Assembly: GCF_002924445.1 (NCBI RefSeq)
Contig: NZ_PIGG01000031.1
Span: 124,001 to 188,000, forward strand
Direction of reading: 5' to 3'
DNA from: Minwuia thermotolerans
Lineage (GTDB): Bacteria > Pseudomonadota > Alphaproteobacteria > Minwuiales > Minwuiaceae
DNA length: 64,000 nt
This document shows positions 1 through 64,000 of this stretch, piece by piece. The translations under genes were made by a program, and so were the position numbers. The notes beneath the pieces are model-generated. The model was not told the DNA's origin. It saw only the letters and a program-made list of their open reading frames with translations, and did not search any database. How positions within the stretch are numbered: position 1 is the stretch's first letter; each line of letters opens with the position of its first letter.

Positions 1-1151
1 CCGCTCTGGGCCGGCGCAGCGCCGGCCTTGTCGATGCCCTGGGAGTCCACTTCGGCGATCGGCTTCTTGATCAGCTGCACGATGGCGTTGAGCTGCTTTT
101 CCTCGCGCGGGGTCACCAGCATGAACGCCTTGCCGCGCATGCCGGCGCGGCCCGTGCGGCCGATGCGGTGGACGTAGTCTTCGGCATGGAAGGGGACATC
201 GAAGTTGAAGACGTGGCTGAGGCCCTGGATGTCGAGACCGCGCGCCGCGACGTCAGAGCAGACCATGAACCGCGCCTTGTCGGTCTTGAACTTCTCCAAG
301 GTCGCCATGCGGTCGGCCTGGTCCATGTCGCCGTGCAGCGCGACAGCGTCATAGCCGTGCTTCTGCATCGACTTGAGCAGGGTCTTCACGTCGATCTTGC
401 GGTTGCAGAAGATCAGCGCATTACGGACGTTTTCCGCCTCGATCAGCTCGAACAGGGCCGCGCGCTTGTCGTCGTCGCGGGTGCGGAAAATGCGCTGTTC
501 GACGGTTTCCGCCGGCGAGGCCGGCGGCGCCACCTCGACCTCCTTCGGGTCGGTCAGGAACTTGTCGGCCAGCCTGCGGATCGGCTTCGCCATGGTGGCG
601 GAGAAGAAGAGGGTCTGCCTGTTGGCGGGCAACAGGGAGACGATCTTCTCGACATCGGGGATGAAGCCCATGTCCATCATCCGGTCGGCTTCGTCGATGA
701 CGAGGAACTGCACGCCGCGGAGCATCATCATGCCGCGGTCGAACAGGTCCAACAGGCGGCCGGGCGTGGCGATGATGATATCGCAGGTGCCTTCCAGGTC
801 GGCTTCCTGCTCACGGGAATTGACGCCGCCGATCACCAGCGCGCGCTTCAGCCCGTGATGTTCGGCGTAGACATCGAAACTGTCGGCGACCTGTGCCGCC
901 AGTTCGCGCGTCGGCTCCAGCACCAATGCGCGCGGCATGCGGGGCTTGGAGACCCCCTGCGCCATCACGTCGATCATCGGCAGCAGGAAAGCCGCCGTCT
1001 TGCCGGTTCCCGTCTGCGCCGTACCCAGCAGGTCGCGGCCCATCAGGACATGAGGAATGGATTTTTGCTGGATCGGGGTCGCTGTGCGATAGCCGGCGGC
1101 GTCTACCGCGCGGCAAACCTCGTCACTGAGGCCCAGATCCCTGAACGTCAT
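1..1151 (-). CDS. DEAD-box ATP-dependent RNA helicase, RhlE-like (C-terminus outside window)
   Basis: Reading the minus strand from ATG at 1151 gives a continuous frame to the window edge (about 383 residues), so the 3' end is missing. Visible helicase motifs in order: Q motif region (ATPIQQKS), motif I AQTGTGKT, motif II DEAD inside VIDEADRMM, motif III SAT, and motif VI HRIGRTGRAG. This is a complete two-RecA-domain core; the basic tail typical of RhlE proteins is starting at the edge. Expected role is ATP-driven remodelling of RNA duplexes in ribosome assembly or mRNA decay. It is transcribed away from the hydrolase gene at 1309. Family is certain; the exact subfamily (RhlE versus DeaD/CsdA) is inferred from core length and a short linker. 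Confidence 0.93.
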   Translation of the reverse strand, partial: MTFRDLGLSDEVCRAVDAAGYRTATPIQQKSIPHVLMGRDLLGTAQTGTGKTAAFLLPMIDVMAQGVSKPRMPRALVLEPTRELAAQVADSFDVYAEHHGLKRALVIGGVNSREQEADLEGTCDIIIATPGRLLDLFDRGMMMLRGVQFLVIDEADRMMDMGFIPDVEKIVSLLPANRQTLFFSATMAKPIRRLADKFLTDPKEVEVAPPASPAETVEQRIFRTRDDDKRAALFELIEAENVRNALIFCNRKIDVKTLLKSMQKHGYDAVALHGDMDQADRMATLEKFKTDKARFMVCSDVAARGLDIQGLSHVFNFDVPFHAEDYVHRIGRTGRAGMRGKAFMLVTPREEKQLNAIVQLIKKPIAEVDSQGIDKAGAAPAQS

Positions 1152-1252
1152 TGGATTACTAATACCGGAACTCCTTCGGACGCGTGGCCCCGGAAACGCA
1201 TTGTCCGTCGGGCCCGCGGCGGTTTAACTCTGAGCAAACCGTTCTGAGAGGT

Positions 1253-1281
1253 GACGTAATGATGGCGCTATCCCTTGTCAA
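1253..1281 (-). promoter_or_regulatory. possible sigma70-type promoter of the helicase gene
   Basis: On the minus strand a perfect TTGACA (1281-1276) is followed after 17 nt by TACGTC (1258-1253), about 100 nt upstream of the helicase ATG. The -35 is strong and the -10 weak; no experimental or comparative support. Confidence 0.3.
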
Positions 1282-1308
1282 TCGCGGACTTCAAGGGCGT
1301 ATGGACGC

Positions 1309-2007
1309 ATGAGCAGGGCGAATGTCGTGCTCGTTCCAGGCCTGCTCTGCACCGAACGGCTGTGGCGCGACCAGGTGGCCGCGCTGGAGCCGGCGGCGGA
1401 CATCGTCATTCCCCGCCACGACCTGGATGACAACATGGCCGCGATCGCAAGGCGGGTGCTGGACGCCGCGCCGGAGCGATTCGCGATCGCGGGGCTATCC
1501 ATGGGCGGCTACATCGCCTTCGAAATCTGGCGTCAGGCGCCGGAGCGCGTCGAGCGCCTGGCGCTGCTGGACACCCGCGCCAGCGGCGACACGGCCGAAG
1601 AAACGCAGCGGCGAAAGGATCTTCTGGAACTCGCGCACAAGGGCCGCTTCACCGGAATCCACGAAAGGCTCATGCCCCTGCTGATCCACGAGGACCGGTT
1701 GAAGGAGACGGACCTGACCGCCGCCATCGCCGGCATGGCCGAGGAGACGGGACGCGACGGCTTCGTCAACCAGACGAAGGCGATCATGGCGCGCCCCGAC
1801 AGCCGGGAGACCTGCCGGACGGTCGACGTCCCCACCCTGGTGCTCTGCGGACGCCAGGACGCGGTCACCCCGCTCGCCATGAGCGAGGAAATGGCCGGCC
1901 TCATTCCCGGCGCGAAGCTGGAGGTGATCGAAGACTGCGGCCACATGTCGGCCATGGAACGCCCCGAGGCGGTCAACGCCGCGCTGGAGCGGTGGCTGGC
2001 GGCCTAG
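1309..2007 (+). CDS. alpha/beta-fold hydrolase
   Basis: A 232-residue single-domain alpha/beta hydrolase. The nucleophile elbow GLSMGG (Ser near residue 64), a late Asp in LCGRQDAVTP and a His in EDCGHMSAMERP form the expected Ser-Asp-His triad, and the N-terminal LVPGLL stretch supplies the oxyanion-hole region. The family includes esterases, lactonases and C-C bond hydrolases, and nothing here fixes the substrate. No signal peptide, so cytoplasmic. It stands alone between the divergent helicase gene and the convergent VOC gene. Start chosen at the ATG that gives the family's usual N-terminus just before the first beta strand. Confidence 0.85.
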   Translation: MSRANVVLVPGLLCTERLWRDQVAALEPAADIVIPRHDLDDNMAAIARRVLDAAPERFAIAGLSMGGYIAFEIWRQAPERVERLALLDTRASGDTAEETQRRKDLLELAHKGRFTGIHERLMPLLIHEDRLKETDLTAAIAGMAEETGRDGFVNQTKAIMARPDSRETCRTVDVPTLVLCGRQDAVTPLAMSEEMAGLIPGAKLEVIEDCGHMSAMERPEAVNAALERWLAA

Positions 2008-2043
2008 GCCATTGCGCTGTCTGATTGAACCATCGCCCATTCA

Positions 2044-2136
2044 GCGTGTCACCCCCGCCTCTGTGCGGGGGTCCGGAGCGGCTTCGCCGCAAGTCGAGGA
2101 TCCGCCCGGATGCCCGCACAAGGCGGGCATGACGCC
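2044..2136 (+). repeat. 93-bp intergenic palindromic repeat, copy A
   Basis: The block starts GCGTGTCACCCCCGCC and ends AAGGCGGGCATGACGCC. It consists of two GC-rich hairpins (CCCCCGC...GCGGGGG and TGCCCGC...GCGGGCA) around a conserved middle GGAGCGGCTTCGCCGCAAGTCGA (given here as two overlapping parts: GGAGCGGCTT and CGCCGCAAGTCGA). A near-identical copy in the opposite orientation lies at 27587-27680. It looks like a REP/RIME-type dispersed intergenic element. Copy A fills most of the 219-bp gap between the convergent hydrolase and VOC genes and could act as a bidirectional transcription stop or mRNA 3' stabiliser (inference). Confidence 0.8.
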
Positions 2137-2226
2137 GTTCAGGGGGCGGGCTTGACCCGGACACGATCCGGGGTCCGAGGGCGGCGATAATGGGCTGATC
2201 GATCGGAAGTTGGAACGATCCAGGCC

Positions 2227-2652
2227 TCAGACGGGCAGGGTCACGTTGCCTTCGGCATCCAGCGGGAACCCGGGGTTCCAGGCCACTTCCCACAGATGAC
2301 CGTCCGGGTCGGCGAAATAGCCTGTATAGCCGCCCCAGAAGGCCTCCTCCGCCGGCCGGACAATGCGGCCGCCCGCGGCTTCCGCCTCCGCCAGAACCGT
2401 ATCGACCTCTTCCCGGCTCCGGGTGTTGTGCGCGAGGGCCACGCCGCGGAACCCGCCGCCTTCATCGGACACACCGGCCTCCTTCGCGAGGTCTGCCCGC
2501 GGGTAGAGACTGAGCGCGACTCCGCCGCACTGGAAGAATGCGACACCCTCGGTCGCACGCATCGACCGGCGCCATCCCAGATACTCGTAGAACGCGATGC
2601 TCCGTTCCAGATCGGCGACGCCGAGCGTCAGCAGGGTGTAGCGTTGTTCCAT
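2227..2652 (-). CDS. VOC (glyoxalase/bleomycin-resistance fold) family protein
   Basis: A 141-residue protein with paired beta-alpha-beta-beta-beta modules: VADLERSIAFYEYLGW at the N-terminus and YFADPDGHLWEVAWNP at the C-terminus, the latter carrying the usual C-terminal metal Glu. The first metal position, normally His in LxHxxxxV, is Thr in LLTLGVADL, so glyoxalase I activity is doubtful. Its start is 3 nt from the mccA stop, so it is probably the last gene of the carboxylase operon. Function unknown; an epimerase, isomerase or binding role in the same pathway is possible but unproven. Confidence 0.8.
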   Translation of the reverse strand: MEQRYTLLTLGVADLERSIAFYEYLGWRRSMRATEGVAFFQCGGVALSLYPRADLAKEAGVSDEGGGFRGVALAHNTRSREEVDTVLAEAEAAGGRIVRPAEEAFWGGYTGYFADPDGHLWEVAWNPGFPLDAEGNVTLPV

Positions 2653-2655
2653 CGT

Positions 2656-4671
2656 CTATCCCGTCTCCAGCGCGATCAGCACCGCGCCTTCGTCCACCTG
2701 GTCGCCTTCGCCGAAATTGATCTCCTGGACCGTGCCGGCGGCCGGCGCGGCGATGGTGTGTTCCATCTTCATCGCCTCCAGGATCATCAGTGCCTCGCCC
2801 TTCTTCACCTTCCGGCCGGCTTCGGCCATGACCTTGATGATCTTGCCGGGCAGCGGCGCGGCGATGGCGCCGGCGGCGGCTTCGTCGGTGAGGTCGGCGT
2901 CCAGCGGATCGACGATCTCGAAGGCGAGCAGCGCGCCGTCATGGATCACCGAGATCCGGCCGCGTTCCAGATGGTAGGCGGCGTGCATGCGGTCGCCATC
3001 CAGCGTCGCCACCAGGTCGCCGGGCCGGTTCAGCGCGTGGCTCGCCGTTCTGGTTTCGCCGCCGGCCTCGAGACGGAAGCCGCCGCCGCGCAGATAGCGC
3101 ACGATCACCGGATGCTCGTCGCCGCCGACCCGGAAGCGCAGTTCCTCGTGGCCGTCATCGTTCAGCCGCCAGCCATGGGCGTCGTTCCACGGGCTGAAGG
3201 GATCGCTGTCATGGGCCGGCCTGCGCGCGGCCTCCCGCTCCGCCAGCACCGCCAGCGCCGCCAGGGCGAGGGTGCGCGGTCCCGGTTCCGGCTTCGCCGG
3301 CACCAGATCCTGCTGGAACCGCTCGATGAAACCGGTGTCCAGGTCCGCGGCTTCGAAGGCCGCATGGTCGATCACCCGCTTCAGGAAGAAGACGTTGGTG
3401 GTCAGCCCCACGACGCGCGTGGAGTCCAGCACGCCCGAGAGCTTGCGGATCGCCTCCCCGCGGTCACGGCCATGGGCGATGACCTTGGCGATCATCGGAT
3501 CGTAGAACGGGGTCACGCTGTCGCCCTCACGGACGCCCGTATCGATGCGCACACCCTCGCCCTCCGGCGGAAAGCGGAGCATGTCGAGCCGGCCCGTGGC
3601 TGGCAGGAACATCTTCGACGGATTCTCGGCGTAGAGCCGCGCCTCGATGGCGTGCCCGTCGATCGCGAGGTCCGCCTGGGCCAGCGGCAGCTTCTCGCCT
3701 GCGGCGACGCGGATCTGCCACTCCACCAGGTCCTGGCCGGAGATCAGCTCCGTGACCGGATGCTCCACCTGCAGACGCGTGTTCATCTCCATGAAGAAGA
3801 AGCGGTCCGGGCGGAGGCCTTCCGAGACATCGGCGATGAATTCGATGGTGCCCGCGCCGCGGTAGTCGATGGCCTTCGCCGCGGCGACCGCCGCCTCGCC
3901 CATCGCCTTGCGCATTGCCTCGGGCATGTCCGGCGCCGGCGCTTCCTCGATCACCTTCTGATGGCGGCGCTGGATGGAGCAGTCGCGCTCGAACAGATGC
4001 ACCGCATTGCCGTGGCTGTCGCCGAAGACCTGCACCTCGATGTGGCGCGGCTTGACCAGGAACTTCTCGATCAGCACCCGCTCGTCGCCGAAAGCGTTCT
4101 TCGCCTCACGCTGGGCGCCTTCCAGCGCCTTCTGGAAGTCCTTCTCGCCGTCGACGCGGCGCATGCCCTTGCCGCCGCCGCCGGCGACGGCCTTGATCAG
4201 CACGGGAAAGCCGATCCGTCCGGCCTCGGCGGCGAGCACCGACAGATCCTGATCCTCGCCGTGATAGCCTGGGACCACCGGCACGCCAGCCTTTTCCATA
4301 ATGGCCTTGGCGGCGTCCTTCAGCCCCATCCTGCGGATCGAATCGGCGCTGGGACCGATGAAGGTCAGGCCCGCCTTCTCGATGGCCTCGGCGAAGGCCG
4401 CGTTCTCCGACAGGAAGCCATAGCCCGGATGGATGGCGCGGGCGCCGGTGCGCTTCGCTGCCTCCAGGATGCGGTCGGCCAGCAGGTAGCTCTTGGTGAC
4501 CTCGGCCTCGCCGATGCGGCAGGCCTCATCAGCCATCTGGACGTGCATGGCGTTGGCGTCAGCGTCGGAATGTACGGCGACGGTGCGGATGCCGAGGCGG
4601 CGGGCGGTGCGGATGACGCGGCAGGCGATCTCGCCGCGGTTCGCAATCAGTATCTTTTCGAACAATGCCAT
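2656..4671 (-). CDS. mccA: 3-methylcrotonyl-CoA carboxylase, biotin carboxylase/biotin carrier subunit
   Basis: A 671-residue biotin-dependent carboxylase alpha subunit. The N-terminal biotin carboxylase domain (about 1-450) starts FEKILIANRGEIA and contains the ATP-grasp glycine-rich loop AGGGGKGMR, the FERDCSIQRRHQK segment and the EMNTRLQVEHPVTE active-site motif. A middle BT-like region follows, then the C-terminal biotinyl domain with EAMKMEH (biotinyl Lys near 635). It carboxylates its own biotin with ATP and bicarbonate for transfer by the beta subunit encoded directly upstream (10 nt gap). Length and the mccB partner favour leucine-pathway MCC; geranyl-CoA carboxylase (AtuF) is the main alternative because that enzyme is a close paralogue. 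Confidence 0.9.
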   Translation of the reverse strand: MALFEKILIANRGEIACRVIRTARRLGIRTVAVHSDADANAMHVQMADEACRIGEAEVTKSYLLADRILEAAKRTGARAIHPGYGFLSENAAFAEAIEKAGLTFIGPSADSIRRMGLKDAAKAIMEKAGVPVVPGYHGEDQDLSVLAAEAGRIGFPVLIKAVAGGGGKGMRRVDGEKDFQKALEGAQREAKNAFGDERVLIEKFLVKPRHIEVQVFGDSHGNAVHLFERDCSIQRRHQKVIEEAPAPDMPEAMRKAMGEAAVAAAKAIDYRGAGTIEFIADVSEGLRPDRFFFMEMNTRLQVEHPVTELISGQDLVEWQIRVAAGEKLPLAQADLAIDGHAIEARLYAENPSKMFLPATGRLDMLRFPPEGEGVRIDTGVREGDSVTPFYDPMIAKVIAHGRDRGEAIRKLSGVLDSTRVVGLTTNVFFLKRVIDHAAFEAADLDTGFIERFQQDLVPAKPEPGPRTLALAALAVLAEREAARRPAHDSDPFSPWNDAHGWRLNDDGHEELRFRVGGDEHPVIVRYLRGGGFRLEAGGETRTASHALNRPGDLVATLDGDRMHAAYHLERGRISVIHDGALLAFEIVDPLDADLTDEAAAGAIAAPLPGKIIKVMAEAGRKVKKGEALMILEAMKMEHTIAAPAAGTVQEINFGEGDQVDEGAVLIALETG

Positions 4672-4681
4672 CTCTGCCGCC

Positions 4682-6289
4682 TCACATCCTGAACACGCCG
4701 AATTTCGTATCCTCGACGGGCCTGTTCAGCGCCGCCGAGATGGCCAGCCCCAGCGTCATGCGGCTGTCGGCCGGGTCCAGCAGGCCGTCGTCCCAGATGC
4801 GCGAAGTGGCGAAATAGGGATCGGACTGTTCCTCGAACTGCTCGATGATCGGCCGCTTGAACTCCGCTTCTTCGACGTCCGACCACGTCTTGCCCTGGCG
4901 TTCGTGATTGGCGCGGGTGACCGTCGCCAGAACGCCCGCGGCCTGCTCCGGCCCCATCAGGGCGAGCCGGGCGCTGGGCCACATCCACAGGAACCGCGGC
5001 CCGTAGGCCCGCCCGCACATGCCGTAATTGCCGGCGCCGTATGAGCCGCCGACCACCATGGTGAATTTCGGCACCTTCGTCGTGGAGACGGCGGTGACCA
5101 GCTTGGCGCCGTCCTTGGCGATGCCGCCGGCCTCGTACTTCCGCCCGACCATGAAGCCGGAGATGTTCTGCAGGAAGATCAGCGGCACGTGGCGCTGGCT
5201 GCAGAGCTCGATGAAGTGCGCGCCCTTCATCGCCGATTCCGAAAACAGGATGCCGTTGTTGGCGACGATGCCGACCGGATAGCCGAATATGCGCGCGAAA
5301 CCGCAGACCAGGGTCTGGCCATAGAGCTTCTTGAACTCGTCGAATTCCGAGCCATCGACGATGCGCGCAATCAGTTCGCGCACGTCATAGGGCTGGCGCA
5401 CGTCCTTCGGCAGGACGCCGTAGATCTCCTCCGGATCATAGGCCGGCGCCTGGGGGCGCTCGATCCGCACCGACTTCGGCTTGAGGCGATTCAGGTTGCC
5501 GACGATCTGGCGCGCCAGCGCCAGGGCGTGGGCATCGTTCATGGCGTAGTGGTCGGTAACGCCCGAGGTGCGCGAATGCACGTCCGCGCCGCCCAGATCC
5601 TCGGCCGAGACGATCTCGCCCGTCGCCGCCTTCACCAGCGGCGGGCCGCCCAGGAAGATCGTGCCCTGCTGGCGGACGATGATCGCGTCGTCGGACATCG
5701 CCGGCACGTAGGCGCCGCCGGCGGTGCAGCTTCCCATCACCACGGCGATCTGCGGAATGCCGGCGGCCGACATGTTGGCCTGGTTGTAGAAGATGCGCCC
5801 GAAATGCTCCTTGTCCGGGAAGACCTCCGGCCACTGCGGCAGGTTTGCGCCGCCCGAATCGACCAGGTAGATGCAGGGCAGGTTGTTCTCCAGCGCCACT
5901 TCCTGCGCCCGGACGTGCTTCTTCACCGTTTCGCGGTAGTAGGTGCCGCCCTTCACGGTCGCGTCGTTGCAGACGATGACGCATTCCAGCCCCGACACGC
6001 GGCCGATGCCGGTGATGACGCCGGCGGAGGGGACCTCGCCGTCATACAGGCCCCAGGCGGCGAGCTGGCTGAATTCCAGGAAGGGCGCGCCGGGATCGAC
6101 CAAGGCGCGGATGCGCTCGCGCGGCAGCATCTTGCCGCGTTCCAGATGGCGGTTGCGGGCGCGCTCCCCGCCGCCCTGCTTGATCTCGCCGACGCGTTCC
6201 TTCAGACGGCTGACCTCGCCGCGCCAGAAGTCCATGTTGGCCCTGAACGCGTCCGAGCGCGTGTTGAGTTCGGATTTCAGTACCGGCAT
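4682..6289 (-). CDS. mccB: 3-methylcrotonyl-CoA carboxylase, carboxyltransferase subunit
   Basis: A 535-residue carboxyltransferase beta subunit, the usual MccB length. It has two crotonase-fold halves: the N half with [10 protein letters not shown] and [15 protein letters not shown], and the C half with [21 protein letters not shown] and [15 protein letters not shown], both typical of MCC/GCC-type transferases. It transfers the carboxyl group from biotin on MccA to the acyl-CoA in the cytoplasm; in leucine breakdown the product is 3-methylglutaconyl-CoA. The partner mccA lies 10 nt downstream. The isovaleryl-CoA dehydrogenase and methylglutaconyl-CoA hydratase genes that normally flank MCC genes are absent here, so the substrate assignment rests on family alone. 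Confidence 0.9.
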
Positions 6290-6361
6290 CCGGCGTCGCT
6301 CCCCTGCACCGTGACGATTGCGGCGATATTGAGCATGTTTGGCCGGGCGCGGGAACCCCGA

Positions 6362-6808
6362 TCAGGGCTGTCCGGCGGTTCGGGCGAAATCCACGGCGAT
6401 CTCTCGTCGGGTGAAGCGCCATCCGGCGTCCGTGCGCACGAAGGTGTCGCGGTATTCGCCGACGATGTCGGGCACTTCCGACGGGCGCACCCGTTCCGGC
6501 CGTTCACGGTCGTCATGACGGTGAAGCGTCAGATAGACCACGCCGGTGGCGTTGTTCCCGTCGATGACGTCCACCAGCGCGTTGGTGCAGACATGACGCG
6601 AGCGGCGGTGCTTCGCGGCCTCGCGCCGCCGGAATCCCGCCTCGATCTCGGCGCGGCCGGTCATGGTGTTGTCGGGCGAGGTCCAGACCCCGTCATCGGT
6701 GAACTGGTCCGCGATCCGCGACGCCTCGCCGTGGTCGACGAAGTGGCAGTATTCGATCATCAGCCGCTCGCAGGCGCGCTCGATCAGCATGCGCTCGATA
6801 TCGTCCAT
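6362..6808 (-). CDS. NTF2-like (SnoaL-like) family protein
   Basis: A 148-residue one-domain protein with the NTF2/SnoaL pattern: an N-terminal helix (IERACERLMIEYCHFVDHGEASRI in shorter parts: LMIEYCHFVDHG), a FTDDGVW strand, a HVCTNALVDVIDG strand pair and a C-terminal DAGWRFTRREI strand. Such cone-shaped folds serve as small-molecule isomerases, dehydratases or ring-hydroxylating dioxygenase subunits. Its ATG directly abuts the stop of the SDR gene, so the two are translationally linked. A second, unrelated-in-detail member of this fold lies at 49796. Substrate unknown. Confidence 0.82.
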   Translation of the reverse strand: MDDIERMLIERACERLMIEYCHFVDHGEASRIADQFTDDGVWTSPDNTMTGRAEIEAGFRRREAAKHRRSRHVCTNALVDVIDGNNATGVVYLTLHRHDDRERPERVRPSEVPDIVGEYRDTFVRTDAGWRFTRREIAVDFARTAGQP

Positions 6809-7510
6809 TCATTCGATCTCCCGGCTGAAGGCCGCGTTGGCCTCGTCGAAAATGCGGTATTCCTGGCGGTTCCAGAAGACCCGTCCGGTCATGTCGTCGG
6901 CGGTGAACGCGGCCAGCCACTTCGCCGTCGGATAGACGTCCGCCGGGTCCTGCGGCGCCTCCGGGTTCATGCCGGAGCGCGTGGGCCCGGGGATGAGGCC
7001 GTTTACCAGCACGCCCGTGCCCAGGCATTCGCGCGCCGCCGTTCGCGTCAGGGCGTATAGCCCCGCCTTCGACGCGCCGTAGGCGCCGAACCCTTTACCG
7101 CCAGTTTCTGCGGCCCGGGAAAGCGTGTTGACGACGTGTCCCCCGCCCTGCGCCTGCATCAGCGGGATCGCCGCCTTCATGCCGTAATAGGGGCCGAGAA
7201 GATTGACGCGGATCAGCTTCTCGAACTGGTCGGGCGCGTGATCGGGGATCGCAGTGCGGAAACCGAGGCCGGCATTGTTGAACAGCACGTCGAGCCGGCC
7301 GTGTTCTCCGGCGACGGAACGGATGAGATCGGCCACCGCCGCCGCGTCGCTTACGTCGCATTCGCGCAACGTGAAGTCCGTCGCGCCGTCGAGCAGCGCC
7401 ACGTCGGCGCCGACGACCGTGGCGCCGTCGGTGTGAAAGCCCTCGGCGATCGCCCGCCCGATGCCGCTCGCCGCGCCGGTGACGATGATGACCTTGCCCC
7501 GCACGCTCAC
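6809..7510 (-). CDS. short-chain dehydrogenase/reductase (SDR)
   Basis: Read from GTG at 7510 this is 233 residues, a normal classical SDR. Motifs: cofactor loop TGAASGIG (near residues 11-18), FNNAGLG, catalytic Ser in NTLSRA, and YGASK (catalytic Tyr and Lys) 13 residues after the Ser. The acidic residue after beta-2 (VVGADVALLD) suggests NAD rather than NADP (inference). The GTG overlaps the TGA of the upstream aminotransferase (GTGA), which decided the start; a second GTG two codons later is possible. Likely oxidises or reduces an alcohol/ketone in the same pathway as its neighbours; substrate not deducible. Confidence 0.87.
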   Translation of the reverse strand: MSVRGKVIIVTGAASGIGRAIAEGFHTDGATVVGADVALLDGATDFTLRECDVSDAAAVADLIRSVAGEHGRLDVLFNNAGLGFRTAIPDHAPDQFEKLIRVNLLGPYYGMKAAIPLMQAQGGGHVVNTLSRAAETGGKGFGAYGASKAGLYALTRTAARECLGTGVLVNGLIPGPTRSGMNPEAPQDPADVYPTAKWLAAFTADDMTGRVFWNRQEYRIFDEANAAFSREIE

Positions 7511-8877
7511 CGCGTCGCGGCCGCTGCCTTCGGCGCGAAGTCGCCAAGCCCCTGCCGGAGGAGATCCACAATCATTCCGATCTCCTCGTCGGTGACATTG
7601 AGCGGCGGCGTGACCAGGAAATGGTCGCCGCGGAGGCCGTCCAGCATGCGCCGGGAATAGATGATCAGCCCCCGGTCGTAGCAGGCCTGGGCGATCTCGC
7701 TGCCGGCGTTGAGTTCCGGCGGCAGGGGGATGCGCTTCTTGCGGTCGGCCATGACGTCGAAGCCGAGCATCAGCCCCCGGCCCCGTACTTCGCCGATGAA
7801 CGGAAACTCGTCCATCAGCCCTTCCAGCGCGGCCTTCAGCTTCGCGCCCTGGCGGGCGGCGTTGGCCACCAGGCCGTCCTCCATCAGCACGTCCATCACG
7901 GCGAGGCCCGCGGCGCAGGCCAGCGGCCCGGCCGAGTATGTATGGCCGTGAGCGTAGCCGCCGGCGTCGTAGACCGCTTCGACCATGTCGCCCCTCGCCA
8001 GCACCGCGCCGAGCGGCACGTAGCCGGCGGCCAGGCCCTTGGCCATCGCGATGATGTCGGGGTTGGCGTCCCAGTGCTCGGCGCAGAGGTACTTGCCGCT
8101 CCGGCCCGAACCGCACATCACCTCGTCGTAGATCAGCAGCAGCCCGTGGCGGTCGCAAATCTCCCGGACGCGGGCATAGTAGACGTCCGGCGCGATCAGG
8201 CCGCCGGTCGCCGCGCCGCCGATCGGCTCCATGATGAAGGCCAGCACCGTCGAGGGGCCCTGGTTGATGATCTCGTCCTCCAGCGCCTGGGCAAAGCGCA
8301 GCGCCGCTGCATCCTCGCTCTCGCCTTCGGGCCGCTCCACCACGAAGGGCGCCGGGATCTTTGGCTGGATCTGCATCATCGGCGCGAAGGGTGCGAACAT
8401 CGCGGGATCGCCGGTCAGCGAAAGCGCGCCAAGAGTAGAGCCGTGATAGGAAGGCAGACGGGAGATGATCTTGTATCGGGTCCCCTCCCCCTTCGCGAGG
8501 GCGTACTGGCGCGCCAGCTTGATCGCGCCCTCGACCGCTTCGGAGCCGCCGGAACAGAAGAACGCGCGGGTCAGGCCCTTGTCCTGTCCCAGATCCGCCA
8601 GCCGGTCGGCCAGTGTCTCGGCGGGGCCGTTCTTGAAATGGCTGCGGAAAGCGAAGCAGATATCGTCCATCTGCGCCCGCATGGCCTCGACCACGCGGCG
8701 GTTGTTGTGGCCGATATTCGTGGTCTGCGGCCCGCAGCTCGCGTCGACATAGCGGCGGCCCTCGTCGTCCCAGATGAAGATGCCCTCGCCCCGGACCGCG
8801 ACCGGACGGTCGGCGGTGGGCCAGAAGAACATGGAGGACGGCTGGTTGCGGCCGTGGCGCGGCGCGAATTCGTTCAT
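7507..8877 (-). CDS. class III pyridoxal-phosphate aminotransferase
   Basis: A 456-residue class III (omega-amino acid:pyruvate type) transaminase starting at ATG 8877, preceded by a strong GGGAGGGGAG ribosome site; the frame is open further upstream but that part is non-coding in character. Features: CSGGSEAVEGAIKLARQY (PLP phosphate region), SYHGSTLGALSLTG, EPIGGAATGG, YDEVMCGSGRSG (Asp near 251 contacts PLP nitrogen) and AMAKGLAAGYVPLGAV with the Schiff-base Lys near 280. It should move an amino group between an amine or omega-amino acid and a keto acid. It heads the operon with SDR, NTF2-like, mccB, mccA and VOC genes. Confidence 0.88.
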   Translation of the reverse strand: MNEFAPRHGRNQPSSMFFWPTADRPVAVRGEGIFIWDDEGRRYVDASCGPQTTNIGHNNRRVVEAMRAQMDDICFAFRSHFKNGPAETLADRLADLGQDKGLTRAFFCSGGSEAVEGAIKLARQYALAKGEGTRYKIISRLPSYHGSTLGALSLTGDPAMFAPFAPMMQIQPKIPAPFVVERPEGESEDAAALRFAQALEDEIINQGPSTVLAFIMEPIGGAATGGLIAPDVYYARVREICDRHGLLLIYDEVMCGSGRSGKYLCAEHWDANPDIIAMAKGLAAGYVPLGAVLARGDMVEAVYDAGGYAHGHTYSAGPLACAAGLAVMDVLMEDGLVANAARQGAKLKAALEGLMDEFPFIGEVRGRGLMLGFDVMADRKKRIPLPPELNAGSEIAQACYDRGLIIYSRRMLDGLRGDHFLVTPPLNVTDEEIGMIVDLLRQGLGDFAPKAAAATR

Positions 8878-9024
8878 GGCGGTCTCCCCTCCCGGCGTCT
8901 CGATCGGGGCAAGAGTAGACCCGCCGCCGGCGCGCCGCCAGCGCGACGGCCGCAATCGCGGGTTGAGACTCGCGGGTTCCCGAAATACCCTGTTCATTCG
9001 CGGGGCCCGCAGGAAAGCAGGGAT

Positions 9025-10134
9025 ATGGACACTCAGGCGCCACTCAGCGTTCCGGACGCCCGGGAGCCGGAACGTCCGCGCTGGACCAGCATTACCTATG
9101 ACGGCGAGCGGAAGACGTTCAGGCGGCTGCTGATGCGGGAGGCGCCACTGATCGCCGCGACTGGCGGCATCTACTGGTTCTGGGCGCGGACCCGCGTGCG
9201 CCGCTTCATCTGGGCGCATACCAAGATCAACGGCACGCCGCTGGAGTATTCGGGCCGCGGTCTGGAGCTGTTTCTCGGCTTCGTCATTGCCGGCGCGCTG
9301 TTCGCCCTGACCTACTGGCTGTTGCAGCTCGCCGTGCTGAGCGCCGGCTTCGGCCCGCTGGAAGGCGCGGCCGTCTCTCTCGGCGTCTACGCCCTGTTCT
9401 TCACCTTCCTCTACGCGCTGGCCGCCTGGCGCACGCGCCGCTACATGGTCCGCCGCACGTCCTGGCGCGGCATACGCTGTGGTCTGGAAGGATCGAGCCT
9501 CGGCTTTGTCCGCCACGCCCTGCCCGCGGCGCTGGCCACCGTGTTCACGCTCGGGCTGGCCTTTCCGTGGCTCAATGTCGTGGTCCAGCGTTATCTGATC
9601 GGGAACATGTCCCTCGGCAGCGCCCGCTTTCACTATGACGGGCGAGGCCGGGAGCTGTTCAGGCCCTGGCTGGCGGTCTGGTTGCTGCTGCTGCCGACAG
9701 CCGGTTACTCGCTCGTCTGGTGGCGGGGCCGGGCCATGCGCTACCACTACAACGCGACGAGGATGAACGGGCTGGCGCTCAATTCGTCGCTCGATCCCTG
9801 GAAGATCGTCGTCATCTCGATCATCGGCGGTCTGCTGATCGGTCTGCTTTTCTACCTGCCGGCGGGCCTCGTCTTCGTCGCCGCCGGCGCTGCGACCACG
9901 GCTGTCGGCAATTTCGCCACCCTCGCCGTGGCTGGCGTCATCGCCTTCTCCGTGTTCTTCGCTGCCGCCTGGGCCATATTGCTCTACTTCGTCGAGTACC
10001 GCATCACCGAGCACGCCCTGCAGACCCTGCTGATCAGCGGCAGCATGGACTGGAACGACATCGAGCAGGTGCATCCGCAGGCCGCCGGTCCGGGCGACGG
10101 CCTCGACGCCGTGCTCAGCATGGACGGAATCTGA
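9025..10134 (+). CDS. DUF898 (YjgN-type) integral membrane protein
   Basis: Starts at ATG 9025 after AGGAAAGCAGGGAT; 369 residues. The frame continues upstream but that part is antisense to the aminotransferase gene and is rejected. It carries the DUF898 pattern: an N-terminal soluble segment (YDGERKTFRRLL), repeated aromatic/basic motifs (GGIYWFWARTRVRRFIW) before membrane helices, and about six to seven hydrophobic segments (roughly 97-117, 125-145, 172-190, 222-238, 260-285, 300-330). Function of the family is unknown. The M48 protease gene starts 7 nt after its stop, a pairing that suggests a joint envelope role (inference). Confidence 0.85.
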   Translation: MDTQAPLSVPDAREPERPRWTSITYDGERKTFRRLLMREAPLIAATGGIYWFWARTRVRRFIWAHTKINGTPLEYSGRGLELFLGFVIAGALFALTYWLLQLAVLSAGFGPLEGAAVSLGVYALFFTFLYALAAWRTRRYMVRRTSWRGIRCGLEGSSLGFVRHALPAALATVFTLGLAFPWLNVVVQRYLIGNMSLGSARFHYDGRGRELFRPWLAVWLLLLPTAGYSLVWWRGRAMRYHYNATRMNGLALNSSLDPWKIVVISIIGGLLIGLLFYLPAGLVFVAAGAATTAVGNFATLAVAGVIAFSVFFAAAWAILLYFVEYRITEHALQTLLISGSMDWNDIEQVHPQAAGPGDGLDAVLSMDGI

Positions 10135-10141
10135 CCTCCTC

Positions 10142-11239
10142 ATGGAAGCGCCATGGAACCGCTCCAGGGCGACATTCTCCGACGGACGCACAGCCGCGAT
10201 CCACGATGTCGAAGTCGACATTGCCCCTGAGGGCATCGGAATAGAGGGGGACGACGTCAGCGTCCACTGGGGCGAGGCCGGGCTGGAGGTCGTCGATGCC
10301 CCGGCCAATGCAAAGGCGCTTCGCCTCGGTCACGCGGATCATGACGGCGCGCGCCTGCTGCTGGAGGGCGAGGCCCTGGTGGCGGAAGTGCGCGAGGCCC
10401 TGCCCGGCCTGCTGGCGCGGCGTCCGGACAGCCGCCGATACGACCTGAAGAAGCTGGGCGTCTGGGGCGGCGCGGTGGCGGCGCTGGCGGCGCTCTTCTT
10501 CCTCTTCCTGCCGGCCATCGTCTCCGGCGTCGCCGCGCTGATTCCCCAGTCGGTCGAGAAACGCCTCGGCGACCAGGCTCTGGCGGCCTTCTCGCAGTTC
10601 TTCGACGGCATGGAAAACGAATGCCGGGAGCGTGAGGGCCAGCAGGCGCTCGACTGGATGGTGGTGCAGATCATGGACGGCGCACGGATCGAACGCGGCG
10701 CCGATGTCCGTGTCGTACCGGTCGACATGGTCAACGCCGTGGCCTTTCCCGGCGGCAGGGTCCTGATCTTCGACGGCCTGATCCAGCAGGCCGAAAGCGC
10801 CGAGGAAGTGGCCGGCGTCGTCGCCCATGAACTCGGCCATGTGGAGTACCGCCACGGGATGGAGCGGATGGTCCGCGACAGCGCCATCAGCGCTGTCCTC
10901 AGCGTTTTCGCGCCGGGCGCGGCCGGCGACATCGGCAGCGAGTTTGGCGGCGCACTACTGACCCAGTCCTATGGCCGCGATGCCGAGCGGGAGGCCGACG
11001 CCTTCGCCGTCGAAACGCTGAACCGCATCGGGGTCACCACCGGCGGCATGGCGAGCTTCTTCGAACGCATGGCGCAGAAACACGATGCCGGCCAGGGCGG
11101 CTCGCTGATGCAGTACCTGGCCAGTCACCCGGCGCCGACCGAGCGCGCCGGGACCATCGCCGCGCGCGGCACCGGCGACGAACGCATCCTCAGCGACGCC
11201 GAATGGCGCGCGCTGAAGGCGATCTGCCCGAAAGACTGA
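10142..11239 (+). CDS. M48 family zinc metallopeptidase, membrane-anchored
   Basis: A 365-residue protein. The catalytic zinc motif HELGH sits at 229-233 inside VVAHELGHVEYRHG, and the third zinc ligand Glu is in AEREADAFAVE near 284, as in Ste24/HtpX/BepA-type M48 peptidases. One clear membrane segment at about 107-133 splits a roughly 100-residue N-terminal domain from the peptidase domain. No convincing ribosome site precedes the ATG, so translation may depend on coupling to the DUF898 gene 7 nt upstream. Likely degrades or edits misfolded envelope proteins; the substrate is not known. Confidence 0.88.
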   Translation: MEAPWNRSRATFSDGRTAAIHDVEVDIAPEGIGIEGDDVSVHWGEAGLEVVDAPANAKALRLGHADHDGARLLLEGEALVAEVREALPGLLARRPDSRRYDLKKLGVWGGAVAALAALFFLFLPAIVSGVAALIPQSVEKRLGDQALAAFSQFFDGMENECREREGQQALDWMVVQIMDGARIERGADVRVVPVDMVNAVAFPGGRVLIFDGLIQQAESAEEVAGVVAHELGHVEYRHGMERMVRDSAISAVLSVFAPGAAGDIGSEFGGALLTQSYGRDAEREADAFAVETLNRIGVTTGGMASFFERMAQKHDAGQGGSLMQYLASHPAPTERAGTIAARGTGDERILSDAEWRALKAICPKD

Positions 11240-11242
11240 GGT

Positions 11243-12427
11243 TCAGACGATGCGCTTGTCGCGGAATTCCGCAATGGCGTCGGCGCCGTAGCCGAGTTCG
11301 CCAAGGATTTCCTCGGTGTGCTCGCCGAGCACCGGCGCACGGTGACGGATGCCGCCCGGCGTCTTCGACAGGTTGATCGGAGCACTGGCCACCGGGGCGG
11401 GCTTCGGCAGGTTCGGAAACTCGACGTCCTGCAGAAATCCCATGGCCTGGACATGCGGATCGTCCAGGGTCTGCTGCGGCGTATAGAGAGGCCCGGCCGG
11501 CACCGAGGCCGCGGCATACTCGGCCAGCACCTCGTTGGTGGTCTTGTCCTTCGCGTGCTCGCGGGCGATCTCGGAGAGGATCTCGCTGTTGTTGCCGCGG
11601 TCGAGGTCGTCGGCGAAGCGGGGATCGTCGATCAGATCGGGGCGGCCCACCAGCTTCGCCCAGCGCTCGAACAGGGGACGCCCGACCACCTGAACGATGA
11701 ACCAGCCATCCTTCGTCGGAACGATGTCGCTCGGGCCCGAGGTCTGGCCCCGGTTCATGGTCGGCTTGCGGTTGATGCCGAGCATCGCCTGCTCGATCAG
11801 CGCGGCGTTGCCGATCGTCAGCGCCGAACGCACCAGCGCGCCCTCGACCATCTGGCCCTCGCCGGTCTCCTTCCGGTGCATCAGGGCGACCAGCGTGCCG
11901 ATCGCCGACATCATCGCGGTGGTGAAATCCACCCAGGGGCCGGCGAACTTCACCGGCTGGTCCTCGCTGCCCGACATGTAGGTGGAGCCCGACATGACCT
12001 GACCGATGCCGTCGAAACCGACGCGGTCGCTGTAGGGGCCGCCATGACCGAAGGCGGAAACCGTGGTCAGGACGATGTCCGGCTTAATCGCCTTCAGGCT
12101 GTCGTAATCCAGACCCATGGCCTTCAGGCCCTGGGGCGGCAGGTTGGCGACCACCACGTCGGCGGTCTCCACCAGCTTCTTCACGATCTCCCGGCCTTCC
12201 GGCTTCATCGGGTTGAGGGTGAGGCCACGCTTGTTGCGGTTGATCTGCAGGAACAGCGCGCCGATGCCGTCATCGTTGACCGGCGTGGTCCAGCGATCCT
12301 CGGAACCGGCCAGCTTCTCGATGCGGATGACGTCCGCGCCGAACTCGGCCAGCAGGCTGGCGCAGTACGGTCCCGCGATATAGCGGCCGAAATCCAGCAC
12401 ACGGTATCCGCTCAGAACTCCCGACAT
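11243..12427 (-). CDS. CaiB/BaiF family (class III) CoA transferase
   Basis: A 394-residue class III CoA transferase. Family features: the N-terminal YRVLDFGRYIAGPYCASLLAEFGADVIRIEK segment (seen here as VLDFGRYIAGPYC and LAEFGADVIRIEK), a VVVANLPP stretch, a GPWVDFTTAMMSAIGTLVAL region and a C-terminal RHRAPVLGEHTEEIL ending. These enzymes move CoA between carboxylic acids (formyl/oxalate, carnitine, bile acids, aromatic acids). It follows the P450 gene by 29 nt on the same strand, suggesting that the P450 product or a related acid is activated here (inference). Exact substrate cannot be read from sequence. Confidence 0.9.
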   Translation of the reverse strand: MSGVLSGYRVLDFGRYIAGPYCASLLAEFGADVIRIEKLAGSEDRWTTPVNDDGIGALFLQINRNKRGLTLNPMKPEGREIVKKLVETADVVVANLPPQGLKAMGLDYDSLKAIKPDIVLTTVSAFGHGGPYSDRVGFDGIGQVMSGSTYMSGSEDQPVKFAGPWVDFTTAMMSAIGTLVALMHRKETGEGQMVEGALVRSALTIGNAALIEQAMLGINRKPTMNRGQTSGPSDIVPTKDGWFIVQVVGRPLFERWAKLVGRPDLIDDPRFADDLDRGNNSEILSEIAREHAKDKTTNEVLAEYAAASVPAGPLYTPQQTLDDPHVQAMGFLQDVEFPNLPKPAPVASAPINLSKTPGGIRHRAPVLGEHTEEILGELGYGADAIAEFRDKRIV

Positions 12428-12456
12428 CGCTCCCCTCCCCGAAAAAGAATGCCGCT

Positions 12457-13836
12457 CTATCGTCGATCGATACGCATCTTCATACCGAAGCGCGGGCGCA
12501 AGGTCACGCGCCCTTGCGGCCGTACCGGGTGTCCGGGCTTCAGCGTCAACCGGTAACGGCGGCCAAGCACGGCCAGAACCATGCGCGCCTCGAGCTGCGC
12601 GAAACCGGAGCCAATGCAGATGCGGGGACCGCCGCCGAACGGGAAATAGGCGTGCTTGTGGCGCGCATAGACCTCATGATCGGCGAAGCGCTCCGGATCG
12701 AAGCGGTCGGGCTCCGGCCAGAGCTTCGGATTGCGGTGGGTGATCCACGGCACGGCGGAGACGATGGCCCCCTTCGGGACCGCCAGTTCGCCGCCCAGCC
12801 GGTCGTCCTTCTCCGCCGTGCGGCTGATGGAGAAGGCCGGCGGGTAGAGCCTGAGCGTCTCGTCGATGACCATGCGGGTTCGCTCCAGCGTGCGCATGTC
12901 ATCGAAATTCGGCCGACGGTCGCCCAGAACCGAATCGATCTCGGCGTGGAACTTCGCTTCTTCCTCCGGGTGCAAGGAGAGCAGATAGAACGCCCAGCTC
13001 AGCGCCTGCGCCGTGGTTTCGTGACCGGCCGCGAACAGGGTCATGACCTCGTCGCGAAGCTGGCGGTCGGACATCCCCTCCCCGGTTTCCGGATCGCGGG
13101 CGTCCAGCAGCATCCGCAGCAGGTCTTCGCGCGCGGCCTCGCCCGCCGTCCGGCGCTGATCGATGATCGCGTAGATCATGCTGTCGAGGGTCTTCATCGC
13201 CCCGCGCACCTTCGGGTCGCGGTAGCGCGGCAGCCATTCCGGCAGGCCCAGGAAATCGATCGGCGAAAGCCGTCCCAGGTTCTCGATCAGGATCGATACC
13301 GCCCTGCCCAGCCGGTCGATGTCGCCTGCGATGTCGGAGGTGAACAGCGTCCGCGCCACGATCTCCATGGTCAGGCGCATCATCTCGTGGGCGATGTCGA
13401 CATGACGGCCTGTATCGGCATGCGCCTCCCAGCGTTCGGCTGTCGCCTCGGCGCTGTCGACCATGATGCCGGCCAGCGCCTGCAGCCGCTGGAAATGGAA
13501 GGCCGGAGCCGCGATCCGGCGCTGACGCCGCCAGAAATCGCCTTCCGCCGTCAGCAGCCCGTTGCCCAGCGCCGGCCCCAGGATCTGCCGGTTCAGCCGG
13601 CCCTTGGTGTAGATTTCCGGCTTGGCGACCAGCATCTCCTTGATCAGGTCAGGCCGGTTGACGATGACGAAGGTCTGGAAGGCGAAACGCCGGACCGAAT
13701 AGTCCTTGTCGAAGATGTGGTCGGGATAGAGATCGATGACGTTGTCGCGCATCACCCGCATGGTCTCGATCACGCCAAGCCGCCGGTTCACGCCCGGATG
13801 GCGCAGACTGGGCGCACCCTGACCGGAATCCGTCAT
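12457..13836 (-). CDS. cytochrome P450
   Basis: A 459-residue soluble bacterial P450. Features: I-helix oxygen-binding motif [16 protein letters not shown]-helix ExxR in [10 protein letters not shown], the [12 protein letters not shown] meander region and the haem-binding loop [16 protein letters not shown] with the thiolate Cys near 407. The motif set resembles CYP families that use fatty acyl or terpenoid substrates, but I cannot assign a number. Its ATG overlaps the stop of der (ATGA), so an essential ribosome-assembly GTPase and a monooxygenase are translationally coupled, which is unusual. No ferredoxin or reductase gene is in the window. Confidence 0.93.
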
Positions 13837-15197
13837 CGCCGCCTGCCCGCCTTCTCCTCATAGGGGTTGTGGCTCTTGCGCAGCATCATTCTGACCGGCA
13901 CGCCCTGCAGGCCGAACGCCTCGCGCAGCCCGTTCACCAGATACCGCTCATATGCGTCAGGCAGTTCGCCGCCCGACGAGGTGAACAACGCGAAGGTCGG
14001 CGGCCGCGACTTGGCCTGCGTCAGATAGCGGATGCGGAAACGCCGGCCGTTGACCAGCGGCGGCGGATGGCGCGCCGTCATCTCCTCCAGCCAGCGATTG
14101 AGGCGCGCCGTCGGCACGCGGATGTTCCAGGCCTTGTATGCCTTGATGACGGCGGGCATCAGCTTGTCGACGCCGCGGCCGGTCAACGCCGAGAAGGCGA
14201 CGATCGGCACACCCCGGGCCTGGGCCAACTGCTGCTCCAGTCGATAGCGGAGTTCGCGCATGACTTCGGGACCGTCATCGAGCAGATCCCACTTGTTGAT
14301 GCCGATCACCAGTGCGCGGCCCTCTTCCAGGGTCTGCCGTGCGAGGACCAGATCCTGACGTTCCAGAGGCTGGGTCGCATCGGCCAGCAGCACCACGACT
14401 TCGGCGAACTGCACCGCGCGCAGCCCGTCGGCTACCGCCAGCTTCTCCAGCTTCCGGTTGACGCGCGACTTCCGGCGCATGCCGGCGGTGTCGAACAGAC
14501 GCACCGGATGGCCATTCCATTGCCAGTTGATGGAGATCGAATCCCGGGTGATGCCCGCTTCCGGACCGGTCAGCAGGCGGTCCTCGCCGATCATCCGGTT
14601 GATGAGCGTGGACTTGCCCGCATTGGGACGTCCGACCACAGCGAGCAGCAGCGGCTTCTCCGCCTCCTCGCCGGCGGCGTCCCGGCCGGCCCGTTTGGTC
14701 CTTTCCGGCGCCAGCGCCTCGATGGCGTCCTTGAGATCGACCAGGCCCTCGCCATGCTCCGCCGAGATACCGACGGGATCGCCGAGCCCCAGTTCATAGG
14801 CTTCCAGCCGGCCCGGTTCGCCGGCGCGGCCCTCGCACTTGTTGGCGACGATGATGACCGGCGTGCTCTGCTCGCGCAGCCAGCCCGCGAAATGACTGTC
14901 CAGCGGCGTCAGGCCGGCGCGGGCGTCGTACATCAGCAGCGCCACGTCCGCCTCGGCCAGCGCCATCTCGGTCTGCTGGCGCATCCGGGCTTCCAGACTG
15001 TCGTCGAAGGCTTCCTCGAGTCCGGCGGTGTCGATCACGCGGAAGCGGAGCGTCCCGATGCGTCCCTCGCCCTCGCGGCGGTCGCGGGTGACGCCGGGCA
15101 AATCATCGACCAGCGCCAGGCGCTTGCCGACCAGCCTGTTGAACAGCGTCGACTTGCCGACATTGGGCCGGCCCAGAATGGCGATAGTGAGGCTCAT
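13833..15197 (-). CDS. der: ribosome biogenesis GTPase Der (EngA)
   Basis: 454 residues with two tandem GTPase domains followed by a KH-like domain, the defining Der layout. G1 loops GRPNVGKST (near 8-16) and GRPNAGKST (near 191-199), G3 DTAGLEE and [10 protein letters not shown], and G4 NKCE and NKWD are visible; the KH-like part is about 355-440. Der acts in late assembly of the 50S subunit. It follows yfgM and bamB on the same strand, the usual proteobacterial order, and is itself followed by an overlapping P450 gene. Confidence 0.97.
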
Positions 15198-15209
15198 GGA
15201 AGCCCGATC

Positions 15210-16544
15210 CTAGCGATAGGCGATAAGTTCGCCGCCATCGGTGACAAAGAGCAGCGTGCCGTCGACCACGATAGGGGCCGCGGCGATGCCGTCATCCAGT
15301 TCGAAGCCGCCGACCGGAGAACCGTCGAACGGCGAATAGAAGGCCACCTGGCCCTCGTTGTTGGCGACGATGACCCGTTCGCCGGCGACCACGGGACCAA
15401 CCCACGTAAGCCGGCCCTCGTTGTCTTCGGGATCCTCGAACTTCGGCATCTGGGTGACCCAGCGGATGCCGCCGTCGTCGGCCGACAGGCAGACCAGTTC
15501 GGATTCCGAGGACACCAGATAGAGGAAGTCGCCCGTCAACCATGGCGTCTGCCGTCCCGCGATCTCCTGGTCCCAGATACGAATGCCACGCTGCAAATCG
15601 ATGGCCGCCGCGGCGCCGCCCTGGCCGACCACGTAGACGCGGCCCTCGTCGATCACGGGCTGGGCGTCGATGTCGTTGATGGCGCCGAGCGGCGTGACCC
15701 GCCGGGCCCGCAGCAACTGGTCCGACCAGATTGCCTGGCCGGTGTCCGCGCGGATGGCGTAGATCTCGCCCGAGGCGTAGGGGGCCAAGACGAAAGGACC
15801 GCTGCCCGTCGGGGCGGGCGTGCCGATCTGTTCGGCAGTCTCCTGCAGTCCCTGGTGCACCCAGATCTCCTCGCCGGTCTCCAGATCGTGCGCCTTCAGC
15901 CGGCTGTCCGACGCCAGAAAATAGACTCGCCCGTTGCTTACCAGCGGCGCCCCGCGGATCGGACCGTCGATCCTCACCTGCCAGAAGTAGTTCCCGGTCT
16001 CGGGTTCCAGGGCATAGAGGTCACCGAAGGGCGTCGTCGCTACGATCACGCCGTCGCCCACGGCCACGCCGCCGCCGATCTCGCCCGGATCCTCGCTGCG
16101 GCGGCCGAGGCCGACCTGCCAGATCCGCTCTCCGGTCCGCAGATCGAAGGCGCTCACCCTGGCGCGGGCGTCCATGGTGTAGACACGGCCGTTCGCGGAA
16201 ACGGGCCGCGCGGTCACGCGTTCCTCATCATCGGAGCCGGTGCCGATATCGGCGCTCCAGGCCCGGCTGAGGGACCCGGAAAGCGCCAGATGCCGCATCA
16301 CCGCCTCCGGCGTGCCACCCTCCTGCGGCCAGTCGGCGTTCGAAACCGCCGCCGGCAGCGTCACGGTCAGATCCTGAACGCTCTCGTCCGGCTCCAGCGA
16401 CGTTTCCAGCGCCAGCACGGAAATGCGCTCGCCGGGCAGCGGCACCTTCTCGGTCTCGAACCAGGAGCCGATTGTATCGCACGCGCCGACCGTCGCCGCC
16501 AGCGCGGCGGCGGTCAGCACCCGTCCGAGCAGACTTGCGCCCAA
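15210..16544 (-). CDS. bamB: outer membrane assembly lipoprotein BamB
   Basis: PQQ-like beta-propeller protein of about 444 residues. The frame is open above it, but the only sensible start is TTG at 16544, seven nt after the yfgM stop, giving a lipoprotein signal: short basic start, AAALAAT core, then lipobox VGAC. The body has repeated propeller blades of the type VSAFDLRTGERIWQV, LYALEPETGNYFWQV, IYAIRADTGQAIW and LVCLSADDGGIRWV. BamB scaffolds POTRA domains of BamA (gene at 32977) in outer-membrane protein folding. The TTG start and short spacing suggest coupling to yfgM. Confidence 0.92.
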   Translation of the reverse strand: MGASLLGRVLTAAALAATVGACDTIGSWFETEKVPLPGERISVLALETSLEPDESVQDLTVTLPAAVSNADWPQEGGTPEAVMRHLALSGSLSRAWSADIGTGSDDEERVTARPVSANGRVYTMDARARVSAFDLRTGERIWQVGLGRRSEDPGEIGGGVAVGDGVIVATTPFGDLYALEPETGNYFWQVRIDGPIRGAPLVSNGRVYFLASDSRLKAHDLETGEEIWVHQGLQETAEQIGTPAPTGSGPFVLAPYASGEIYAIRADTGQAIWSDQLLRARRVTPLGAINDIDAQPVIDEGRVYVVGQGGAAAAIDLQRGIRIWDQEIAGRQTPWLTGDFLYLVSSESELVCLSADDGGIRWVTQMPKFEDPEDNEGRLTWVGPVVAGERVIVANNEGQVAFYSPFDGSPVGGFELDDGIAAAPIVVDGTLLFVTDGGELIAYR

Positions 16545-16551
16545 GGCCTTC

Positions 16552-17202
16552 TCAGCCCCCCAGCGCCATAATGTAGTTTCGCACGCGATCGCGCTGTCGC
16601 GCCGTGGCATTGGCGTCCTCGGCGATAGCGCGCAATTCCGCGATGGCCTCGGCCCGGTCACCCTTCGCCAGCATCGCCGAGGCGCGTATCTCCCGCGCCG
16701 CATTGGCGAACACGCCCCCGCCGTCAGGCAGATCGCCGAGCCGTTGAACGGCTGCATCGCCGCCTTCAAGTTCCAGAGCCAGCAGGGCCGCCTTCAGTCG
16801 CACGACATCGCGATGCAGCGCGCGCAACTCGCCATCGGCGATCAGCCGGTCATAGGCGGCCAGCGCTTCTGTCCCGTTGCCGGCGGCGGCCCGCGCGGCG
16901 GCGGCCTGCATTTCGGCCAGAGCGCCATAACCCCCGGGACCGGACGCAGCGATCTGATCGAAGGCGGCGGCGGCCTCGGCCGCCTGCCCGGCGTCCAGCC
17001 GATCCAGCGCCGACTCGAAGGCCGCGCCCGCCTCTTGACGCTCGTTCAGCCGATAGTCCTGCCAGAACACCACGCCGGCGACGACGGCGACGATCAGGAC
17101 GGTTGCCCCGATGGCATAGGCGCCATAGCGCTTCCACATCGTCTCGTAGCGTTCGCGGCGGACGTCTTCGTCCACCTCGCGGAAAATGAGATCGTCACTC
17201 AC
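16552..17202 (-). CDS. YfgM-like tetratricopeptide membrane protein
   Basis: 216 residues: a short cytoplasmic N-terminus (DDLIFREVDEDVRRERYETMW in part), one membrane helix at about 26-47 (YAIGATVLIVAVVAGVVFW), then a helical TPR-like periplasmic domain rich in Ala. This is the ancillary SecYEG/periplasmic chaperone-network subunit family and sits in the conserved yfgM-bamB-der order. It probably assists secreted proteins on the way to the Bam complex. Confidence 0.88.
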   Translation of the reverse strand: MSDDLIFREVDEDVRRERYETMWKRYGAYAIGATVLIVAVVAGVVFWQDYRLNERQEAGAAFESALDRLDAGQAAEAAAAFDQIAASGPGGYGALAEMQAAAARAAAGNGTEALAAYDRLIADGELRALHRDVVRLKAALLALELEGGDAAVQRLGDLPDGGGVFANAAREIRASAMLAKGDRAEAIAELRAIAEDANATARQRDRVRNYIMALGG

Positions 17203-17342
17203 GGGTCAGAAGCGTCCTCGGAACGGGGCCGCGCCATGACGGTCGCGGCAGATGAAAATCCGCGACCTAGATAACGATTGCGCGGTCCGGATGCAAACAC
17301 GCCGCGGCCCGCCCGGCAGCACGGTCTCCGGCCAGCTCGCGC

Positions 17343-17371
17343 TTGACGGGCCGCGCGGGGCGCTGTTTTGT
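17343..17371 (+). promoter_or_regulatory. possible promoter of the trpGDC operon
   Basis: TTGACG (17343-17348), 17-nt spacer, TTTTGT (17366-17371), 43 nt before the trpG ATG. A weak sigma70-like match. The 211-nt gap before trpG has no run of Trp codons, so I see no trp leader-peptide attenuator. Confidence 0.3.
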
Positions 17372-17413
17372 TGCCCACCCGCCCGAACGGCGGCTCACAA
17401 CGGCGCGACGGTC

Positions 17414-17992
17414 ATGATCCTGCTGATCGATAACTACGACAGCTTTACCTACAACCTCGTCCACTTCCTGGGCGAGCTCGGCGCGCACATCGCCGTGCGC
17501 CGCAACGACGTGCTGAGTGTTGCCGAAGCGCTGGAAATGAAGCCGGAGGCCATCGTGCTGTCACCCGGTCCGGGCCGGCCCGACAGCGCCGGCATTTCGC
17601 TGGAACTCGTCGCCTCGGCGCCGCCCGAGCTGCCGATCCTCGGCGTCTGCCTGGGCCACCAGACCATCGGGGAGGTCTTCGGCGGCCGGATCATTCGCGC
17701 CGAGATCCTGATGCACGGCAAGACTTCGACCATCACCCATCGCGGCGAGGACGTATTCGCCGGCCTGCCGCAGGGATTCACCGCCACGCGCTACCACTCC
17801 CTCGTGGTCGACCGGGACGGCTTCCCCGAAGCCCTGGAAATCACCGCGGAAACCGAAGATGGCGCGATCATGGGCCTGCGCCACCGTGAACGGCCCGTCT
17901 ACGGCGTCCAGTTCCACCCCGAGAGCATCGCCTCGGAGCACGGCCACGCCCTGCTCGACAACTTCCTGAAGCTGGCGGGTCTGAAGCAATGA
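17414..17992 (+). CDS. trpG: anthranilate synthase component II (glutamine amidotransferase)
   Basis: 192 residues from ATG 17414; class I glutamine amidotransferase. It begins [13 protein letters not shown], has LSPGPGRP, nucleophile Cys79 in [15 protein letters not shown] and the His168/Glu170 pair in QFHPES. It delivers ammonia from glutamine to TrpE, which is not in this window. Dual TrpG/PabA use is possible because trpE is absent here. Its stop overlaps the trpD start (ATGA). Confidence 0.96.
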
Positions 17993-19017
17993 ACGAGATG
18001 GAAACCTTCAAGGCCCTGATAGGGCGCGTCGCCGAAGGCGAGAAGCTGCCGGTCGAGGACGCCCGGACGGCGTTCGACATCATGATGTCGGGCGATGCCA
18101 CGCCTTCGCAGATGGGCGCCTTCCTGATGGCGCTGCGCGTCCGCGGCGAGACGGTCGAGGAGATCACCGGCGGCGCCTTGGCGATGCGCGCCAAGGCCGA
18201 CAAGATCCCGGCTCCGGCGGATGCGATCGACACCTGCGGTACGGGCGGCGACGCCAAGGGCACCTGGAACGTCTCGACCGCCACGGCCTTCGTCCTCGCC
18301 GCACACGACATTCCCGTCGCCAAGCACGGCAACCGGGCGCTATCGTCGAAGACCGGCACCGCCGACGTGCTGACGGCGCTTGGCGTCAACATCGACTGCC
18401 CCTTTTCCCTGATCCAGAAGGCGCTGAAGGAAGCCGGCATCGGCTTTCTGATGGCCCCGCGCCATCACGGCGCGATGCGGCATGTCGGGCCGACGCGCGT
18501 CGAACTCGGCACGCGCACGATCTTCAACCTGCTGGGGCCGCTTTCGAACCCGGCCGGCGCGAAACGCCAGCTCATGGGCGTGTTCGCCCGGAAGTGGGTC
18601 GAACCGCTGGCTCATGTGCAGATGAAGCTGGGCGCCGAAAAGGTCTGGGTCGTGCACGGCTCCGACGGCATGGACGAACTGACCACCACCGGTCCCTCCA
18701 CTGTCGCCGAACTGGCGGATGGCAGGGTCAGCGTCTTCGAGGTCAATCCCGCGGACGCCGGCCTGCCCGTCGCGCGCCCGGAAGATCTGAAGGGTGGCGG
18801 CCCGGAGGAGAACGCCCGGGCGCTGCAGGCCGTGCTGAACGGGGCGAAGAACGCCTTCCGCGACATCGTCGTGCTCAACGCCGCGGCTGGGCTGATCGTC
18901 GCCGGCAAGGCCGGTTCCCTCAAGGAAGGCGCCGAAATGGCCGCGGCGTCGCTGGATGGCGGTTCGGCCGCCGCCCGGCTGGCGCAGCTGGTCAAGATTT
19001 CCAACGAGGCCGCCTGA
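17989..19017 (+). CDS. trpD: anthranilate phosphoribosyltransferase
   Basis: 342 residues, normal length. Key motifs: DTCGTGGD (PRPP loop, about 82-88), [28 protein letters not shown] (seen as KHGNRALSS and [10 protein letters not shown]) and [14 protein letters not shown]. Converts anthranilate and PRPP to phosphoribosylanthranilate. Couples by ATGA to trpG and is followed 2 nt later by trpC. Confidence 0.97.
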
Positions 19018-19019
19018 CC

Positions 19020-19838
19020 ATGTCCGGGACGGTACTCGACAGAATCTGCGCGGACAAGCTGGAACATGTCGCCCGCTGCAAGGCCGAGCGTCCGCTGAAG
19101 CGGGTCGAGGCCGCGGCGAAGGCGCAGCCGGCGCCGCGCGGGTTCCTGCAGGCCCTGCGCGCGCATCAGGACGCCGGCCGCTACGGCCTGATCGCCGAAA
19201 TCAAGAAGGCCTCACCCTCCAAGGGTCTGATCCGGGCGGACTTCGACCCGCCCGCGCTGGCGCGGGCCTATCGCGCCGGCGGTGCAAGCTGTCTGTCCGT
19301 GCTGACCGACGCGCCCTATTTCCAGGGTGCCGACAGCTATCTCACCGCGGCCCGCACCGCCGTCGACCTGCCTGTTCTTCGCAAGGACTTCATGCTGGAT
19401 GTCTATCAGATCGCCGAGTCGCGGGCGCTCGGCGCCGACTGCGTGCTGCTGATCATGGCGGCGCTGGAAAACGGCCAGGCCCGGGAGCTCGAAGATGCCG
19501 CGATCGGGTATGGCATGGACGTGCTGGTCGAGGTCCACGACATCGAGGAACTCGAGCGCGCCAAATCTCATCTGAAAAGTGAATTGATCGGTATAAACAA
19601 CCGAAATCTCAAGACTCTAGATGTCGATCTGGCGACCACGGAGGCCTGCGCCGCCGCCCTGCCCGCGGGTTGCCTGGCGGTCAGCGAAAGCGGGCTGAAC
19701 ACCCGCGCCGACCTGGACAGGATGGCCGCCGCCGGCTGCCGCAGCTTCCTGATCGGGGAGAGTCTGATGCGCCAGGAGGATGTCGCTGGCGCCACACGCG
19801 CCCTGATCGGCGAACCTGCGATGCGGGCCGCGGGCTGA
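19020..19838 (+). CDS. trpC: indole-3-glycerol phosphate synthase
   Basis: 272 residues from ATG 19020, a TIM-barrel enzyme. Motifs: [13 protein letters not shown] (catalytic Glu and Lys at strand 1), [21 protein letters not shown] (catalytic Lys), [12 protein letters not shown] and VSESGL (phosphate binding). It is not fused to TrpF, the usual alphaproteobacterial state. Follows trpD by 2 nt and precedes moaC by 1 nt. Confidence 0.96.
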
Positions 19839-19839
19839 G

Positions 19840-20316
19840 ATGGCCGGCTTCACCCATTTCGACGACAAGGGTGCGGCCCGGATGGTCGACGTGGGCGCCA
19901 AGGACGAGACGAAGCGCACCGCCGTGGCGGAGGCCCGGGTCCTCGTCTCCGCGGAGACCCTCGCCCTGATCGTCGAGGGCCGCGCGAAGAAGGGCGACGT
20001 GCTGGGCGTGGCGCGGCTGGCCGGGATCATGGGCGCGAAGAAGACACCGGACCTGATCCCGCTGTGCCACCCGCTGTCGCTGAACAGCGTCGAGGTCGAT
20101 CTCGCGACAGAGCACGACCCGCCCGCCATTCTCATCCGCGCGACCTGCAAGGTCACCGGCAAGACCGGGGTCGAGATGGAGGCGCTGACCGCCGCCTCGG
20201 TCGCGGCGCTGACCGTCTATGACATGTGCAAGGCGGTGCAGCGCGACATGGTCATCACCGGGGTCCGGCTGATCTCCAAGGAAGGCGGCAAGTCCGGCCG
20301 GTTCGGGGCCGAATGA
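19840..20316 (+). CDS. moaC: cyclic pyranopterin monophosphate synthase MoaC
   Basis: 158 residues: [15 protein letters not shown] start, [18 protein letters not shown] and [14 protein letters not shown] motifs, [11 protein letters not shown] near the end, all characteristic of MoaC. It converts the MoaA product to cPMP in molybdenum cofactor synthesis. Stop overlaps the moeA start by ATGA. Confidence 0.97.
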
Positions 20317-21515
20317 TTCCCGTCGCGGAAGCGCGCGGCCGCATCCTGGCCGCGCTGTCGCCGACACCCCTGGAATGGGTCGGGCTGGAGCGCGCCAGCG
20401 GCCGGGTGCTGGCCGAGCCGGTACTGGCGCGGCGCACCCAGCCGCCCGCCGACATGTCGGCGATGGATGGATACGCAGTCCGCGCCGCCGATACCGGAAA
20501 TGGCCAGCCGCTGAGGCAGATCGGCGAATCCGCGGCCGGTCACGGTTTCGACGGATCGATCGGCCCGGGCGAGACGGTGCGCATCTTCACCGGCGCGCCC
20601 CTGCCCGAAGGCGCCGACGCCATCCTGATCCAGGAAGATGCGGAAGCCGACGGCGACACCATCCGGCCGAAGGCGGCCGTCGCCCCCGGAACATATGTCC
20701 GCCCGGCCGGCCTCGACTTCCGCGAAGGCGATGCCGGCATGGCGGCCGGCCAGGAAATCGGGCCGCGCAACATCGGCCTGCTGGCCGCCATGAACGCGCC
20801 CTGGGTGCCCGTGCGGCGGCGCCCGCGCATCGCGCTGCTCTCCACGGGCGATGAGCTCGTGCGCCCTGGCGAGGCGCCGGGGCCTGACCAGATCATCTCG
20901 TCCAATGCGCTCTCCGTCGGCGCGCTGGTGGCGAAGGCCGGCGGCGAACCGGTCGATATCGGCATCGCGCCCGACCGGCCCGATGCTCTCGCGGAGGCCG
21001 GACGCCGGGCGGGCGGCTGCGACATGCTGGTGACGCTGGGCGGCGCGTCGGTCGGCGAGCACGACCTCGTGCAGGAGGTGCTGGGCGGCAAGGGCCTGGA
21101 CATCGACTTCTGGCGCATCGCCATGCGGCCGGGCAAACCGCTGATGTTCGGCCGCTTCGGCGATGTGCCTCTGCTCGGTCTGCCGGGCAATCCCGTCTCG
21201 GCGCTGGTCTGCGGCGTGATCTTCCTGCGCCCCGCCATCCGCGCCATGCTGGGCGCCGAAGACACCGTGCCGCCGCTCCGCCGCGGGCGTCTTGGCCGGG
21301 ACCTGCCCGCCAACGACCGCCGCGAAGACTATCTGCGCAGCATCGCCGTCTCCGCGGACGACGGTCCGCCGATGGTCACGCCGTTCGAGCGCCAGGATTC
21401 CTCGATGCTGTCGGTCATGTCGCGCGCCAACGCCCTGGCAGTAAGACCGCCGCACGCACCCGCCATGGCGGCCGGCGAGCCGATCGACTACATCACGCTC
21501 GATCACCTCGCCTGA
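20313..21515 (+). CDS. moeA: molybdopterin molybdenumtransferase MoeA
   Basis: 400 residues from ATG 20313, chosen because it overlaps the moaC stop and gives the standard start ([11 protein letters not shown]). Visible: [41 protein letters not shown] (MoCF domain), [12 protein letters not shown] and [12 protein letters not shown]. Inserts molybdate into adenylated molybdopterin. A lone molybdate-binding protein gene (modA) is at 61335, far from this cluster. Confidence 0.96.
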
Positions 21516-21525
21516 TGAGGGAACA

Positions 21526-21554
21526 TTGACGGAATCGAGGAACTTACGTAGAAC
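21526..21554 (+). promoter_or_regulatory. lexA promoter with LexA operator over the -10
   Basis: TTGACG (21526-21531), 17-nt spacer, TAGAAC (21549-21554). Overlapping the spacer and -10 is GAAC-TTACGTA-GAAC (21540-21554), which on the other strand reads GTTC-N7-GTTC, the alphaproteobacterial SOS box. LexA bound here would block RNA polymerase, giving autoregulation. A further single GAAC half-site lies at 21521. Confidence 0.82.
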
Positions 21555-21595
21555 ATAACAGGATTCGTTTTCGAGCGGTCAGGAGGCCGACGCCC

Positions 21596-22309
21596 ATGCT
21601 CACACGCAAGCAACACCAGCTCCTGCTCTATGTTCACGACTATCTGAAGGACAATGGCGTCTGTCCTTCGTTCGACGAGATGAAGGACGCGCTGGACCTC
21701 AGGTCGAAGTCCGGCATCCACCGGCTGATCACGGCGCTCGAGGAGCGCGGCTTCATCCGCCGCCTGCCGCACCGGGCGCGGGCGCTGGAGATCCTGAAGC
21801 TGCCGGATTCGGCGACGCCCGAGGGCCGCCAGAGGATACAGGAGCCGAAGGTCGGCGCATTCCAGCCCCAGGTCGTGGCGAGCCAGCCGCTGCCCGCCCG
21901 GGCGACCCCCGCCCCCGCGGCCGGCGAGAGCGCCACCCTGCCCCTCTACGGCCGGATCGCCGCCGGCACGCCGATCGAGGCGCTGCGCGACCAGTCCAAC
22001 TACATCGACGTTCCCGGCCACGTGCTGGGCCGGGGCGAACACTACGCCCTGGAAGTGGCCGGCGATTCCATGATCAACGCCGGCATCCTGGACGGCGACA
22101 CCGTCGTGATCGAGCGCTGCGACACCGCCGAGAACGGCGCCATCGTCGTGGCCCTGATCGACGGCGAGGAAGTGACGCTGAAGCGCCTGCGCCGCCGCGG
22201 CAACGCCATCGCGCTGGAAGCCGAGAACCCGGCCTACGAGACCCGCATCTACCGCCCCGACCAGGTGCGCATTCAGGGCCGGCTGACCGCCCTCTTCCGC
22301 CAGTACTGA
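21596..22309 (+). CDS. lexA: SOS repressor LexA
   Basis: 237 residues, the longer alphaproteobacterial form. N-terminal winged helix-turn-helix (1-70, [14 protein letters not shown] ... [18 protein letters not shown]), a Pro/Ala-rich linker (about 85-112), then the S24 peptidase domain with self-cleavage bond Ala123-Gly124 in GRIAAGTP, nucleophile Ser158 in [10 protein letters not shown] and general base Lys196 in VTLKRL. It represses SOS genes until RecA filaments trigger cleavage. A matching operator lies in its own promoter and another pair before the small ORF at 46259. Confidence 0.97.
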
Positions 22310-24438
22310 TCCTTCGCCGGCACCGGATCCCTGATCCAGGCCCGCCGGCCGCGGACCGCGTTCACCGACCTGGCCGAAGGGCCGGCGCGGGCATCGAACC
22401 AGAGCGCATGCGCGCCATCGCGCCAGATGTCGAAACGGTCGATGACGATCCGGGCCGACGGGCAGCGCCCGAAGACCGGCACCAGGCTGATCACCACGTC
22501 GGCCCGCGTACAGTCCTCGGCCACGGCGCGCTGATGCACGGGCAGGGCGATCATCCAGCCATCCGCACGCCAGATGCAGCCCGCATCGTCGCAGCGCATG
22601 CGCCCGTCGGGACTGGACAGCCGCGCAGGCCACGGAAGCGACCCCGCCAGTCCGTCGCGCGCCAGCCACTGATCCGCCGTGAACTTCTCCCGCCGCGCCG
22701 AGGAGAGCATGACCCCGCCGGTCTCGGTGCGCACCGCGACAAGCCGGGCGTCCGAATCCACGCGGATCAGCGGCCGCTCGGCCAGGTGCGGCGAGGCCAG
22801 TCCGATCGCGATCCCGCCGAGCCCGAGCACGCGCCAGGCGCGCGCCCACAGGCAAAGCCAGAGCCCGCCCACGGCCACGGCGGTCAGCCCCCAGACCGGC
22901 ATGGCCGGCACCAGACGGACTGCGCCGGGCAGCGCCGCGACCCAGTGCGCGACCGTCAGCACGGCATCGATGCCCTGTCCCATCAGCCACAGCAGCGGTC
23001 CGTCGAGCCCGACGGGCATCGCCAGCGCCGCCAGGGTCCCCGTGGGCATGACCCAGAATGCGACCAAAGGAATCCCTGCCAGATTGCCCAGCACGCCGTA
23101 GTCGGCGAAACGGTTGAAATGGTAGATCGCGAACGGTCCGGTCGCAGCCCCGGCGATCAGCGTGGTAAGCGCGACGCCGGCCAGATAGCCGACGATGCGG
23201 CGGAGCGGTCCTCTCTCCCCGCCCGAACGGCGCCAGCGGTCGCCATAGCGCTCGTAGGCGGCGACCAGCGCGGTGACGGCGGCGAAGGACATCTGGAAGC
23301 CGGGTTCGACCAGCGCTTCGGGCGACAGCGCGAGGATCAGCATCGCTGCCAGAGCCACGGTTCTGAGCGAGATCGCGCGCCGGTCCGCCAGCACCGCAAG
23401 CATGACGAGCGCGACCATGACGAAGGCGCGGACGGTCGGCACCGAGCCGCCGGTGAGCACGAGATAGCCCGCGCCGCCGGCGATCGCGGTCAGCGCCGCC
23501 CATTTCTTGATCGGCCGGCGCAACGCAAGCGGCGGATGCAGAGCCAGCAGCGCGCGCAGACCGAAGAAGAGAAATCCGGTCACCAGACCCATGTGCAGGC
23601 CCGAGATCGCCAGCAGATGCGCCAGCCCGGCATCGCGCAGCGCCTGCTCCTCCGCCTCCCCGATCCGGCTGCGGTCCCCGGTGATCAGGGCTGCCGCGAC
23701 GCCCCCCGCGGCCCCGCCGATGGCGCCGGCGATGCGGGAGGCCATGCGGTCCCTGAGCCGGCTCAGCCAGCCGCTCCCTTCGCCGGGCCGGACGATTTCG
23801 GCCGCGCCGAGCGCATAGCCGTAGCCGCCGAGACCACGATAGAAGGCGTAGCGCTGGAAATCGAAGGCGCCCGGTTCGGCCGGCGGCGAGGGCGGCCCGG
23901 CGAAGGCAAGCATCGTGACCGTGTCGCCGGCGCGGATGGCCTCCGCACCGCTGCGGACGGAAATCCGCACCTTGTGCGGCAGATCCTCGGCCCGAAGCCG
24001 GCCGAAGCGATCCGGCGCGAGGACCAGTCGCGCCGCGTCGGGCCGGCGCTCCACCGCCAGCACCTCCCCCGCCAGTTCCGTCGGCCCGACTTCCGCCGGC
24101 AGAATGGGCGCACGCACAGCCTCCGTCCGCAGCGCCGCCGCCGCGAGGCCCAGAACCGCGAGCAGGCAGGCAAGCGCCGGCAGCCGGACCGGCGTGGCCC
24201 GCAACTGGACCGTGGCGAACATCGCCAGCACTGCGAGAAACGCCAGCCAGGGCAGCGCCGGTTCGAAGGGGAGCGCGAAATAGACGGCGATGCCGCCGCC
24301 GAAGAGGACGGGCACGAAGTTGAACAGCCGCCCCCGCTCCGCCTCCAGGGCCGCAGCAAGAGCGCCGGCCGGATCGCGCAACAGGCGGGCCGCCGCCGCG
24401 CCAAGCCGTCTCGTCAGTCCTGCGGGGATATGATACAT
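22273..24438 (-). CDS. comEC: ComEC/Rec2 family DNA-uptake channel protein
   Basis: 721 residues, polytopic. An N-terminal membrane pair and OB-like DUF4131 domain (about 40-200) precede the competence domain with [32 protein letters not shown] (seen as ITGDRS and [12 protein letters not shown]), then a run of hydrophobic segments. The C-terminal part after about 560 resembles a shortened beta-lactamase-like region; the zinc-ligand HxHxDH motif is not visible, as in many alphaproteobacterial homologues. Should form the inner-membrane channel for single-stranded DNA in transformation. The last 37 bp overlap the 3' end of lexA on the other strand. Confidence 0.88.
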
Positions 24439-24493
24439 CCACGCCCTCCCGAAGCGATGCTACGTCAATCCCGATCATCAGGAGAAGTCATCC

Positions 24494-25897
24494 ATGCCCA
24501 AGGACGGCGTCGTCACACGTTTCGCGCCCTCGCCGACCGGCTTCCTGCACATCGGCGGCGCACGCACCGCCCTGTTCAACTGGCTCTACGCCCGCCACCA
24601 CGGCGGCCGCTTCCTGCTTCGCATCGAGGACACGGACCGCAAACGCTCCACGGACACGGCGATCGAGGCCATCTTCGACGGCCTGAACTGGCTCGGCCTG
24701 GAGGCCGACGAGGAACCCGTTTTTCAGTTCGCACGCCAGCAGCGTCACGCCGAGATCGTCGAACAGCTGCTGGATCGCGGCGAAGCCTATCGCTGCTACG
24801 CCAGCCCCGAGGAGCTGCAGGCCATGCGCGACACCCAGCGCGCCGCGGGACAGCCGGTGCGCTATGACGGGCGCTGGCGGGACCGCGACCCGGCGGACGC
24901 GCCGAAGGATGTTCTGCCCGCGATCCGCCTGAAGGCCCCGCGGACCGGCGAGACGATCATCGAGGATCTGGTCCAGGGCCAGGTCTCGTTTCAGAATGAA
25001 CAGCTCGACGACATGGTCCTGCTGCGCGCCGACGGCACGCCGACCTACATGCTTTCGGTCGTGGTGGACGATCACGACATGGATATCACCCACATCATCC
25101 GCGGCGACGATCACCTGGTGAACGCGGCGCGACAGAGCCTGATCTTCCGCGCGCTTGGCTGGAGGCCGCCGAAATTCGCCCATATCCCGCTGATCCACGG
25201 ACCGGACGGGGCCAAGCTCTCCAAGCGCCATGGCGCACTCGGCGTCGATGCCTACCGTGACATGGGCTTCCTGCCCGAGGCCATGCGCAACTATCTGGTG
25301 CGTCTCGGCTGGGCCCATGGGGACGACGAGATATTCTCCACCGAGCAGGCCATCGAATGGTTCGACCTGGACCATGTGGGCCGCAGCGCCGCGCGCTTCG
25401 ATTTCCAGAAGCTGGAGCACCTGAACGGCCACTATCTGCGCCAGGCTGACGACGGTCGGCTGGTCGGACTGGTCTGCGAGATGCTGGCGCGCAAGGGCCA
25501 GGATGTCGACGCCGATGGACGCGCCCGCCTGCTTGCCATCATGCCTTCGCTGAAGGAACGCGCAAGGACAGTCGCCGAACTCGCTGAAAGCGCCGGCTTT
25601 CTTTTCGCCGAGCGGCCGATCGCGACAAACGAAAAGGCGGCCAGGCTGCTCTCCGGCGAGGCGCCAGAGATCCTGGCGGGCGTACGCGACAGTCTCGCCG
25701 CGCTGGAGGACTGGAACGCCGCGGCCGCCGAGGCCGCGGTACGCGATTATGCCGAGACCAACGAACTGAAACTCGGCAAGGTGGCGCAGCCGCTGCGCGC
25801 GGCGCTGACCGGCTCCAACGTCTCACCGGGCATCTTCGATGTGCTCGTCGCGCTGGGCCGGGAGGAGTCGCTCGCGCGCATAGGTGATCGCATCTGA
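24494..25897 (+). CDS. gltX: glutamate--tRNA ligase
   Basis: 467 residues, class I synthetase. HIGH-type motif in [13 protein letters not shown] (residues 18-21), KMSKS-type motif [10 protein letters not shown] (241-245), zinc-less insert, and an all-helical anticodon domain from about 320. Alphaproteobacteria often carry two GltX proteins, and this could charge tRNA-Glu only or also tRNA-Gln before GatCAB; the sequence does not decide. Starts 11 nt after a CAGGAGAAG ribosome site and is divergent from comEC. Confidence 0.95.
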
Positions 25898-25906
25898 CGC
25901 AGGGTC

Positions 25907-25923
25907 CGCGAGATTTTCTCGCG
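25907..25923 (+). terminator. short hairpin after gltX
   Basis: CGCGAGA (25907-25913), TTT loop, TCTCGCG (25917-25923): a perfect 7-bp stem ten nt after the gltX stop. There is no T-run behind it, so it may be a processing or weak termination signal rather than a strong terminator. Confidence 0.35.
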
Positions 25924-25935
25924 CGGCGCTTGGGC

Positions 25936-25941
25936 TATAAT
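25936..25941 (+). promoter_or_regulatory. consensus -10 box before gltA
   Basis: A perfect TATAAT sits 71 nt upstream of the gltA start in the 114-nt gltX-gltA gap. No good -35 is visible at the proper distance, so an activator or a non-consensus -35 would be needed. Confidence 0.4.
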
Positions 25942-26011
25942 GCCCATATAAGGGTCAAGGGAATTCCGCGGCGACCGAGCCGCCCAACGAACAACAGGAT
26001 GGGGGTCCACG

Positions 26012-27319
26012 ATGAGTGAAGCCAAAACCAACGGAAAGGCCGCGATCTCGGTCGGCAAGAAGGCCAAGCTGGACGTCGACGTCCTCTCCGGGACGGTCGG
26101 TCCGGATGTCATCGACATCCGCAAGCTCTACGGCGAAACCGGCTACTTCACCTACGACCCCGGTTTTACGGCGACTGCGAGCTGCCAGTCCGCGATCTCC
26201 TACATCGACGGCGACAAGGGTGTGCTGCTGCATCGTGGCTACCCGATCGACGAGCTGGCGGAGCACTCCGACTACATGGAAGTCTGCTATCTGCTGCTGA
26301 ACGGTGAGCTGCCGACCGCGGAGCAGAAGGCCGGATTCGTCGACACGGTCACCCGGCACACCATGCTGCACGACCAGATGAACTACTTCTTCCGCGGCTT
26401 CCGACGCGACGCCCATCCGATGGCGATCATGGTCGGCGTGGTCGGCGCGATGAGCGCATTCTATCATGACTCCACCGACGTCGACGATCCGCACCAGCGC
26501 ATGGTGGCGTCGTACCGGCTGGTGGCGAAGATGCCGACCATCGCAGCCTGGGCCTACAAGTATTCCATCGGCCAGCCCTTCATCTATCCGAAGAACGACC
26601 TGTCCTATTCCGAGCGTTTCCTGGACATGATGTTCGCCGTCCCGGCCGAGAGCTATCGGGTCGATCCGGTTCTGGCGAAGGCGATGGACCGCATCCTGAT
26701 CCTGCACGCTGACCACGAGCAGAACGCCTCGACCTCGACGGTGCGCCTGGCCGGATCCTCGGGAGCCAACCCCTTCGCCTGCATCGCCGCCGGCATCGCC
26801 AGCCTCTGGGGCCCCGCCCACGGCGGCGCCAACGAGGCGGTGCTGCGCATGCTCAACGAGATCGGCACCGTCGATCGCGTCGACGAGTGCGTCAAGCGCG
26901 CCAAGGACAAGGATGACCCCTTCCGTCTGATGGGCTTCGGTCACCGCGTCTACAAGAACTACGATCCGCGCGCGAAAGTCATGCAGCAGACCTGCCATGA
27001 GGTCCTCGACCAGTTGGGCATCAAGGACGATCCGCTGCTCGAGATCGCCATGAAGCTGGAGAAGGTGGCGCTGGAAGACGACTACTTCGTCGACAAGAAG
27101 CTCTACCCGAACGTGGATTTCTATTCCGGCATCATCCTGAAGGCGATGGGTTTCCCGATGGAGATGTTCACCGTTCTCTTCGCCCTGGCCCGCACGGTCG
27201 GCTGGGTCGCCCAGTGGAACGAGATGATCCAGGATCCCCACCAGAAGATCGGCCGTCCGCGCCAGCTCTATACCGGCCCGGCGCAGCATCCCTACGTGCC
27301 GATCCACAAGCGCGACTGA
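26012..27319 (+). CDS. gltA: citrate synthase
   Basis: 435 residues, the hexameric NADH-sensitive-length type II form. Catalytic residues align by count with the E. coli enzyme: His270 in [12 protein letters not shown], His311 in [14 protein letters not shown] and Asp369 in NVDFYSGI. Strong ribosome site AGGATGGGGG 7-8 nt before ATG. Condenses acetyl-CoA and oxaloacetate at the entry of the TCA cycle. Own promoter likely (TATAAT at 25936). Confidence 0.97.
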
Positions 27320-27329
27320 GGCATGAACC

Positions 27330-27548
27330 ATGCGGCGGGAACAGAATCAGTCGCGTAATTCCACCGTCCCGCGGTTTCGCGGGAACGGGTTCCCGCGGCC
27401 CGGGCCGGCCATCGGCCGGCTCGCCGTGCTGCCGAAGCGGCCCGCCAACGACAACGTGCCGCCCTGGCGGGCCGGCGTTGGATTCCGGCTGATTCTGCTT
27501 GCTGCGGCGGTCGCCGCAGCCGCGGCCTGCGCCGCGTTTCTCGGCTAG
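27330..27548 (+). CDS. small hypothetical membrane protein with PANDN motif
   Basis: A 72-residue frame beginning 10 nt after the gltA stop. Basic, proline-rich N-terminus, a RPANDNVPPW motif near residue 37 and one C-terminal membrane segment (about 51-70, ILLAAAVAAAAACAAFLG). The ANDN-type motif recurs in many small alphaproteobacterial proteins (family knowledge, not checked). The region is full of hairpins (for example GCCGGC...GCCGGC near 27405-27420), so part could be structured RNA instead. Function unknown. Confidence 0.5.
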   Translation: MRREQNQSRNSTVPRFRGNGFPRPGPAIGRLAVLPKRPANDNVPPWRAGVGFRLILLAAAVAAAAACAAFLG

Positions 27549-27586
27549 ACCGGTCCTCGGTTGAATTGAATCGCCAGTGGAGCTTC

Positions 27587-27680
27587 GGTGTCATGCCCGC
27601 CTTGTGTGGGCATCCGGCCAGGATCATCGACTTGCGGCAAAGCCGCTCCGGACCCCCGCACGGTGGCGGGGGTGACACGC
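27587..27680 (-). repeat. 94-bp intergenic palindromic repeat, copy B
   Basis: Reverse complement of copy A at 2044-2136 with about ten differences: it starts GGTGTCATGCCCGCCTTGTG and ends GCGGGGGTGACACGC. The central GACTTGCGGCAAAGCCGCTCC matches copy A apart from one base (segment shown in parts: GACTTGCGGC, AAAGCCGCTCC). It fills the gap between the small ORF after gltA and the 3' end of the glyoxalase gene, again next to a VOC-family gene. Confidence 0.8.
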
Positions 27681-27716
27681 CGAACAAGTGGCGGTCCGAT
27701 CGAACAATGGACTGAT

Positions 27717-28118
27717 CTAGGCCGCCTTGCGCTCGATCAGCTCGATCTTGTAGCCGTCCGGATCCTCGATGAAGGCGATGACCGATCCGCCGTGTTTCAT
27801 GGGGCCCGGCGGGCGCGGAATGGGAACGCCTTCCTTTTCCAGCTCGTCGCAGGTGCCGTAGATGTCCGGCACCCCGATCGCGAGATGGCCGAAACCGTCC
27901 CCCAGGTCATAGTTGTCCGTCTGACCCCAGTTGTGGGTCAGCTCGATGACCGTGCTGTCGGCCTCGTCGCCATAGCCGACGAACGCCAGCGTGAACTCAC
28001 CGGTCGGGAAATCCTTCTTTCGCAGCAGGTTCATCCCCAGCAGGCGGGTGTAGAAGTCCAGCGAGCGGTCGAGATCCTTCACCCGGATCATGGTGTGCAG
28101 CAGACGAGCGTCCTTCAT
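27717..28118 (-). CDS. gloA: lactoylglutathione lyase (glyoxalase I)
   Basis: 133 residues, VOC fold with all four metal ligands in place: His8 in LLHTMIRV, Glu in GEFTLAFVGYG, His in GFGHLAIGV and Glu in DGYKIELIE. The YTRLLGMNLLR stretch is typical of GloA. Isomerises the hemithioacetal of methylglyoxal and glutathione. Its ATG overlaps the lpxB stop (ATGA), so it is the last gene of the long envelope cluster. Confidence 0.92.
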   Translation of the reverse strand: MKDARLLHTMIRVKDLDRSLDFYTRLLGMNLLRKKDFPTGEFTLAFVGYGDEADSTVIELTHNWGQTDNYDLGDGFGHLAIGVPDIYGTCDELEKEGVPIPRPPGPMKHGGSVIAFIEDPDGYKIELIERKAA

Positions 28119-29284
28119 GCGTCCTTCTCCCTGTTCGTTTCGGCCAGGTTCAATACCACGCGCGCCGCCTTGTCCGAAGGCCAGAGGGCGCCGGGCTTCA
28201 GCATCATGGCGACCGTCCGCCCGGCCTCGATCTGGGCGTCGCGGGCGACCGGATCGGTCATGATCCGCTGCAGCGCGCCGGCGATGGCCCCGGCGGTGCA
28301 GTTCCCCTGAATCAGCTCGGGCACGACAGGCTTGTCCATCAGGATGTTGACCAGGCTGGCGTAGGGTATGCGGATCAGCCGCCGCGCCAGGGCCGCGGTC
28401 AGCGCGTTCATGCGGTACGCGACGACCGCCGGCGTCCCGGCCAGAGCCAGTTCCAGCGCGACGGTGCCCGAAGCTGCGAGGGCACTGTCGGCGGCATGGA
28501 AGCAGTCCATCTTCCCGGCCTGCCCGAGGACGGTGTACGGCAGTGGCTGGCGGGCGAGCATGCGGTCGACCTCCGCCTGGAGGTGCGGCAGCGTCGGCGC
28601 CAGCACGTGGGCGGCCGGGACCCGCTCGGCGAGACGGCGCAAGGCGTCCACGAAGACCGGCCCCAGCCGCCGGACCTCGCCCCGCCGGCTGCCAAACAGC
28701 ACCGCCAGCGCTGGCACATGAGGGGACAGTCCCTGCGCCGCCCGGAAAGCCCGCATGTCTCCCTGATAGGCGTTCTCCGCCTCCACCGCGGGATGGCCGA
28801 CGAAGGTGGCCGCCAGACCCTCCTTCTCGAACAAGGGCGGCTCAAAGGGCAGCAGCGTCAGCAGATGATCGTAGAGCGCCGCCGTGGTCACGGCCCGCTT
28901 CGGGCGGTAGGCCCAGACCGACGGCGCGACATAGTGAATCCGGATGGTATCGAGATCCTGTAACCGCCGGGCCAGACGCTTGTTGAACCCCGGCGAATCG
29001 ATGGTCAGCAGCACATGTGGCCGCTTCGCCCGCGCGAAGGCCTCGGTCTCCCGCAGCCGGCGCAGGATCGCCGGCGCCCGCGGCAGGATTTCGAACAATC
29101 CCATCACCGAGAGTTCATCCATCGGAAAGAGCGACTCCAGCCCGGCCGCCGCCATGGCGTCGCCGCCGACGCCGACGATCTCGACGCGCTCCCCGGCCAG
29201 TTTCTTCAGTGATCGCATCAGGTGGGCGCCCAGAACGTCGCCCGACGGCTCGCCGGCCACCAGCATGATGCGGATGGGGAGCAT
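28115..29284 (-). CDS. lpxB: lipid-A-disaccharide synthase
   Basis: 389 residues from ATG 29284, one nt after the lpxI stop; the longer frame upstream lies inside lpxI and is rejected. GT19 family: IMLVAGEPSGDVLGA start, GVGGDAMAAAG, PSVWAYRPKRA, LLPFEPPLFEKEG and SGTVALELALAGTPAVVAYR motifs. Joins UDP-2,3-diacylglucosamine and lipid X to make the lipid A disaccharide at the inner membrane. Confidence 0.95.
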   Translation of the reverse strand: MLPIRIMLVAGEPSGDVLGAHLMRSLKKLAGERVEIVGVGGDAMAAAGLESLFPMDELSVMGLFEILPRAPAILRRLRETEAFARAKRPHVLLTIDSPGFNKRLARRLQDLDTIRIHYVAPSVWAYRPKRAVTTAALYDHLLTLLPFEPPLFEKEGLAATFVGHPAVEAENAYQGDMRAFRAAQGLSPHVPALAVLFGSRRGEVRRLGPVFVDALRRLAERVPAAHVLAPTLPHLQAEVDRMLARQPLPYTVLGQAGKMDCFHAADSALAASGTVALELALAGTPAVVAYRMNALTAALARRLIRIPYASLVNILMDKPVVPELIQGNCTAGAIAGALQRIMTDPVARDAQIEAGRTVAMMLKPGALWPSDKAARVVLNLAETNREKDA

Positions 29285-29285
29285 C

Positions 29286-30116
29286 TCAGGTCCTTCCGGC
29301 GCGGGCGACCCCGGTGATGAACAGGCCCTCGGCATCGGCCCGCGCCAGCGTCGCCACGCGGTCGATCACCATGGCGGCGCCCGCCTCCACGGCGATGCCG
29401 TTCAGACCCGCGGCGGCGGCCCGCGCCACTGTCTCCACGCCGATGGTCGGCAGATCGACCCGGTGATCCTGTCCCGGTTTGGTGAGCTTGACCAGTACGC
29501 CCCCGGCGCCCTCGCCCAGGCCGCCGCAGCGCTCCAGCATGCGGTCGGTGCCCTCGGCGGCCTCCACGGCCAGCACCAGCCCGTCGCGCACCACAGCGCC
29601 CTGGCCGACGTCGAGCGCGCCCAGCGCGTCGACGACCGCCATCCCCTTCTCAATGTCCGCCAGATCCTGCTCGCCAGGAGCAACCCGGCCCATGGGCCCC
29701 GCGCCCGCCAGGACGTCGCCAGCGATTTCGTGCGCTCCCATGACCCGGAAGCCCTTCTTGTCAAAGAAGTCCACCAGCACCTGAAGCAGGGCGTCGTCGC
29801 CCTTCCTGGCCGCTGCCAGGACCTTCGGCAGCAGACCGATGCCGGCCATGTCCGGCCGCAGCTTGCTGAAATCCGGCCGTGCGACCTTGCCCACCATGCA
29901 GACGCTGTCGCAATCGTTCGCCTTCAGCGCTTCGAGGGTGCCGCCGACCTTGTCGAAGCGGATAAAACGATGGGGAAAGCGCGCCAGCAGGGCGGGATCC
30001 GTAGTTTCCTCGAAGGCCAGCACGAAAACCTCCATCCCGGCGGCGACGGCTGCATCGGCCACATTGCCGGGCACCTCTCCGCCGCCGGCGATCAGTCCGA
30101 GGCGCCTAGGCGACAT
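29286..30116 (-). CDS. lpxI: UDP-2,3-diacylglucosamine diphosphatase LpxI
   Basis: 276 residues of the LpxI (DUF1009) family: LGLIAGGGEVPGNVADAA start, HRFIRFDKVGGTLEALK, MVGKVARPDF, LLQVLVDFFDKKGFRVMGAHEI (shown as VDFFDKKGFRVMGAHEI) and VLVKLTKPGQDHRVDLPTIG in parts. It makes lipid X and replaces the unrelated LpxH of gammaproteobacteria. Its start overlaps lpxA by 11 nt and its stop abuts lpxB. Confidence 0.94.
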   Translation of the reverse strand: MSPRRLGLIAGGGEVPGNVADAAVAAGMEVFVLAFEETTDPALLARFPHRFIRFDKVGGTLEALKANDCDSVCMVGKVARPDFSKLRPDMAGIGLLPKVLAAARKGDDALLQVLVDFFDKKGFRVMGAHEIAGDVLAGAGPMGRVAPGEQDLADIEKGMAVVDALGALDVGQGAVVRDGLVLAVEAAEGTDRMLERCGGLGEGAGGVLVKLTKPGQDHRVDLPTIGVETVARAAAAGLNGIAVEAGAAMVIDRVATLARADAEGLFITGVARAGRT

Positions 30117-30918
30117 CCCGCGCCGGGGTGCAGAGGCCGCGCGAGGAACTGCCGCGGATGAATTCGAGGATCTCGCCGACGCCCGCCTCGTTGGCGAACA
30201 GCTTCTCGGCGTCGGCCACCTTCTCCTCCATCGTACCTTCCGGCGCGAACAGGAAGCGGTAGGCGCGACGGAGCGTGTGGATCTCCTCGCGGCTGAAATT
30301 GCGGCGCTTCAACCCGACGAGATTGAGGCCGTCCAGGGTCGCCAGATTGCCGCGCGCCAGGCCATAGGGGATGACGTCCGTGCCCAGCGCCGAAGCGCCG
30401 CCGATCATCGCGTGACGTCCGATCTTCACGAACTGATGCACCGCGGTCATGCCGCCGATGATGGCCCAGTCGTCGACCTCGACATGGCCACCGAGGGTCA
30501 CGTTATTGACCAGAATGCAGTTGTCGCCGATCAGGCAGTCATGCGCGATATGGGCGCCGATCATCACCAGGCAGTTGTCCCCGACCCGCGTCACCAGACC
30601 GCCCGCTTCGGTGCCGGGATTCATGGTGACATGCTCGCGGATGGTGCAGTTCGCACCGATCTCCAGCGAGGACTCCTCGCCGTGATACTTCTGGTCCTGG
30701 GGCTCGTGGCCGATGGAGGCGAAGGGGAAGACGCGGCTGCCCGGCCCGATGCGGGTACGCCCCGCCACGGCGACATGGGAAGCCAGCCGGACGCCGTCCC
30801 CCAGTTCGATATCGCCATCGACGACGCAGAACGGCCCGATGCGGACGCCCTCGCCGAGCCGCACATTGTCGGCGACGAAAGCGCTGGGGTGAACCTCGGC
30901 GGCCATCTCAGCCATCAT
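30106..30918 (-). CDS. lpxA: acyl-ACP--UDP-N-acetylglucosamine O-acyltransferase
   Basis: 270 residues. N-terminal left-handed beta-helix with hexapeptide repeats (VHPSAFVADNVRLGEGVRIG in parts: VHPSAFV, LGEGVRIGPF), catalytic His in the GGMTAVHQFVKIG region, and a C-terminal helical domain. First step of lipid A synthesis. Overlaps the fabZ stop by 11 nt; an inner ATG four codons later is an alternative start that would remove the overlap. Confidence 0.96.
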   Translation of the reverse strand: MMAEMAAEVHPSAFVADNVRLGEGVRIGPFCVVDGDIELGDGVRLASHVAVAGRTRIGPGSRVFPFASIGHEPQDQKYHGEESSLEIGANCTIREHVTMNPGTEAGGLVTRVGDNCLVMIGAHIAHDCLIGDNCILVNNVTLGGHVEVDDWAIIGGMTAVHQFVKIGRHAMIGGASALGTDVIPYGLARGNLATLDGLNLVGLKRRNFSREEIHTLRRAYRFLFAPEGTMEEKVADAEKLFANEAGVGEILEFIRGSSSRGLCTPARDVA

Positions 30919-31378
30919 CCTGAATCATGGCGGCGAATTCGGCTTCGGCGGCGAGATGTTCGCCGACATAGGCCTCGCCCTTCATCTTCCAGATCAGCGT
31001 CCCCCGCCCGCGCAGCTTCCGGACATGAATCATCAGCTGGTCGCCGGGGATCACGGGACGGCGGAAACGGCATTCGTCGATGGTCATGAAATAGACCACC
31101 TTGCCCTCCATCCTGGTGCCCAGGGTCTGCGCGAACAGCACCGCCGAGGTCTGGGCCATCGCTTCGATGATCAGCACGCCCGGCATGACCGGCTGGGTTG
31201 GAAAATGGCCGGTGAAATGGGGTTCGTTGACGGTGACGTTCTTGATGCCGACAGCGCTCACGTCCGGCACGATGTCGATCACACGGTCGACCATCAGCAT
31301 CGGATAGCGATGCGGAATCATCTCCATGATCCGCGTCACCTCGACGGGCCCGACGGCGGTCTTCTCCGCTTCAGTCAT
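30908..31378 (-). CDS. fabZ: 3-hydroxyacyl-[acyl-carrier-protein] dehydratase FabZ
   Basis: 156 residues from ATG 31378, which overlaps the lpxD stop. Hotdog fold with IMEMIPHRYPMLMVDRV, the active-site His in NEPHFTGHFP and Glu in MPGVLIIEAMAQ. Supplies unsaturated acyl-ACP and balances hydroxyacyl-ACP use with LpxA/LpxD, the genes on both sides. Confidence 0.96.
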   Translation of the reverse strand: MTEAEKTAVGPVEVTRIMEMIPHRYPMLMVDRVIDIVPDVSAVGIKNVTVNEPHFTGHFPTQPVMPGVLIIEAMAQTSAVLFAQTLGTRMEGKVVYFMTIDECRFRRPVIPGDQLMIHVRKLRGRGTLIWKMKGEAYVGEHLAAEAEFAAMIQDDG

Positions 31379-32406
31379 CAGTCCGACCCCTTCTTCGAAA
31401 CCAGGCGGCGCAGCGCGGCGATCTGCCGCCAGAAGTCCCTTGCCGGTATCGCCGGCTGACCGATCACCGCGGCGCCGTCCGGCACATCGTTCATCACGCC
31501 CGACTTCGCGCCGATCTGCACCTGGTCGCCGACGCGCACATGGCCCGCCAGCGCCGACTGGCCGCCCATCTGGACGAACCGGCCGATCCTGGCCGAACCG
31601 GCAATGCCGACCTGGCCGACCAGAATCGACCCGTCGCCAATCTCGACGTTGTGGGCGATCTGCACAAGATTGTCGATCCACACGTTCCGGCCGAGCACCG
31701 TATCATGTCCCGAGCCGCAGGCGATGCAGGTGTTGGCGCCGATCTGGCAGTCGTCGCCGATCAGCACGCGGCCAAGCTGCGGCACCCTCTGATGCCGCTC
31801 CGGATGAGGCGCGAAGCCAAAACCCGGCATGCCGACCCGCGCGCCCGGCTGCAGCACCACTCTGTCGCCCAGCACGCAGGTTTCCAGCGAACAATTGGCG
31901 CCGATGCGGCAATCCCGGCCAACCACGACGTTGGCCCCGAGTGTGGCCGCCGGCCCGATCACCGTGCCTTCGCCGACCTCGGCCCCGGGTCCGACAACGG
32001 CATTGGCTCCGATCTCCACGCTCTCGGCCACGCGCGCGGAGGCGTCGACCACGGCGCTCGGATGGCGGCCGCTGTCCACCGCCGGCTCCGGATAGAGCGT
32101 CTGGGCCACCAGCGCATAGGCCAGGTAGGGATGCGGCGTCGCGAGCGCCACCGTCCCCGCCGGCGCGCGCGCGGCAAGACCGGGATCGACAACCACGAAA
32201 CCTGCGCGGGTCTCGGCGAACTGCGGCAGATACTTGCGGTTGTCCAGAAAGCTGAGGTCGTCGGGGCCCGCAGTCTCCAGCGGCGCCACATCGGCGACCT
32301 CGCGAGACGGATCGGCGCCTTCCGGCACCCGGAAAAGGCCGGTGCGGGCGGCTAGGTCGCCGAGCGTGAAAGGTCCCGCCCGTCTGTGGAAACGGCTGTC
32401 GGCCAT
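31378..32406 (-). CDS. lpxD: UDP-3-O-acylglucosamine N-acyltransferase
   Basis: 342 residues: N-terminal uridine-binding domain (about 1-105, with [13 protein letters not shown]), then a hexapeptide-repeat beta-helix ([19 protein letters not shown], split: [19 protein letters not shown]) and catalytic His in [12 protein letters not shown]. Adds the N-linked acyl chain in lipid A synthesis. Both ends overlap neighbours by one or a few nt, indicating one polycistron. Confidence 0.96.
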
Positions 32407-32966
32407 CAGAAACCCTTCGGGCGCGCCACGCTGACCGATGGCAGACGCTGATCCAGGCGCTTGACGATCTCGTCGGTGATGTCCAGCGACGGCAGTGCCC
32501 AGGAGTAGCTGCTGCGGTCGAGCACCACGTTGAAGTCGCGTTCCTGCTGCAGTTCCTCGATGATGTCGAGCATCTGGCCCTTGATCACTTCCAGAGCCTG
32601 CTGGCGGGTCTGGTCGATGGCAACGCGGCGGTCCTGGACCATGCGCTGCGCGTCGTTGAAGGATTGCTGCAGCTCCGCCCGGCGCTGTTCCAGCGCATCC
32701 GGAGACAGGATCGCGGCCTGCTGGCGCAGTTCGTCCTGACGGGCCTTCAACGCCTCGTCCTCGCGCTTGATCACCGCCTGCAACTCGTCGATGAAGCTCT
32801 TGATCTGACTGGCGACGCTCTTGCCCGCCTTGGCTTCCCGCAGGATCCGCTGGCTGTCCATGGTGGCGATCACCGCCGGGGGATTGGACTGCGCCGCCGC
32901 CTGGTGCTGTACAGCAGCGACGCCGAGCATGGCGAACAGGACGATCAATGACAGAAAACGCGTCAT
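32406..32966 (-). CDS. skp: OmpH/Skp family periplasmic chaperone
   Basis: 186 residues from ATG 32966; the frame is open above but lies in bamA. Signal peptide about 1-25 ([15 protein letters not shown], cleavage near AAAQS), a [11 protein letters not shown] strand, then a long charged coiled coil (about 55-130) typical of the Skp jellyfish arms. Holds unfolded outer-membrane proteins for BamA, whose gene lies 10 nt upstream. Confidence 0.92.
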
Positions 32967-32976
32967 GCCAACACCT

Positions 32977-35229
32977 CTAGAACCGGGTACCGAAGCTGAA
33001 ACGGAAAGCCTCCGTCTCGTCGAAATCGTTCTTGAGGACCGCACGCGAGACATCGAACAGCATCGGGCCGAAGGGCGATTTCCAGGTAACGCCGACACCG
33101 AACGAAAGTCGCGGCGACGGATCGTCCTCTACACCGTTGGCGACCACGCCGAAGGCGGTGCCGTAGTCGCTGAAGACCCGGCCTGACATGCCGAGTTCCT
33201 CCGGCAGCCCCAGAGGGAACTGCAACTCTGTCGTGCCGACGGCGAAGAATTCGCCGCCCAGGGCGTCACGCGTGGCCACGTCGCGGGGACCGACGCCGCT
33301 GGGCGCGAAGCCCCGGAAGGTGTCGCCGCCGACGAAGAAGCGCCGGTTGATGCGGATGTCCTCGAACAGTCCGACGACCGCGCCCCCGCGCACCGACTGC
33401 TGCAGCACGAAGTCTCCCCACAACGGGAAGAACTGGGCGTGACGAACCTGGGTGCGGATGTCTCGGACGTCGCCGCCAAGGCCGGCAAACTCCTGCTCCA
33501 GCGTCGTGACGAAGCCGCTGGTCGGCGTGATCGGATCGTCGGTCTGGTCATAGCGCAGCGTGTAGCCGACCGAAGAGGTAAAGGCCACGCCCTGCTGCTG
33601 CTGGATGAACAGCGAGGCCGTCGCCCCCACGTTCTTGATGTTGTCGCGGCGGAACTGATAGTTGAGATTCAGCCTGAGATGCTGGCTGAGCGATACGCCC
33701 GAGCGCAGGCGGAAGCCAGTTGTGCTCTGGTCGAAGGAGCTTTCGTCCTGGAAGTCCAGGTTGGTGTTGAAGATGTCGAAACCCGCCGCGATGGGCTTGT
33801 CCAGGAAATAGGGCTCCGTGAACGAGAGGTCGATCTCGCGTCGCCGGAGCGAGAGCGACAGCCCAAGCCGCAGATCCTGACCGCGGCCCAGTAGATTGCG
33901 CTCGCGGATCGATACGTCGCCGATCACCGCCTCGCTGGTGGAGAAGCCGGCGCCAAGCGAAAGCTCGCCGGTCGGCTGTTCCTCGACCTCGACCTTGATC
34001 ACCGCCCGATCCGGCCGCGTCCCCTGTTCGGGCTGAATCTGGATGTTCGAGAAGTAGTCGATGGCGCGCAGCCGGCGGCGCGAGCGCTCCAGCTTGGCGG
34101 TGTCGAAGGCGTCGCCCTCGATCAGCTGGAGTTCGCGCCGAATGACCGAATCCAGGGTGCGCGTGTTGCCCTCGATGTCGATGCGTTCGACATAGACCCT
34201 GGGACCTTCACGGACCTGGTAGGTCAGGTCGATCGTGCGCTCCTCGCGGTTGCGCTGGGTGCGCGGGCGCACCTCGACGAAGGCGAAGCCCCGGCGGCCG
34301 AGCTCGAACTTGATGTCCTGGATGGCCTGCTCGATCCGCTCGGCGCTGTATATATCGCCGGGCTCGTCGGCGATGCTGGCGCGCAGTGTCTCGGGGTCGA
34401 CATCCTTGACCGACGCGTCGATCTCAACACTGGAGATCGTGTACTGCTCCCCCTCCTCGACCGTGAAGGTAATGAAGAAGTCCTTCCGGTCCGGGGTCAG
34501 TTCGGCCACCGCCGACAGCACGCGGAAATCCACATAGCCGTTGTTGAGGTAGAACTGCCGAAGGCGCTCCCGGTCCAGGGCGATCAGATCCGGGTCATAG
34601 ATGTCGGTGGTGGAGAAGAAGCTGTACCAGGCGCTTTCCTGCGTGGAGATCTCGGAACGCAGTTCGCTGTCGCTGAACTCCTCGTTGCCCAGGAAGCGGA
34701 TTGCGCGGACTTCAGTGGGCGTCCCCTCCTGGATCTCGAAGACCAGATTGATCCGGTTCTGCGGCAGCTGGATGATCTTGGGCTCGATCACCGCCGCGAA
34801 GCGGCCGCTGACGCGGTAGAGCTGGAGCAGGCGCTGTACGTCGCTCTGGACGCGCGCACGGGTGTAGACGATGCGGGGGCGGAGCTGGACCTCCGCCGAG
34901 AGGGAATCGTCGTCCAGCGCCTTGTTGCCCTCGAAGGCGATCTGATTGATCACCGGGTTCTCCACCACGCTGACGACCAGCACATCGCCCTGCCGGCGGA
35001 AGGTGACGTCGGCGAACAGCCCAGTGGCGTAGAGACGCTTCAGCGCAGCGTCGAGTTCCTTGCGCTCATAGGCGTTGCCGGTCTGGAGGCGCATGTACGA
35101 GCGCACGGTCTCGGCCTCGATGCGCTGATTGCCCTCGACGGCGATGTCCTCGATCATGACCTGCTGCGCGGCTGCCGGCGAGCCGAGCAACACCAGCAGC
35201 GTCAGTATTCCGGCGATACGTCGCAACAA
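32977..35229 (-). CDS. bamA: outer membrane protein assembly factor BamA
   Basis: 750 residues. Signal peptide 1-21 (ending PAAAQQ), five POTRA domains to about 420 (openings such as IEDIAVEGNQRIEAETV, INQIAFEGNKAL, VRAIRFLGNEEF, VERIDIEGNTRTLD), then a 16-strand barrel with the conserved loop-6 motif GGDTFRGFAPSGVGPRD and a terminal Phe (FSFGTRF) as outer-membrane signal. Core of the machine that inserts beta-barrel proteins. Follows rseP and precedes skp on the same strand. Confidence 0.97.
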   Translation of the reverse strand: MLRRIAGILTLLVLLGSPAAAQQVMIEDIAVEGNQRIEAETVRSYMRLQTGNAYERKELDAALKRLYATGLFADVTFRRQGDVLVVSVVENPVINQIAFEGNKALDDDSLSAEVQLRPRIVYTRARVQSDVQRLLQLYRVSGRFAAVIEPKIIQLPQNRINLVFEIQEGTPTEVRAIRFLGNEEFSDSELRSEISTQESAWYSFFSTTDIYDPDLIALDRERLRQFYLNNGYVDFRVLSAVAELTPDRKDFFITFTVEEGEQYTISSVEIDASVKDVDPETLRASIADEPGDIYSAERIEQAIQDIKFELGRRGFAFVEVRPRTQRNREERTIDLTYQVREGPRVYVERIDIEGNTRTLDSVIRRELQLIEGDAFDTAKLERSRRRLRAIDYFSNIQIQPEQGTRPDRAVIKVEVEEQPTGELSLGAGFSTSEAVIGDVSIRERNLLGRGQDLRLGLSLSLRRREIDLSFTEPYFLDKPIAAGFDIFNTNLDFQDESSFDQSTTGFRLRSGVSLSQHLRLNLNYQFRRDNIKNVGATASLFIQQQQGVAFTSSVGYTLRYDQTDDPITPTSGFVTTLEQEFAGLGGDVRDIRTQVRHAQFFPLWGDFVLQQSVRGGAVVGLFEDIRINRRFFVGGDTFRGFAPSGVGPRDVATRDALGGEFFAVGTTELQFPLGLPEELGMSGRVFSDYGTAFGVVANGVEDDPSPRLSFGVGVTWKSPFGPMLFDVSRAVLKNDFDETEAFRFSFGTRF

Positions 35230-35273
35230 GCCCTGCGCCCCACTCTCTGTTCCAGTGCCCTCCCCCTCAGCGG

Positions 35274-36392
35274 TCAGGAGAACAGCCCGGTGACGAAATC
35301 CGCCAGGCCGAACTGGACGACATCGTTCATTGTCGCGAGCAACATGAGCCCGACGACGAGGCCGAGGCCGATCCGGTAACCGATCTCCTGCGTCGCCTCG
35401 CCGAGCGGCCGCCCGCGAACCGCCTCGACGGCATAAAACAATAGATGTCCGCCGTCCAGCATGGGGATCGGAAACAGGTTGATAAGCCCGAGGCTGATGG
35501 AGATGAACGCGGCGAAGTTGACGAGCGACACAATTCCGAACTGAGCCACCTCGCCCGACAGGTGGGCAATGCCCAGCGGGCCGCGCAGTTCCTGCACGGA
35601 GCGTTCACCGATGAACATGTCGCCGACCGCCGACAACGTCGCAGTCGTCGTCTCCCAGGTGCGCTCGACGGCCTCGCCAACGGCTTCCAGCGGGCCGAGC
35701 GAGCGGTACTCGGACTGGGCGACCGCGGTGATGCCGATGCGGCCGACACGGCTGGTCCGCCCGAAACCGTCATCGATCTCCACGACCTCCGGCCTTAGAA
35801 CGAAGTGCACGACCTCGCCGTCGCGTTCGACCGCCAGATCGAGTTCGCGGTCCAGGTTCACGGCCACGATCCGGCGGATATCGCCGAAGTCGTCGACCGT
35901 CTCGCCGTCGGCGGCGACGATCAGGTCGCCCGGCTGCAGTCCGGCCTGCGCGGCGGCGCTGTCGGGCAGCACCGTGTCGACGCGCGCCGGCGTCTGGGGC
36001 TGGCCCAGGCTGATAAACAGCGCCGCGAAGATGAAGATGGCGAACAGAAAGTTCGCCGCCGGCCCCGCGACGACCACCGCCGCACGCTGCCAGAGCCGCT
36101 TGTTGTGGAAATTGTCGGGATCGTCCGCGGGCGCGGCCCGGTCCGGCGTACTGGCCGGCCCCTGGTCACCGGCGAATTTCACATAGCCGCCGAACGGCAG
36201 TATCGAGACCCGCCAGCGGGTGCCACGGCTATCATTCCAGCCGTAGATTTCCCGTCCGAAGCCGATGGAGAAGGTCTCGACCGCAACGCCGCACCAGCGC
36301 GCCACGAGGTAGTGTCCGAGTTCGTGCACGAACACCAGAACGGTCAGCACCGCGACGAACGGCAGTGCGTAGCCGATGATGAGATCGATCAT
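35274..36392 (-). CDS. rseP: site-2 intramembrane zinc protease RseP
   Basis: 372 residues. Zinc motif HELGH (23-27) in the first membrane helix, a PDZ domain at about 115-200 (VLPDSAAAQAGLQPGDLIVAADG in parts: AAQAGLQPGD), and the second catalytic motif NLFPIPMLDGGHL before the last helices. Cleaves membrane-bound anti-sigma factors and leftover signal peptides. Overlaps the dxr stop by 4 nt. Confidence 0.95.
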   Translation of the reverse strand: MIDLIIGYALPFVAVLTVLVFVHELGHYLVARWCGVAVETFSIGFGREIYGWNDSRGTRWRVSILPFGGYVKFAGDQGPASTPDRAAPADDPDNFHNKRLWQRAAVVVAGPAANFLFAIFIFAALFISLGQPQTPARVDTVLPDSAAAQAGLQPGDLIVAADGETVDDFGDIRRIVAVNLDRELDLAVERDGEVVHFVLRPEVVEIDDGFGRTSRVGRIGITAVAQSEYRSLGPLEAVGEAVERTWETTTATLSAVGDMFIGERSVQELRGPLGIAHLSGEVAQFGIVSLVNFAAFISISLGLINLFPIPMLDGGHLLFYAVEAVRGRPLGEATQEIGYRIGLGLVVGLMLLATMNDVVQFGLADFVTGLFS

Positions 36393-37600
36393 TTCTGAGA
36401 TGAGCTCCCGGGAATCAGGCTGTCGGCCAGGCGACGGGCGGCGGCGTCGAGCGCGAACACGTCTTCGAGCGACGTCGCATCCTCGATATTGATGCGGTCG
36501 AGGGTCTTTTCAACGCAGGCGGCGATATCGAGGAAGCCGATTCGGCGTTCGAGGAAGGCCGCGACGGCGATCTCGTTGGCTGCGTTGAGAACGGTCGCCG
36601 CCTCGCTGCCGGCCCGCAGGCAGTGGCCGGCCAGCCGCAGCGCCGGAAAACGCGTCTCGTCCGGCGCCTCGAAGGTGAGCTGGCCCATCGCGGCCAGGTC
36701 GAGCGGCGGCGATGGCGCGGCGATCCGCTCCGGCCAGGCCAGGCAGTAGGCGATCGGCGTGCGCATGTCCGGGCTGCCGAGCTGCGCGAGGGTCGAGCCG
36801 TCGACATATTCCACCATCGAATGGATCACCGACTGGGGGTGTACCAGAATGACGATCTGGTCCGGCTGCAGGGGGAACAGGTGGAAGGCCTCGATCATCT
36901 CAAGGCCCTTGTTCATCATCGTCGCCGAATCGACCGAGATCTTCGCGCCCATCGACCAGTTGGGGTGGGCCACGGCCTGTTCCGGCGTCGCCTGGGCCAT
37001 GCGTTCACGGCTCCAGTTGCGGAAGGGTCCGCCGGAAGCGGTGAGCAGAATGCGCTTCACCGATTCGCTGCGTTCGGCGTCGAAGACCTGGAAGATGGCG
37101 TTGTGTTCCGAATCCACCGGCAACAGTTCGGCCCCTGAGCGGCGGACCTCCCGCATCACGATCTCGCCGGCGCAGACCAGGCATTCCTTGTTGGCCAGGC
37201 CGATCTGGGCGCCCCTCCGGATCGCCGCCAGCGTCGGCGCCAGGCCCGCCGAGCCGACAATGCCGGCCATGACGAACTCTGCGTCGCCATCGGCGGCCTC
37301 GACCAGCGCGTCCGGGCCCGCCGCGGCCTCGATACCGCTGCCCGACAGCGCCGCCTTCAACCGGCCATGCAGGGCCGGATCGCCGATCACCGCGCGGCGC
37401 GCGCCGTGACGACGCGCCAGCGCCGCCAGTTCGTCGACATTGCTTTGTGCGGTCAGTGCGTCGACCGCGTAGCGGTCCCGGTGCCGTTCGACCAGATCGA
37501 GCGTGTTCAGTCCGATCGAGCCGGTGGCCCCCAGAACCGTCACGGTCTTGATTTCGCCAGGCAGGCGGGCGGCCTTGGGAATGGGCTCGGCAACCGTCAA
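36389..37600 (-). CDS. dxr: 1-deoxy-D-xylulose 5-phosphate reductoisomerase
   Basis: 403 residues. NADPH-binding start VTVLGATGSIGLNTLDL, GLANKECLVCAGE, the metal/substrate motif LLPVDSEHNAIFQ and the flexible loop NWSMGAKISVDSATMMNKGLE (as MGAKISVDSATMMNKGLE). Second step of the MEP isoprenoid route; feeds UppS two genes upstream. Start 4 nt inside the end of cdsA. Confidence 0.97.
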   Translation of the reverse strand: MTVAEPIPKAARLPGEIKTVTVLGATGSIGLNTLDLVERHRDRYAVDALTAQSNVDELAALARRHGARRAVIGDPALHGRLKAALSGSGIEAAAGPDALVEAADGDAEFVMAGIVGSAGLAPTLAAIRRGAQIGLANKECLVCAGEIVMREVRRSGAELLPVDSEHNAIFQVFDAERSESVKRILLTASGGPFRNWSRERMAQATPEQAVAHPNWSMGAKISVDSATMMNKGLEMIEAFHLFPLQPDQIVILVHPQSVIHSMVEYVDGSTLAQLGSPDMRTPIAYCLAWPERIAAPSPPLDLAAMGQLTFEAPDETRFPALRLAGHCLRAGSEAATVLNAANEIAVAAFLERRIGFLDIAACVEKTLDRINIEDATSLEDVFALDAAARRLADSLIPGSSSQK

Positions 37601-38421
37601 ATCGATACTCCGTCAAGCCGTATGATCACCGCCAGGGCGACGGCGGCGGCGATGAGACCGTCGATGCGATCCATCACGCCGCCATGACCCGGTATGATAC
37701 CGCCAGAATCCTTGACCTTGAAGTGACGCTTCCAGGCCGACTCCGCCAGGTCGCCCAACTGCGCGACGATCGCGATCACCGCGCCGAGGACCAGCGCCGC
37801 CCCCACCGCCTCGTCCTCCCCGGCCAGCCACGCCAGCAACGCGCCTGCCCCGGCGCCGATCAGGGCGCCGCCCAGTGCGCCGGCCCAGGTCTTGTTGGGG
37901 CTCACCCGGGCCCAGAGCTTCGGTCCGCCGATCTGGCTGCCTGCCAGATAGGCGCCGGTGTCCGTGGCCCAGACCACGAGGAACAACCATATCACGGATT
38001 CCGGCCCGGCCTCGCGCACCGTCACCAGCGCCTGGGTCGGCAGGATCACATAGGCCGCGCCGGCGCCGGCCCACAGTGGCGATCCGCGGCCGGCCAGCGC
38101 CGCCAGCACCGCCGCCCCGAACCCAAGTCCGGCCAGCGCCCAGCCGAGGTCCGCGTCGCCGTAGTGCAGGGCCACCGCTCCGGCCCAGGTCAGCACAAGC
38201 ATCGCCAGCGACCCGACGAGCCCGGGCGCGCCGGTCACCGCGCGCCACTCCCGGTGAACCAGCCAGCCGACGCCCGCGACCATGAGCAGCCACACGACGC
38301 CGCCCAGATAGATGATCACCAGCGCGACGGGCGCCAGCACCAGCGCCGATACGATACGAACCCGGAGGCCGCGCGGGATTCTAGCCAATATGCCCGCCAA
38401 ACCGGCGATCGCGGCAGCCAT
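37597..38421 (-). CDS. cdsA: phosphatidate cytidylyltransferase
   Basis: About 274 residues if started at ATG 38421, which overlaps uppS by 41 nt; a TTG at 38388 would nearly remove the overlap, so the start is uncertain. Polytopic membrane protein (seven or eight helices) ending with the CDS signature: [20 protein letters not shown] then VMDRIDG. Makes CDP-diacylglycerol for phospholipid synthesis. Confidence 0.93.
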
Positions 38422-39115
38422 AGGTTGCGAGGGCGCGCTCCAGCGCCTCGCGGTCGAAATCCGGCCACAGCACGTCGTCGAAAACGAGCTCCGCATAGGC
38501 CGCCTGCCAGAGCAGGAAATTGCTGAGCCGCTGTTCGCCGCTTGTGCGGATCAGCAGTTCGGGATCGGGCACGTCGGGGGCGTAGAGACCGGCGCGGATC
38601 ATGTCCTCGTCGATATCCTCGGCCGAGATCTCGCCACGGGACGCCTGCCCGGCCAGCCGGCGCGCGGCATGGACGATCTCTGCCTGGCCGCCGTAGTTGA
38701 CGGCGATGATGAGGTCCAGCCGGGTGTTGCCGCGCGTCGTCTCCTCGGCCTGCTGAATCAGGGCCTGGATGTCCCGGGCAAGCCCCTCACGATCGCCGAC
38801 CACGCGAACCCGCACGTCGTTGCGGTGCAGTTCGGCCAGTTCCCGTCGCAGGTAATGGCGCAGCAGCCCCATCAGATCGTCGACCTCTTCGGCCGGACGC
38901 CGCCAGTTCTCCGAGGAGAAGGCGAACAGGGTCAGGTACTCGATGCCTATCTCGGCGGCGGCGCGCACGGTCGCGCGCACGGCCTCGGCGCCCCGGCGAT
39001 GCCCCTCAAGCCGCGGCAGGCCCCGCGCCTTCGCCCAGCGCCTGTTGCCATCCATGATGATGGCCACGTGGCGCGGCGGCAGCGCGGATTCCATGCGGGG
39101 TTCGGGGTTGGCCAT
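38381..39115 (-). CDS. uppS: undecaprenyl diphosphate synthase
   Basis: 244 residues, cis-prenyltransferase: catalytic Asp22 in [37 protein letters not shown] and the C-terminal [19 protein letters not shown] (split: [17 protein letters not shown]). Produces the lipid carrier for peptidoglycan and O-antigen. Sits 6 nt after frr. Confidence 0.96.
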
Positions 39116-39121
39116 CCGGGA

Positions 39122-39679
39122 TCAGACCTGCATGATTTCCTGCTGCTTCTGTTCCAGAAGCTGGTCGATCTCCTTGATGGTCTGGTCGGTATCGGTCTGG
39201 ACCTCGTCGGCGTAGAGACGATGGTCGTCCTGGCTGATATCGCCGTCCTTCTCCTGCTTCTTCAGCTCGTCCATGGCATGGCGGCGGATATTGCGCACCG
39301 CGACACGCGCCTGTTCGGCATACTGGCCGGCGACCTTGGTGTATTCGCGCCGGCGTTCCTCGGTCAACTCGGGGATCGGCACGCGGATGATCTGGCCCTC
39401 GCCGGCCGGATTGAGGCCGAGATTCGATTCGCGGATCGCCTTTTCGACCGCGCCGGCGTTGTTGCGGTCCCAGACCTGGACCGAAAGCATGCGCGCCTCG
39501 GGCACGTTGACCGTCGCCACCTGGTTGAGCGGCATTTCGCTGCCGTAGACCTTCACCATCACGGAATCGAGCAGCCCCGCCGAGGCGCGTCCGGTCCTCA
39601 GTCCGCTCAGATCCTTCTTCAGCGCATCGACCGCGCCGGCCATGCGGCGTTTCATGTCGTCAAGGTCGAGTTCTGCCAT
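39122..39679 (-). CDS. frr: ribosome recycling factor
   Basis: 185 residues, the standard RRF length. [66 protein letters not shown] (in parts: [17 protein letters not shown]) are diagnostic. Splits post-termination ribosomes with EF-G. Lies between pyrH and uppS in the conserved order. Confidence 0.97.
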
Positions 39680-39716
39680 CTGGCCCTCCCGCTGCCCGTC
39701 GCCCTTGCCGGGCGGC

Positions 39717-40439
39717 TCACTGATCGGTGATCGTTGTCGACCGTCCCCGGCCCGTCAATGCCGCCGCGAAGCCGCCCGCCTCATGAAGATCGAAAACCAT
39801 GACCGGAATGCGGTTCTCGCGGGTCAGCGCGATGGCGGCGATGTCCATCACCTTCAGATCCCGCGCGATCACCTCGTCATGGCTCAGCCGATCGAAGCGG
39901 GTCGCCGACGGGTCGGTTTTCGGATCGGCGCTGTAGACGCCATCCACCTGCGTGCCCTTGGCCAGCAGGTCGCAGCCCAGCTCCGCGGCGCGCAGCGCGG
40001 CGGCCGTATCGGTGGTGAAGAAGGGATTGCCGGTGCCCGCCGTCGAGATCACGACGCTGCCGGCCGCGAGCGCGGCGGCCGCATCGCGTCTGGTGTAGGC
40101 GGCGCAAACGGTAGGCATCGGAATCGCCGACATCGCCACCGCCGGCGCGCCCCGGCGCTCCAGCGCATCGGCCAGGGCCAGACCGTTCATCACCGTGGCC
40201 AGCATGCCCATCTGGTCGGCGCTGGCGCGGTCCATGCCCTTGGCGGCGGTGCGCACGCCCCGGAACAGGTTGCCGCCGCCGACGACGACCGCGACGTCCA
40301 CACCAAGACCGCGGACCTCGGCGATGTCGCCGGCGATCCTGTCAAGCGCGGCGAAGTCGATGCCGAACGCGCCCTCGCCCATCAGGGCCTCTCCCGAGCA
40401 CTTCAGAAGAACCCGACGCCATGGAGACGCGTCCGTCAT
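39717..40439 (-). CDS. pyrH: uridylate kinase
   Basis: 240 residues from ATG 40439. [14 protein letters not shown] start, [26 protein letters not shown] and [14 protein letters not shown] motifs of the amino-acid-kinase fold UMP kinase. Phosphorylates UMP to UDP; usually GTP-activated and UTP-inhibited. Same strand as tsf and frr. Confidence 0.97.
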
Positions 40440-40461
40440 CGCAGCACCGCCCCCGCCGGAA

Positions 40462-41388
40462 TCAGCTCGCGGTGGCCGCGGCCACCTCGGCGGCGAAGTC
40501 GCTTTCCTCGCGCTCGATCCCCTCGCCCAGGGCGAAGCGGATGAAGGCCTTGACGGCGATCGGCGCGCCGACATCGGCCTCCGCCGCCTTCAGGGCCTTG
40601 CCGACGGTGTTGTCGGGGTCGATCACGTAGGTCTGCTCCAGCAGCACGACTTCCTGGTAGAACTTGCGGATCCGGCCCTCGATCATCTTCTCGACGATCT
40701 CCGCGGGCTTGCCGGAGGCCAGGGCCTGCTCGCGCAGCACCGAGCGCTCCCGCTCGACGATGTCCTGGTCCATGTCCGCCGGCGAGACCGACTGCGGGTT
40801 CGCGGCGGCGACATGCATCGCCACCTGGCGGCCGAGTTCGTCCAGCTTCGCGGCGTCGCCGGTCGATTCCAGCGCCACCAGAACGCCGATCTTGCCGAGG
40901 CCCGGCGCCACGGCATTGTGGACGTAGCTGGAGACAACGCCGTTCTCGACCTTCAGTGCGGCCGTGCGGCGCAGGCTCATGTTCTCGCCGATGGTGGCGA
41001 TGGCGTTGGTCAGCTCTTCCTCGACGGTGCGGCCGGTGCCCGGAAAGTCCGCGCCAAGCACGGCCTGCAGATCGCCGTCCTTCGCCCGCGCGATAACGGT
41101 GATCTCATTGACCAGCGCCTGGAACCTGTCGTTGCGGGCGACGAAGTCGGTTTCCGAATTCAGTTCGACGATCGCGCCTTCATTGCCTTCGGTGGCCACG
41201 CCGACCAGGCCCTCGGCCGCGGTGCGGCCGGCCTTCTTGGCGGCGGCGGCAAGCCCCTTCTTGCGCAGCCAGTCGACCGCCGCCTCCAGATCGCCGTCGG
41301 TCTCCTGCAACGCCTTCTTGCAGTCCATCATTCCGCCGCCGGTCTTCTCACGCAGTTCCTTGACCAGCGATGCCGTGATCTGAGCCAT
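40462..41388 (-). CDS. tsf: translation elongation factor Ts
   Basis: 308 residues. N-terminal [24 protein letters not shown] (as [20 protein letters not shown]), core motif [13 protein letters not shown] and MHVAAANP. Exchanges nucleotide on EF-Tu. A 6-bp hairpin (GCGGCG, CCAA loop on the plus strand, 41427-41442) lies between rpsB and tsf and may tune the ratio of the two products (weak inference). Confidence 0.97.
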
Positions 41389-41461
41389 TGTTCAGCCCTT
41401 TCCTTGATTTTCTGTCCGCTTGAACCGCGGCGCCAACGCCGCTCCCGCAGGAGATTGCGGC

Positions 41462-42391
41462 TCAGGCTTCCTTCGATTTCTCGACAAGGTTCTCCGCGCC
41501 TTCCTCGCCCTCCTTGGGCGCCGGCGTCTCGGGTTCGTCGGCGGCCGGGACCTCGCCCGCAGGCCTGTCGCCCGTGGTCTCGTCGGCGCCGCCCTCGATC
41601 TCGTGGCCCGTGCCCTCGCCTGCCTCGCTCGCGCCGGTCTCCTCGACAGGGATGTCGACAATCGGATTCTCGAGCTCGCCGACATCCTCGTCGCCCGCGC
41701 TCATCTCCGCCTGGATGCCGTCGAGCACGGCCTGGCTGAACAGCTCGCAGTAGAGGTTGATGGCGCGCAGGGCGTCGTCATTGGCCGGCACGGGGTAGTC
41801 GATGAAGGTGGGATCGGCGTTGGTGTCGCAGATGCCGATCACCGGGATGCCCAGCTTGCGGGCCTCGGCCACGGCGATCTTCTCCTTGCCCGTGTCGATG
41901 ACGACCATGACGTCGGGCAGGCCGCCCATTTCCTTGATGCCGCCCAGCGCACGGTCGAGCTTGTCGCGTTCGCGGGTAAGCTGCAGCAGCTCCTTCTTGG
42001 TCAGACCGGTCTCGGTCTGCACCAGCAGCTCTTCCAGTTCGCGCAGGCGGCGGATGGAATGGGAGATGGTCTTCCAGTTGGTCAGCGTGCCGCCCAGCCA
42101 GCGATGATTGACGTAGAACTGCGCGCAACGTCCGGCGGCGTCGGCCACAGCCTGGGAGGCCTGACGCTTGGTGCCGACGAACAGGACGCGGCCGCCGCCG
42201 GCGACGATGTCGCGCATGGTCTTCAGCGCCTGGTGCAGCATCGGATGGGTCTGCGACAGGTCGATGATGTGCACGCCATTGCGCGAACCGAAGATGTAGG
42301 GATCCATCCTCGGGTTCCAGCGGTGGGTCTGATGGCCGAAGTGAACGCCCGCTTCGAGAAGCTGGCGCAGCGAGAAATCAGGCAATGCCAT
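41462..42391 (-). CDS. rpsB: 30S ribosomal protein S2 with long acidic tail
   Basis: 309 residues from ATG 42391 (ribosome site AAAGGAGCAC). The first 240 residues are standard S2: [80 protein letters not shown] (as [15 protein letters not shown]). The last 65-70 residues are Glu/Gly/Ala-rich and acidic, an extension seen in some alphaproteobacterial S2 proteins but longer than the 240-260 residue norm. First gene of the rpsB-tsf-pyrH-frr run. Confidence 0.97.
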
Positions 42392-42517
42392 GGCCTGTGT
42401 GCTCCTTTTGATCCGGTTTCGCCTCCGCGGGTGTGGTCCGGATCGTTCCCGGACACCGGAAGGGACGGCGGGGCTTTCTGTCCGCACGCCCTGAACCCGC
42501 GTGTGTGATCGCGGCGG

Positions 42518-42546
42518 GTCATACGCTGCCGGGCCGGCAAATGCAA
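42518..42546 (-). promoter_or_regulatory. rpsB promoter
   Basis: On the minus strand TTGCAT (42546-42541), exactly 17 nt, TATGAC (42523-42518). Transcription would begin near 42511, giving an unusually long leader of about 120 nt before rpsB. The leader contains GC-rich inverted repeats and could hold the S2 feedback site, but I cannot match it to a named leader motif. Confidence 0.55.
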
Positions 42547-42570
42547 GCTGCGCGGGCGAGAAACTGCGTC

Positions 42571-45500
42571 TCAGATTTCGCGGACGTCGACCACGCCCGG
42601 CATCGATTTCAGGGACTGGCGGACGGCGCGGTCGATACGGAAGCCGTCGGGGACTTCCAGCTCCAGTTCCCGCGTCCGGTCCTGTGGCCGCATCACGAGC
42701 CGGATCAGGCCCTTGCCCGGCCCCGCCCGATCCAGCGTGGCGCGGATCGGCGGCAGTGCCGAGCTGTCGGCGATGACGATGCGCGCCCCCGCCTCCGCGT
42801 CGGCGACATAGCCGTCCAGGTCCGCCATCTTGTTCAGCGCCAGGGTGGGTTCGTCCCGGTCGCGCAGGATGTCGACATAGAAGACGGCGTTGCGCCCCGC
42901 CTCCATCTCGTCGCGGTGACGGTTCAGCGCCTCCGAAAAGCAGAGAATCTCGCATTCGCCGCTGGGATCGGAGAAGCCGATGAAGGCGAAGGCCTTGCCC
43001 TTGGCGTTGCGGCGGATCTGCACCGCCGAGATCGTGCCGGCCAGGGCGATGTTGGTCTTCTGCGTCTCGCCCAGTATCGCCGGCAGTTCATCGATGCGGG
43101 AGACTCCCTTCTGCGCCAGCTTCTGCTGGTAGTCGTCCAGCGGATGGCCCGAAAGGTAGAAGCCGATCGCGCCCCGCTCCTCGGCAAGCCGCTCCAGGTC
43201 GTCGAAGGGCTCGACCGCCGGCAGCGGCGGCCGATCCGCATTGCCGCCGCCCCCGCCGCCGCCAAAAAGCCCCATCTGGCCACTGGCGCGGTCTTCCGCC
43301 TGCTGCTGGGCGTAGCGCGCGAGGATATCCACGGACGCCAGCACCCGGCGGCGGTTCGGGTCCAACTCGTCGAGCGCGCCGGCGCGGGCGAGATTCTCGG
43401 TCTGGCGCTTGTTCAGCGCCGAGCCGGCGGTACGCACGGCGAAGTCGAACAGGTCCCTGAACGGCCCGTCCTTGCGCCGTGCGGCGACGATGGCGCCCAT
43501 GGCGTCGCGCCCGACATTCTTGATCGCCGCCAGGGCGTAGCGGATACCGGCGACAGTCAGGTCGCGGTTGCGCTCGACCGCGAACGCGACCTCCGAGTGG
43601 TTCGCCGCAGGCGGCAGCAGCGGGATCTTCAGACGCTTCATCTCGCGTTTGAAGACGTCCAGCTTGTCGGTGTTGCCCATGTCCAGGGTCATCGACGCGG
43701 CCAGGAACTCGGCCGGATAGTTCGCCTTCAGCCAGGCTGTCTGCCAGGCGATCAGGGCGTAGGCCGCGGCATGGGACTTGTTGAAACCATAGCCGGCGAA
43801 CTTCTCGATCAGCTCGAAGATCTGGCCCGCCTTCCCGGCCGTGACGCCGTTCTCCGCCGCGCCCTCGACGAAGCGTTCCCGCTGGGCGTCCATCTCGGCC
43901 TTGATCTTCTTGCCCATGGCCCGGCGCAGCAGATCCGCTTCGCCCAGGCTGTAGCCCGAGAGCACCTGCGCCATCTGCATCACCTGCTCCTGATAGACCG
44001 GGATGCCGTAGGTCTCGGCCAGGATCGGCTCCAGCATCGGGTGCGGATAGCTGGCCGCCTCCCGGCCGTGCTTGGTGGAGATGTAGGTCGGGATATTGTC
44101 CATCGGACCCGGACGGTAGAGGGCGACGATGGCGATGATGTCCTCGAACTTGTCGGGCTTCATCTGCCGGAGCACATCCCGCATGCCCGAACTTTCCAGC
44201 TGGAACACGCCCACCGTCTCGCCGCGGCCCAGCATCTCGAAGGTCCGCTCGTCGGTTTCGGGGATGTCGGCCAGACAGAAGTCCGGCCGCCCGCCCTCGC
44301 GGACATGGGCGATGGCGCGGTCGAGGACGGTCAGCGTCTTCAGCCCCAGGAAGTCGAACTTCACCAGCCCCGCCGACTCCACGTACTTCATCGAGAACTG
44401 GGTGACGGGCATGTCGGACTTCGGATCGCGGTAGAGCGGCACGAGCTGTTCCAGCGGCCGGTCGCCGATGACGACGCCCGCGGCGTGGGTCGAGGCGTGG
44501 CGGTACAGCCCCTCCAGCTTCAGCGCCATGTCGACCAGGTACTGCACCGAGCCGTCGGAGTCGTATTCGTGGCGCAGCCTGGGCTCGCTCTCCAGCGCCT
44601 GGCCGAGCGTCACCGGATTGGCCGGGTTGGCCGGCACCAGCTTGGAGATGCGGTCGACCTGGCCATAGGGCATCTGCAGCACGCGGCCGACATCGCGGAT
44701 GACCGCCCGGGCCTGCAGCTTTCCGAAGGTGATGATCTGCGCGACCTTGTCGTGGCCGTACTTGCCCTGGACGTACTCGATCACCTCGTCGCGCCGGTCC
44801 TGGCAGAAGTCGATGTCGAAGTCCGGCATGGACACGCGTTCGGGGTTGAGAAAACGCTCGAACAGAAGCCCGTAACGCAATGGATCCAGGTCGGTAATCG
44901 TCAGCGCGTAGGCGACCAGCGAGCCCGCGCCCGAACCACGGCCCGGGCCGACGGGTATCTCCTGCGCCTTGGCCCACTGGATGAAGTCGGCGACGATCAG
45001 GAAGTAGCCCGGAAAGCCCATGGAGATGATGATCCCCAGTTCCCGGTCCAGCCGCTCCCGATAAACGGCTTCGTCGGGCTCATGGCCCTGCTCGCGCATG
45101 AAGGCGAGCCGGTCGGCCAGTCCCGCCTCGGCCATGGCGCGAAGTTCGTCAGCCTCGGCCCGGCCGCCCTCGGTGGCGAAGCCCGGCAGGATCGGGTCGC
45201 GCTTCGGCGCCGCATAGCCGCAGCGCCGGGCGATCACCAGGGTATTGGCCGTCGCCTCGGGCAGGTCGGCGAACAGCGCCTTCATCTCCTCGGCCGACTT
45301 GAAACGGTGCTCCGGCGTCAGCCGCCGCCGCTCTTCCTGGCCCACATAGGCGCTTTCGGCGACGCAGATCAGCGCGTCGTGCGCCTCGTACATGTCCTTG
45401 TCGAGGAAATAGCAGTCATTGGTCGCCGCCAGCGGCAGGTCGAGATCGTAGGCGAGGTCGATCATGGGCTCCTCGACCCGGTCCTCCTCCGCCTCGCCGT

Positions 45501-46041
45501 GGCGCTGAAGTTCGACATAGAGCCGGTCGCCGAAACGGGCCTTCATCTCCGCCAGCCAGGCGCGTCCGCCGGCGGCGTCGCCGTCGGCCAGCATCCGTCC
45601 CAGCGGTCCTCCGGCGCCGCCGGTGAGCGCGATGAGCCCGTCCGCACGGCCCTCCATGGCGCCAAGCGGCAGATGCGTCGAGAACATGGGATCGGATTCG
45701 AGGAAGGCCGCGGAGACCAGGGCCATCAGGTTCATGTAGCCGGTCTCGTTCTGGACCAGCAGGACGACGGGCGCAAAGAGCGGCCGCTGCTGGCCCGCCG
45801 GCGCGCGGCTGTCCCAGCCGTACTGGACCGAAAGCTGGCAGCCGATGATCGGCTGCACCCCCGCCCCGGCCACCGCCGGGCAAAACTCCATGACGCCGAA
45901 CAGGTTGTTGGTGTCGGTCACCGCCACCGCCGGCATGCCGGCCTTCGCCGCCGCCCCGGCAAGGTCGCCGAGCCGGATCGCGCCCTCGGCGAGCGAATAG
46001 GCGCTGTGCGTCCTCAGATGCACGAACTCCGCATGCGCCAT
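42571..46041 (-). CDS. dnaE: DNA polymerase III subunit alpha
   Basis: 1156 residues from ATG 46041 (GGAGAG ribosome site); the longer open frame above it is not used because this ATG gives the standard start [17 protein letters not shown]-terminal PHP domain, polymerase core with catalytic acids in [15 protein letters not shown] (near 405), [37 protein letters not shown] (as [18 protein letters not shown]), and a C-terminal OB domain plus tau-binding tail. This is the replicative DnaE1 type, not the ImuB-linked DnaE2. It follows the LexA-controlled small ORF on the same strand with no terminator visible between them. Confidence 0.97.
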
Positions 46042-46258
46042 GGCCGAACTCTCTCCGCTGCCGCCCGATCGGAACCCACGCGGCCGCGCCCCTTTGCCTT
46101 GCCGGAGAATCGGCCGCCGCGGTTCCATTGTCCCAGACCGCGGCGTCCACGTCCCTACCCGGCAGGCGTCATTCGTCCCCCGTTCGCAAGATTGCTGTGG
46201 ACGAAGCTGTGGACGGAACCGCCGTCGCCGCGCCGCCCCTGTCCCGTCCCGCTTCCGC

Positions 46259-46366
46259 TCAGCCGATGCCGGACAGCGCGCCGAACATCTGCGTCCAGGC
46301 GGCCAGCACGCCCCAGATTCCCACCAGCGCGGCCAGCGCGCCCAGATCCCTCATCCATTCCATCAT
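46259..46366 (-). CDS. small membrane ORF, putatively SOS-induced (SidA-like candidate)
   Basis: 35 codons from ATG 46366 to TGA 46261-46259. The ribosome site is near perfect: AGGAGG at 46377-46372, 5 nt before the ATG. The peptide starts MMEWMRDLGAL, then forms one hydrophobic helix (about residues 8-32, with LAALVGIWGVLAAW) and ends GALSGIG; three Trp and four or five Met are present. Its promoter carries two LexA operators (46396-46431). It is too short for routine gene calling. The Caulobacter SidA division inhibitor is likewise a ~30-residue single-helix, LexA-regulated protein; similarity here is in architecture and control, not in aligned sequence. Function unproven. Confidence 0.68.
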   Translation of the reverse strand: MMEWMRDLGALAALVGIWGVLAAWTQMFGALSGIG

Positions 46367-46392
46367 CGCCCCCTCCTGCTGCGTTGGAGACA

Positions 46393-46431
46393 TATGTTCG
46401 TCAAATGTTCTCTTTATGTCAACACATGTTC
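46393..46431 (-). promoter_or_regulatory. SOS promoter with tandem LexA operators
   Basis: Minus-strand reading: perfect -35 TTGACA (46422-46417), 18-nt spacer, -10 AACATA (46398-46393). Operator 1, GAAC-ATTTGAC-GAAC (46410-46396), is a perfect 8/8 match to the alphaproteobacterial LexA box and covers the spacer and -10. Operator 2, GAAC-ATGTGTT-GACA (46431-46417), matches 6/8 and covers the -35. It starts 3 nt after the lolD stop and lies 27 nt before the start codon of the 35-residue ORF. Confidence 0.78.
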
Positions 46432-46433
46432 TC

Positions 46434-47120
46434 TCACAATGCCGCCTCCCGGAGGACGCCGTCCTCCATCAGCACCGCGCGGTCCATCTGGCGGGCGAGC
46501 TGGAGGTTATGGGTGGCGACGAGGACGCCGGTGCCGGCGGCGCGGGCGACTTCGACCAGGTGATCGAAGACCCGTCCGGCGGTGCCGGGATCGAGATTGC
46601 CCGTCGGCTCGTCGGCCAGAAGGACGGCCGGGAGATTGGCCAGGGCGCGGGCGATGGCGACGCGTTGCTGCTCGCCGCCCGACAACCGCGCCGGGCGGTG
46701 GTCGCCGCGTTCGGCGAGGCCCATCTGGCCCAGCAGTTCCGCGGCCCGCACCGCCGCCTCCTTGCGGCTCTTGCCCGCGATCATCTGGGGCAGGATCACG
46801 TTCTCCGCTGCGGTGAACTCCGGCAGCAGGTGGTGGTACTGGTAGACGAAGCCCAACAGGGTCCGGCGCATCGCCGTCCGGCGGTCGTCGTTCAGCCCCG
46901 CCGCCGACTGGCCGGCGATGGCGACGTCGCCGCCGTCGGGCTTTTCCAGCAGACCCGCGATCTGCAGCAGCGTCGACTTGCCCGCGCCGGACGGGCCGAC
47001 CAGGGCGACAATCTCGCCGGTGCGGACCTCCAGCGAGGCGCCGCGCAGCACTTCCAGCGTCCGCTCCCCCTGCCGGAAGGTGCGGATGACGCCGTCCAGG
47101 CGCAGCGCGGGGTCACTCAT
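46434..47120 (-). CDS. lolD: lipoprotein-releasing ABC transporter ATPase LolD
   Basis: 228 residues. Walker [11 protein letters not shown]-loop [13 protein letters not shown] (typical LolD), signature [15 protein letters not shown], Walker [13 protein letters not shown]. Powers extraction of lipoproteins from the inner membrane with the LolC/E-type permease encoded just upstream (8-nt overlap). The stop lies next to the SOS operators. Confidence 0.94.
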
Positions 47121-48363
47121 AGCGGAGCGCCTCCACCGGATCGAGGCGCGCCGCCCGCCAGGCCGGGTAGATCGTGGCGAGGAAGGAGAGCACCAGCGCC
47201 ATGAGCAGCACCATGACCACCTCGCCGGTCTCCATCCGGGCCGGTATCTGGGAGAGGAAGCGGATCTCGGGCGACCAGAGCTCGGTGCCGGTCAGGCTTT
47301 CCAGGCCGCGCCGGATGCTGTCGATGTTGAGGCAGAACACGACGCCCAGCGTGAATCCGGCCAGCGTGCCGACGACGCCGATGGAGGCGCCGGCGATGAA
47401 GAAGATGCGCTGGATCGCGCCCCTGGTCGCGCCCATCGTGCGCAGGATGGCGATGTCGCGGCCCTTGTCCTTCACCAGCATGATCAGGCTGGAGATGATG
47501 TTGAACGCCGCGACCAGGATGATCAGCGTCAGGATCAGGAACATCACGTTGCGCTCGACCTGCAGCGCAGTGAAGAAGCTGGCGTTGGCCTGCTGCCAGT
47601 CGAAGACGCGCAGATTGCGGTCGCTGCTGATCTCGCGGTGGATCGCATGGGCCAGGACGGTGGCGCGGTCGGCGTCGGCGACCACGACCTCCAGGCCCGT
47701 CACCCCCTCTCCGGTACGGAAATACTTCTGCGCCAAGTCCAGCGGCATGTAGACGTAACTCGAGTCGTATTCGTACATGCCGACCTCGAACATCGCGCCG
47801 ATACGGTAGGTCGCCAGCCGCGGCACGAACCCCATGGCGGTCGACGAGCCCTTGGGCGAGATCAGCGTGATGCGGTCGCCGAGTTGCAGGCCGAAGCGCT
47901 CGGCCAGACGGAAGCCGACCATCACGGTGCCCGGTTCGGACAGATTGGCGAGTTCGCCCGCCACCAGCTTGCCCGACAACGCCTGGTGGGCGATGATGTC
48001 GTCGAGCTTCAGGCCGCGCACAACCGCGCCGCGCGCCTCCCCGCCGGCGGTCGCCATGACCTGGCCCTCGACCAGCGGCGCGGCGCTGACCACCCCCTCG
48101 ATCCCGCGGATGCGGTCCGCCAGGCTCTCGTAGTCCTCGATGGGCTGCTCGTAGGAGAGCACGGAGACATGGCCGTTCAGCCCGAGGATGCGGTCCAGCA
48201 GTTCGGTGCGGAAGCCGTTCATCACCGCCATGACGATGATCAGCGTGGCGACGCCGAGCGCGATGCCGACCAGCGAGAACCAGGCGATGACCGAGATGAA
48301 GCCCTCGGCGCGGCGGGCCCTGAGATAGCGGACGGCGATCATCCATTCGAAGGCGGAAAACAT
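47113..48363 (-). CDS. lolC: lipoprotein-releasing ABC transporter permease (LolC/LolE family)
   Basis: 416 residues, four membrane helices: one at about 22-48 ([27 protein letters not shown], seen as [19 protein letters not shown]), a large periplasmic MacB-like domain, then three C-terminal FtsX helices (about 270-300, 320-350, 375-400). The N-terminal [14 protein letters not shown] pattern is usual for LolC/E. A single permease gene with lolD implies a homodimer (LolF-like) in this organism, as expected in alphaproteobacteria. Confidence 0.92.
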
Positions 48364-49680
48364 CTATTCGAAGCCCACGACCTTGTTGACCGCAGCCTCC
48401 AGGGTCGTCTCCTCCTTCTCGCCCGAACGGCGGCGCTTGACCTCCACGACGCCGTTCTTCAGGCCGCGGGGACCCACGACGATCTGCCAGGGCAGGCCGA
48501 TCAGGTCCATGGTGGCGAACTTCGCTCCGGCGCGCTCGTCGGTGTCGTCGACCAGCACCTCCAGCCCGGCATTGGCGAACTGCGTCTCCAGGCCCTCGCA
48601 GGCCGCGTCGCAATCGGCGTCGCCGGCCTTCAGGTTGACGATGCCGACATGGAACGGCGCCACCGGATCGGGCCAGATGATGCCGTCGCCGTCATGGCTG
48701 GCCTCGATAATGCCGCCGACCAGACGGGAGACGCCGATGCCGTAGGAGCCCATCTGCAGCTCGGTTTCCTGCCCGTCCGGGCCGGTCACGGTGGCGCCCA
48801 TGGGCTTCGAATACTTGGAACCGAAATGGAAGATGTGGCCCACCTCGATGCCGCGGCGTTTGACCAGATCCGCGTCAGGCACAGGGCATTCAGCCGGGTC
48901 GTGCATCTCGTCAGCGGCCGCGTAGATGGAAGTCCACCGATCGACGATGGGCTGCAGGTCGCCGTCATAGTCGATGTCCGTCGGTGCGCGGAATTCCAGC
49001 AGATCGCGGTGGCAGAAGACCTCCGACTCGCCGGTGTCCGCCAGAACGACGAACTCGTGGCTCAGATCGCCGCCGATCGGTCCGGTCGCGGCGCGCAGCG
49101 GGATGGCCTGCAGCCCCATGCGCTCGAAGGTCCGCAGATAGGACACGAACATCTTGTTGTAAGCTCTTCTGGAGCTTTCGTAATCGAGATCGAAGGAATA
49201 GGCGTCCTTCATCAGGAACTCGCGCCCGCGCATGATGCCGAAGCGGGGCCGCACCTCGTCGCGGAACTTCCACTGGATGTGATAGAGCAGCTTCGGCACG
49301 TCGCGGTAGGAGCGTGCGGCGGCGCGGAAGATCTCGGTGATCTGCTCCTCGTTCGTGGGGCCATAGAGCATGTCGCGGCCATGGCGATCGGTGATGCGCA
49401 GCATCTCCTTGCCATAGTCGTCATAGCGGCCGGACTCGCGCCACAGATCGGCCGGCTGGATCGTCGGCATCAGCACCTCCAGGGCGCCCGCGGCGTCCTG
49501 TTCCTCGCGCACGATCTGCTCGATCTTCTTCAGCACCCGGAAGCCCAGCGGCAGCCAGGAATAGATGCCGGCGCTGGACTGGCGGATCATGCCGGCGCGG
49601 AGCATGTAGCGGTGGGAGGCGATCTGCGCCTCTGCCGGATTCTCCTTGAGGACGGGCAGGAAGAACTGGGAAAGCCGCAT
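48364..49680 (-). CDS. proS: proline--tRNA ligase (short alphaproteobacterial type)
   Basis: 438 residues from ATG 49680; the open frame upstream is not coding. Class II synthetase motifs: motif 1 region [21 protein letters not shown] (as [19 protein letters not shown]), motif 2 [21 protein letters not shown] (as [14 protein letters not shown]), motif 3 [12 protein letters not shown], and a C-terminal anticodon domain. The editing INS domain of long bacterial ProRS is missing, as in most alphaproteobacteria. Directly precedes lolC. Confidence 0.96.
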
Positions 49681-49795
49681 GGGGACGTCGCTCCGTCGGT
49701 TGGGCGCTTTCGGGGTCGGATGGTTGTAGGGAAAGCCTTGGCCCGACGCAATCGGCGCTTCCATACTGTCCCGGTCGAAACAGGGGAGGACCGAC

Positions 49796-50266
49796 ATGAC
49801 CGACGACATGCTGCGCGAGGCGGCCGAACGAATGGCGGTGAGCGATGTGATGCACCGCTACGCCACGGCCATCGACACCAGGGATTTCAGGCTGCTGGAG
49901 CAGGTCTTCGACGATCCGGTCGAGACCGACTTCTCCGGCTTCGGGGGCTCCGAGGGCCGCTACAGCCGGGCCGAGTGGATCGACGCCGTGCGCAAGACCG
50001 TCGGCGGGCTCGACGTCACCCAGCACCTGACCGGCAATCACGTCCACCGCATCGATGGCGACCGGGCGCACCTGACCGCCTATCTGCAGGCGCTGCACCG
50101 CTACCGCGCGGCCAGGGCAGATCCGGACTACATCATCGGCGGCTATTACGACATCGATCTCGTCCGGCGGCCGGAGGGCTGGCGCATCACCCGCTACGGC
50201 CTGACTGTCACCTGGGAGCGCGGCAACCGCTACATCATGCGCGAAGCGTCCAGAGCGGCGCGTTAG
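49796..50266 (+). CDS. NTF2-like (SnoaL-like) family protein
   Basis: 156 residues with the NTF2-like fold: [24 protein letters not shown] helix pair (as [14 protein letters not shown]), [28 protein letters not shown] and a C-terminal [17 protein letters not shown] strand. Ribosome site GGGGAGG 6 nt before ATG. Divergent from proS and convergent with the XRE gene, with stops overlapping by 4 nt. Enzymatic role unknown. Confidence 0.82.
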
Positions 50267-51114
50267 GAGGCAATGGAATCCCTCAGCGCCGCGATGTGGG
50301 CCGCGGCGGCGCGCGCGTCCACCGTGGCCTCGCGCACAAGCCAGTCGAAATGGGTGGCCATGGAGCGCACCCGTTCCCGCTCGCGGAATGCGAGGTAGAC
50401 GCTGCCGACATAGATCACCGCCAGCAGCGGACCGAAGACCGTGAGCGGGGCGCTGAACACCTTGCGCGTGTCGAACAGGAAGAGCCGAAGCGCGGGAAAG
50501 AATTCCTCGCAATAGCGCGCGAGCTGGTCGAGCTGACTACGGCGCGCGCTGACGCCCAGGCCGGCATAATAGCCTGAGCCCTCGGCGAAGGCCCGCAACT
50601 CATGCAGCGGCAGGGCGATCTCGTAGTCCGAGTCGCTGGCGCGGAGCCAGGCGACGCGGTCCTGCATCGCCGCCACGGCCTGATCGGGCGTGCGACTGAG
50701 AAAGGCCTCGTACTCCCAGCGCAGAACCTCTTCGGTCTTCAGCATGTCCGGAAGCGTCGCCGGGACGTGACGGATCTTGTAGCCCGCCGCCTCCCGATGC
50801 CAGTCGAGCAACTGGGTATCAGCCATGGTCCTTGCGGCCTGGGTCATGGTCATGGCCGCGGCGACCACGTCGCCGGGTCGCTCTGGCCGGTCGGTCAGGC
50901 CGAGCAACCAGTCGGTGCTGACGCCGAGGGCCGACGCGGCGTCGGCGGCGAGCTGCGCGTTCGGCAGCCGCGGCGCGTCACCGGACAGAAGCTGACCGAT
51001 GGTCGAGCGGTCGACGGCCGCGACCCGGGCCAACGCGCTGCGGGACAATCCCGCCCGCTCGATCGCCTGAAGCAGGCGTTGCCGGAATATCTCTGCCCGG
51101 TCGCGCTTGTCCAA
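50263..51114 (-). CDS. XRE-family transcriptional regulator with C-terminal sensor domain
   Basis: About 283 residues from TTG 51114, preceded by CGGGGTG; the frame is open further up but lacks a helix-turn-helix context there. N-terminal HTH (about 5-62): AIERAGLSRSALARVAAVDRSTIGQLLSGD, in parts SRSALARVAAVDRSTIGQLL. The C-terminal 200 residues contain SAPLTVFGPLLAVIYVGSVYLAF, a hydrophobic stretch more like buried beta strands than a membrane helix. Divergent from the DUF2061 gene. An inverted pair GCAA-N13-TTGC near 51150-51170 could be an operator (weak). Confidence 0.78.
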   Translation of the reverse strand: MDKRDRAEIFRQRLLQAIERAGLSRSALARVAAVDRSTIGQLLSGDAPRLPNAQLAADAASALGVSTDWLLGLTDRPERPGDVVAAAMTMTQAARTMADTQLLDWHREAAGYKIRHVPATLPDMLKTEEVLRWEYEAFLSRTPDQAVAAMQDRVAWLRASDSDYEIALPLHELRAFAEGSGYYAGLGVSARRSQLDQLARYCEEFFPALRLFLFDTRKVFSAPLTVFGPLLAVIYVGSVYLAFRERERVRSMATHFDWLVREATVDARAAAAHIAALRDSIAS

Positions 51115-51245
51115 TTTGCACCCCGTATGATGATAAAAATCTGCAATATAGAGTTTTTGTTGCGAAGGTTCAGAATAGCGCGCAGGCAGCGATGGCGCTA
51201 GATGGATGGCGAAAGACGCCACCCCTTCGACGGAGCACAGGGAGC

Positions 51246-51488
51246 ATGGAAACCACTGCCCGCACCCTCGCCAAGGCCCTGAGCTGGCAGACCTCGGGCC
51301 TGATCGTGATGACACTGATCGGCTACATCTTCACCGGCTCGATCAGCGCCGGCGGCGGCATCGCCGCTGTCAGCGCCACGACCGGCTTTGCCGCCTATTT
51401 CCTGCACGAGCGGGTCTGGGCCGGCGTCGGCTGGGGCCGCCGTCTCGGCGAGGCGGGTGCGCGGATGCTGCCCGGCGCCGGACGCTGA
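51246..51488 (+). CDS. DUF2061 small membrane protein
   Basis: 80 residues from ATG 51246 (GGAG ribosome site). Pattern ARTLAKALSWQTSGLIVMTLIGYIFTG (as LAKALSWQTSGLIVMT) then SATTGFAAYFLHERVWAGVGWGRR is typical of DUF2061, with two membrane helices (about 14-32 and 36-55). Function of the family is unknown. Its divergence from the XRE gene suggests possible control by it. Confidence 0.85.
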   Translation: METTARTLAKALSWQTSGLIVMTLIGYIFTGSISAGGGIAAVSATTGFAAYFLHERVWAGVGWGRRLGEAGARMLPGAGR

Positions 51489-51500
51489 CCGGCAGCGTCG

Positions 51501-52577
51501 CTATCCCGCCTTGATCACCTTTTCCGCCTGCGCCCAGGCGAACTCGGCGATGGGCCGGATGCGCGCCACCTGTTCGTCGGCGTGCGAGGAGGCGGCGGTG
51601 CCGTCGCGCACGCGGCCCGCGATGCCCTGCAGGATCGCGGCGATGCGGAACATGTTGTAGGCGAGGTAATAGTCCCAGTTGTCGATCCGCTCGCGGCCGG
51701 TGCGCCGGCAATAGGCGGCGACGTACTCGTTCTCGTGCGGGATGCCGAGGGCGTCCAGATCCTCGCCGCCGATGCCGCGGAACAGGCTGTTGGGCAGCCG
51801 CCAGCTCATGACGTGATAGGCGAAGTCCGCCAGCGGGTCGCCCAGCGTCGAGAGTTCCCAGTCCAGCACCGCGACGACGCGCGGCTCGGTCGGGTGGAAG
51901 ACCATGTTGTCCATGCGGTAGTCGCCGTGAATCACGGTCGTCTCGTCGGTCTCGGGGACGTTCTCCGGCAGCCATTCCATCAGCCGGTCCATCTCCTCGA
52001 TCTTCTCGGTCTCGGAGAGCTTGTATTGCTTCGACCAGCGGCTGACCTGGCGGGTGACGTAGTTCCCGGGCTTGCCGAAATCCTCCAGGCCGATGGCCTT
52101 GTAGTCGGCGTTGTGCAGCCGGGCTATGACGTCGTTCATGGCGTCGAAATACTTCGCCCGTTCCGACTTCGGAATATCGGGCAGGGTCTGATCCCAGATG
52201 ATGCGGCCGTCGACCAGGTCCATGACGTAGAACATCGTGCCGATGACGCTCTCGTCCTCGCATAGGCAGTAGGTCTTCGGCGCGGGCACGTCAGTGTGTT
52301 CGTGCAGCGCGGTGATCACCTTGTACTCACGGTCGACCGCGTGCGCCGAGGGCAGCAGCTTTCCCGGCGGCTTGCGGCGCAGCACGTATTCCTTGCCGTT
52401 GTCGTCGCGCAGCGCATAGGTCGGGTTGGACTGCCCGCCCTTGAACTGCCGCACCTGAAGGCCGCCGCCGAAGCTCTCGACGTGCTGGCGCAGATAGCTT
52501 TCCAGCGCGCCCTCGTCGAAGCTGAAACGCTCGTCGACTTCCTTGGTGCCGGAAAACAGTTCGCTCATCTGGTTCAT
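51501..52577 (-). CDS. aminoglycoside-phosphotransferase-fold protein (ACAD10/11-type)
   Basis: 358 residues of the APH/choline kinase fold: [42 protein letters not shown] (as [10 protein letters not shown] and [19 protein letters not shown]), catalytic loop [15 protein letters not shown] and metal motif [20 protein letters not shown]. This subfamily is linked to acyl-CoA dehydrogenases (4-hydroxyacyl-CoA phosphorylation in eukaryotic ACAD10/11), but no such gene is in the window. Its start overlaps the purD stop by ATGA. Confidence 0.87.
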
Positions 52578-53899
52578 GTCGCCGCGCCTCCCCCGCGCGT
52601 CGTCTGCTCGGATACTCCGCCCGTTCTAGCTTCCCGCTCCACCGCACGCCAGCCGATGTCTCGCCGACAGAAGCCGTCCGGCCAGTCGATCAGGTCGACG
52701 GCGCGGTAGGCGCGGGCCTGCGCCTCGGTCACCGTCGGCCCAGTCGCGGTGATGCCCAGCACCCGGCCGCCATTGGCCAGAAAGCGGTCGCCCTCGCGCT
52801 TCGTGCCGGCGTGGAAGACGGTGACGCCGTCGACCGCCCAGGCGTCGGCCAGGCCGCGGATCTCGCCGCCTTTCTTCGGGTCGCCGGGATAGCCGTTCGC
52901 GGCCATCACCACAACCAGCGCCGGGTCGTCGATCCAGCGCAGGTCGAACTTGTCCAGCACGCCGTCGACGGCCGCCAGGATCGCCAGCAGCAGGTCCGAC
53001 TTCATGCGCGCCATCAACACCTGGCACTCGGGATCCCCGAAGCGGATGTTGTACTCGATCAGCTTCGGGCCCTGGGCGGTGATCATCAGCCCGGCGTAGA
53101 GCACCCCCCGGAAGGGCCGGCCCTCCTCGGCCATGCCGTGCACCGTGGGTTCGATGATTTCCCGCATCGCCCGTTCGCACATGGCTTGCGTCATCACCGG
53201 CGCCGGCGAGTAAGCGCCCATGCCGCCGGTGTTGGGGCCCGTGTCGCCGTCGCCGACGGGTTTGTGGTCCTGCGCCGTCGCCAGCGGCAGGACATTGCGG
53301 CCGTCGGTGAGCACAAAGAAGCTGGCCTCCTCGCCCTCGAGATACTCCTCGACGACGATCTCGGCGCCCGCCGCACCGAAACGGCCGCCGAAGGCCTCGT
53401 CGATGGCCGCGTTCGCCGCCTCGACGCTCCGCGCCACGGTCACGCCCTTTCCCGCGGCCAGGCCATCGGCCTTGACCACGATCGGCGCGCCCTTCGCCGC
53501 GACATAGGCCTTCGCGGCGGCAGCGTCGGTGAAGCGTTCGTAGTCGCCGGTGGGAATGCCGTGACGGCGGCAGAGATCCTTGGTGAAACCCTTGGACGCC
53601 TCCAGCTCGGACGCTGCGCGCGACGGCCCGAACGCCCGGATGCCGGCGGCTTCCAGATCGTCCACGAGTCCGGCCACCAGCGGCGCCTCGGGTCCGACCA
53701 CCACGAGGTCGACCCCCTCACCCCGGCAGAAAGCGACCACCGCCGCGTGGTCGGCGACGTCCAGGGCCACACACTCGGCATCATCGGCGATGCCGCCATT
53801 GCCCGGCGCGCAGATCAGACGCGTCAGGACCGGCGAAGCCGCCAGCTTCCAGCAAAGCGCGTGCTCGCGACCGCCCGAGCCGATGACCAGCACGTTCAT
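52574..53899 (-). CDS. purD: phosphoribosylamine--glycine ligase
   Basis: 441 residues, ATP-grasp enzyme. [19 protein letters not shown] start, [33 protein letters not shown] (as [13 protein letters not shown]), [33 protein letters not shown] (as [17 protein letters not shown]) and [12 protein letters not shown]. Second step of purine synthesis. Slightly longer than the usual 420-430 because of the C-terminal tail that overlaps the phosphotransferase gene. Confidence 0.96.
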
Positions 53900-54059
53900 T
53901 GCGGACTCCCGTTTCCTCGAAATCGACCGGGGGCAGTCTTAGCCCAGATTCCCCGACGCGCGATAGCCCGCCGGCGGAGACGCGTTGACAGCGGCGCACC
54001 CCGCTTGCGAGGCTTTGTCAAAGGCGGGTTCGCTCGCCCCCTCCGGGAGCCCCAAACGC

Positions 54060-54368
54060 ATGATCGTGCTGCGCATTCTTGGTTATCTGCTGCTTCTGGC
54101 GGGAATCACCGCGCTGGGAGTGGAGATCCTCAATTCGCTGGAAGCCGGCGAATGGGCGATCCTGAGCGCCGGCGAGATCTGGGCGCGGATCGACCGGGAG
54201 AGCCTGCGGGCGACGCAGGTCGGACTGGAGCGCTACATACATCCCTACCTCTGGGATCCGATCATGCTCAATATCGTCCTGGCCCCGGCCTGGCTGGTGC
54301 TCGGCCTGCCCGGCCTCATCCTGATCCTGCTTGCCCGCCGGCGGCGTTCGCGGCGGATGTTCAGCTAG
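54060..54368 (+). CDS. small hypothetical membrane protein
   Basis: 102 residues from ATG 54060 (GGGAG 9 nt upstream). Two membrane helices: about 4-24 (ILGYLLLLAGITALGVEIL) and 73-93 (LVLGLPGLILILL), with a basic C-terminus RRRRSRR. The loop has an YIHPYLWDPIM stretch seen in similar small alphaproteobacterial proteins. Function unknown; divergent from purD. Confidence 0.72.
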   Translation: MIVLRILGYLLLLAGITALGVEILNSLEAGEWAILSAGEIWARIDRESLRATQVGLERYIHPYLWDPIMLNIVLAPAWLVLGLPGLILILLARRRRSRRMFS

Positions 54369-54482
54369 CCCACCGGCGCTGGGTCTCGTGAGCGGAACTA
54401 GCGTGACGCCTGAGATCATTTCGTTCGACAACTTCGCCGGAACGCCGGAACATGTCGCGAACATGCTCATCAGGAGGGCGAG

Positions 54483-54908
54483 ATGGCCGAACACCCGACA
54501 CGAACCGGCGGATGCCACTGCGGCGCCGTCAGCTACCGGATCGACGGCCCGGTCCGCGACATCATCGCCTGCCATTGCGGACAGTGCCGCAAGACCACGG
54601 GACATTATCTCCCCGCCGCTTCGGTCAACCGGCGTCATTTCTCCATGACCGAGGACCGCGGGCTGAAATGGTATCGCGCCAGCGAATCCGCCGGACGCGG
54701 CTTCTGCACGGAGTGCGGATCGTCGCTGTTCTGGCTCGGAGACGGCTCGGAGCACATATCCATCGTCGCGGGCACGCTGGACGATGCCACGGGCCTGAAG
54801 CTGCAGGGTCACATCTTTACCGCGACCAAGGGCGCGTACTACGAACTGGAGCCGGACCTGCCCTCCTGGCCGGCAGGCGATGGCGGCGCCTTCCCGATGC
54901 CGGAGTGA
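54483..54908 (+). CDS. GFA (glutathione-dependent formaldehyde-activating) family protein
   Basis: 141 residues, CENP-V/GFA zinc fold. Cys clusters: GGCHCGAVSY (near 12-17), CHCGQCRKTTG (near 34-40) and CTECGSSLFW (near 78-81). The family includes S-(hydroxymethyl)glutathione synthase, but most members lack proven activity. Ribosome site AGGAGGGCGAG before ATG. Ends 4 nt before the convergent FMN reductase. Confidence 0.88.
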   Translation: MAEHPTRTGGCHCGAVSYRIDGPVRDIIACHCGQCRKTTGHYLPAASVNRRHFSMTEDRGLKWYRASESAGRGFCTECGSSLFWLGDGSEHISIVAGTLDDATGLKLQGHIFTATKGAYYELEPDLPSWPAGDGGAFPMPE

Positions 54909-54912
54909 GGCC

Positions 54913-55485
54913 TCAGGCCTTCAGCGCGCCGGCGACCTCGGCGACGCGGCGGCCGATTGCCTCCAGCGACTCGCGGGTCGCTTCGTCGGTCACCCGCCCG
55001 TCCTCGATCAGCTTGGGCGCGCCGGGGACCGCGCGTTGTTCCGGCAGCACGATCACCCCGATATTGCCGAGAATTGCCCGCACGTGGACCAGCCCGCGCA
55101 GGCCGCCCAGCGCCCCGCCCGATCCGGCAACCAGCCCGGCCACCTTGCCGGTGAAGGCATGCAGGCGGTCGCGCCCGTCCACCGGGCGCGAAATCCAGTC
55201 GATGGTGTTCTTCAGCAGCGGCGTGACGGAACTGTTGTATTCGGGGCAGCCGATCAGCAGGGCGTCGTGGTCGTCGAAGATGTCCTTGAGCCGCATTGCG
55301 GCCTCGGGCAGGCCTTCCCCGGCCTCGATGTCGCCGTTGTAGAGCGGCAGCGGATAGTCAGCGAGCTCCAGCCAGGTTACCGCCGCGCCCGCTGCTTCGG
55401 CGCCCTGCGCCGCAGCCTGCGCCAGCACGCGGTTGATCGAGCCGGCGCGGATGCTGCCGGCGAAGGCCAGGACCCGGGCGGCCAT
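54913..55485 (-). CDS. NADPH-dependent FMN reductase family protein
   Basis: 190 residues from ATG 55485, which overlaps the stop of the amino acid transporter ATPase. Flavodoxin-like fold: VLAFAGSIRAGSINRVLA start, the signature CPEYNSSVTPLLKNTIDWISRP (as PEYNSSVTPLLKNTIDWIS) and AGSGGALGG. Likely a soluble flavin or quinone reductase. Coupling to an amino acid ABC operon is probably by chance of packing. Confidence 0.88.
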   Translation of the reverse strand: MAARVLAFAGSIRAGSINRVLAQAAAQGAEAAGAAVTWLELADYPLPLYNGDIEAGEGLPEAAMRLKDIFDDHDALLIGCPEYNSSVTPLLKNTIDWISRPVDGRDRLHAFTGKVAGLVAGSGGALGGLRGLVHVRAILGNIGVIVLPEQRAVPGAPKLIEDGRVTDEATRESLEAIGRRVAEVAGALKA

Positions 55486-56276
55486 CAGTGGCTGAGGATC
55501 TGGCTGAGGAACAGCTTGGTGCGGTCGCTCTGCGGATTGGTGAAGAACTCCTCGGGCTCGTTCTGCTCTACGATCTGGCCCTGATCCATGAAGATCACCC
55601 TGTTCGCGACCTTGCGCGCGAAGCCCATCTCGTGGGTGACGCAGATCATGGTCATGCCGCTTTCGGCGAGGTCGACCATGACGTCGAGCACTTCCTTGAT
55701 CATCTCCGGGTCGAGCGCCGACGTCGGCTCGTCGAACAGCATGATGCGCGGATTCATGCACAGTGACCGCGCGATGGCGACACGCTGCTGCTGGCCGCCC
55801 GAGAGCTGGCCGGGATACTTGTAGGCCTGGTCGGCGATCTTGACGCGCTCCAGATATTTCAGCGCCTCCTCCTCGGCCTCCTTCTTCGGCGTCTTGCGGA
55901 CCCAGATCGGCGCCAGGGTGCAGTTCTCGATCACCGAAAGATGCGGGAACAGATTGAAGTGCTGGAAGCACATCCCGACTTCGGAGCGGATCTTGTCGAT
56001 GTTCTTGATGTCCGAGGACAGCGTCGTGCCATCCACCTCGATGGAACCCTTCTGGTGCTCCTCCAGGGCGTTGATGCAGCGGATGAGCGTCGATTTGCCG
56101 GACCCCGACGGCCCGCAAATGACAATGCGCTCCCCGCGATAGACCGTCAGGTTGATGTCGCGAAGGACATGGAAGTCGCCGAACCACTTGTTCATGTCGA
56201 CGATCTGGATGGCCACCTCGTCGGAGATCTTCATCTGCGAACGGTCGACTTCGCGGTCGATGGACAGGTCGGACAT
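55485..56276 (-). CDS. aapP: general amino acid ABC transporter ATPase AapP
   Basis: 263 residues: Walker [10 protein letters not shown], signature [15 protein letters not shown], Walker [16 protein letters not shown]-loop [13 protein letters not shown]-family ATPase. Twelve nt separate it from aapM, and the gene order Q-M-P follows AapJQMP. Confidence 0.94.
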
Positions 56277-56288
56277 GGTTCGGACTCC

Positions 56289-57602
56289 CTAGCGGTGACC
56301 CGTCTCGAGCTTGCGCTCGAGATACATGGAGTAGCGGGACATGGAGAAGCAGAAGATGAAGTAGAACAGCGCCACGAAGCCGTAGAGCTCCCATACGATA
56401 CCGTTCCAGTTCTGGTCGGCGCGGATCGGATTGAGAATGCCGACCGGGTCCAGCAGACCGATGATCGAGACCAGTGTGGTGTCCTTGAACAGGCCGATGA
56501 AGGTGTTGACGATGCCCGGAATCGAGATCTTCAGCGCCTGGGGCAGAATGATCAGGCGCATGGACTTCCAGTAGTCCAGGCCCAGCGCATCCGCCGCCTC
56601 GTACTGACCGCGCGGCAGCGCCGCGAGGCCGCCGCGGATGACTTCGGCCATGTAGGCCGATGCGAAGGCCGTGACCATGATGATGACGCGCAGGATCAGG
56701 TCGAACTCGGTATCCGGCGGCAGGAAGTACGACAACAGGACCGAGGCGACGAACAGCAGGGTAATCAGCGGGACGCCGCGGATGAACTCGATGAACCCGG
56801 TGCAGAACGCCTTGATGATCAGCAGGTTGGACTGCCGTCCCAGCGCCAGGCAGATGCCGATGGGCAGGGAGCCCGCGATGCCGGTGAAGCCGAGGATAAG
56901 CGACAGCAGGAAACCGCCGATCCGGGCCGATTCCACCGGCTCCAGACCGATGTTCACGATGGAGGTCAGGAGGTCGTCGAGCGGCACGACGAGGAACAGC
57001 CACCAAAGCACCGCGGCGATAATGGCCAGCCCGACGGACGTCAGGAAGGCCACGCCCTCATCCATCACGTTCGCCAGCGCGCGCGAGCCGTACTGGACGA
57101 TCAGGAACCCGATTCCGAGAGCCGCGGCGACCAGGACGGGCCCCCAGATGCTGCCGCCCCAGATCAGCCAGTAGGCGATCAGCGGATAGGCCGCAGAGAG
57201 GATAAGCAGCTTCCGTGGGGCGGAGCTGAACAGCACCGGATAGAGTGAGACGAAAAGCAGCGCGAAGGTGAGCGAGGGCCGCCAGCGCAGATGGTCGGGA
57301 TAGAAGCCGAAGAAGAACTGCAGCCAGCGTTCGTTGATGACCGCGAGACAGGCGCCGTCGTCGATCTCCCGGCAGTTCGAGAGCGAACTCGCATTCCATA
57401 CGGAATCGAGGAACAGCCAGGGGGTTATCCCGGCCATTACCAGGTAGATGACGTAGAGCCCCAGCAGGGTGAGGATGGTGTTGAAGACGCCGGAGAACAG
57501 GTTGGTCCGCAGCCAGGCGATGGCGCCCGACTCGCTCCTGGGCGGCGGGGCGGCCGGTATCTGCTTGTCGGCGACGAAGCGGGCGGTGTGTTCCTGGACC
57601 AT
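56289..57602 (-). CDS. aapM: general amino acid ABC transporter permease AapM
   Basis: 437 residues with about eight to nine membrane helices; C-terminal BPD_transp domain with EVIRGGLAALPRGQYEAADALGLDYWKS (as EVIRGGLAALPRGQYEAADA), the EAA loop that docks AapP. The large N-terminal extension with a periplasmic loop (NCREIDDGACLAVINERW, as EIDDGACLAVINERW) is typical of AapM/BztC. Overlaps nothing; one nt from aapQ. Confidence 0.93.
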   Translation of the reverse strand: MVQEHTARFVADKQIPAAPPPRSESGAIAWLRTNLFSGVFNTILTLLGLYVIYLVMAGITPWLFLDSVWNASSLSNCREIDDGACLAVINERWLQFFFGFYPDHLRWRPSLTFALLFVSLYPVLFSSAPRKLLILSAAYPLIAYWLIWGGSIWGPVLVAAALGIGFLIVQYGSRALANVMDEGVAFLTSVGLAIIAAVLWWLFLVVPLDDLLTSIVNIGLEPVESARIGGFLLSLILGFTGIAGSLPIGICLALGRQSNLLIIKAFCTGFIEFIRGVPLITLLFVASVLLSYFLPPDTEFDLILRVIIMVTAFASAYMAEVIRGGLAALPRGQYEAADALGLDYWKSMRLIILPQALKISIPGIVNTFIGLFKDTTLVSIIGLLDPVGILNPIRADQNWNGIVWELYGFVALFYFIFCFSMSRYSMYLERKLETGHR

Positions 57603-57603
57603 C

Positions 57604-58818
57604 CTACCGCTCCCTCAGCTTCACGCGCTCGTTGTAAGCGTTCATCACCGCGGAGATGCTGAGCGAAACGACCAGGTAGAAGGACATCAGCAACAGCATG
57701 GTCTCCATTTCGCGGCCGGTCTGATTCAGCGTGATGCCGCCCAGAGTGCCGGTCGCGTCCATGTAGCCCACGGCGATGGCCAGCGACGAGTTCTTGGTCA
57801 GGTTCAGATACTGACTGATCAGCGGCGGGACGATGACTCTCAGCGCCTGGGGCAGGATGACCAGGTTCATGGTCCGGTTCGGCCTGAGGCCGAGGGCGAA
57901 CGCCGCCTCGGTCTGGCCCTTGCTGACGGAGAGGATACCGGCCCGGACGATCTCGGCGACGAAGGCGCCGGTATAGATCGACAGCGCCAGCCACAGCCCG
58001 ATCAGGCTGTCGCGCATGAAGATGCCGCCCTGGAAATTGAAGCCACGGAGCACCGGGTCTTCCAGCGTGATCGGCATGCCGGCGATGAAATAGAGCAGCA
58101 GCGCGGGCAGGAAGAACAGCGCGAGATTGATACGGAACACCGGAAGGATCTGGCCGGTGGCGTCCTGGCGCTTGCGCGCCCACCGGCTGAAGAACCAGAT
58201 CGCGACGCATGAAATCAGGAAACCGACGACGACGACCGTGGACCCCTCCCCGAAGACCGGGATGGGAATGTAGAAGCCCCGGTTGGTCAGGAACACGGAT
58301 TCCCACAGATAGCCCGACATCCCGTCCTCGCCCCGATAGGCGGCGGGCGGCGGCAGGGTCTCGTTGATCGCGGCGACGACGATCAGGATCCAGATCAGCA
58401 CCGGCACGTTGCGGAAGCTCTCGATGTAGACGGTCATCAGGCGCGCGATGAGCCAGTTCTTCGACAGCCTGAGCACGCCCGCGATCACGCCGACGACGGT
58501 CGCGGTGATGCAGCCGAGGACAGCGACCAGTAGGGTATTGAGAATGCCGACCAGCGCCGCCCGGCCGTGGGTTGAGGTCGAGTCGTAGTCGATCAGGCGC
58601 TGGTTGATGTCGTAGGACGCTGTCTCCCACAGAAAGCCGAACTCGAACGTCTTTCCCAGCCGTTCGAGATTGACCACGGCGTTGTTCAACAGCCAGGCGA
58701 AGGCCAGCATGATCACGATGAGCGCGAAGATCTGGATCGTGTAGGATCTGTAGCGCGTGTCGTAGATGAGCTGGCTGAACCGGAACCCCTCTTCCGGCCG
58801 ATCGGCGCTCACGGACAT
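57604..58818 (-). CDS. aapQ: general amino acid ABC transporter permease AapQ
   Basis: 404 residues, AapQ/BztB type: N-terminal helix (IFALIVIMLAFAWLL), a long periplasmic insert (about 150-230) and C-terminal helices with EAA loop EIVRAGILSVSKGQTEAAFALGL (as VRAGILSVSKGQTEAAFAL). Forms the channel with AapM. Separated from aapJ by 101 nt containing a strong terminator, so expression is probably partial read-through. Confidence 0.93.
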   Translation of the reverse strand: MSVSADRPEEGFRFSQLIYDTRYRSYTIQIFALIVIMLAFAWLLNNAVVNLERLGKTFEFGFLWETASYDINQRLIDYDSTSTHGRAALVGILNTLLVAVLGCITATVVGVIAGVLRLSKNWLIARLMTVYIESFRNVPVLIWILIVVAAINETLPPPAAYRGEDGMSGYLWESVFLTNRGFYIPIPVFGEGSTVVVVGFLISCVAIWFFSRWARKRQDATGQILPVFRINLALFFLPALLLYFIAGMPITLEDPVLRGFNFQGGIFMRDSLIGLWLALSIYTGAFVAEIVRAGILSVSKGQTEAAFALGLRPNRTMNLVILPQALRVIVPPLISQYLNLTKNSSLAIAVGYMDATGTLGGITLNQTGREMETMLLLMSFYLVVSLSISAVMNAYNERVKLRER

Positions 58819-58875
58819 GCCTCACCCTCTCGAAAACTTTGGCAAGCCTGAAAAAAACTAAACAATAAGATAAGA

Positions 58876-58910
58876 AAAAAGGCGCGCCCTTTTCAGGAGC
58901 GCGCCTTTTT
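58876..58910 (-). terminator. intrinsic terminator between aapJ and aapQ
   Basis: Perfect 12-bp stem: AAAAAGGCGCGC (58876-58887) with GCGCGCCTTTTT (58899-58910), 11-nt loop. On the minus strand it ends in six T. Placed 10 nt after the aapJ stop, it should cut most transcripts there, leaving binding protein in excess over the membrane complex. Nearly symmetric, so it may also work on the plus strand. Confidence 0.88.
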
Positions 58911-58919
58911 CCGGACCGC

Positions 58920-59936
58920 TTAGCGGAACGGCGGGGCGTAGAGAATACCGCCCTTCGTCCACAACTGGTTCAGGCCGCGGGACAGCCCGATCGGCGTGCT
59001 TTCGCCGACATATTTCTCGAAGATCTCGCCGTAGTTGCCATTGGCGGCGATGGCCTTCACGGCCCAGTCATTCGGCAGGCCGAGCATCGCGCCATAGCTG
59101 CCTTCGGTACCCAGCAGGCGGTTGACCTCGGGGTCTTCGGTGCCCCCGGCCTTCTCCATCACGTTCGCCTTGGTAATGCCCTTCTCCTCGGCGATGATCA
59201 GCGCGTTCAGCACCCAGCGGCCGACGTCGGCCCATGCCGAGTCACCGTGACGGACCAGCGGGCCCAGCGGCTCCTTGGAGATGATCTCGGGCAGGATGAT
59301 GTGCTCGCCCGGGTTCTCGAAGGTGGCGCGGGTCGCGGCCAGGCCGGAGGCGTCGGTGGTGTAGACGTCGCAGGCGTTGGCCAGATACTTCTGCTGCGCC
59401 TCGGCGTTGGTCTCGATCGGGACCGGCTCGTAGCTCATGTTGTTGGCGCGGAAGAAGTCGGCCAGGTTGAGCTCGGTGGTGGTGCCGGTCTGGATGCACA
59501 CGGTCGCGCCGTCCAGTTCCTTCGCCGACTTCACGCCCAGCCCCTTGCGGGTCATGAAGCCCTGACCGTCATAATAGTTCACGCCCAGGAAGGTGAACTT
59601 CAGGTCGACGTCGCGGCTCAGCGTCCAGGTCGTGTTGCGGTAGAGGATATCCACCTCGCCCGAGGCCAGCGCGGTGAAGCGCGTCTTGCCGGTCGTCGGC
59701 GTGAACTTGATCGCTTCGCTGTCGCCGAAGATCGCTGCGGCGGTCGCGCGGCAGAACGCCACGTCGAAGCCGTCCCAGTTGCCATTGGCGTCGGTGAATG
59801 CGAAGCCGGCGAGGCCGGTGGAAACGCCGCACTGAACGAAGCCCTTGTTCTTCACGTCGTCCAGCGTCGCCGCCTGTGCGGCCGCGGACACCGCCAGTGC
59901 GGCGGTCGCGGCCAGGATAGCGCCTTTGAGTTTCAT
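58920..59936 (-). CDS. aapJ: general amino acid ABC transporter substrate-binding protein AapJ
   Basis: 338 residues. Signal peptide 1-22 (ILAATAALAVSAAAQA), then SBP_bac_3 fold: GFVQCGVSTGLAGFAFTDANGNWDGFDVAFCRA (as CGVSTGLAGFAF and WDGFDVAFCRA), RFTALASGEVDILYRNTTWT, VCIQTGTTTE and a C-terminal RGLNQLWTKGGILYAPPFR (as LNQLWTKGGILYAPPFR) ending typical of AapJ/BztA. Broad L-amino acid capture in the periplasm. Confidence 0.94.
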   Translation of the reverse strand: MKLKGAILAATAALAVSAAAQAATLDDVKNKGFVQCGVSTGLAGFAFTDANGNWDGFDVAFCRATAAAIFGDSEAIKFTPTTGKTRFTALASGEVDILYRNTTWTLSRDVDLKFTFLGVNYYDGQGFMTRKGLGVKSAKELDGATVCIQTGTTTELNLADFFRANNMSYEPVPIETNAEAQQKYLANACDVYTTDASGLAATRATFENPGEHIILPEIISKEPLGPLVRHGDSAWADVGRWVLNALIIAEEKGITKANVMEKAGGTEDPEVNRLLGTEGSYGAMLGLPNDWAVKAIAANGNYGEIFEKYVGESTPIGLSRGLNQLWTKGGILYAPPFR

Positions 59937-60158
59937 GTTACCTGATTGCTCCCTGTGAAAGTTTGACTCCCGCCCAGATCAAATGCGCTCGGACCCCTGC
60001 CCTTCCGGGAGTTTGACCGAACCACATCGTTTCGCGGGTGCGGTAACCGACCAAAAGCCTATGTCCGCTCCCCCTGCAACACAACAGTCATTTCAACGGC
60101 AGACGCGCTCTGCCAATATCCGCGCGAAGTTCAATCCGGGAGGCAGACAAGCGTAGAA

Positions 60159-61331
60159 ATGAAGCAGGACACGAAGATCGTCAGCGCCGGACGCGATCCG
60201 GAGGCAAATCTGGGCATCGTCAATCCGCCCGTCTATCACACCTCCACGATCCTGCAGCCAAGTCTTGGAGAGATGCGCCGGAAGGGGGAAGCACGGGCCC
60301 GCGGCGAGTCAGTCACGATGTACGGACGCATCGGTCACCCCACCTCCCTGGCCCTCGAGGATGCGATGGCCGAGATCGAGGGCGGTTACCGCTGTTTCGC
60401 CTTTCCCTCCGGCCTCGCCGCGATCGCGACGGCGCTGACGGCCTATGTCGGGTCCGGCGATCACGTGCTGGTGACAGACAGCGTCTATCGCCCGACGCGC
60501 AGTTATTGCGACGGGCTGCTGAAGCGGATGGGCGTGGAGACGACCTACTACGATCCGCTGATCGGCGGCGGCATTGCGGACCTGATCCAGGAAAACACGA
60601 AGATCGTCTACGTCGAGGCGCCCGGCTCGCAGACCTTCGAGATGCAGGACATTCCCGCGATCGCGGAGGCCGCCCACGCCGCCGGCGCCATCGTGATGAT
60701 GGACAACACCTGGGCGACACCGCTCTATTTCCGGCCCTTCGAGAAGGGCGTCGACGTCTCGATCCATGCAGGCACGAAGTACATCGTGGGCCATTCGGAC
60801 GCGATGCTGGGACTGGTCACCACGACAGAGACGGCCTGGAATCCGTTGCGCGCGACGGCGCAGATGCTGGGTCAGTGCGTCGGCCCTGACGACGTCTATC
60901 TGGGCCTGCGCGGACTGCGCACGCTTTCGGTCCGGCTGGAGCGCCACATGAAGAACGGCCTCGAGATCGCCCGCTGGCTGGAGGAACGACCTGAAGTGGA
61001 CCGGGTGCTGCACCCCGGCCTGCCCGGCCATCCCGGCCATGACATCTGGAAGCGCGATTTCCTCGGCGCCTCGGGACTGTTCTCCATCGTGCTGAAGGAA
61101 GGCCATGACGATGACGCCCTGGCCCGGATGATCGACGGCTACGAGCTGTTCGGACTGGGCGCGAGCTGGGGCGGCTACGAGAGCCTGGTGATCAGCCAGA
61201 AACCGGAGCAATACCGCACCGCCACCCCCTGGCGTGGCCCCGGCCCGCTGGTGCGCTACCATATAGGCCTTGAGGATCCGGACGACCTCAGGGAAGACCT
61301 GTCGAAAGGGTTTGCGCGGCTCGGGAGCTAG
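60159..61331 (+). CDS. metC: cystathionine beta-lyase
   Basis: 390 residues, Cys/Met-metabolism PLP enzyme. KIVSAGRDPEANLGIVNPPVYHTST start, MYGRIGHPT, FPSGLAAIATAL, MDNTWATPLYF and the Schiff-base Lys207 in SIHAGTKYIVGHSDAM. The NTWATP and alphaproteobacterial start favour MetC over gamma-synthases. The ribosome site GGGAGG lies 14 nt from ATG, rather far, but no better start exists. modA follows after 3 nt. Confidence 0.91.
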   Translation: MKQDTKIVSAGRDPEANLGIVNPPVYHTSTILQPSLGEMRRKGEARARGESVTMYGRIGHPTSLALEDAMAEIEGGYRCFAFPSGLAAIATALTAYVGSGDHVLVTDSVYRPTRSYCDGLLKRMGVETTYYDPLIGGGIADLIQENTKIVYVEAPGSQTFEMQDIPAIAEAAHAAGAIVMMDNTWATPLYFRPFEKGVDVSIHAGTKYIVGHSDAMLGLVTTTETAWNPLRATAQMLGQCVGPDDVYLGLRGLRTLSVRLERHMKNGLEIARWLEERPEVDRVLHPGLPGHPGHDIWKRDFLGASGLFSIVLKEGHDDDALARMIDGYELFGLGASWGGYESLVISQKPEQYRTATPWRGPGPLVRYHIGLEDPDDLREDLSKGFARLGS

Positions 61332-61334
61332 AAC

Positions 61335-62099
61335 ATGCGGAAATTGGCACTGGCGCTTCTGATGATCTGCCACGCCGCCCCGGCGGCGGCGGCGGACGTC
61401 ACCGTCTTCGCTTCGGCCAGTCTGGAGGAAGTCGTCGAGATGCTGGCCGAATCCTTCGAAGACCGCACCGGCGAGAAGGTGGGCATCACCCTGGCCGGGC
61501 GTTCGGCGCTGACCCGCCAGTCCCGGCGCGGACCGTCCACCGACATCATCATTTCCGCCGACATCCAGTGGCTGGACCGCCTGGAGGACGGCAAGGCCAT
61601 CATGGCCCCGAGCCGCCGGGTAATCGCGGGAAACCGCCTGGTGCTGGTGGCGCGCTCCGACGACGCCGACGCAGCGGCAACCATCGAGGCCGCGTTGAGC
61701 GAGGGGGGCCGCGGCATGATTGCCATTGCCGACCCGTCCAACGCGCCGGGCGGGCAGCGTGCCCGCGAGGCGCTGCGGGAACTCGGGCTCTGGGACACGC
61801 TGAAAGCGCGCACGGCTCAAGCCGGCGACACCCGCGAGGTCATCCGCTTCGTGCAGCGCCGTGTGGCCCGTTACGGCATTGCCTATCACACCGACGCGCT
61901 GGCCTTCGAGGACATCAAGGAAGTCGCCGCCTTCGCCGAGGAGCTGCATGACCCGATCCGCTACGAACTCGCGCTGACCTTCCAGGGTCAGGCGCTGAAC
62001 CGTGAGCTGTCATCGCGCTTCGTGGAACATGTGCTGAGTCCGGCCGGCTTCGAAATCCTCGCTGCGGCGGGCTTCATTCCCTGCCCGGATGGCTGCTGA
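61335..62099 (+). CDS. modA: molybdate ABC transporter substrate-binding protein (lone gene)
   Basis: 254 residues. Signal peptide 1-20 (ALALLMICHAAPAAAADV), then ModA features: VFASASLEEVVEMLAESFE, the anion-binding AGRSALTRQSRRGPSTDIIISAD (as AGRSALTRQ and GPSTDIIISADIQW), GNRLVLVAR and a C-terminal VLSPAGFEILAAAGFIP. No modB or modC follows, so it needs a permease and ATPase encoded elsewhere or serves another oxyanion. Confidence 0.87.
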   Translation: MRKLALALLMICHAAPAAAADVTVFASASLEEVVEMLAESFEDRTGEKVGITLAGRSALTRQSRRGPSTDIIISADIQWLDRLEDGKAIMAPSRRVIAGNRLVLVARSDDADAAATIEAALSEGGRGMIAIADPSNAPGGQRAREALRELGLWDTLKARTAQAGDTREVIRFVQRRVARYGIAYHTDALAFEDIKEVAAFAEELHDPIRYELALTFQGQALNRELSSRFVEHVLSPAGFEILAAAGFIPCPDGC

Positions 62100-62114
62100 G
62101 GCGGCCGGCGGCGT

Positions 62115-62831
62115 TCAGCGCGGCGTCAGTTCCGGGGTGGTCAGCTTGTCGGCGCGGATCGCGAGGGCGTCGCGGTCCCAGATATAGAGACTCTTGCCCT
62201 TCTTCTTTACCAGACCTTCCTGGGAAAGCTGGCTGATCACGCGGGCCACCGTCTCGCGCGTGGTGCTGGCGCGCGCCGCGATATTGCTCTGGGTCGGCAG
62301 GGGATAGATCACCCAGGTCTCGGGGGTCACCGGATCCGCCTCGGCCAGGCGCAGCAGCTCCAGATAGACGCGCTGCACCGCGCCGAGGGTGGAGAGATCC
62401 ATGATGCGCTCGTCGCAGGTGCGGATGATCTTCGCCAGGCGGTGGAGCAGCGCCATCGACGCCTCGGGGCGGGATATCACGAAGTCCATGAACACCTGCG
62501 GGGCGATCTGCGCCAGCACGCACGTGCCCTGGGCGACCGCCGAGGCCGACCGCGGCAGGCCGTCGATGGCCGCCAACTCGCCGAAATAGCCGCCCTGACG
62601 GACCGTCGCATAGGCGATCTCGCGGCCGGAAGTCGAATAGTTGACGATCTGAACCTGGCCTTCGACGACGAACATCACGTCCCGGGAATCGCTGTTGCGG
62701 TCGAGGACCTGTTCGCCGTTCTTGAAGCGCCGCCAGGTACAGCGCCGTTCCAGCGTGGCCACTTCCGCCTCGGGCAGTCCCTTCAGGAGCTCGCACCCGG
62801 CCAGGGAGCCTATGGTCTGTTGCTGAGACAT
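62115..62831 (-). CDS. Crp-type (cNMP-binding) transcriptional regulator
   Basis: 238 residues from ATG 62831; an ATG 21 nt upstream is a less likely start. N-terminal cyclic-nucleotide domain with phosphate-binding cassette GELAAIDGLPRSASAV (Glu85, Arg94, Ser95 match the cAMP contacts of E. coli CRP), dimer helix to about 145, and C-terminal HTH (about 179-202) with recognition helix TTRETVARVISQL. The RETVxR core equals that of CRP, which reads TGTGA half-sites. No FNR-type Cys cluster, so not an Fe-S oxygen sensor. A perfect site lies 277 nt upstream. Confidence 0.93.
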   Translation of the reverse strand: MSQQQTIGSLAGCELLKGLPEAEVATLERRCTWRRFKNGEQVLDRNSDSRDVMFVVEGQVQIVNYSTSGREIAYATVRQGGYFGELAAIDGLPRSASAVAQGTCVLAQIAPQVFMDFVISRPEASMALLHRLAKIIRTCDERIMDLSTLGAVQRVYLELLRLAEADPVTPETWVIYPLPTQSNIAARASTTRETVARVISQLSQEGLVKKKGKSLYIWDRDALAIRADKLTTPELTPR

Positions 62832-63106
62832 GCCGACTGATCCACCCCGCATTGCCGTCTGTCACGCCCGGACGATTCGCGGCCCCAACAGCCGTGATCA
62901 TTATAGCCGGTTGCGCGTCCGTGTCCGCTCCCTTGTCGGTGATGGTGGATGCGGTACGCGGCTGCGCCGAATCCGTACCAGACCGTATCAGTCCGGGCCA
63001 GACGAAACATCTTGCCGACAATTGTTGCCGGAACCGCGCCGTTTTCCTCCGGCGCGTCTGTCACATGAGCGTGATAGGCGAGAATTCGGGCCCTCGCCGT
63101 TCTCCG

Positions 63107-63124
63107 CTGTGACTTGGGTCACAG
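63107..63124. promoter_or_regulatory. perfect CRP-type operator
   Basis: CTGTGAC-TTGG-GTCACAG, an 18-bp perfect palindrome that contains TGTGA-N6-TCACA (63108-63123), the full CRP consensus. It lies just upstream of CTGGCA (63126-63131) and, 17 nt on, TATTGT (63149-63154), a placement near class II activation for a plus-strand transcript starting about 63160. Confidence 0.78.
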
Positions 63125-63159
63125 TCTGGCATGGCCGCGTTGTCCGACTATTGTCTTGC

Positions 63160-63238
63160 GCCTTCCCGGAGCAATCCGGGAAACCCAAAACGCCAACTCG
63201 AAAGCCTCGGCCCGGTTCTCCGGCCCGGGGCTTTTTTC
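63160..63238 (+). ncRNA. candidate small RNA, ~80 nt, CRP-controlled
   Basis: No coding frame fits here. Predicted start near 63160 from the -10 at 63149-63154. First hairpin: TTCCCGGA (63163-63170), GCAA tetraloop, TCCGGGAA (63175-63182), perfect 8 bp with a GNRA loop. Then an A/C-rich single-stranded stretch (AAACCCAAAACGCCAACTCG, from 63180), then a GC-rich terminator hairpin and six T. This is classic Hfq-type sRNA layout. Targets unknown; not matched to a named family. Confidence 0.55.
63204..63237 (+). terminator. intrinsic terminator of the candidate sRNA
   Basis: Stem GCCTCGGCCCGG (63204-63215) with CCGGCCCGGGGC (63220-63231), 12 positions with one wobble and one C-C mismatch, loop TTCT, followed by TTTTTT (63232-63237). 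Nothing coding ends just before it on the plus strand, which is what points to an RNA gene. Confidence 0.8.
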
Positions 63239-63269
63239 GCAGGGCCGCCGGCCCCCTTGGCGCTCCCGA

Positions 63270-63298
63270 TTGTCGAGCCTGCCCGGCCCATGCTACAG
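63270..63298 (+). promoter_or_regulatory. possible promoter of the TIGR03032-like gene
   Basis: TTGTCG (63270-63275), 17-nt spacer, CTACAG (63293-63298), 32 nt before the ATG at 63330 and after the terminator at 63204-63237, so the gene needs its own start. Weak consensus. Confidence 0.3.
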
Positions 63299-63329
63299 CG
63301 TCGCGTCCTTCGGCGGATGCGGAACCCCC

Positions 63330-64000
63330 ATGACGGAAAAGCAGGAGACGGAGCCGGCGGCCGACGCCCCGGCCGGAAGCGAGGCGGAGAAGCTTCGCCT
63401 GACGCCGTCCAGACAGTTCCCCAACTGGCTCGCCGAACAGGGCGTCAGTCTGGCATTCACGACCTATCAGGCGGGAAAGCTGTTTCTGATCGGACTCAAC
63501 GCAGACGGGCGGCTGTCGATCTTCGAACGCACCTTCAACCGCTGCATGGGGCTCTGGACCGACAGCCAGACGATCTGGATGAGTTCGCTCTACCAGATCT
63601 GGCGGATGGAGAACGTGCTCCCCGCCGGCGAGACCTATCGCGGCCATGACCGGCTGTTCGTGCCCCAGGTCGGCTACACCACCGGCGATATCGACGTCCA
63701 TGACATGGCGGTCGACCGCGACGGACGCCTGGTCTTCGCCGCAACGCTTTTCGGCTGTCTGGCGACGCTCAGCGAAAGCCATTCCTTCAAGCCCCTCTGG
63801 AAGCCTCCCTTCCTCAGCAAGCTGGCGGCGGAGGACCGTTGCCATCTCAACGGCCTGGCGATGCGCGATGGCCGCCCGCGCTACGTCACGGCGGTCAGCC
63901 GCTCCGACGTCGCCGACGGCTGGCGCGACCGCCGCACGGATGGCGGCGTGGTCGTCGACGTCGACAACGGCGAGATCGTCGCGGACGGCCTGTCGATGCC
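63330..64000 (+). CDS. TIGR03032-like protein (3' end outside window)
   Basis: The first 223 residues are present from ATG 63330. After a charged start, RQFPNWLAEQGVSLAFTTYQAGKLFLIG (as PNWLAEQGVSLAFTTYQAGKL), FERTFNRCMGLW, SSLYQIWRMENVL, VPQVGYTTGDIDVHDMAV and RCHLNGLAMRDGRPRYVTAV match the conserved family known as TIGR03032 (DUF4915), probably a beta-propeller. Members often occur with TPR or glycan genes; function unknown. Cut by the window edge. Confidence 0.82.
   Translation, partial: MTEKQETEPAADAPAGSEAEKLRLTPSRQFPNWLAEQGVSLAFTTYQAGKLFLIGLNADGRLSIFERTFNRCMGLWTDSQTIWMSSLYQIWRMENVLPAGETYRGHDRLFVPQVGYTTGDIDVHDMAVDRDGRLVFAATLFGCLATLSESHSFKPLWKPPFLSKLAAEDRCHLNGLAMRDGRPRYVTAVSRSDVADGWRDRRTDGGVVVDVDNGEIVADGLSM

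Follow-up and report, generated by a model that had tools for sequence, protein, structure and literature searches.

A LexA-boxed small gene ahead of dnaE in Minwuia thermotolerans is a probable ortholog of Caulobacter sidA with relatives in other alphaproteobacterial families

Introduction

To our knowledge, few DNA damage checkpoints have been described that target the FtsW complex, which builds the septum, and not FtsZ; SidA is one of them. In Caulobacter it is a 29-residue inner-membrane protein, LexA-controlled and SOS-induced, which acts via FtsW (PMC4211646), and the filamentation of a lexA deletion is due to sidA (PMC12700426). The LexA site in Caulobacter is GTTC-N7-GTTC (PMC9578287; PMC12700426). 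AlphaFold3 models place SidA on helix 7 of FtsW, with complex models that are not of high confidence (PMC13396833).

Other small membrane proteins resemble SidA and the peptide described here in part. DidA of C. crescentus, also a small protein with one helix, inhibits division by acting on FtsW/I/N (PMC4211646), but by description it has 71 residues, is SOS-independent and is induced by DriD. YneA of Bacillus, ChiZ of Mycobacterium and SosA of Staphylococcus are SOS- or damage-induced single-helix division inhibitors, and YneA binds FtsW (PMC13396833). A LysM domain is part of both YneA and ChiZ, whereas the peptide considered here has 35 residues and a Pfam scan gave no match in 8/8 members of its family (in NCBIfam, one of the eight had a weak match, PA1414_fam, E 0.021). 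The Escherichia coli peptides TisB and DinQ are likewise LexA-controlled, small and membrane-bound. TisB is a toxic peptide with an RNA antitoxin. DinQ, which is toxic, SOS-regulated and spans the membrane once, has an RNA antitoxin as well (PMC3567139).

Results

The locus and its LexA boxes

The window, i.e. the whole stretch of 64,000 nucleotides of Minwuia thermotolerans DNA that was analysed, carries the following features around the frame under study and around lexA.

47120-46434, minus strand: lolD, upstream neighbour, an open reading frame with its stop at 46436-46434; used as query for synteny
46431-46417, minus strand: 6/8 LexA box GAACATGTGTTGACA with a third GAACA half-site; overlaps the -35 element
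46422-46394, minus strand: putative promoter, TTGACA (46422-46417), 17 nt, GAACAT (46399-46394)
46410-46396, minus strand: LexA box GAACATTTGACGAAC, a perfect GAAC-N7-GAAC (GTTC-N7-GTTC on the plus strand), inside the putative promoter
46377-46372, minus strand: Shine-Dalgarno sequence AGGAGG, 5 nt ahead of the ATG, read off the sequence
46366-46259, minus strand: sidA-family gene, 35 residues and stop, translation MMEWMRDLGALAALVGIWGVLAAWTQMFGALSGIG
46041-42571, minus strand: dnaE (replicative polymerase), downstream neighbour, an open reading frame
21540-21554, plus strand: perfect LexA box GAACTTACGTAGAAC, 41 nt before lexA
21596-22309, plus strand: lexA, 237 residues, Pfam PF01726 above cut-off; the repressor expected at both boxes

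An initial annotation had read this place as a LexA-controlled, SidA-like division inhibitor candidate, naming a 36-codon frame with AGGAGG 5 nt before its ATG, a single hydrophobic helix, and a promoter (TTGACA / AACATA) covered by one perfect and one 6/8 LexA box. The frame, its ribosome site and both boxes were all found. On the minus strand the lolD stop is followed by three GAACA half-sites, the first and second of which flank TTGACA, then by AGGAGG and by the 35-codon frame with its stop. A gap of about 200 nt then leads to dnaE, which may start at 46041 or at an in-frame ATG further upstream at 46128. A scan found no terminator-like site between the frame and dnaE, so that co-induction of dnaE by read-through is possible.

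The box type is very probably the site of the organism's own LexA, because one such box precedes lexA in the same window and a perfect box was found ahead of lexA in 5/5 genomes examined. The lexA box probably serves self-control of the gene. About 24 kb separate lexA and its own box (21540-22309) from the sidA-like gene, and in the Caulobacter-like genome G477 the distance from lexA to dnaE is likewise about 28 kb. A third perfect GAAC-N7-GAAC box lies at 54448-54462 (plus strand), 20 nt before the ATG at 54483 of an open reading frame (54483-54908, 141 residues) that contains the stretch GGCHCGAVSY and that we take to be GFA-like; this box is possibly a further LexA target, or chance.

As for the promoter, TTGACA stood as proposed, but AACATA makes a poor -10 hexamer; GAACAT, at a spacing of 17 nt, is a slightly better fit, and a consensus scan called no sigma-70 promoter at 46422-46394. 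All seven genomes of the genus retain both TTGAC and the GAACA half-site of the upstream box. At the 46410-46396 position the box is perfect (8/8) in six of the seven and 7/8 in the nearest relative (G006). The second box is imperfect in all seven. The three GAACA half-sites, the first upstream of -35, are spaced 21-22 and 11 nt apart in 7/7 genomes (46396-46431 and the same-genus loci L002-L007); they may take up several LexA dimers, or the additional half-site may be left over from an earlier state.

The frame as a gene

The annotation had argued that these elements together are hard to obtain by chance. The perfect box taken alone is not significant: the window holds three against 1.11 expected, and 8 of 100 shuffles reach three. 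The argument from the combination held up once relatives were compared. Among 100 stretches upstream of dnaE, a perfect box followed by a hydrophobic small frame occurred 12 times on the sense strand, never on the antisense strand (0/100) and at a mean of 0.03 per 100 in shuffled sequences (30 rounds).

The 44-residue reading of the frame was searched in 60 related genomes, and it was found in 6/6 genomes of the same genus (Minwuia in GTDB terms) and 2/2 of the same family; weaker, more distant matches were mostly noise. Five of the copies lie in Minwuia (GTDB) records, one of them filed as 'Kordiimonadales bacterium IMCC3096'. The suggested synteny check showed lolD upstream and dnaE downstream of the frame in all six same-genus genomes. 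In both same-family genomes the frame is followed by dnaE, in G008 at a distance of about 0.7 kb, and one of the two has lolD ahead of it.

Substitutions fall mostly at synonymous sites. The window and its nearest relative differ by four synonymous and no non-synonymous changes, and four further same-genus pairs gave synonymous/non-synonymous counts of 3/1, 5/0, 7/1 and 18.7/6.3. Differences at codon positions 1, 2 and 3 numbered 1, 0 and 11 between G005 and G004, and 5, 2 and 15 between G003 and G004. A chance open reading frame is ruled out by the conservation and the mostly synonymous change; the question of chance is settled since the comparison shows a kept frame, synonymous change and boxes in relatives. 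Translation most likely begins at the ATGATG at 46366, because in the longer reading two of the first nine residues differ from the nearest relative and none of the following 35.

The same data bear on whether the frame is a leader whose translation controls dnaE without yielding a working protein. The distance of some 200 nt to dnaE and the lack of a terminator-like site between them would suit such a role. The conserved part, however, is a membrane helix and not a run of a single codon, its residues are conserved under mostly synonymous change, and in G008 dnaE begins only about 0.7 kb further on. We give this explanation very little credence.

The peptide

The predicted peptide consists of a short N-terminal segment, MMEWMRD, followed by a single hydrophobic helix. 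AlphaFold2, run on the 35-residue peptide, agrees with the proposed single helix and places it at residues 3-31 with a mean pLDDT of 87.6; charged positions are limited to residues 3, 6 and 7. With one predicted membrane helix and 35 residues, the peptide is close to the SidA type (about 29 residues) and slightly longer than published SidA.

A peptide of this form could instead depolarise the membrane or slow growth upon SOS induction, as E. coli TisB and DinQ do, and not halt division. The LexA box, the small size and the single hydrophobic helix fit that reading equally well. Charges confined to positions 3, 6 and 7, however, speak more for a helix that crosses the membrane than for an amphipathic pore. 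TisB and DinQ have RNA antitoxins; a search of 45900-46700 against the known RNA families of Rfam, up to E 1, gave no known antitoxin RNA and a single match, unrelated and far below cut-off, though an undescribed RNA may be present. Family membership and position, described below, also favour SidA, and a TisB- or DinQ-like toxic action is unlikely.

The counterpart in Caulobacter

Caulobacter was located with the C. crescentus CtrA protein as query in 119 genomes of one family. Matches at 100% were found in 4/119 genomes, and matches at or above 97% in 13, all of one genus, which was on this basis taken for Caulobacter. DNA upstream of dnaE was read from 14 genomes of this genus, i.e. the 13 and G408, which fell below the CtrA cut-off. 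A related peptide lies ahead of dnaE in 14/14. Its length is 29 residues in twelve; in the other two (L098, L099) the stretch read ended before the end of the peptide. The family profile was positive at all 13 CtrA-matched loci and at L077 (G408).

Across the whole Caulobacteraceae-like family (f64), 27 of 30 dnaE-upstream stretches (the best 30 of 38 matching genomes among 40) scored above the highest antisense score, in part by construction because the profile holds rows from this family. Boxes of at least 7/8 are present at all 27 of these loci and at all 13 loci of the Caulobacter genus, and are perfect in 15/27 and 6/13. Three of the 30 stretches (L079, L088, L091) have no peptide before dnaE by profile.

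We take Caulobacter sidA to adjoin dnaE. We infer that the dnaE-upstream peptide of this genus is SidA, matched by length, place, helix, box and genus. The window peptide resembles it in a LexA box within the promoter (here the perfect GAAC-N7-GAAC at 46396-46410), one predicted membrane helix, a length near 30 residues, a [RK][DE] pair preceding the helix and, given the presumed place of Caulobacter sidA, a location ahead of dnaE. It differs in having 35 residues against 29, in low pairwise similarity, and in lolD lying directly upstream, whereas at the Caulobacter loci lolD homology is found about 1.1 kb or more upstream.

Homology tests with profiles

Because pairwise similarity is low, profiles were used. 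The groups tested were the window family (f1), the Caulobacteraceae-like family (f64) and twelve others from dnaE-upstream positions. Peptides of f42, f5, f121, f126, f116, f123, f58, f53, f71 and one of f19 had been chosen by position, box and hydropathy; those of f10, f4 and the remaining f19 peptides had been chosen by the first profile. Each group was left out of the profile once, and its peptides were then scored against a null set of 418 hydrophobic small open reading frames, which came from unrelated loci, from antisense strands and from the window after masking.

Held-out scores exceeded all 418 nulls for 6/6 peptides of the window family and 16/16 of the Caulobacteraceae-like family; the nulls were not cleared by the f53 peptide or by one of the two from f5. 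A profile of three f4 peptides alone placed 5/6 and 13/16 peptides of these two families, respectively, above all nulls. Comparisons between the two families themselves gave less. A profile of f64 only placed the window peptide above all nulls, but between 5 and 82 of the 418 nulls outscored its five relatives; when run over 18 genomes the profile found a dnaE-upstream member only in G328 and missed the window peptide. A profile of the window family only placed 0/16 f64 peptides above all nulls, and direct profile-profile comparison gave P = 1.4e-4 over 25 ungapped columns with a probability of 53%. Members share a pattern of [RK][DE], three residues and a helix often starting L-x-[SA]-[VL]. 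Homology to the Caulobacter SidA family is thus reached, by these sequence comparisons, through intermediate families, the direct two-group comparison being weak.

The low pairwise similarity and the failed direct f64-profile search would also be expected if an unrelated LexA-controlled membrane peptide, SidA-like in action, had evolved independently at the same locus, as would the dnaE-upstream candidates with perfect boxes that stay below the family threshold (G049, G175, G147, G123, G130, G078). Against this, both groups score above all nulls when held out, f4 bridges them, and the locus and the box position are shared, which makes independent origin highly improbable. The initial reading of the frame as LexA-controlled and SidA-like is supported by the SidA-length peptide before dnaE in the Caulobacter genus and by held-out profiles that join both groups.

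At L207 (G060) a box in reversed orientation (GTTC-N7-GTTC) precedes dnaE and is followed by a hydrophobic small frame unrecognised by the profile. With this orientation and a score behind 7/418 nulls, G060 was not counted as a member.

Reach across Alphaproteobacteria

The first profile was run over 385 genomes of the class. Its top 12 places (E ≤0.002) were all next to dnaE or lolD, and at E ≤1 it matched 121 of the 385, mostly noise. A profile of 26 peptides, run over 372 genomes, matched 44 at E ≤0.05. The best 30 places were read: 28 follow a perfect box and adjoin dnaE or lolD, and two (L237, L238) do not. Many of the 28 are profile rows or near copies; six come from genera without a row (G361, G284, G071, G366, G208, G299), and for G366, G208 and G299 the families likewise have no row. 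A search of the phylum (398 genomes) placed 24 of 25 matching genomes in this class, part of which were checked at the locus. The sole match outside it (G730) has an internal stop, no box and no dnaE or lolD nearby, and looks spurious.

In one family (f171), ten genomes of 6-9 Mb from two genera were matched and nine loci were read (L235, L257-L264). The peptide reads VEEAAALASI-x-LF-[VI]-GMIA-[IV]-WAQ-[VL]-[IL]-PQL, and in 9/9 loci a perfect box stands 60-66 nt ahead of the start of the match, with homology to dnaE setting in 218-319 nt beyond that start.

The census of dnaE-upstream DNA took 100 stretches from 177 matching genomes, with known loci and many small genomes omitted. Six of the 100 stretches passed the family profile, five of which are its rows. 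Box and small frame occur together in the 12 stretches given above and not in the other 88, which indicates that the gene is patchy. An apparent fusion of the peptide with dnaE in G255 was caused by a run of N.

A family was counted if it has a member at the locus that either, when held out, scored above all nulls and passed the threshold, or matched at E ≤0.005. Thirteen families were counted (f1, f4, f5, f10, f19, f58, f64, f71, f91, f121, f126, f171, f175); f42, f116 and f123 were left out because they clear the nulls but miss the family threshold. That the frame might stand for a new family in its lineage is not supported: held-out profiles and the class-wide search speak against a new lineage-restricted family, and the peptide belongs to the SidA family, which extends beyond the lineage. 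In the literature searched on SidA and LexA regulons we found no description of SidA outside Caulobacter; the founding SidA paper may discuss it. Within that search, what looks new is the spread of sequence-supported SidA relatives, next to dnaE or lolD, over 13 families of Alphaproteobacteria.

Discussion

The in silico evidence establishes a gene, its conservation, its LexA box and its SidA-family membership via intermediates. With a probability of roughly 77%, we consider 46366-46259 an ortholog of Caulobacter sidA that encodes an SOS-induced peptide blocking division at FtsW/FtsI/FtsN.

Damage induction, membrane insertion and topology, target and division block are what we infer for such a peptide. 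In undamaged cells, the promoter would be kept shut by LexA bound to the GAAC-N7-GAAC box within it. Upon damage, RecA would trigger LexA self-cleavage, the promoter would open and the short peptide would be made. These two steps are proposed because of the site of the box and known SOS logic. The N-terminus (MMEWMRD) would remain cytoplasmic and the single helix would cross the inner membrane. There the peptide may bind the FtsW/FtsI/FtsN complex and hold it inactive, so that no septum forms until the DNA is repaired; this step is carried over from SidA. FtsW is present in this genome, with 55% identity to Caulobacter FtsW over the aligned region.

A broader reading, offered tentatively, is that SidA is no peculiarity of Caulobacter but an old SOS division brake shared by a sizeable part of the Alphaproteobacteria and retained next to dnaE, with a transcript that reads into dnaE, by which division would be stopped and the polymerase raised together. 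If one gene family at one locus does serve as this checkpoint in many alphaproteobacterial families, the origin of the checkpoint, its loss and its contact surface could be tested, and natural variation in a single short helix would form a map of the demands of FtsW binding. The census also suggests a rule for annotation, which is to seek a LexA-boxed small frame ahead of dnaE.
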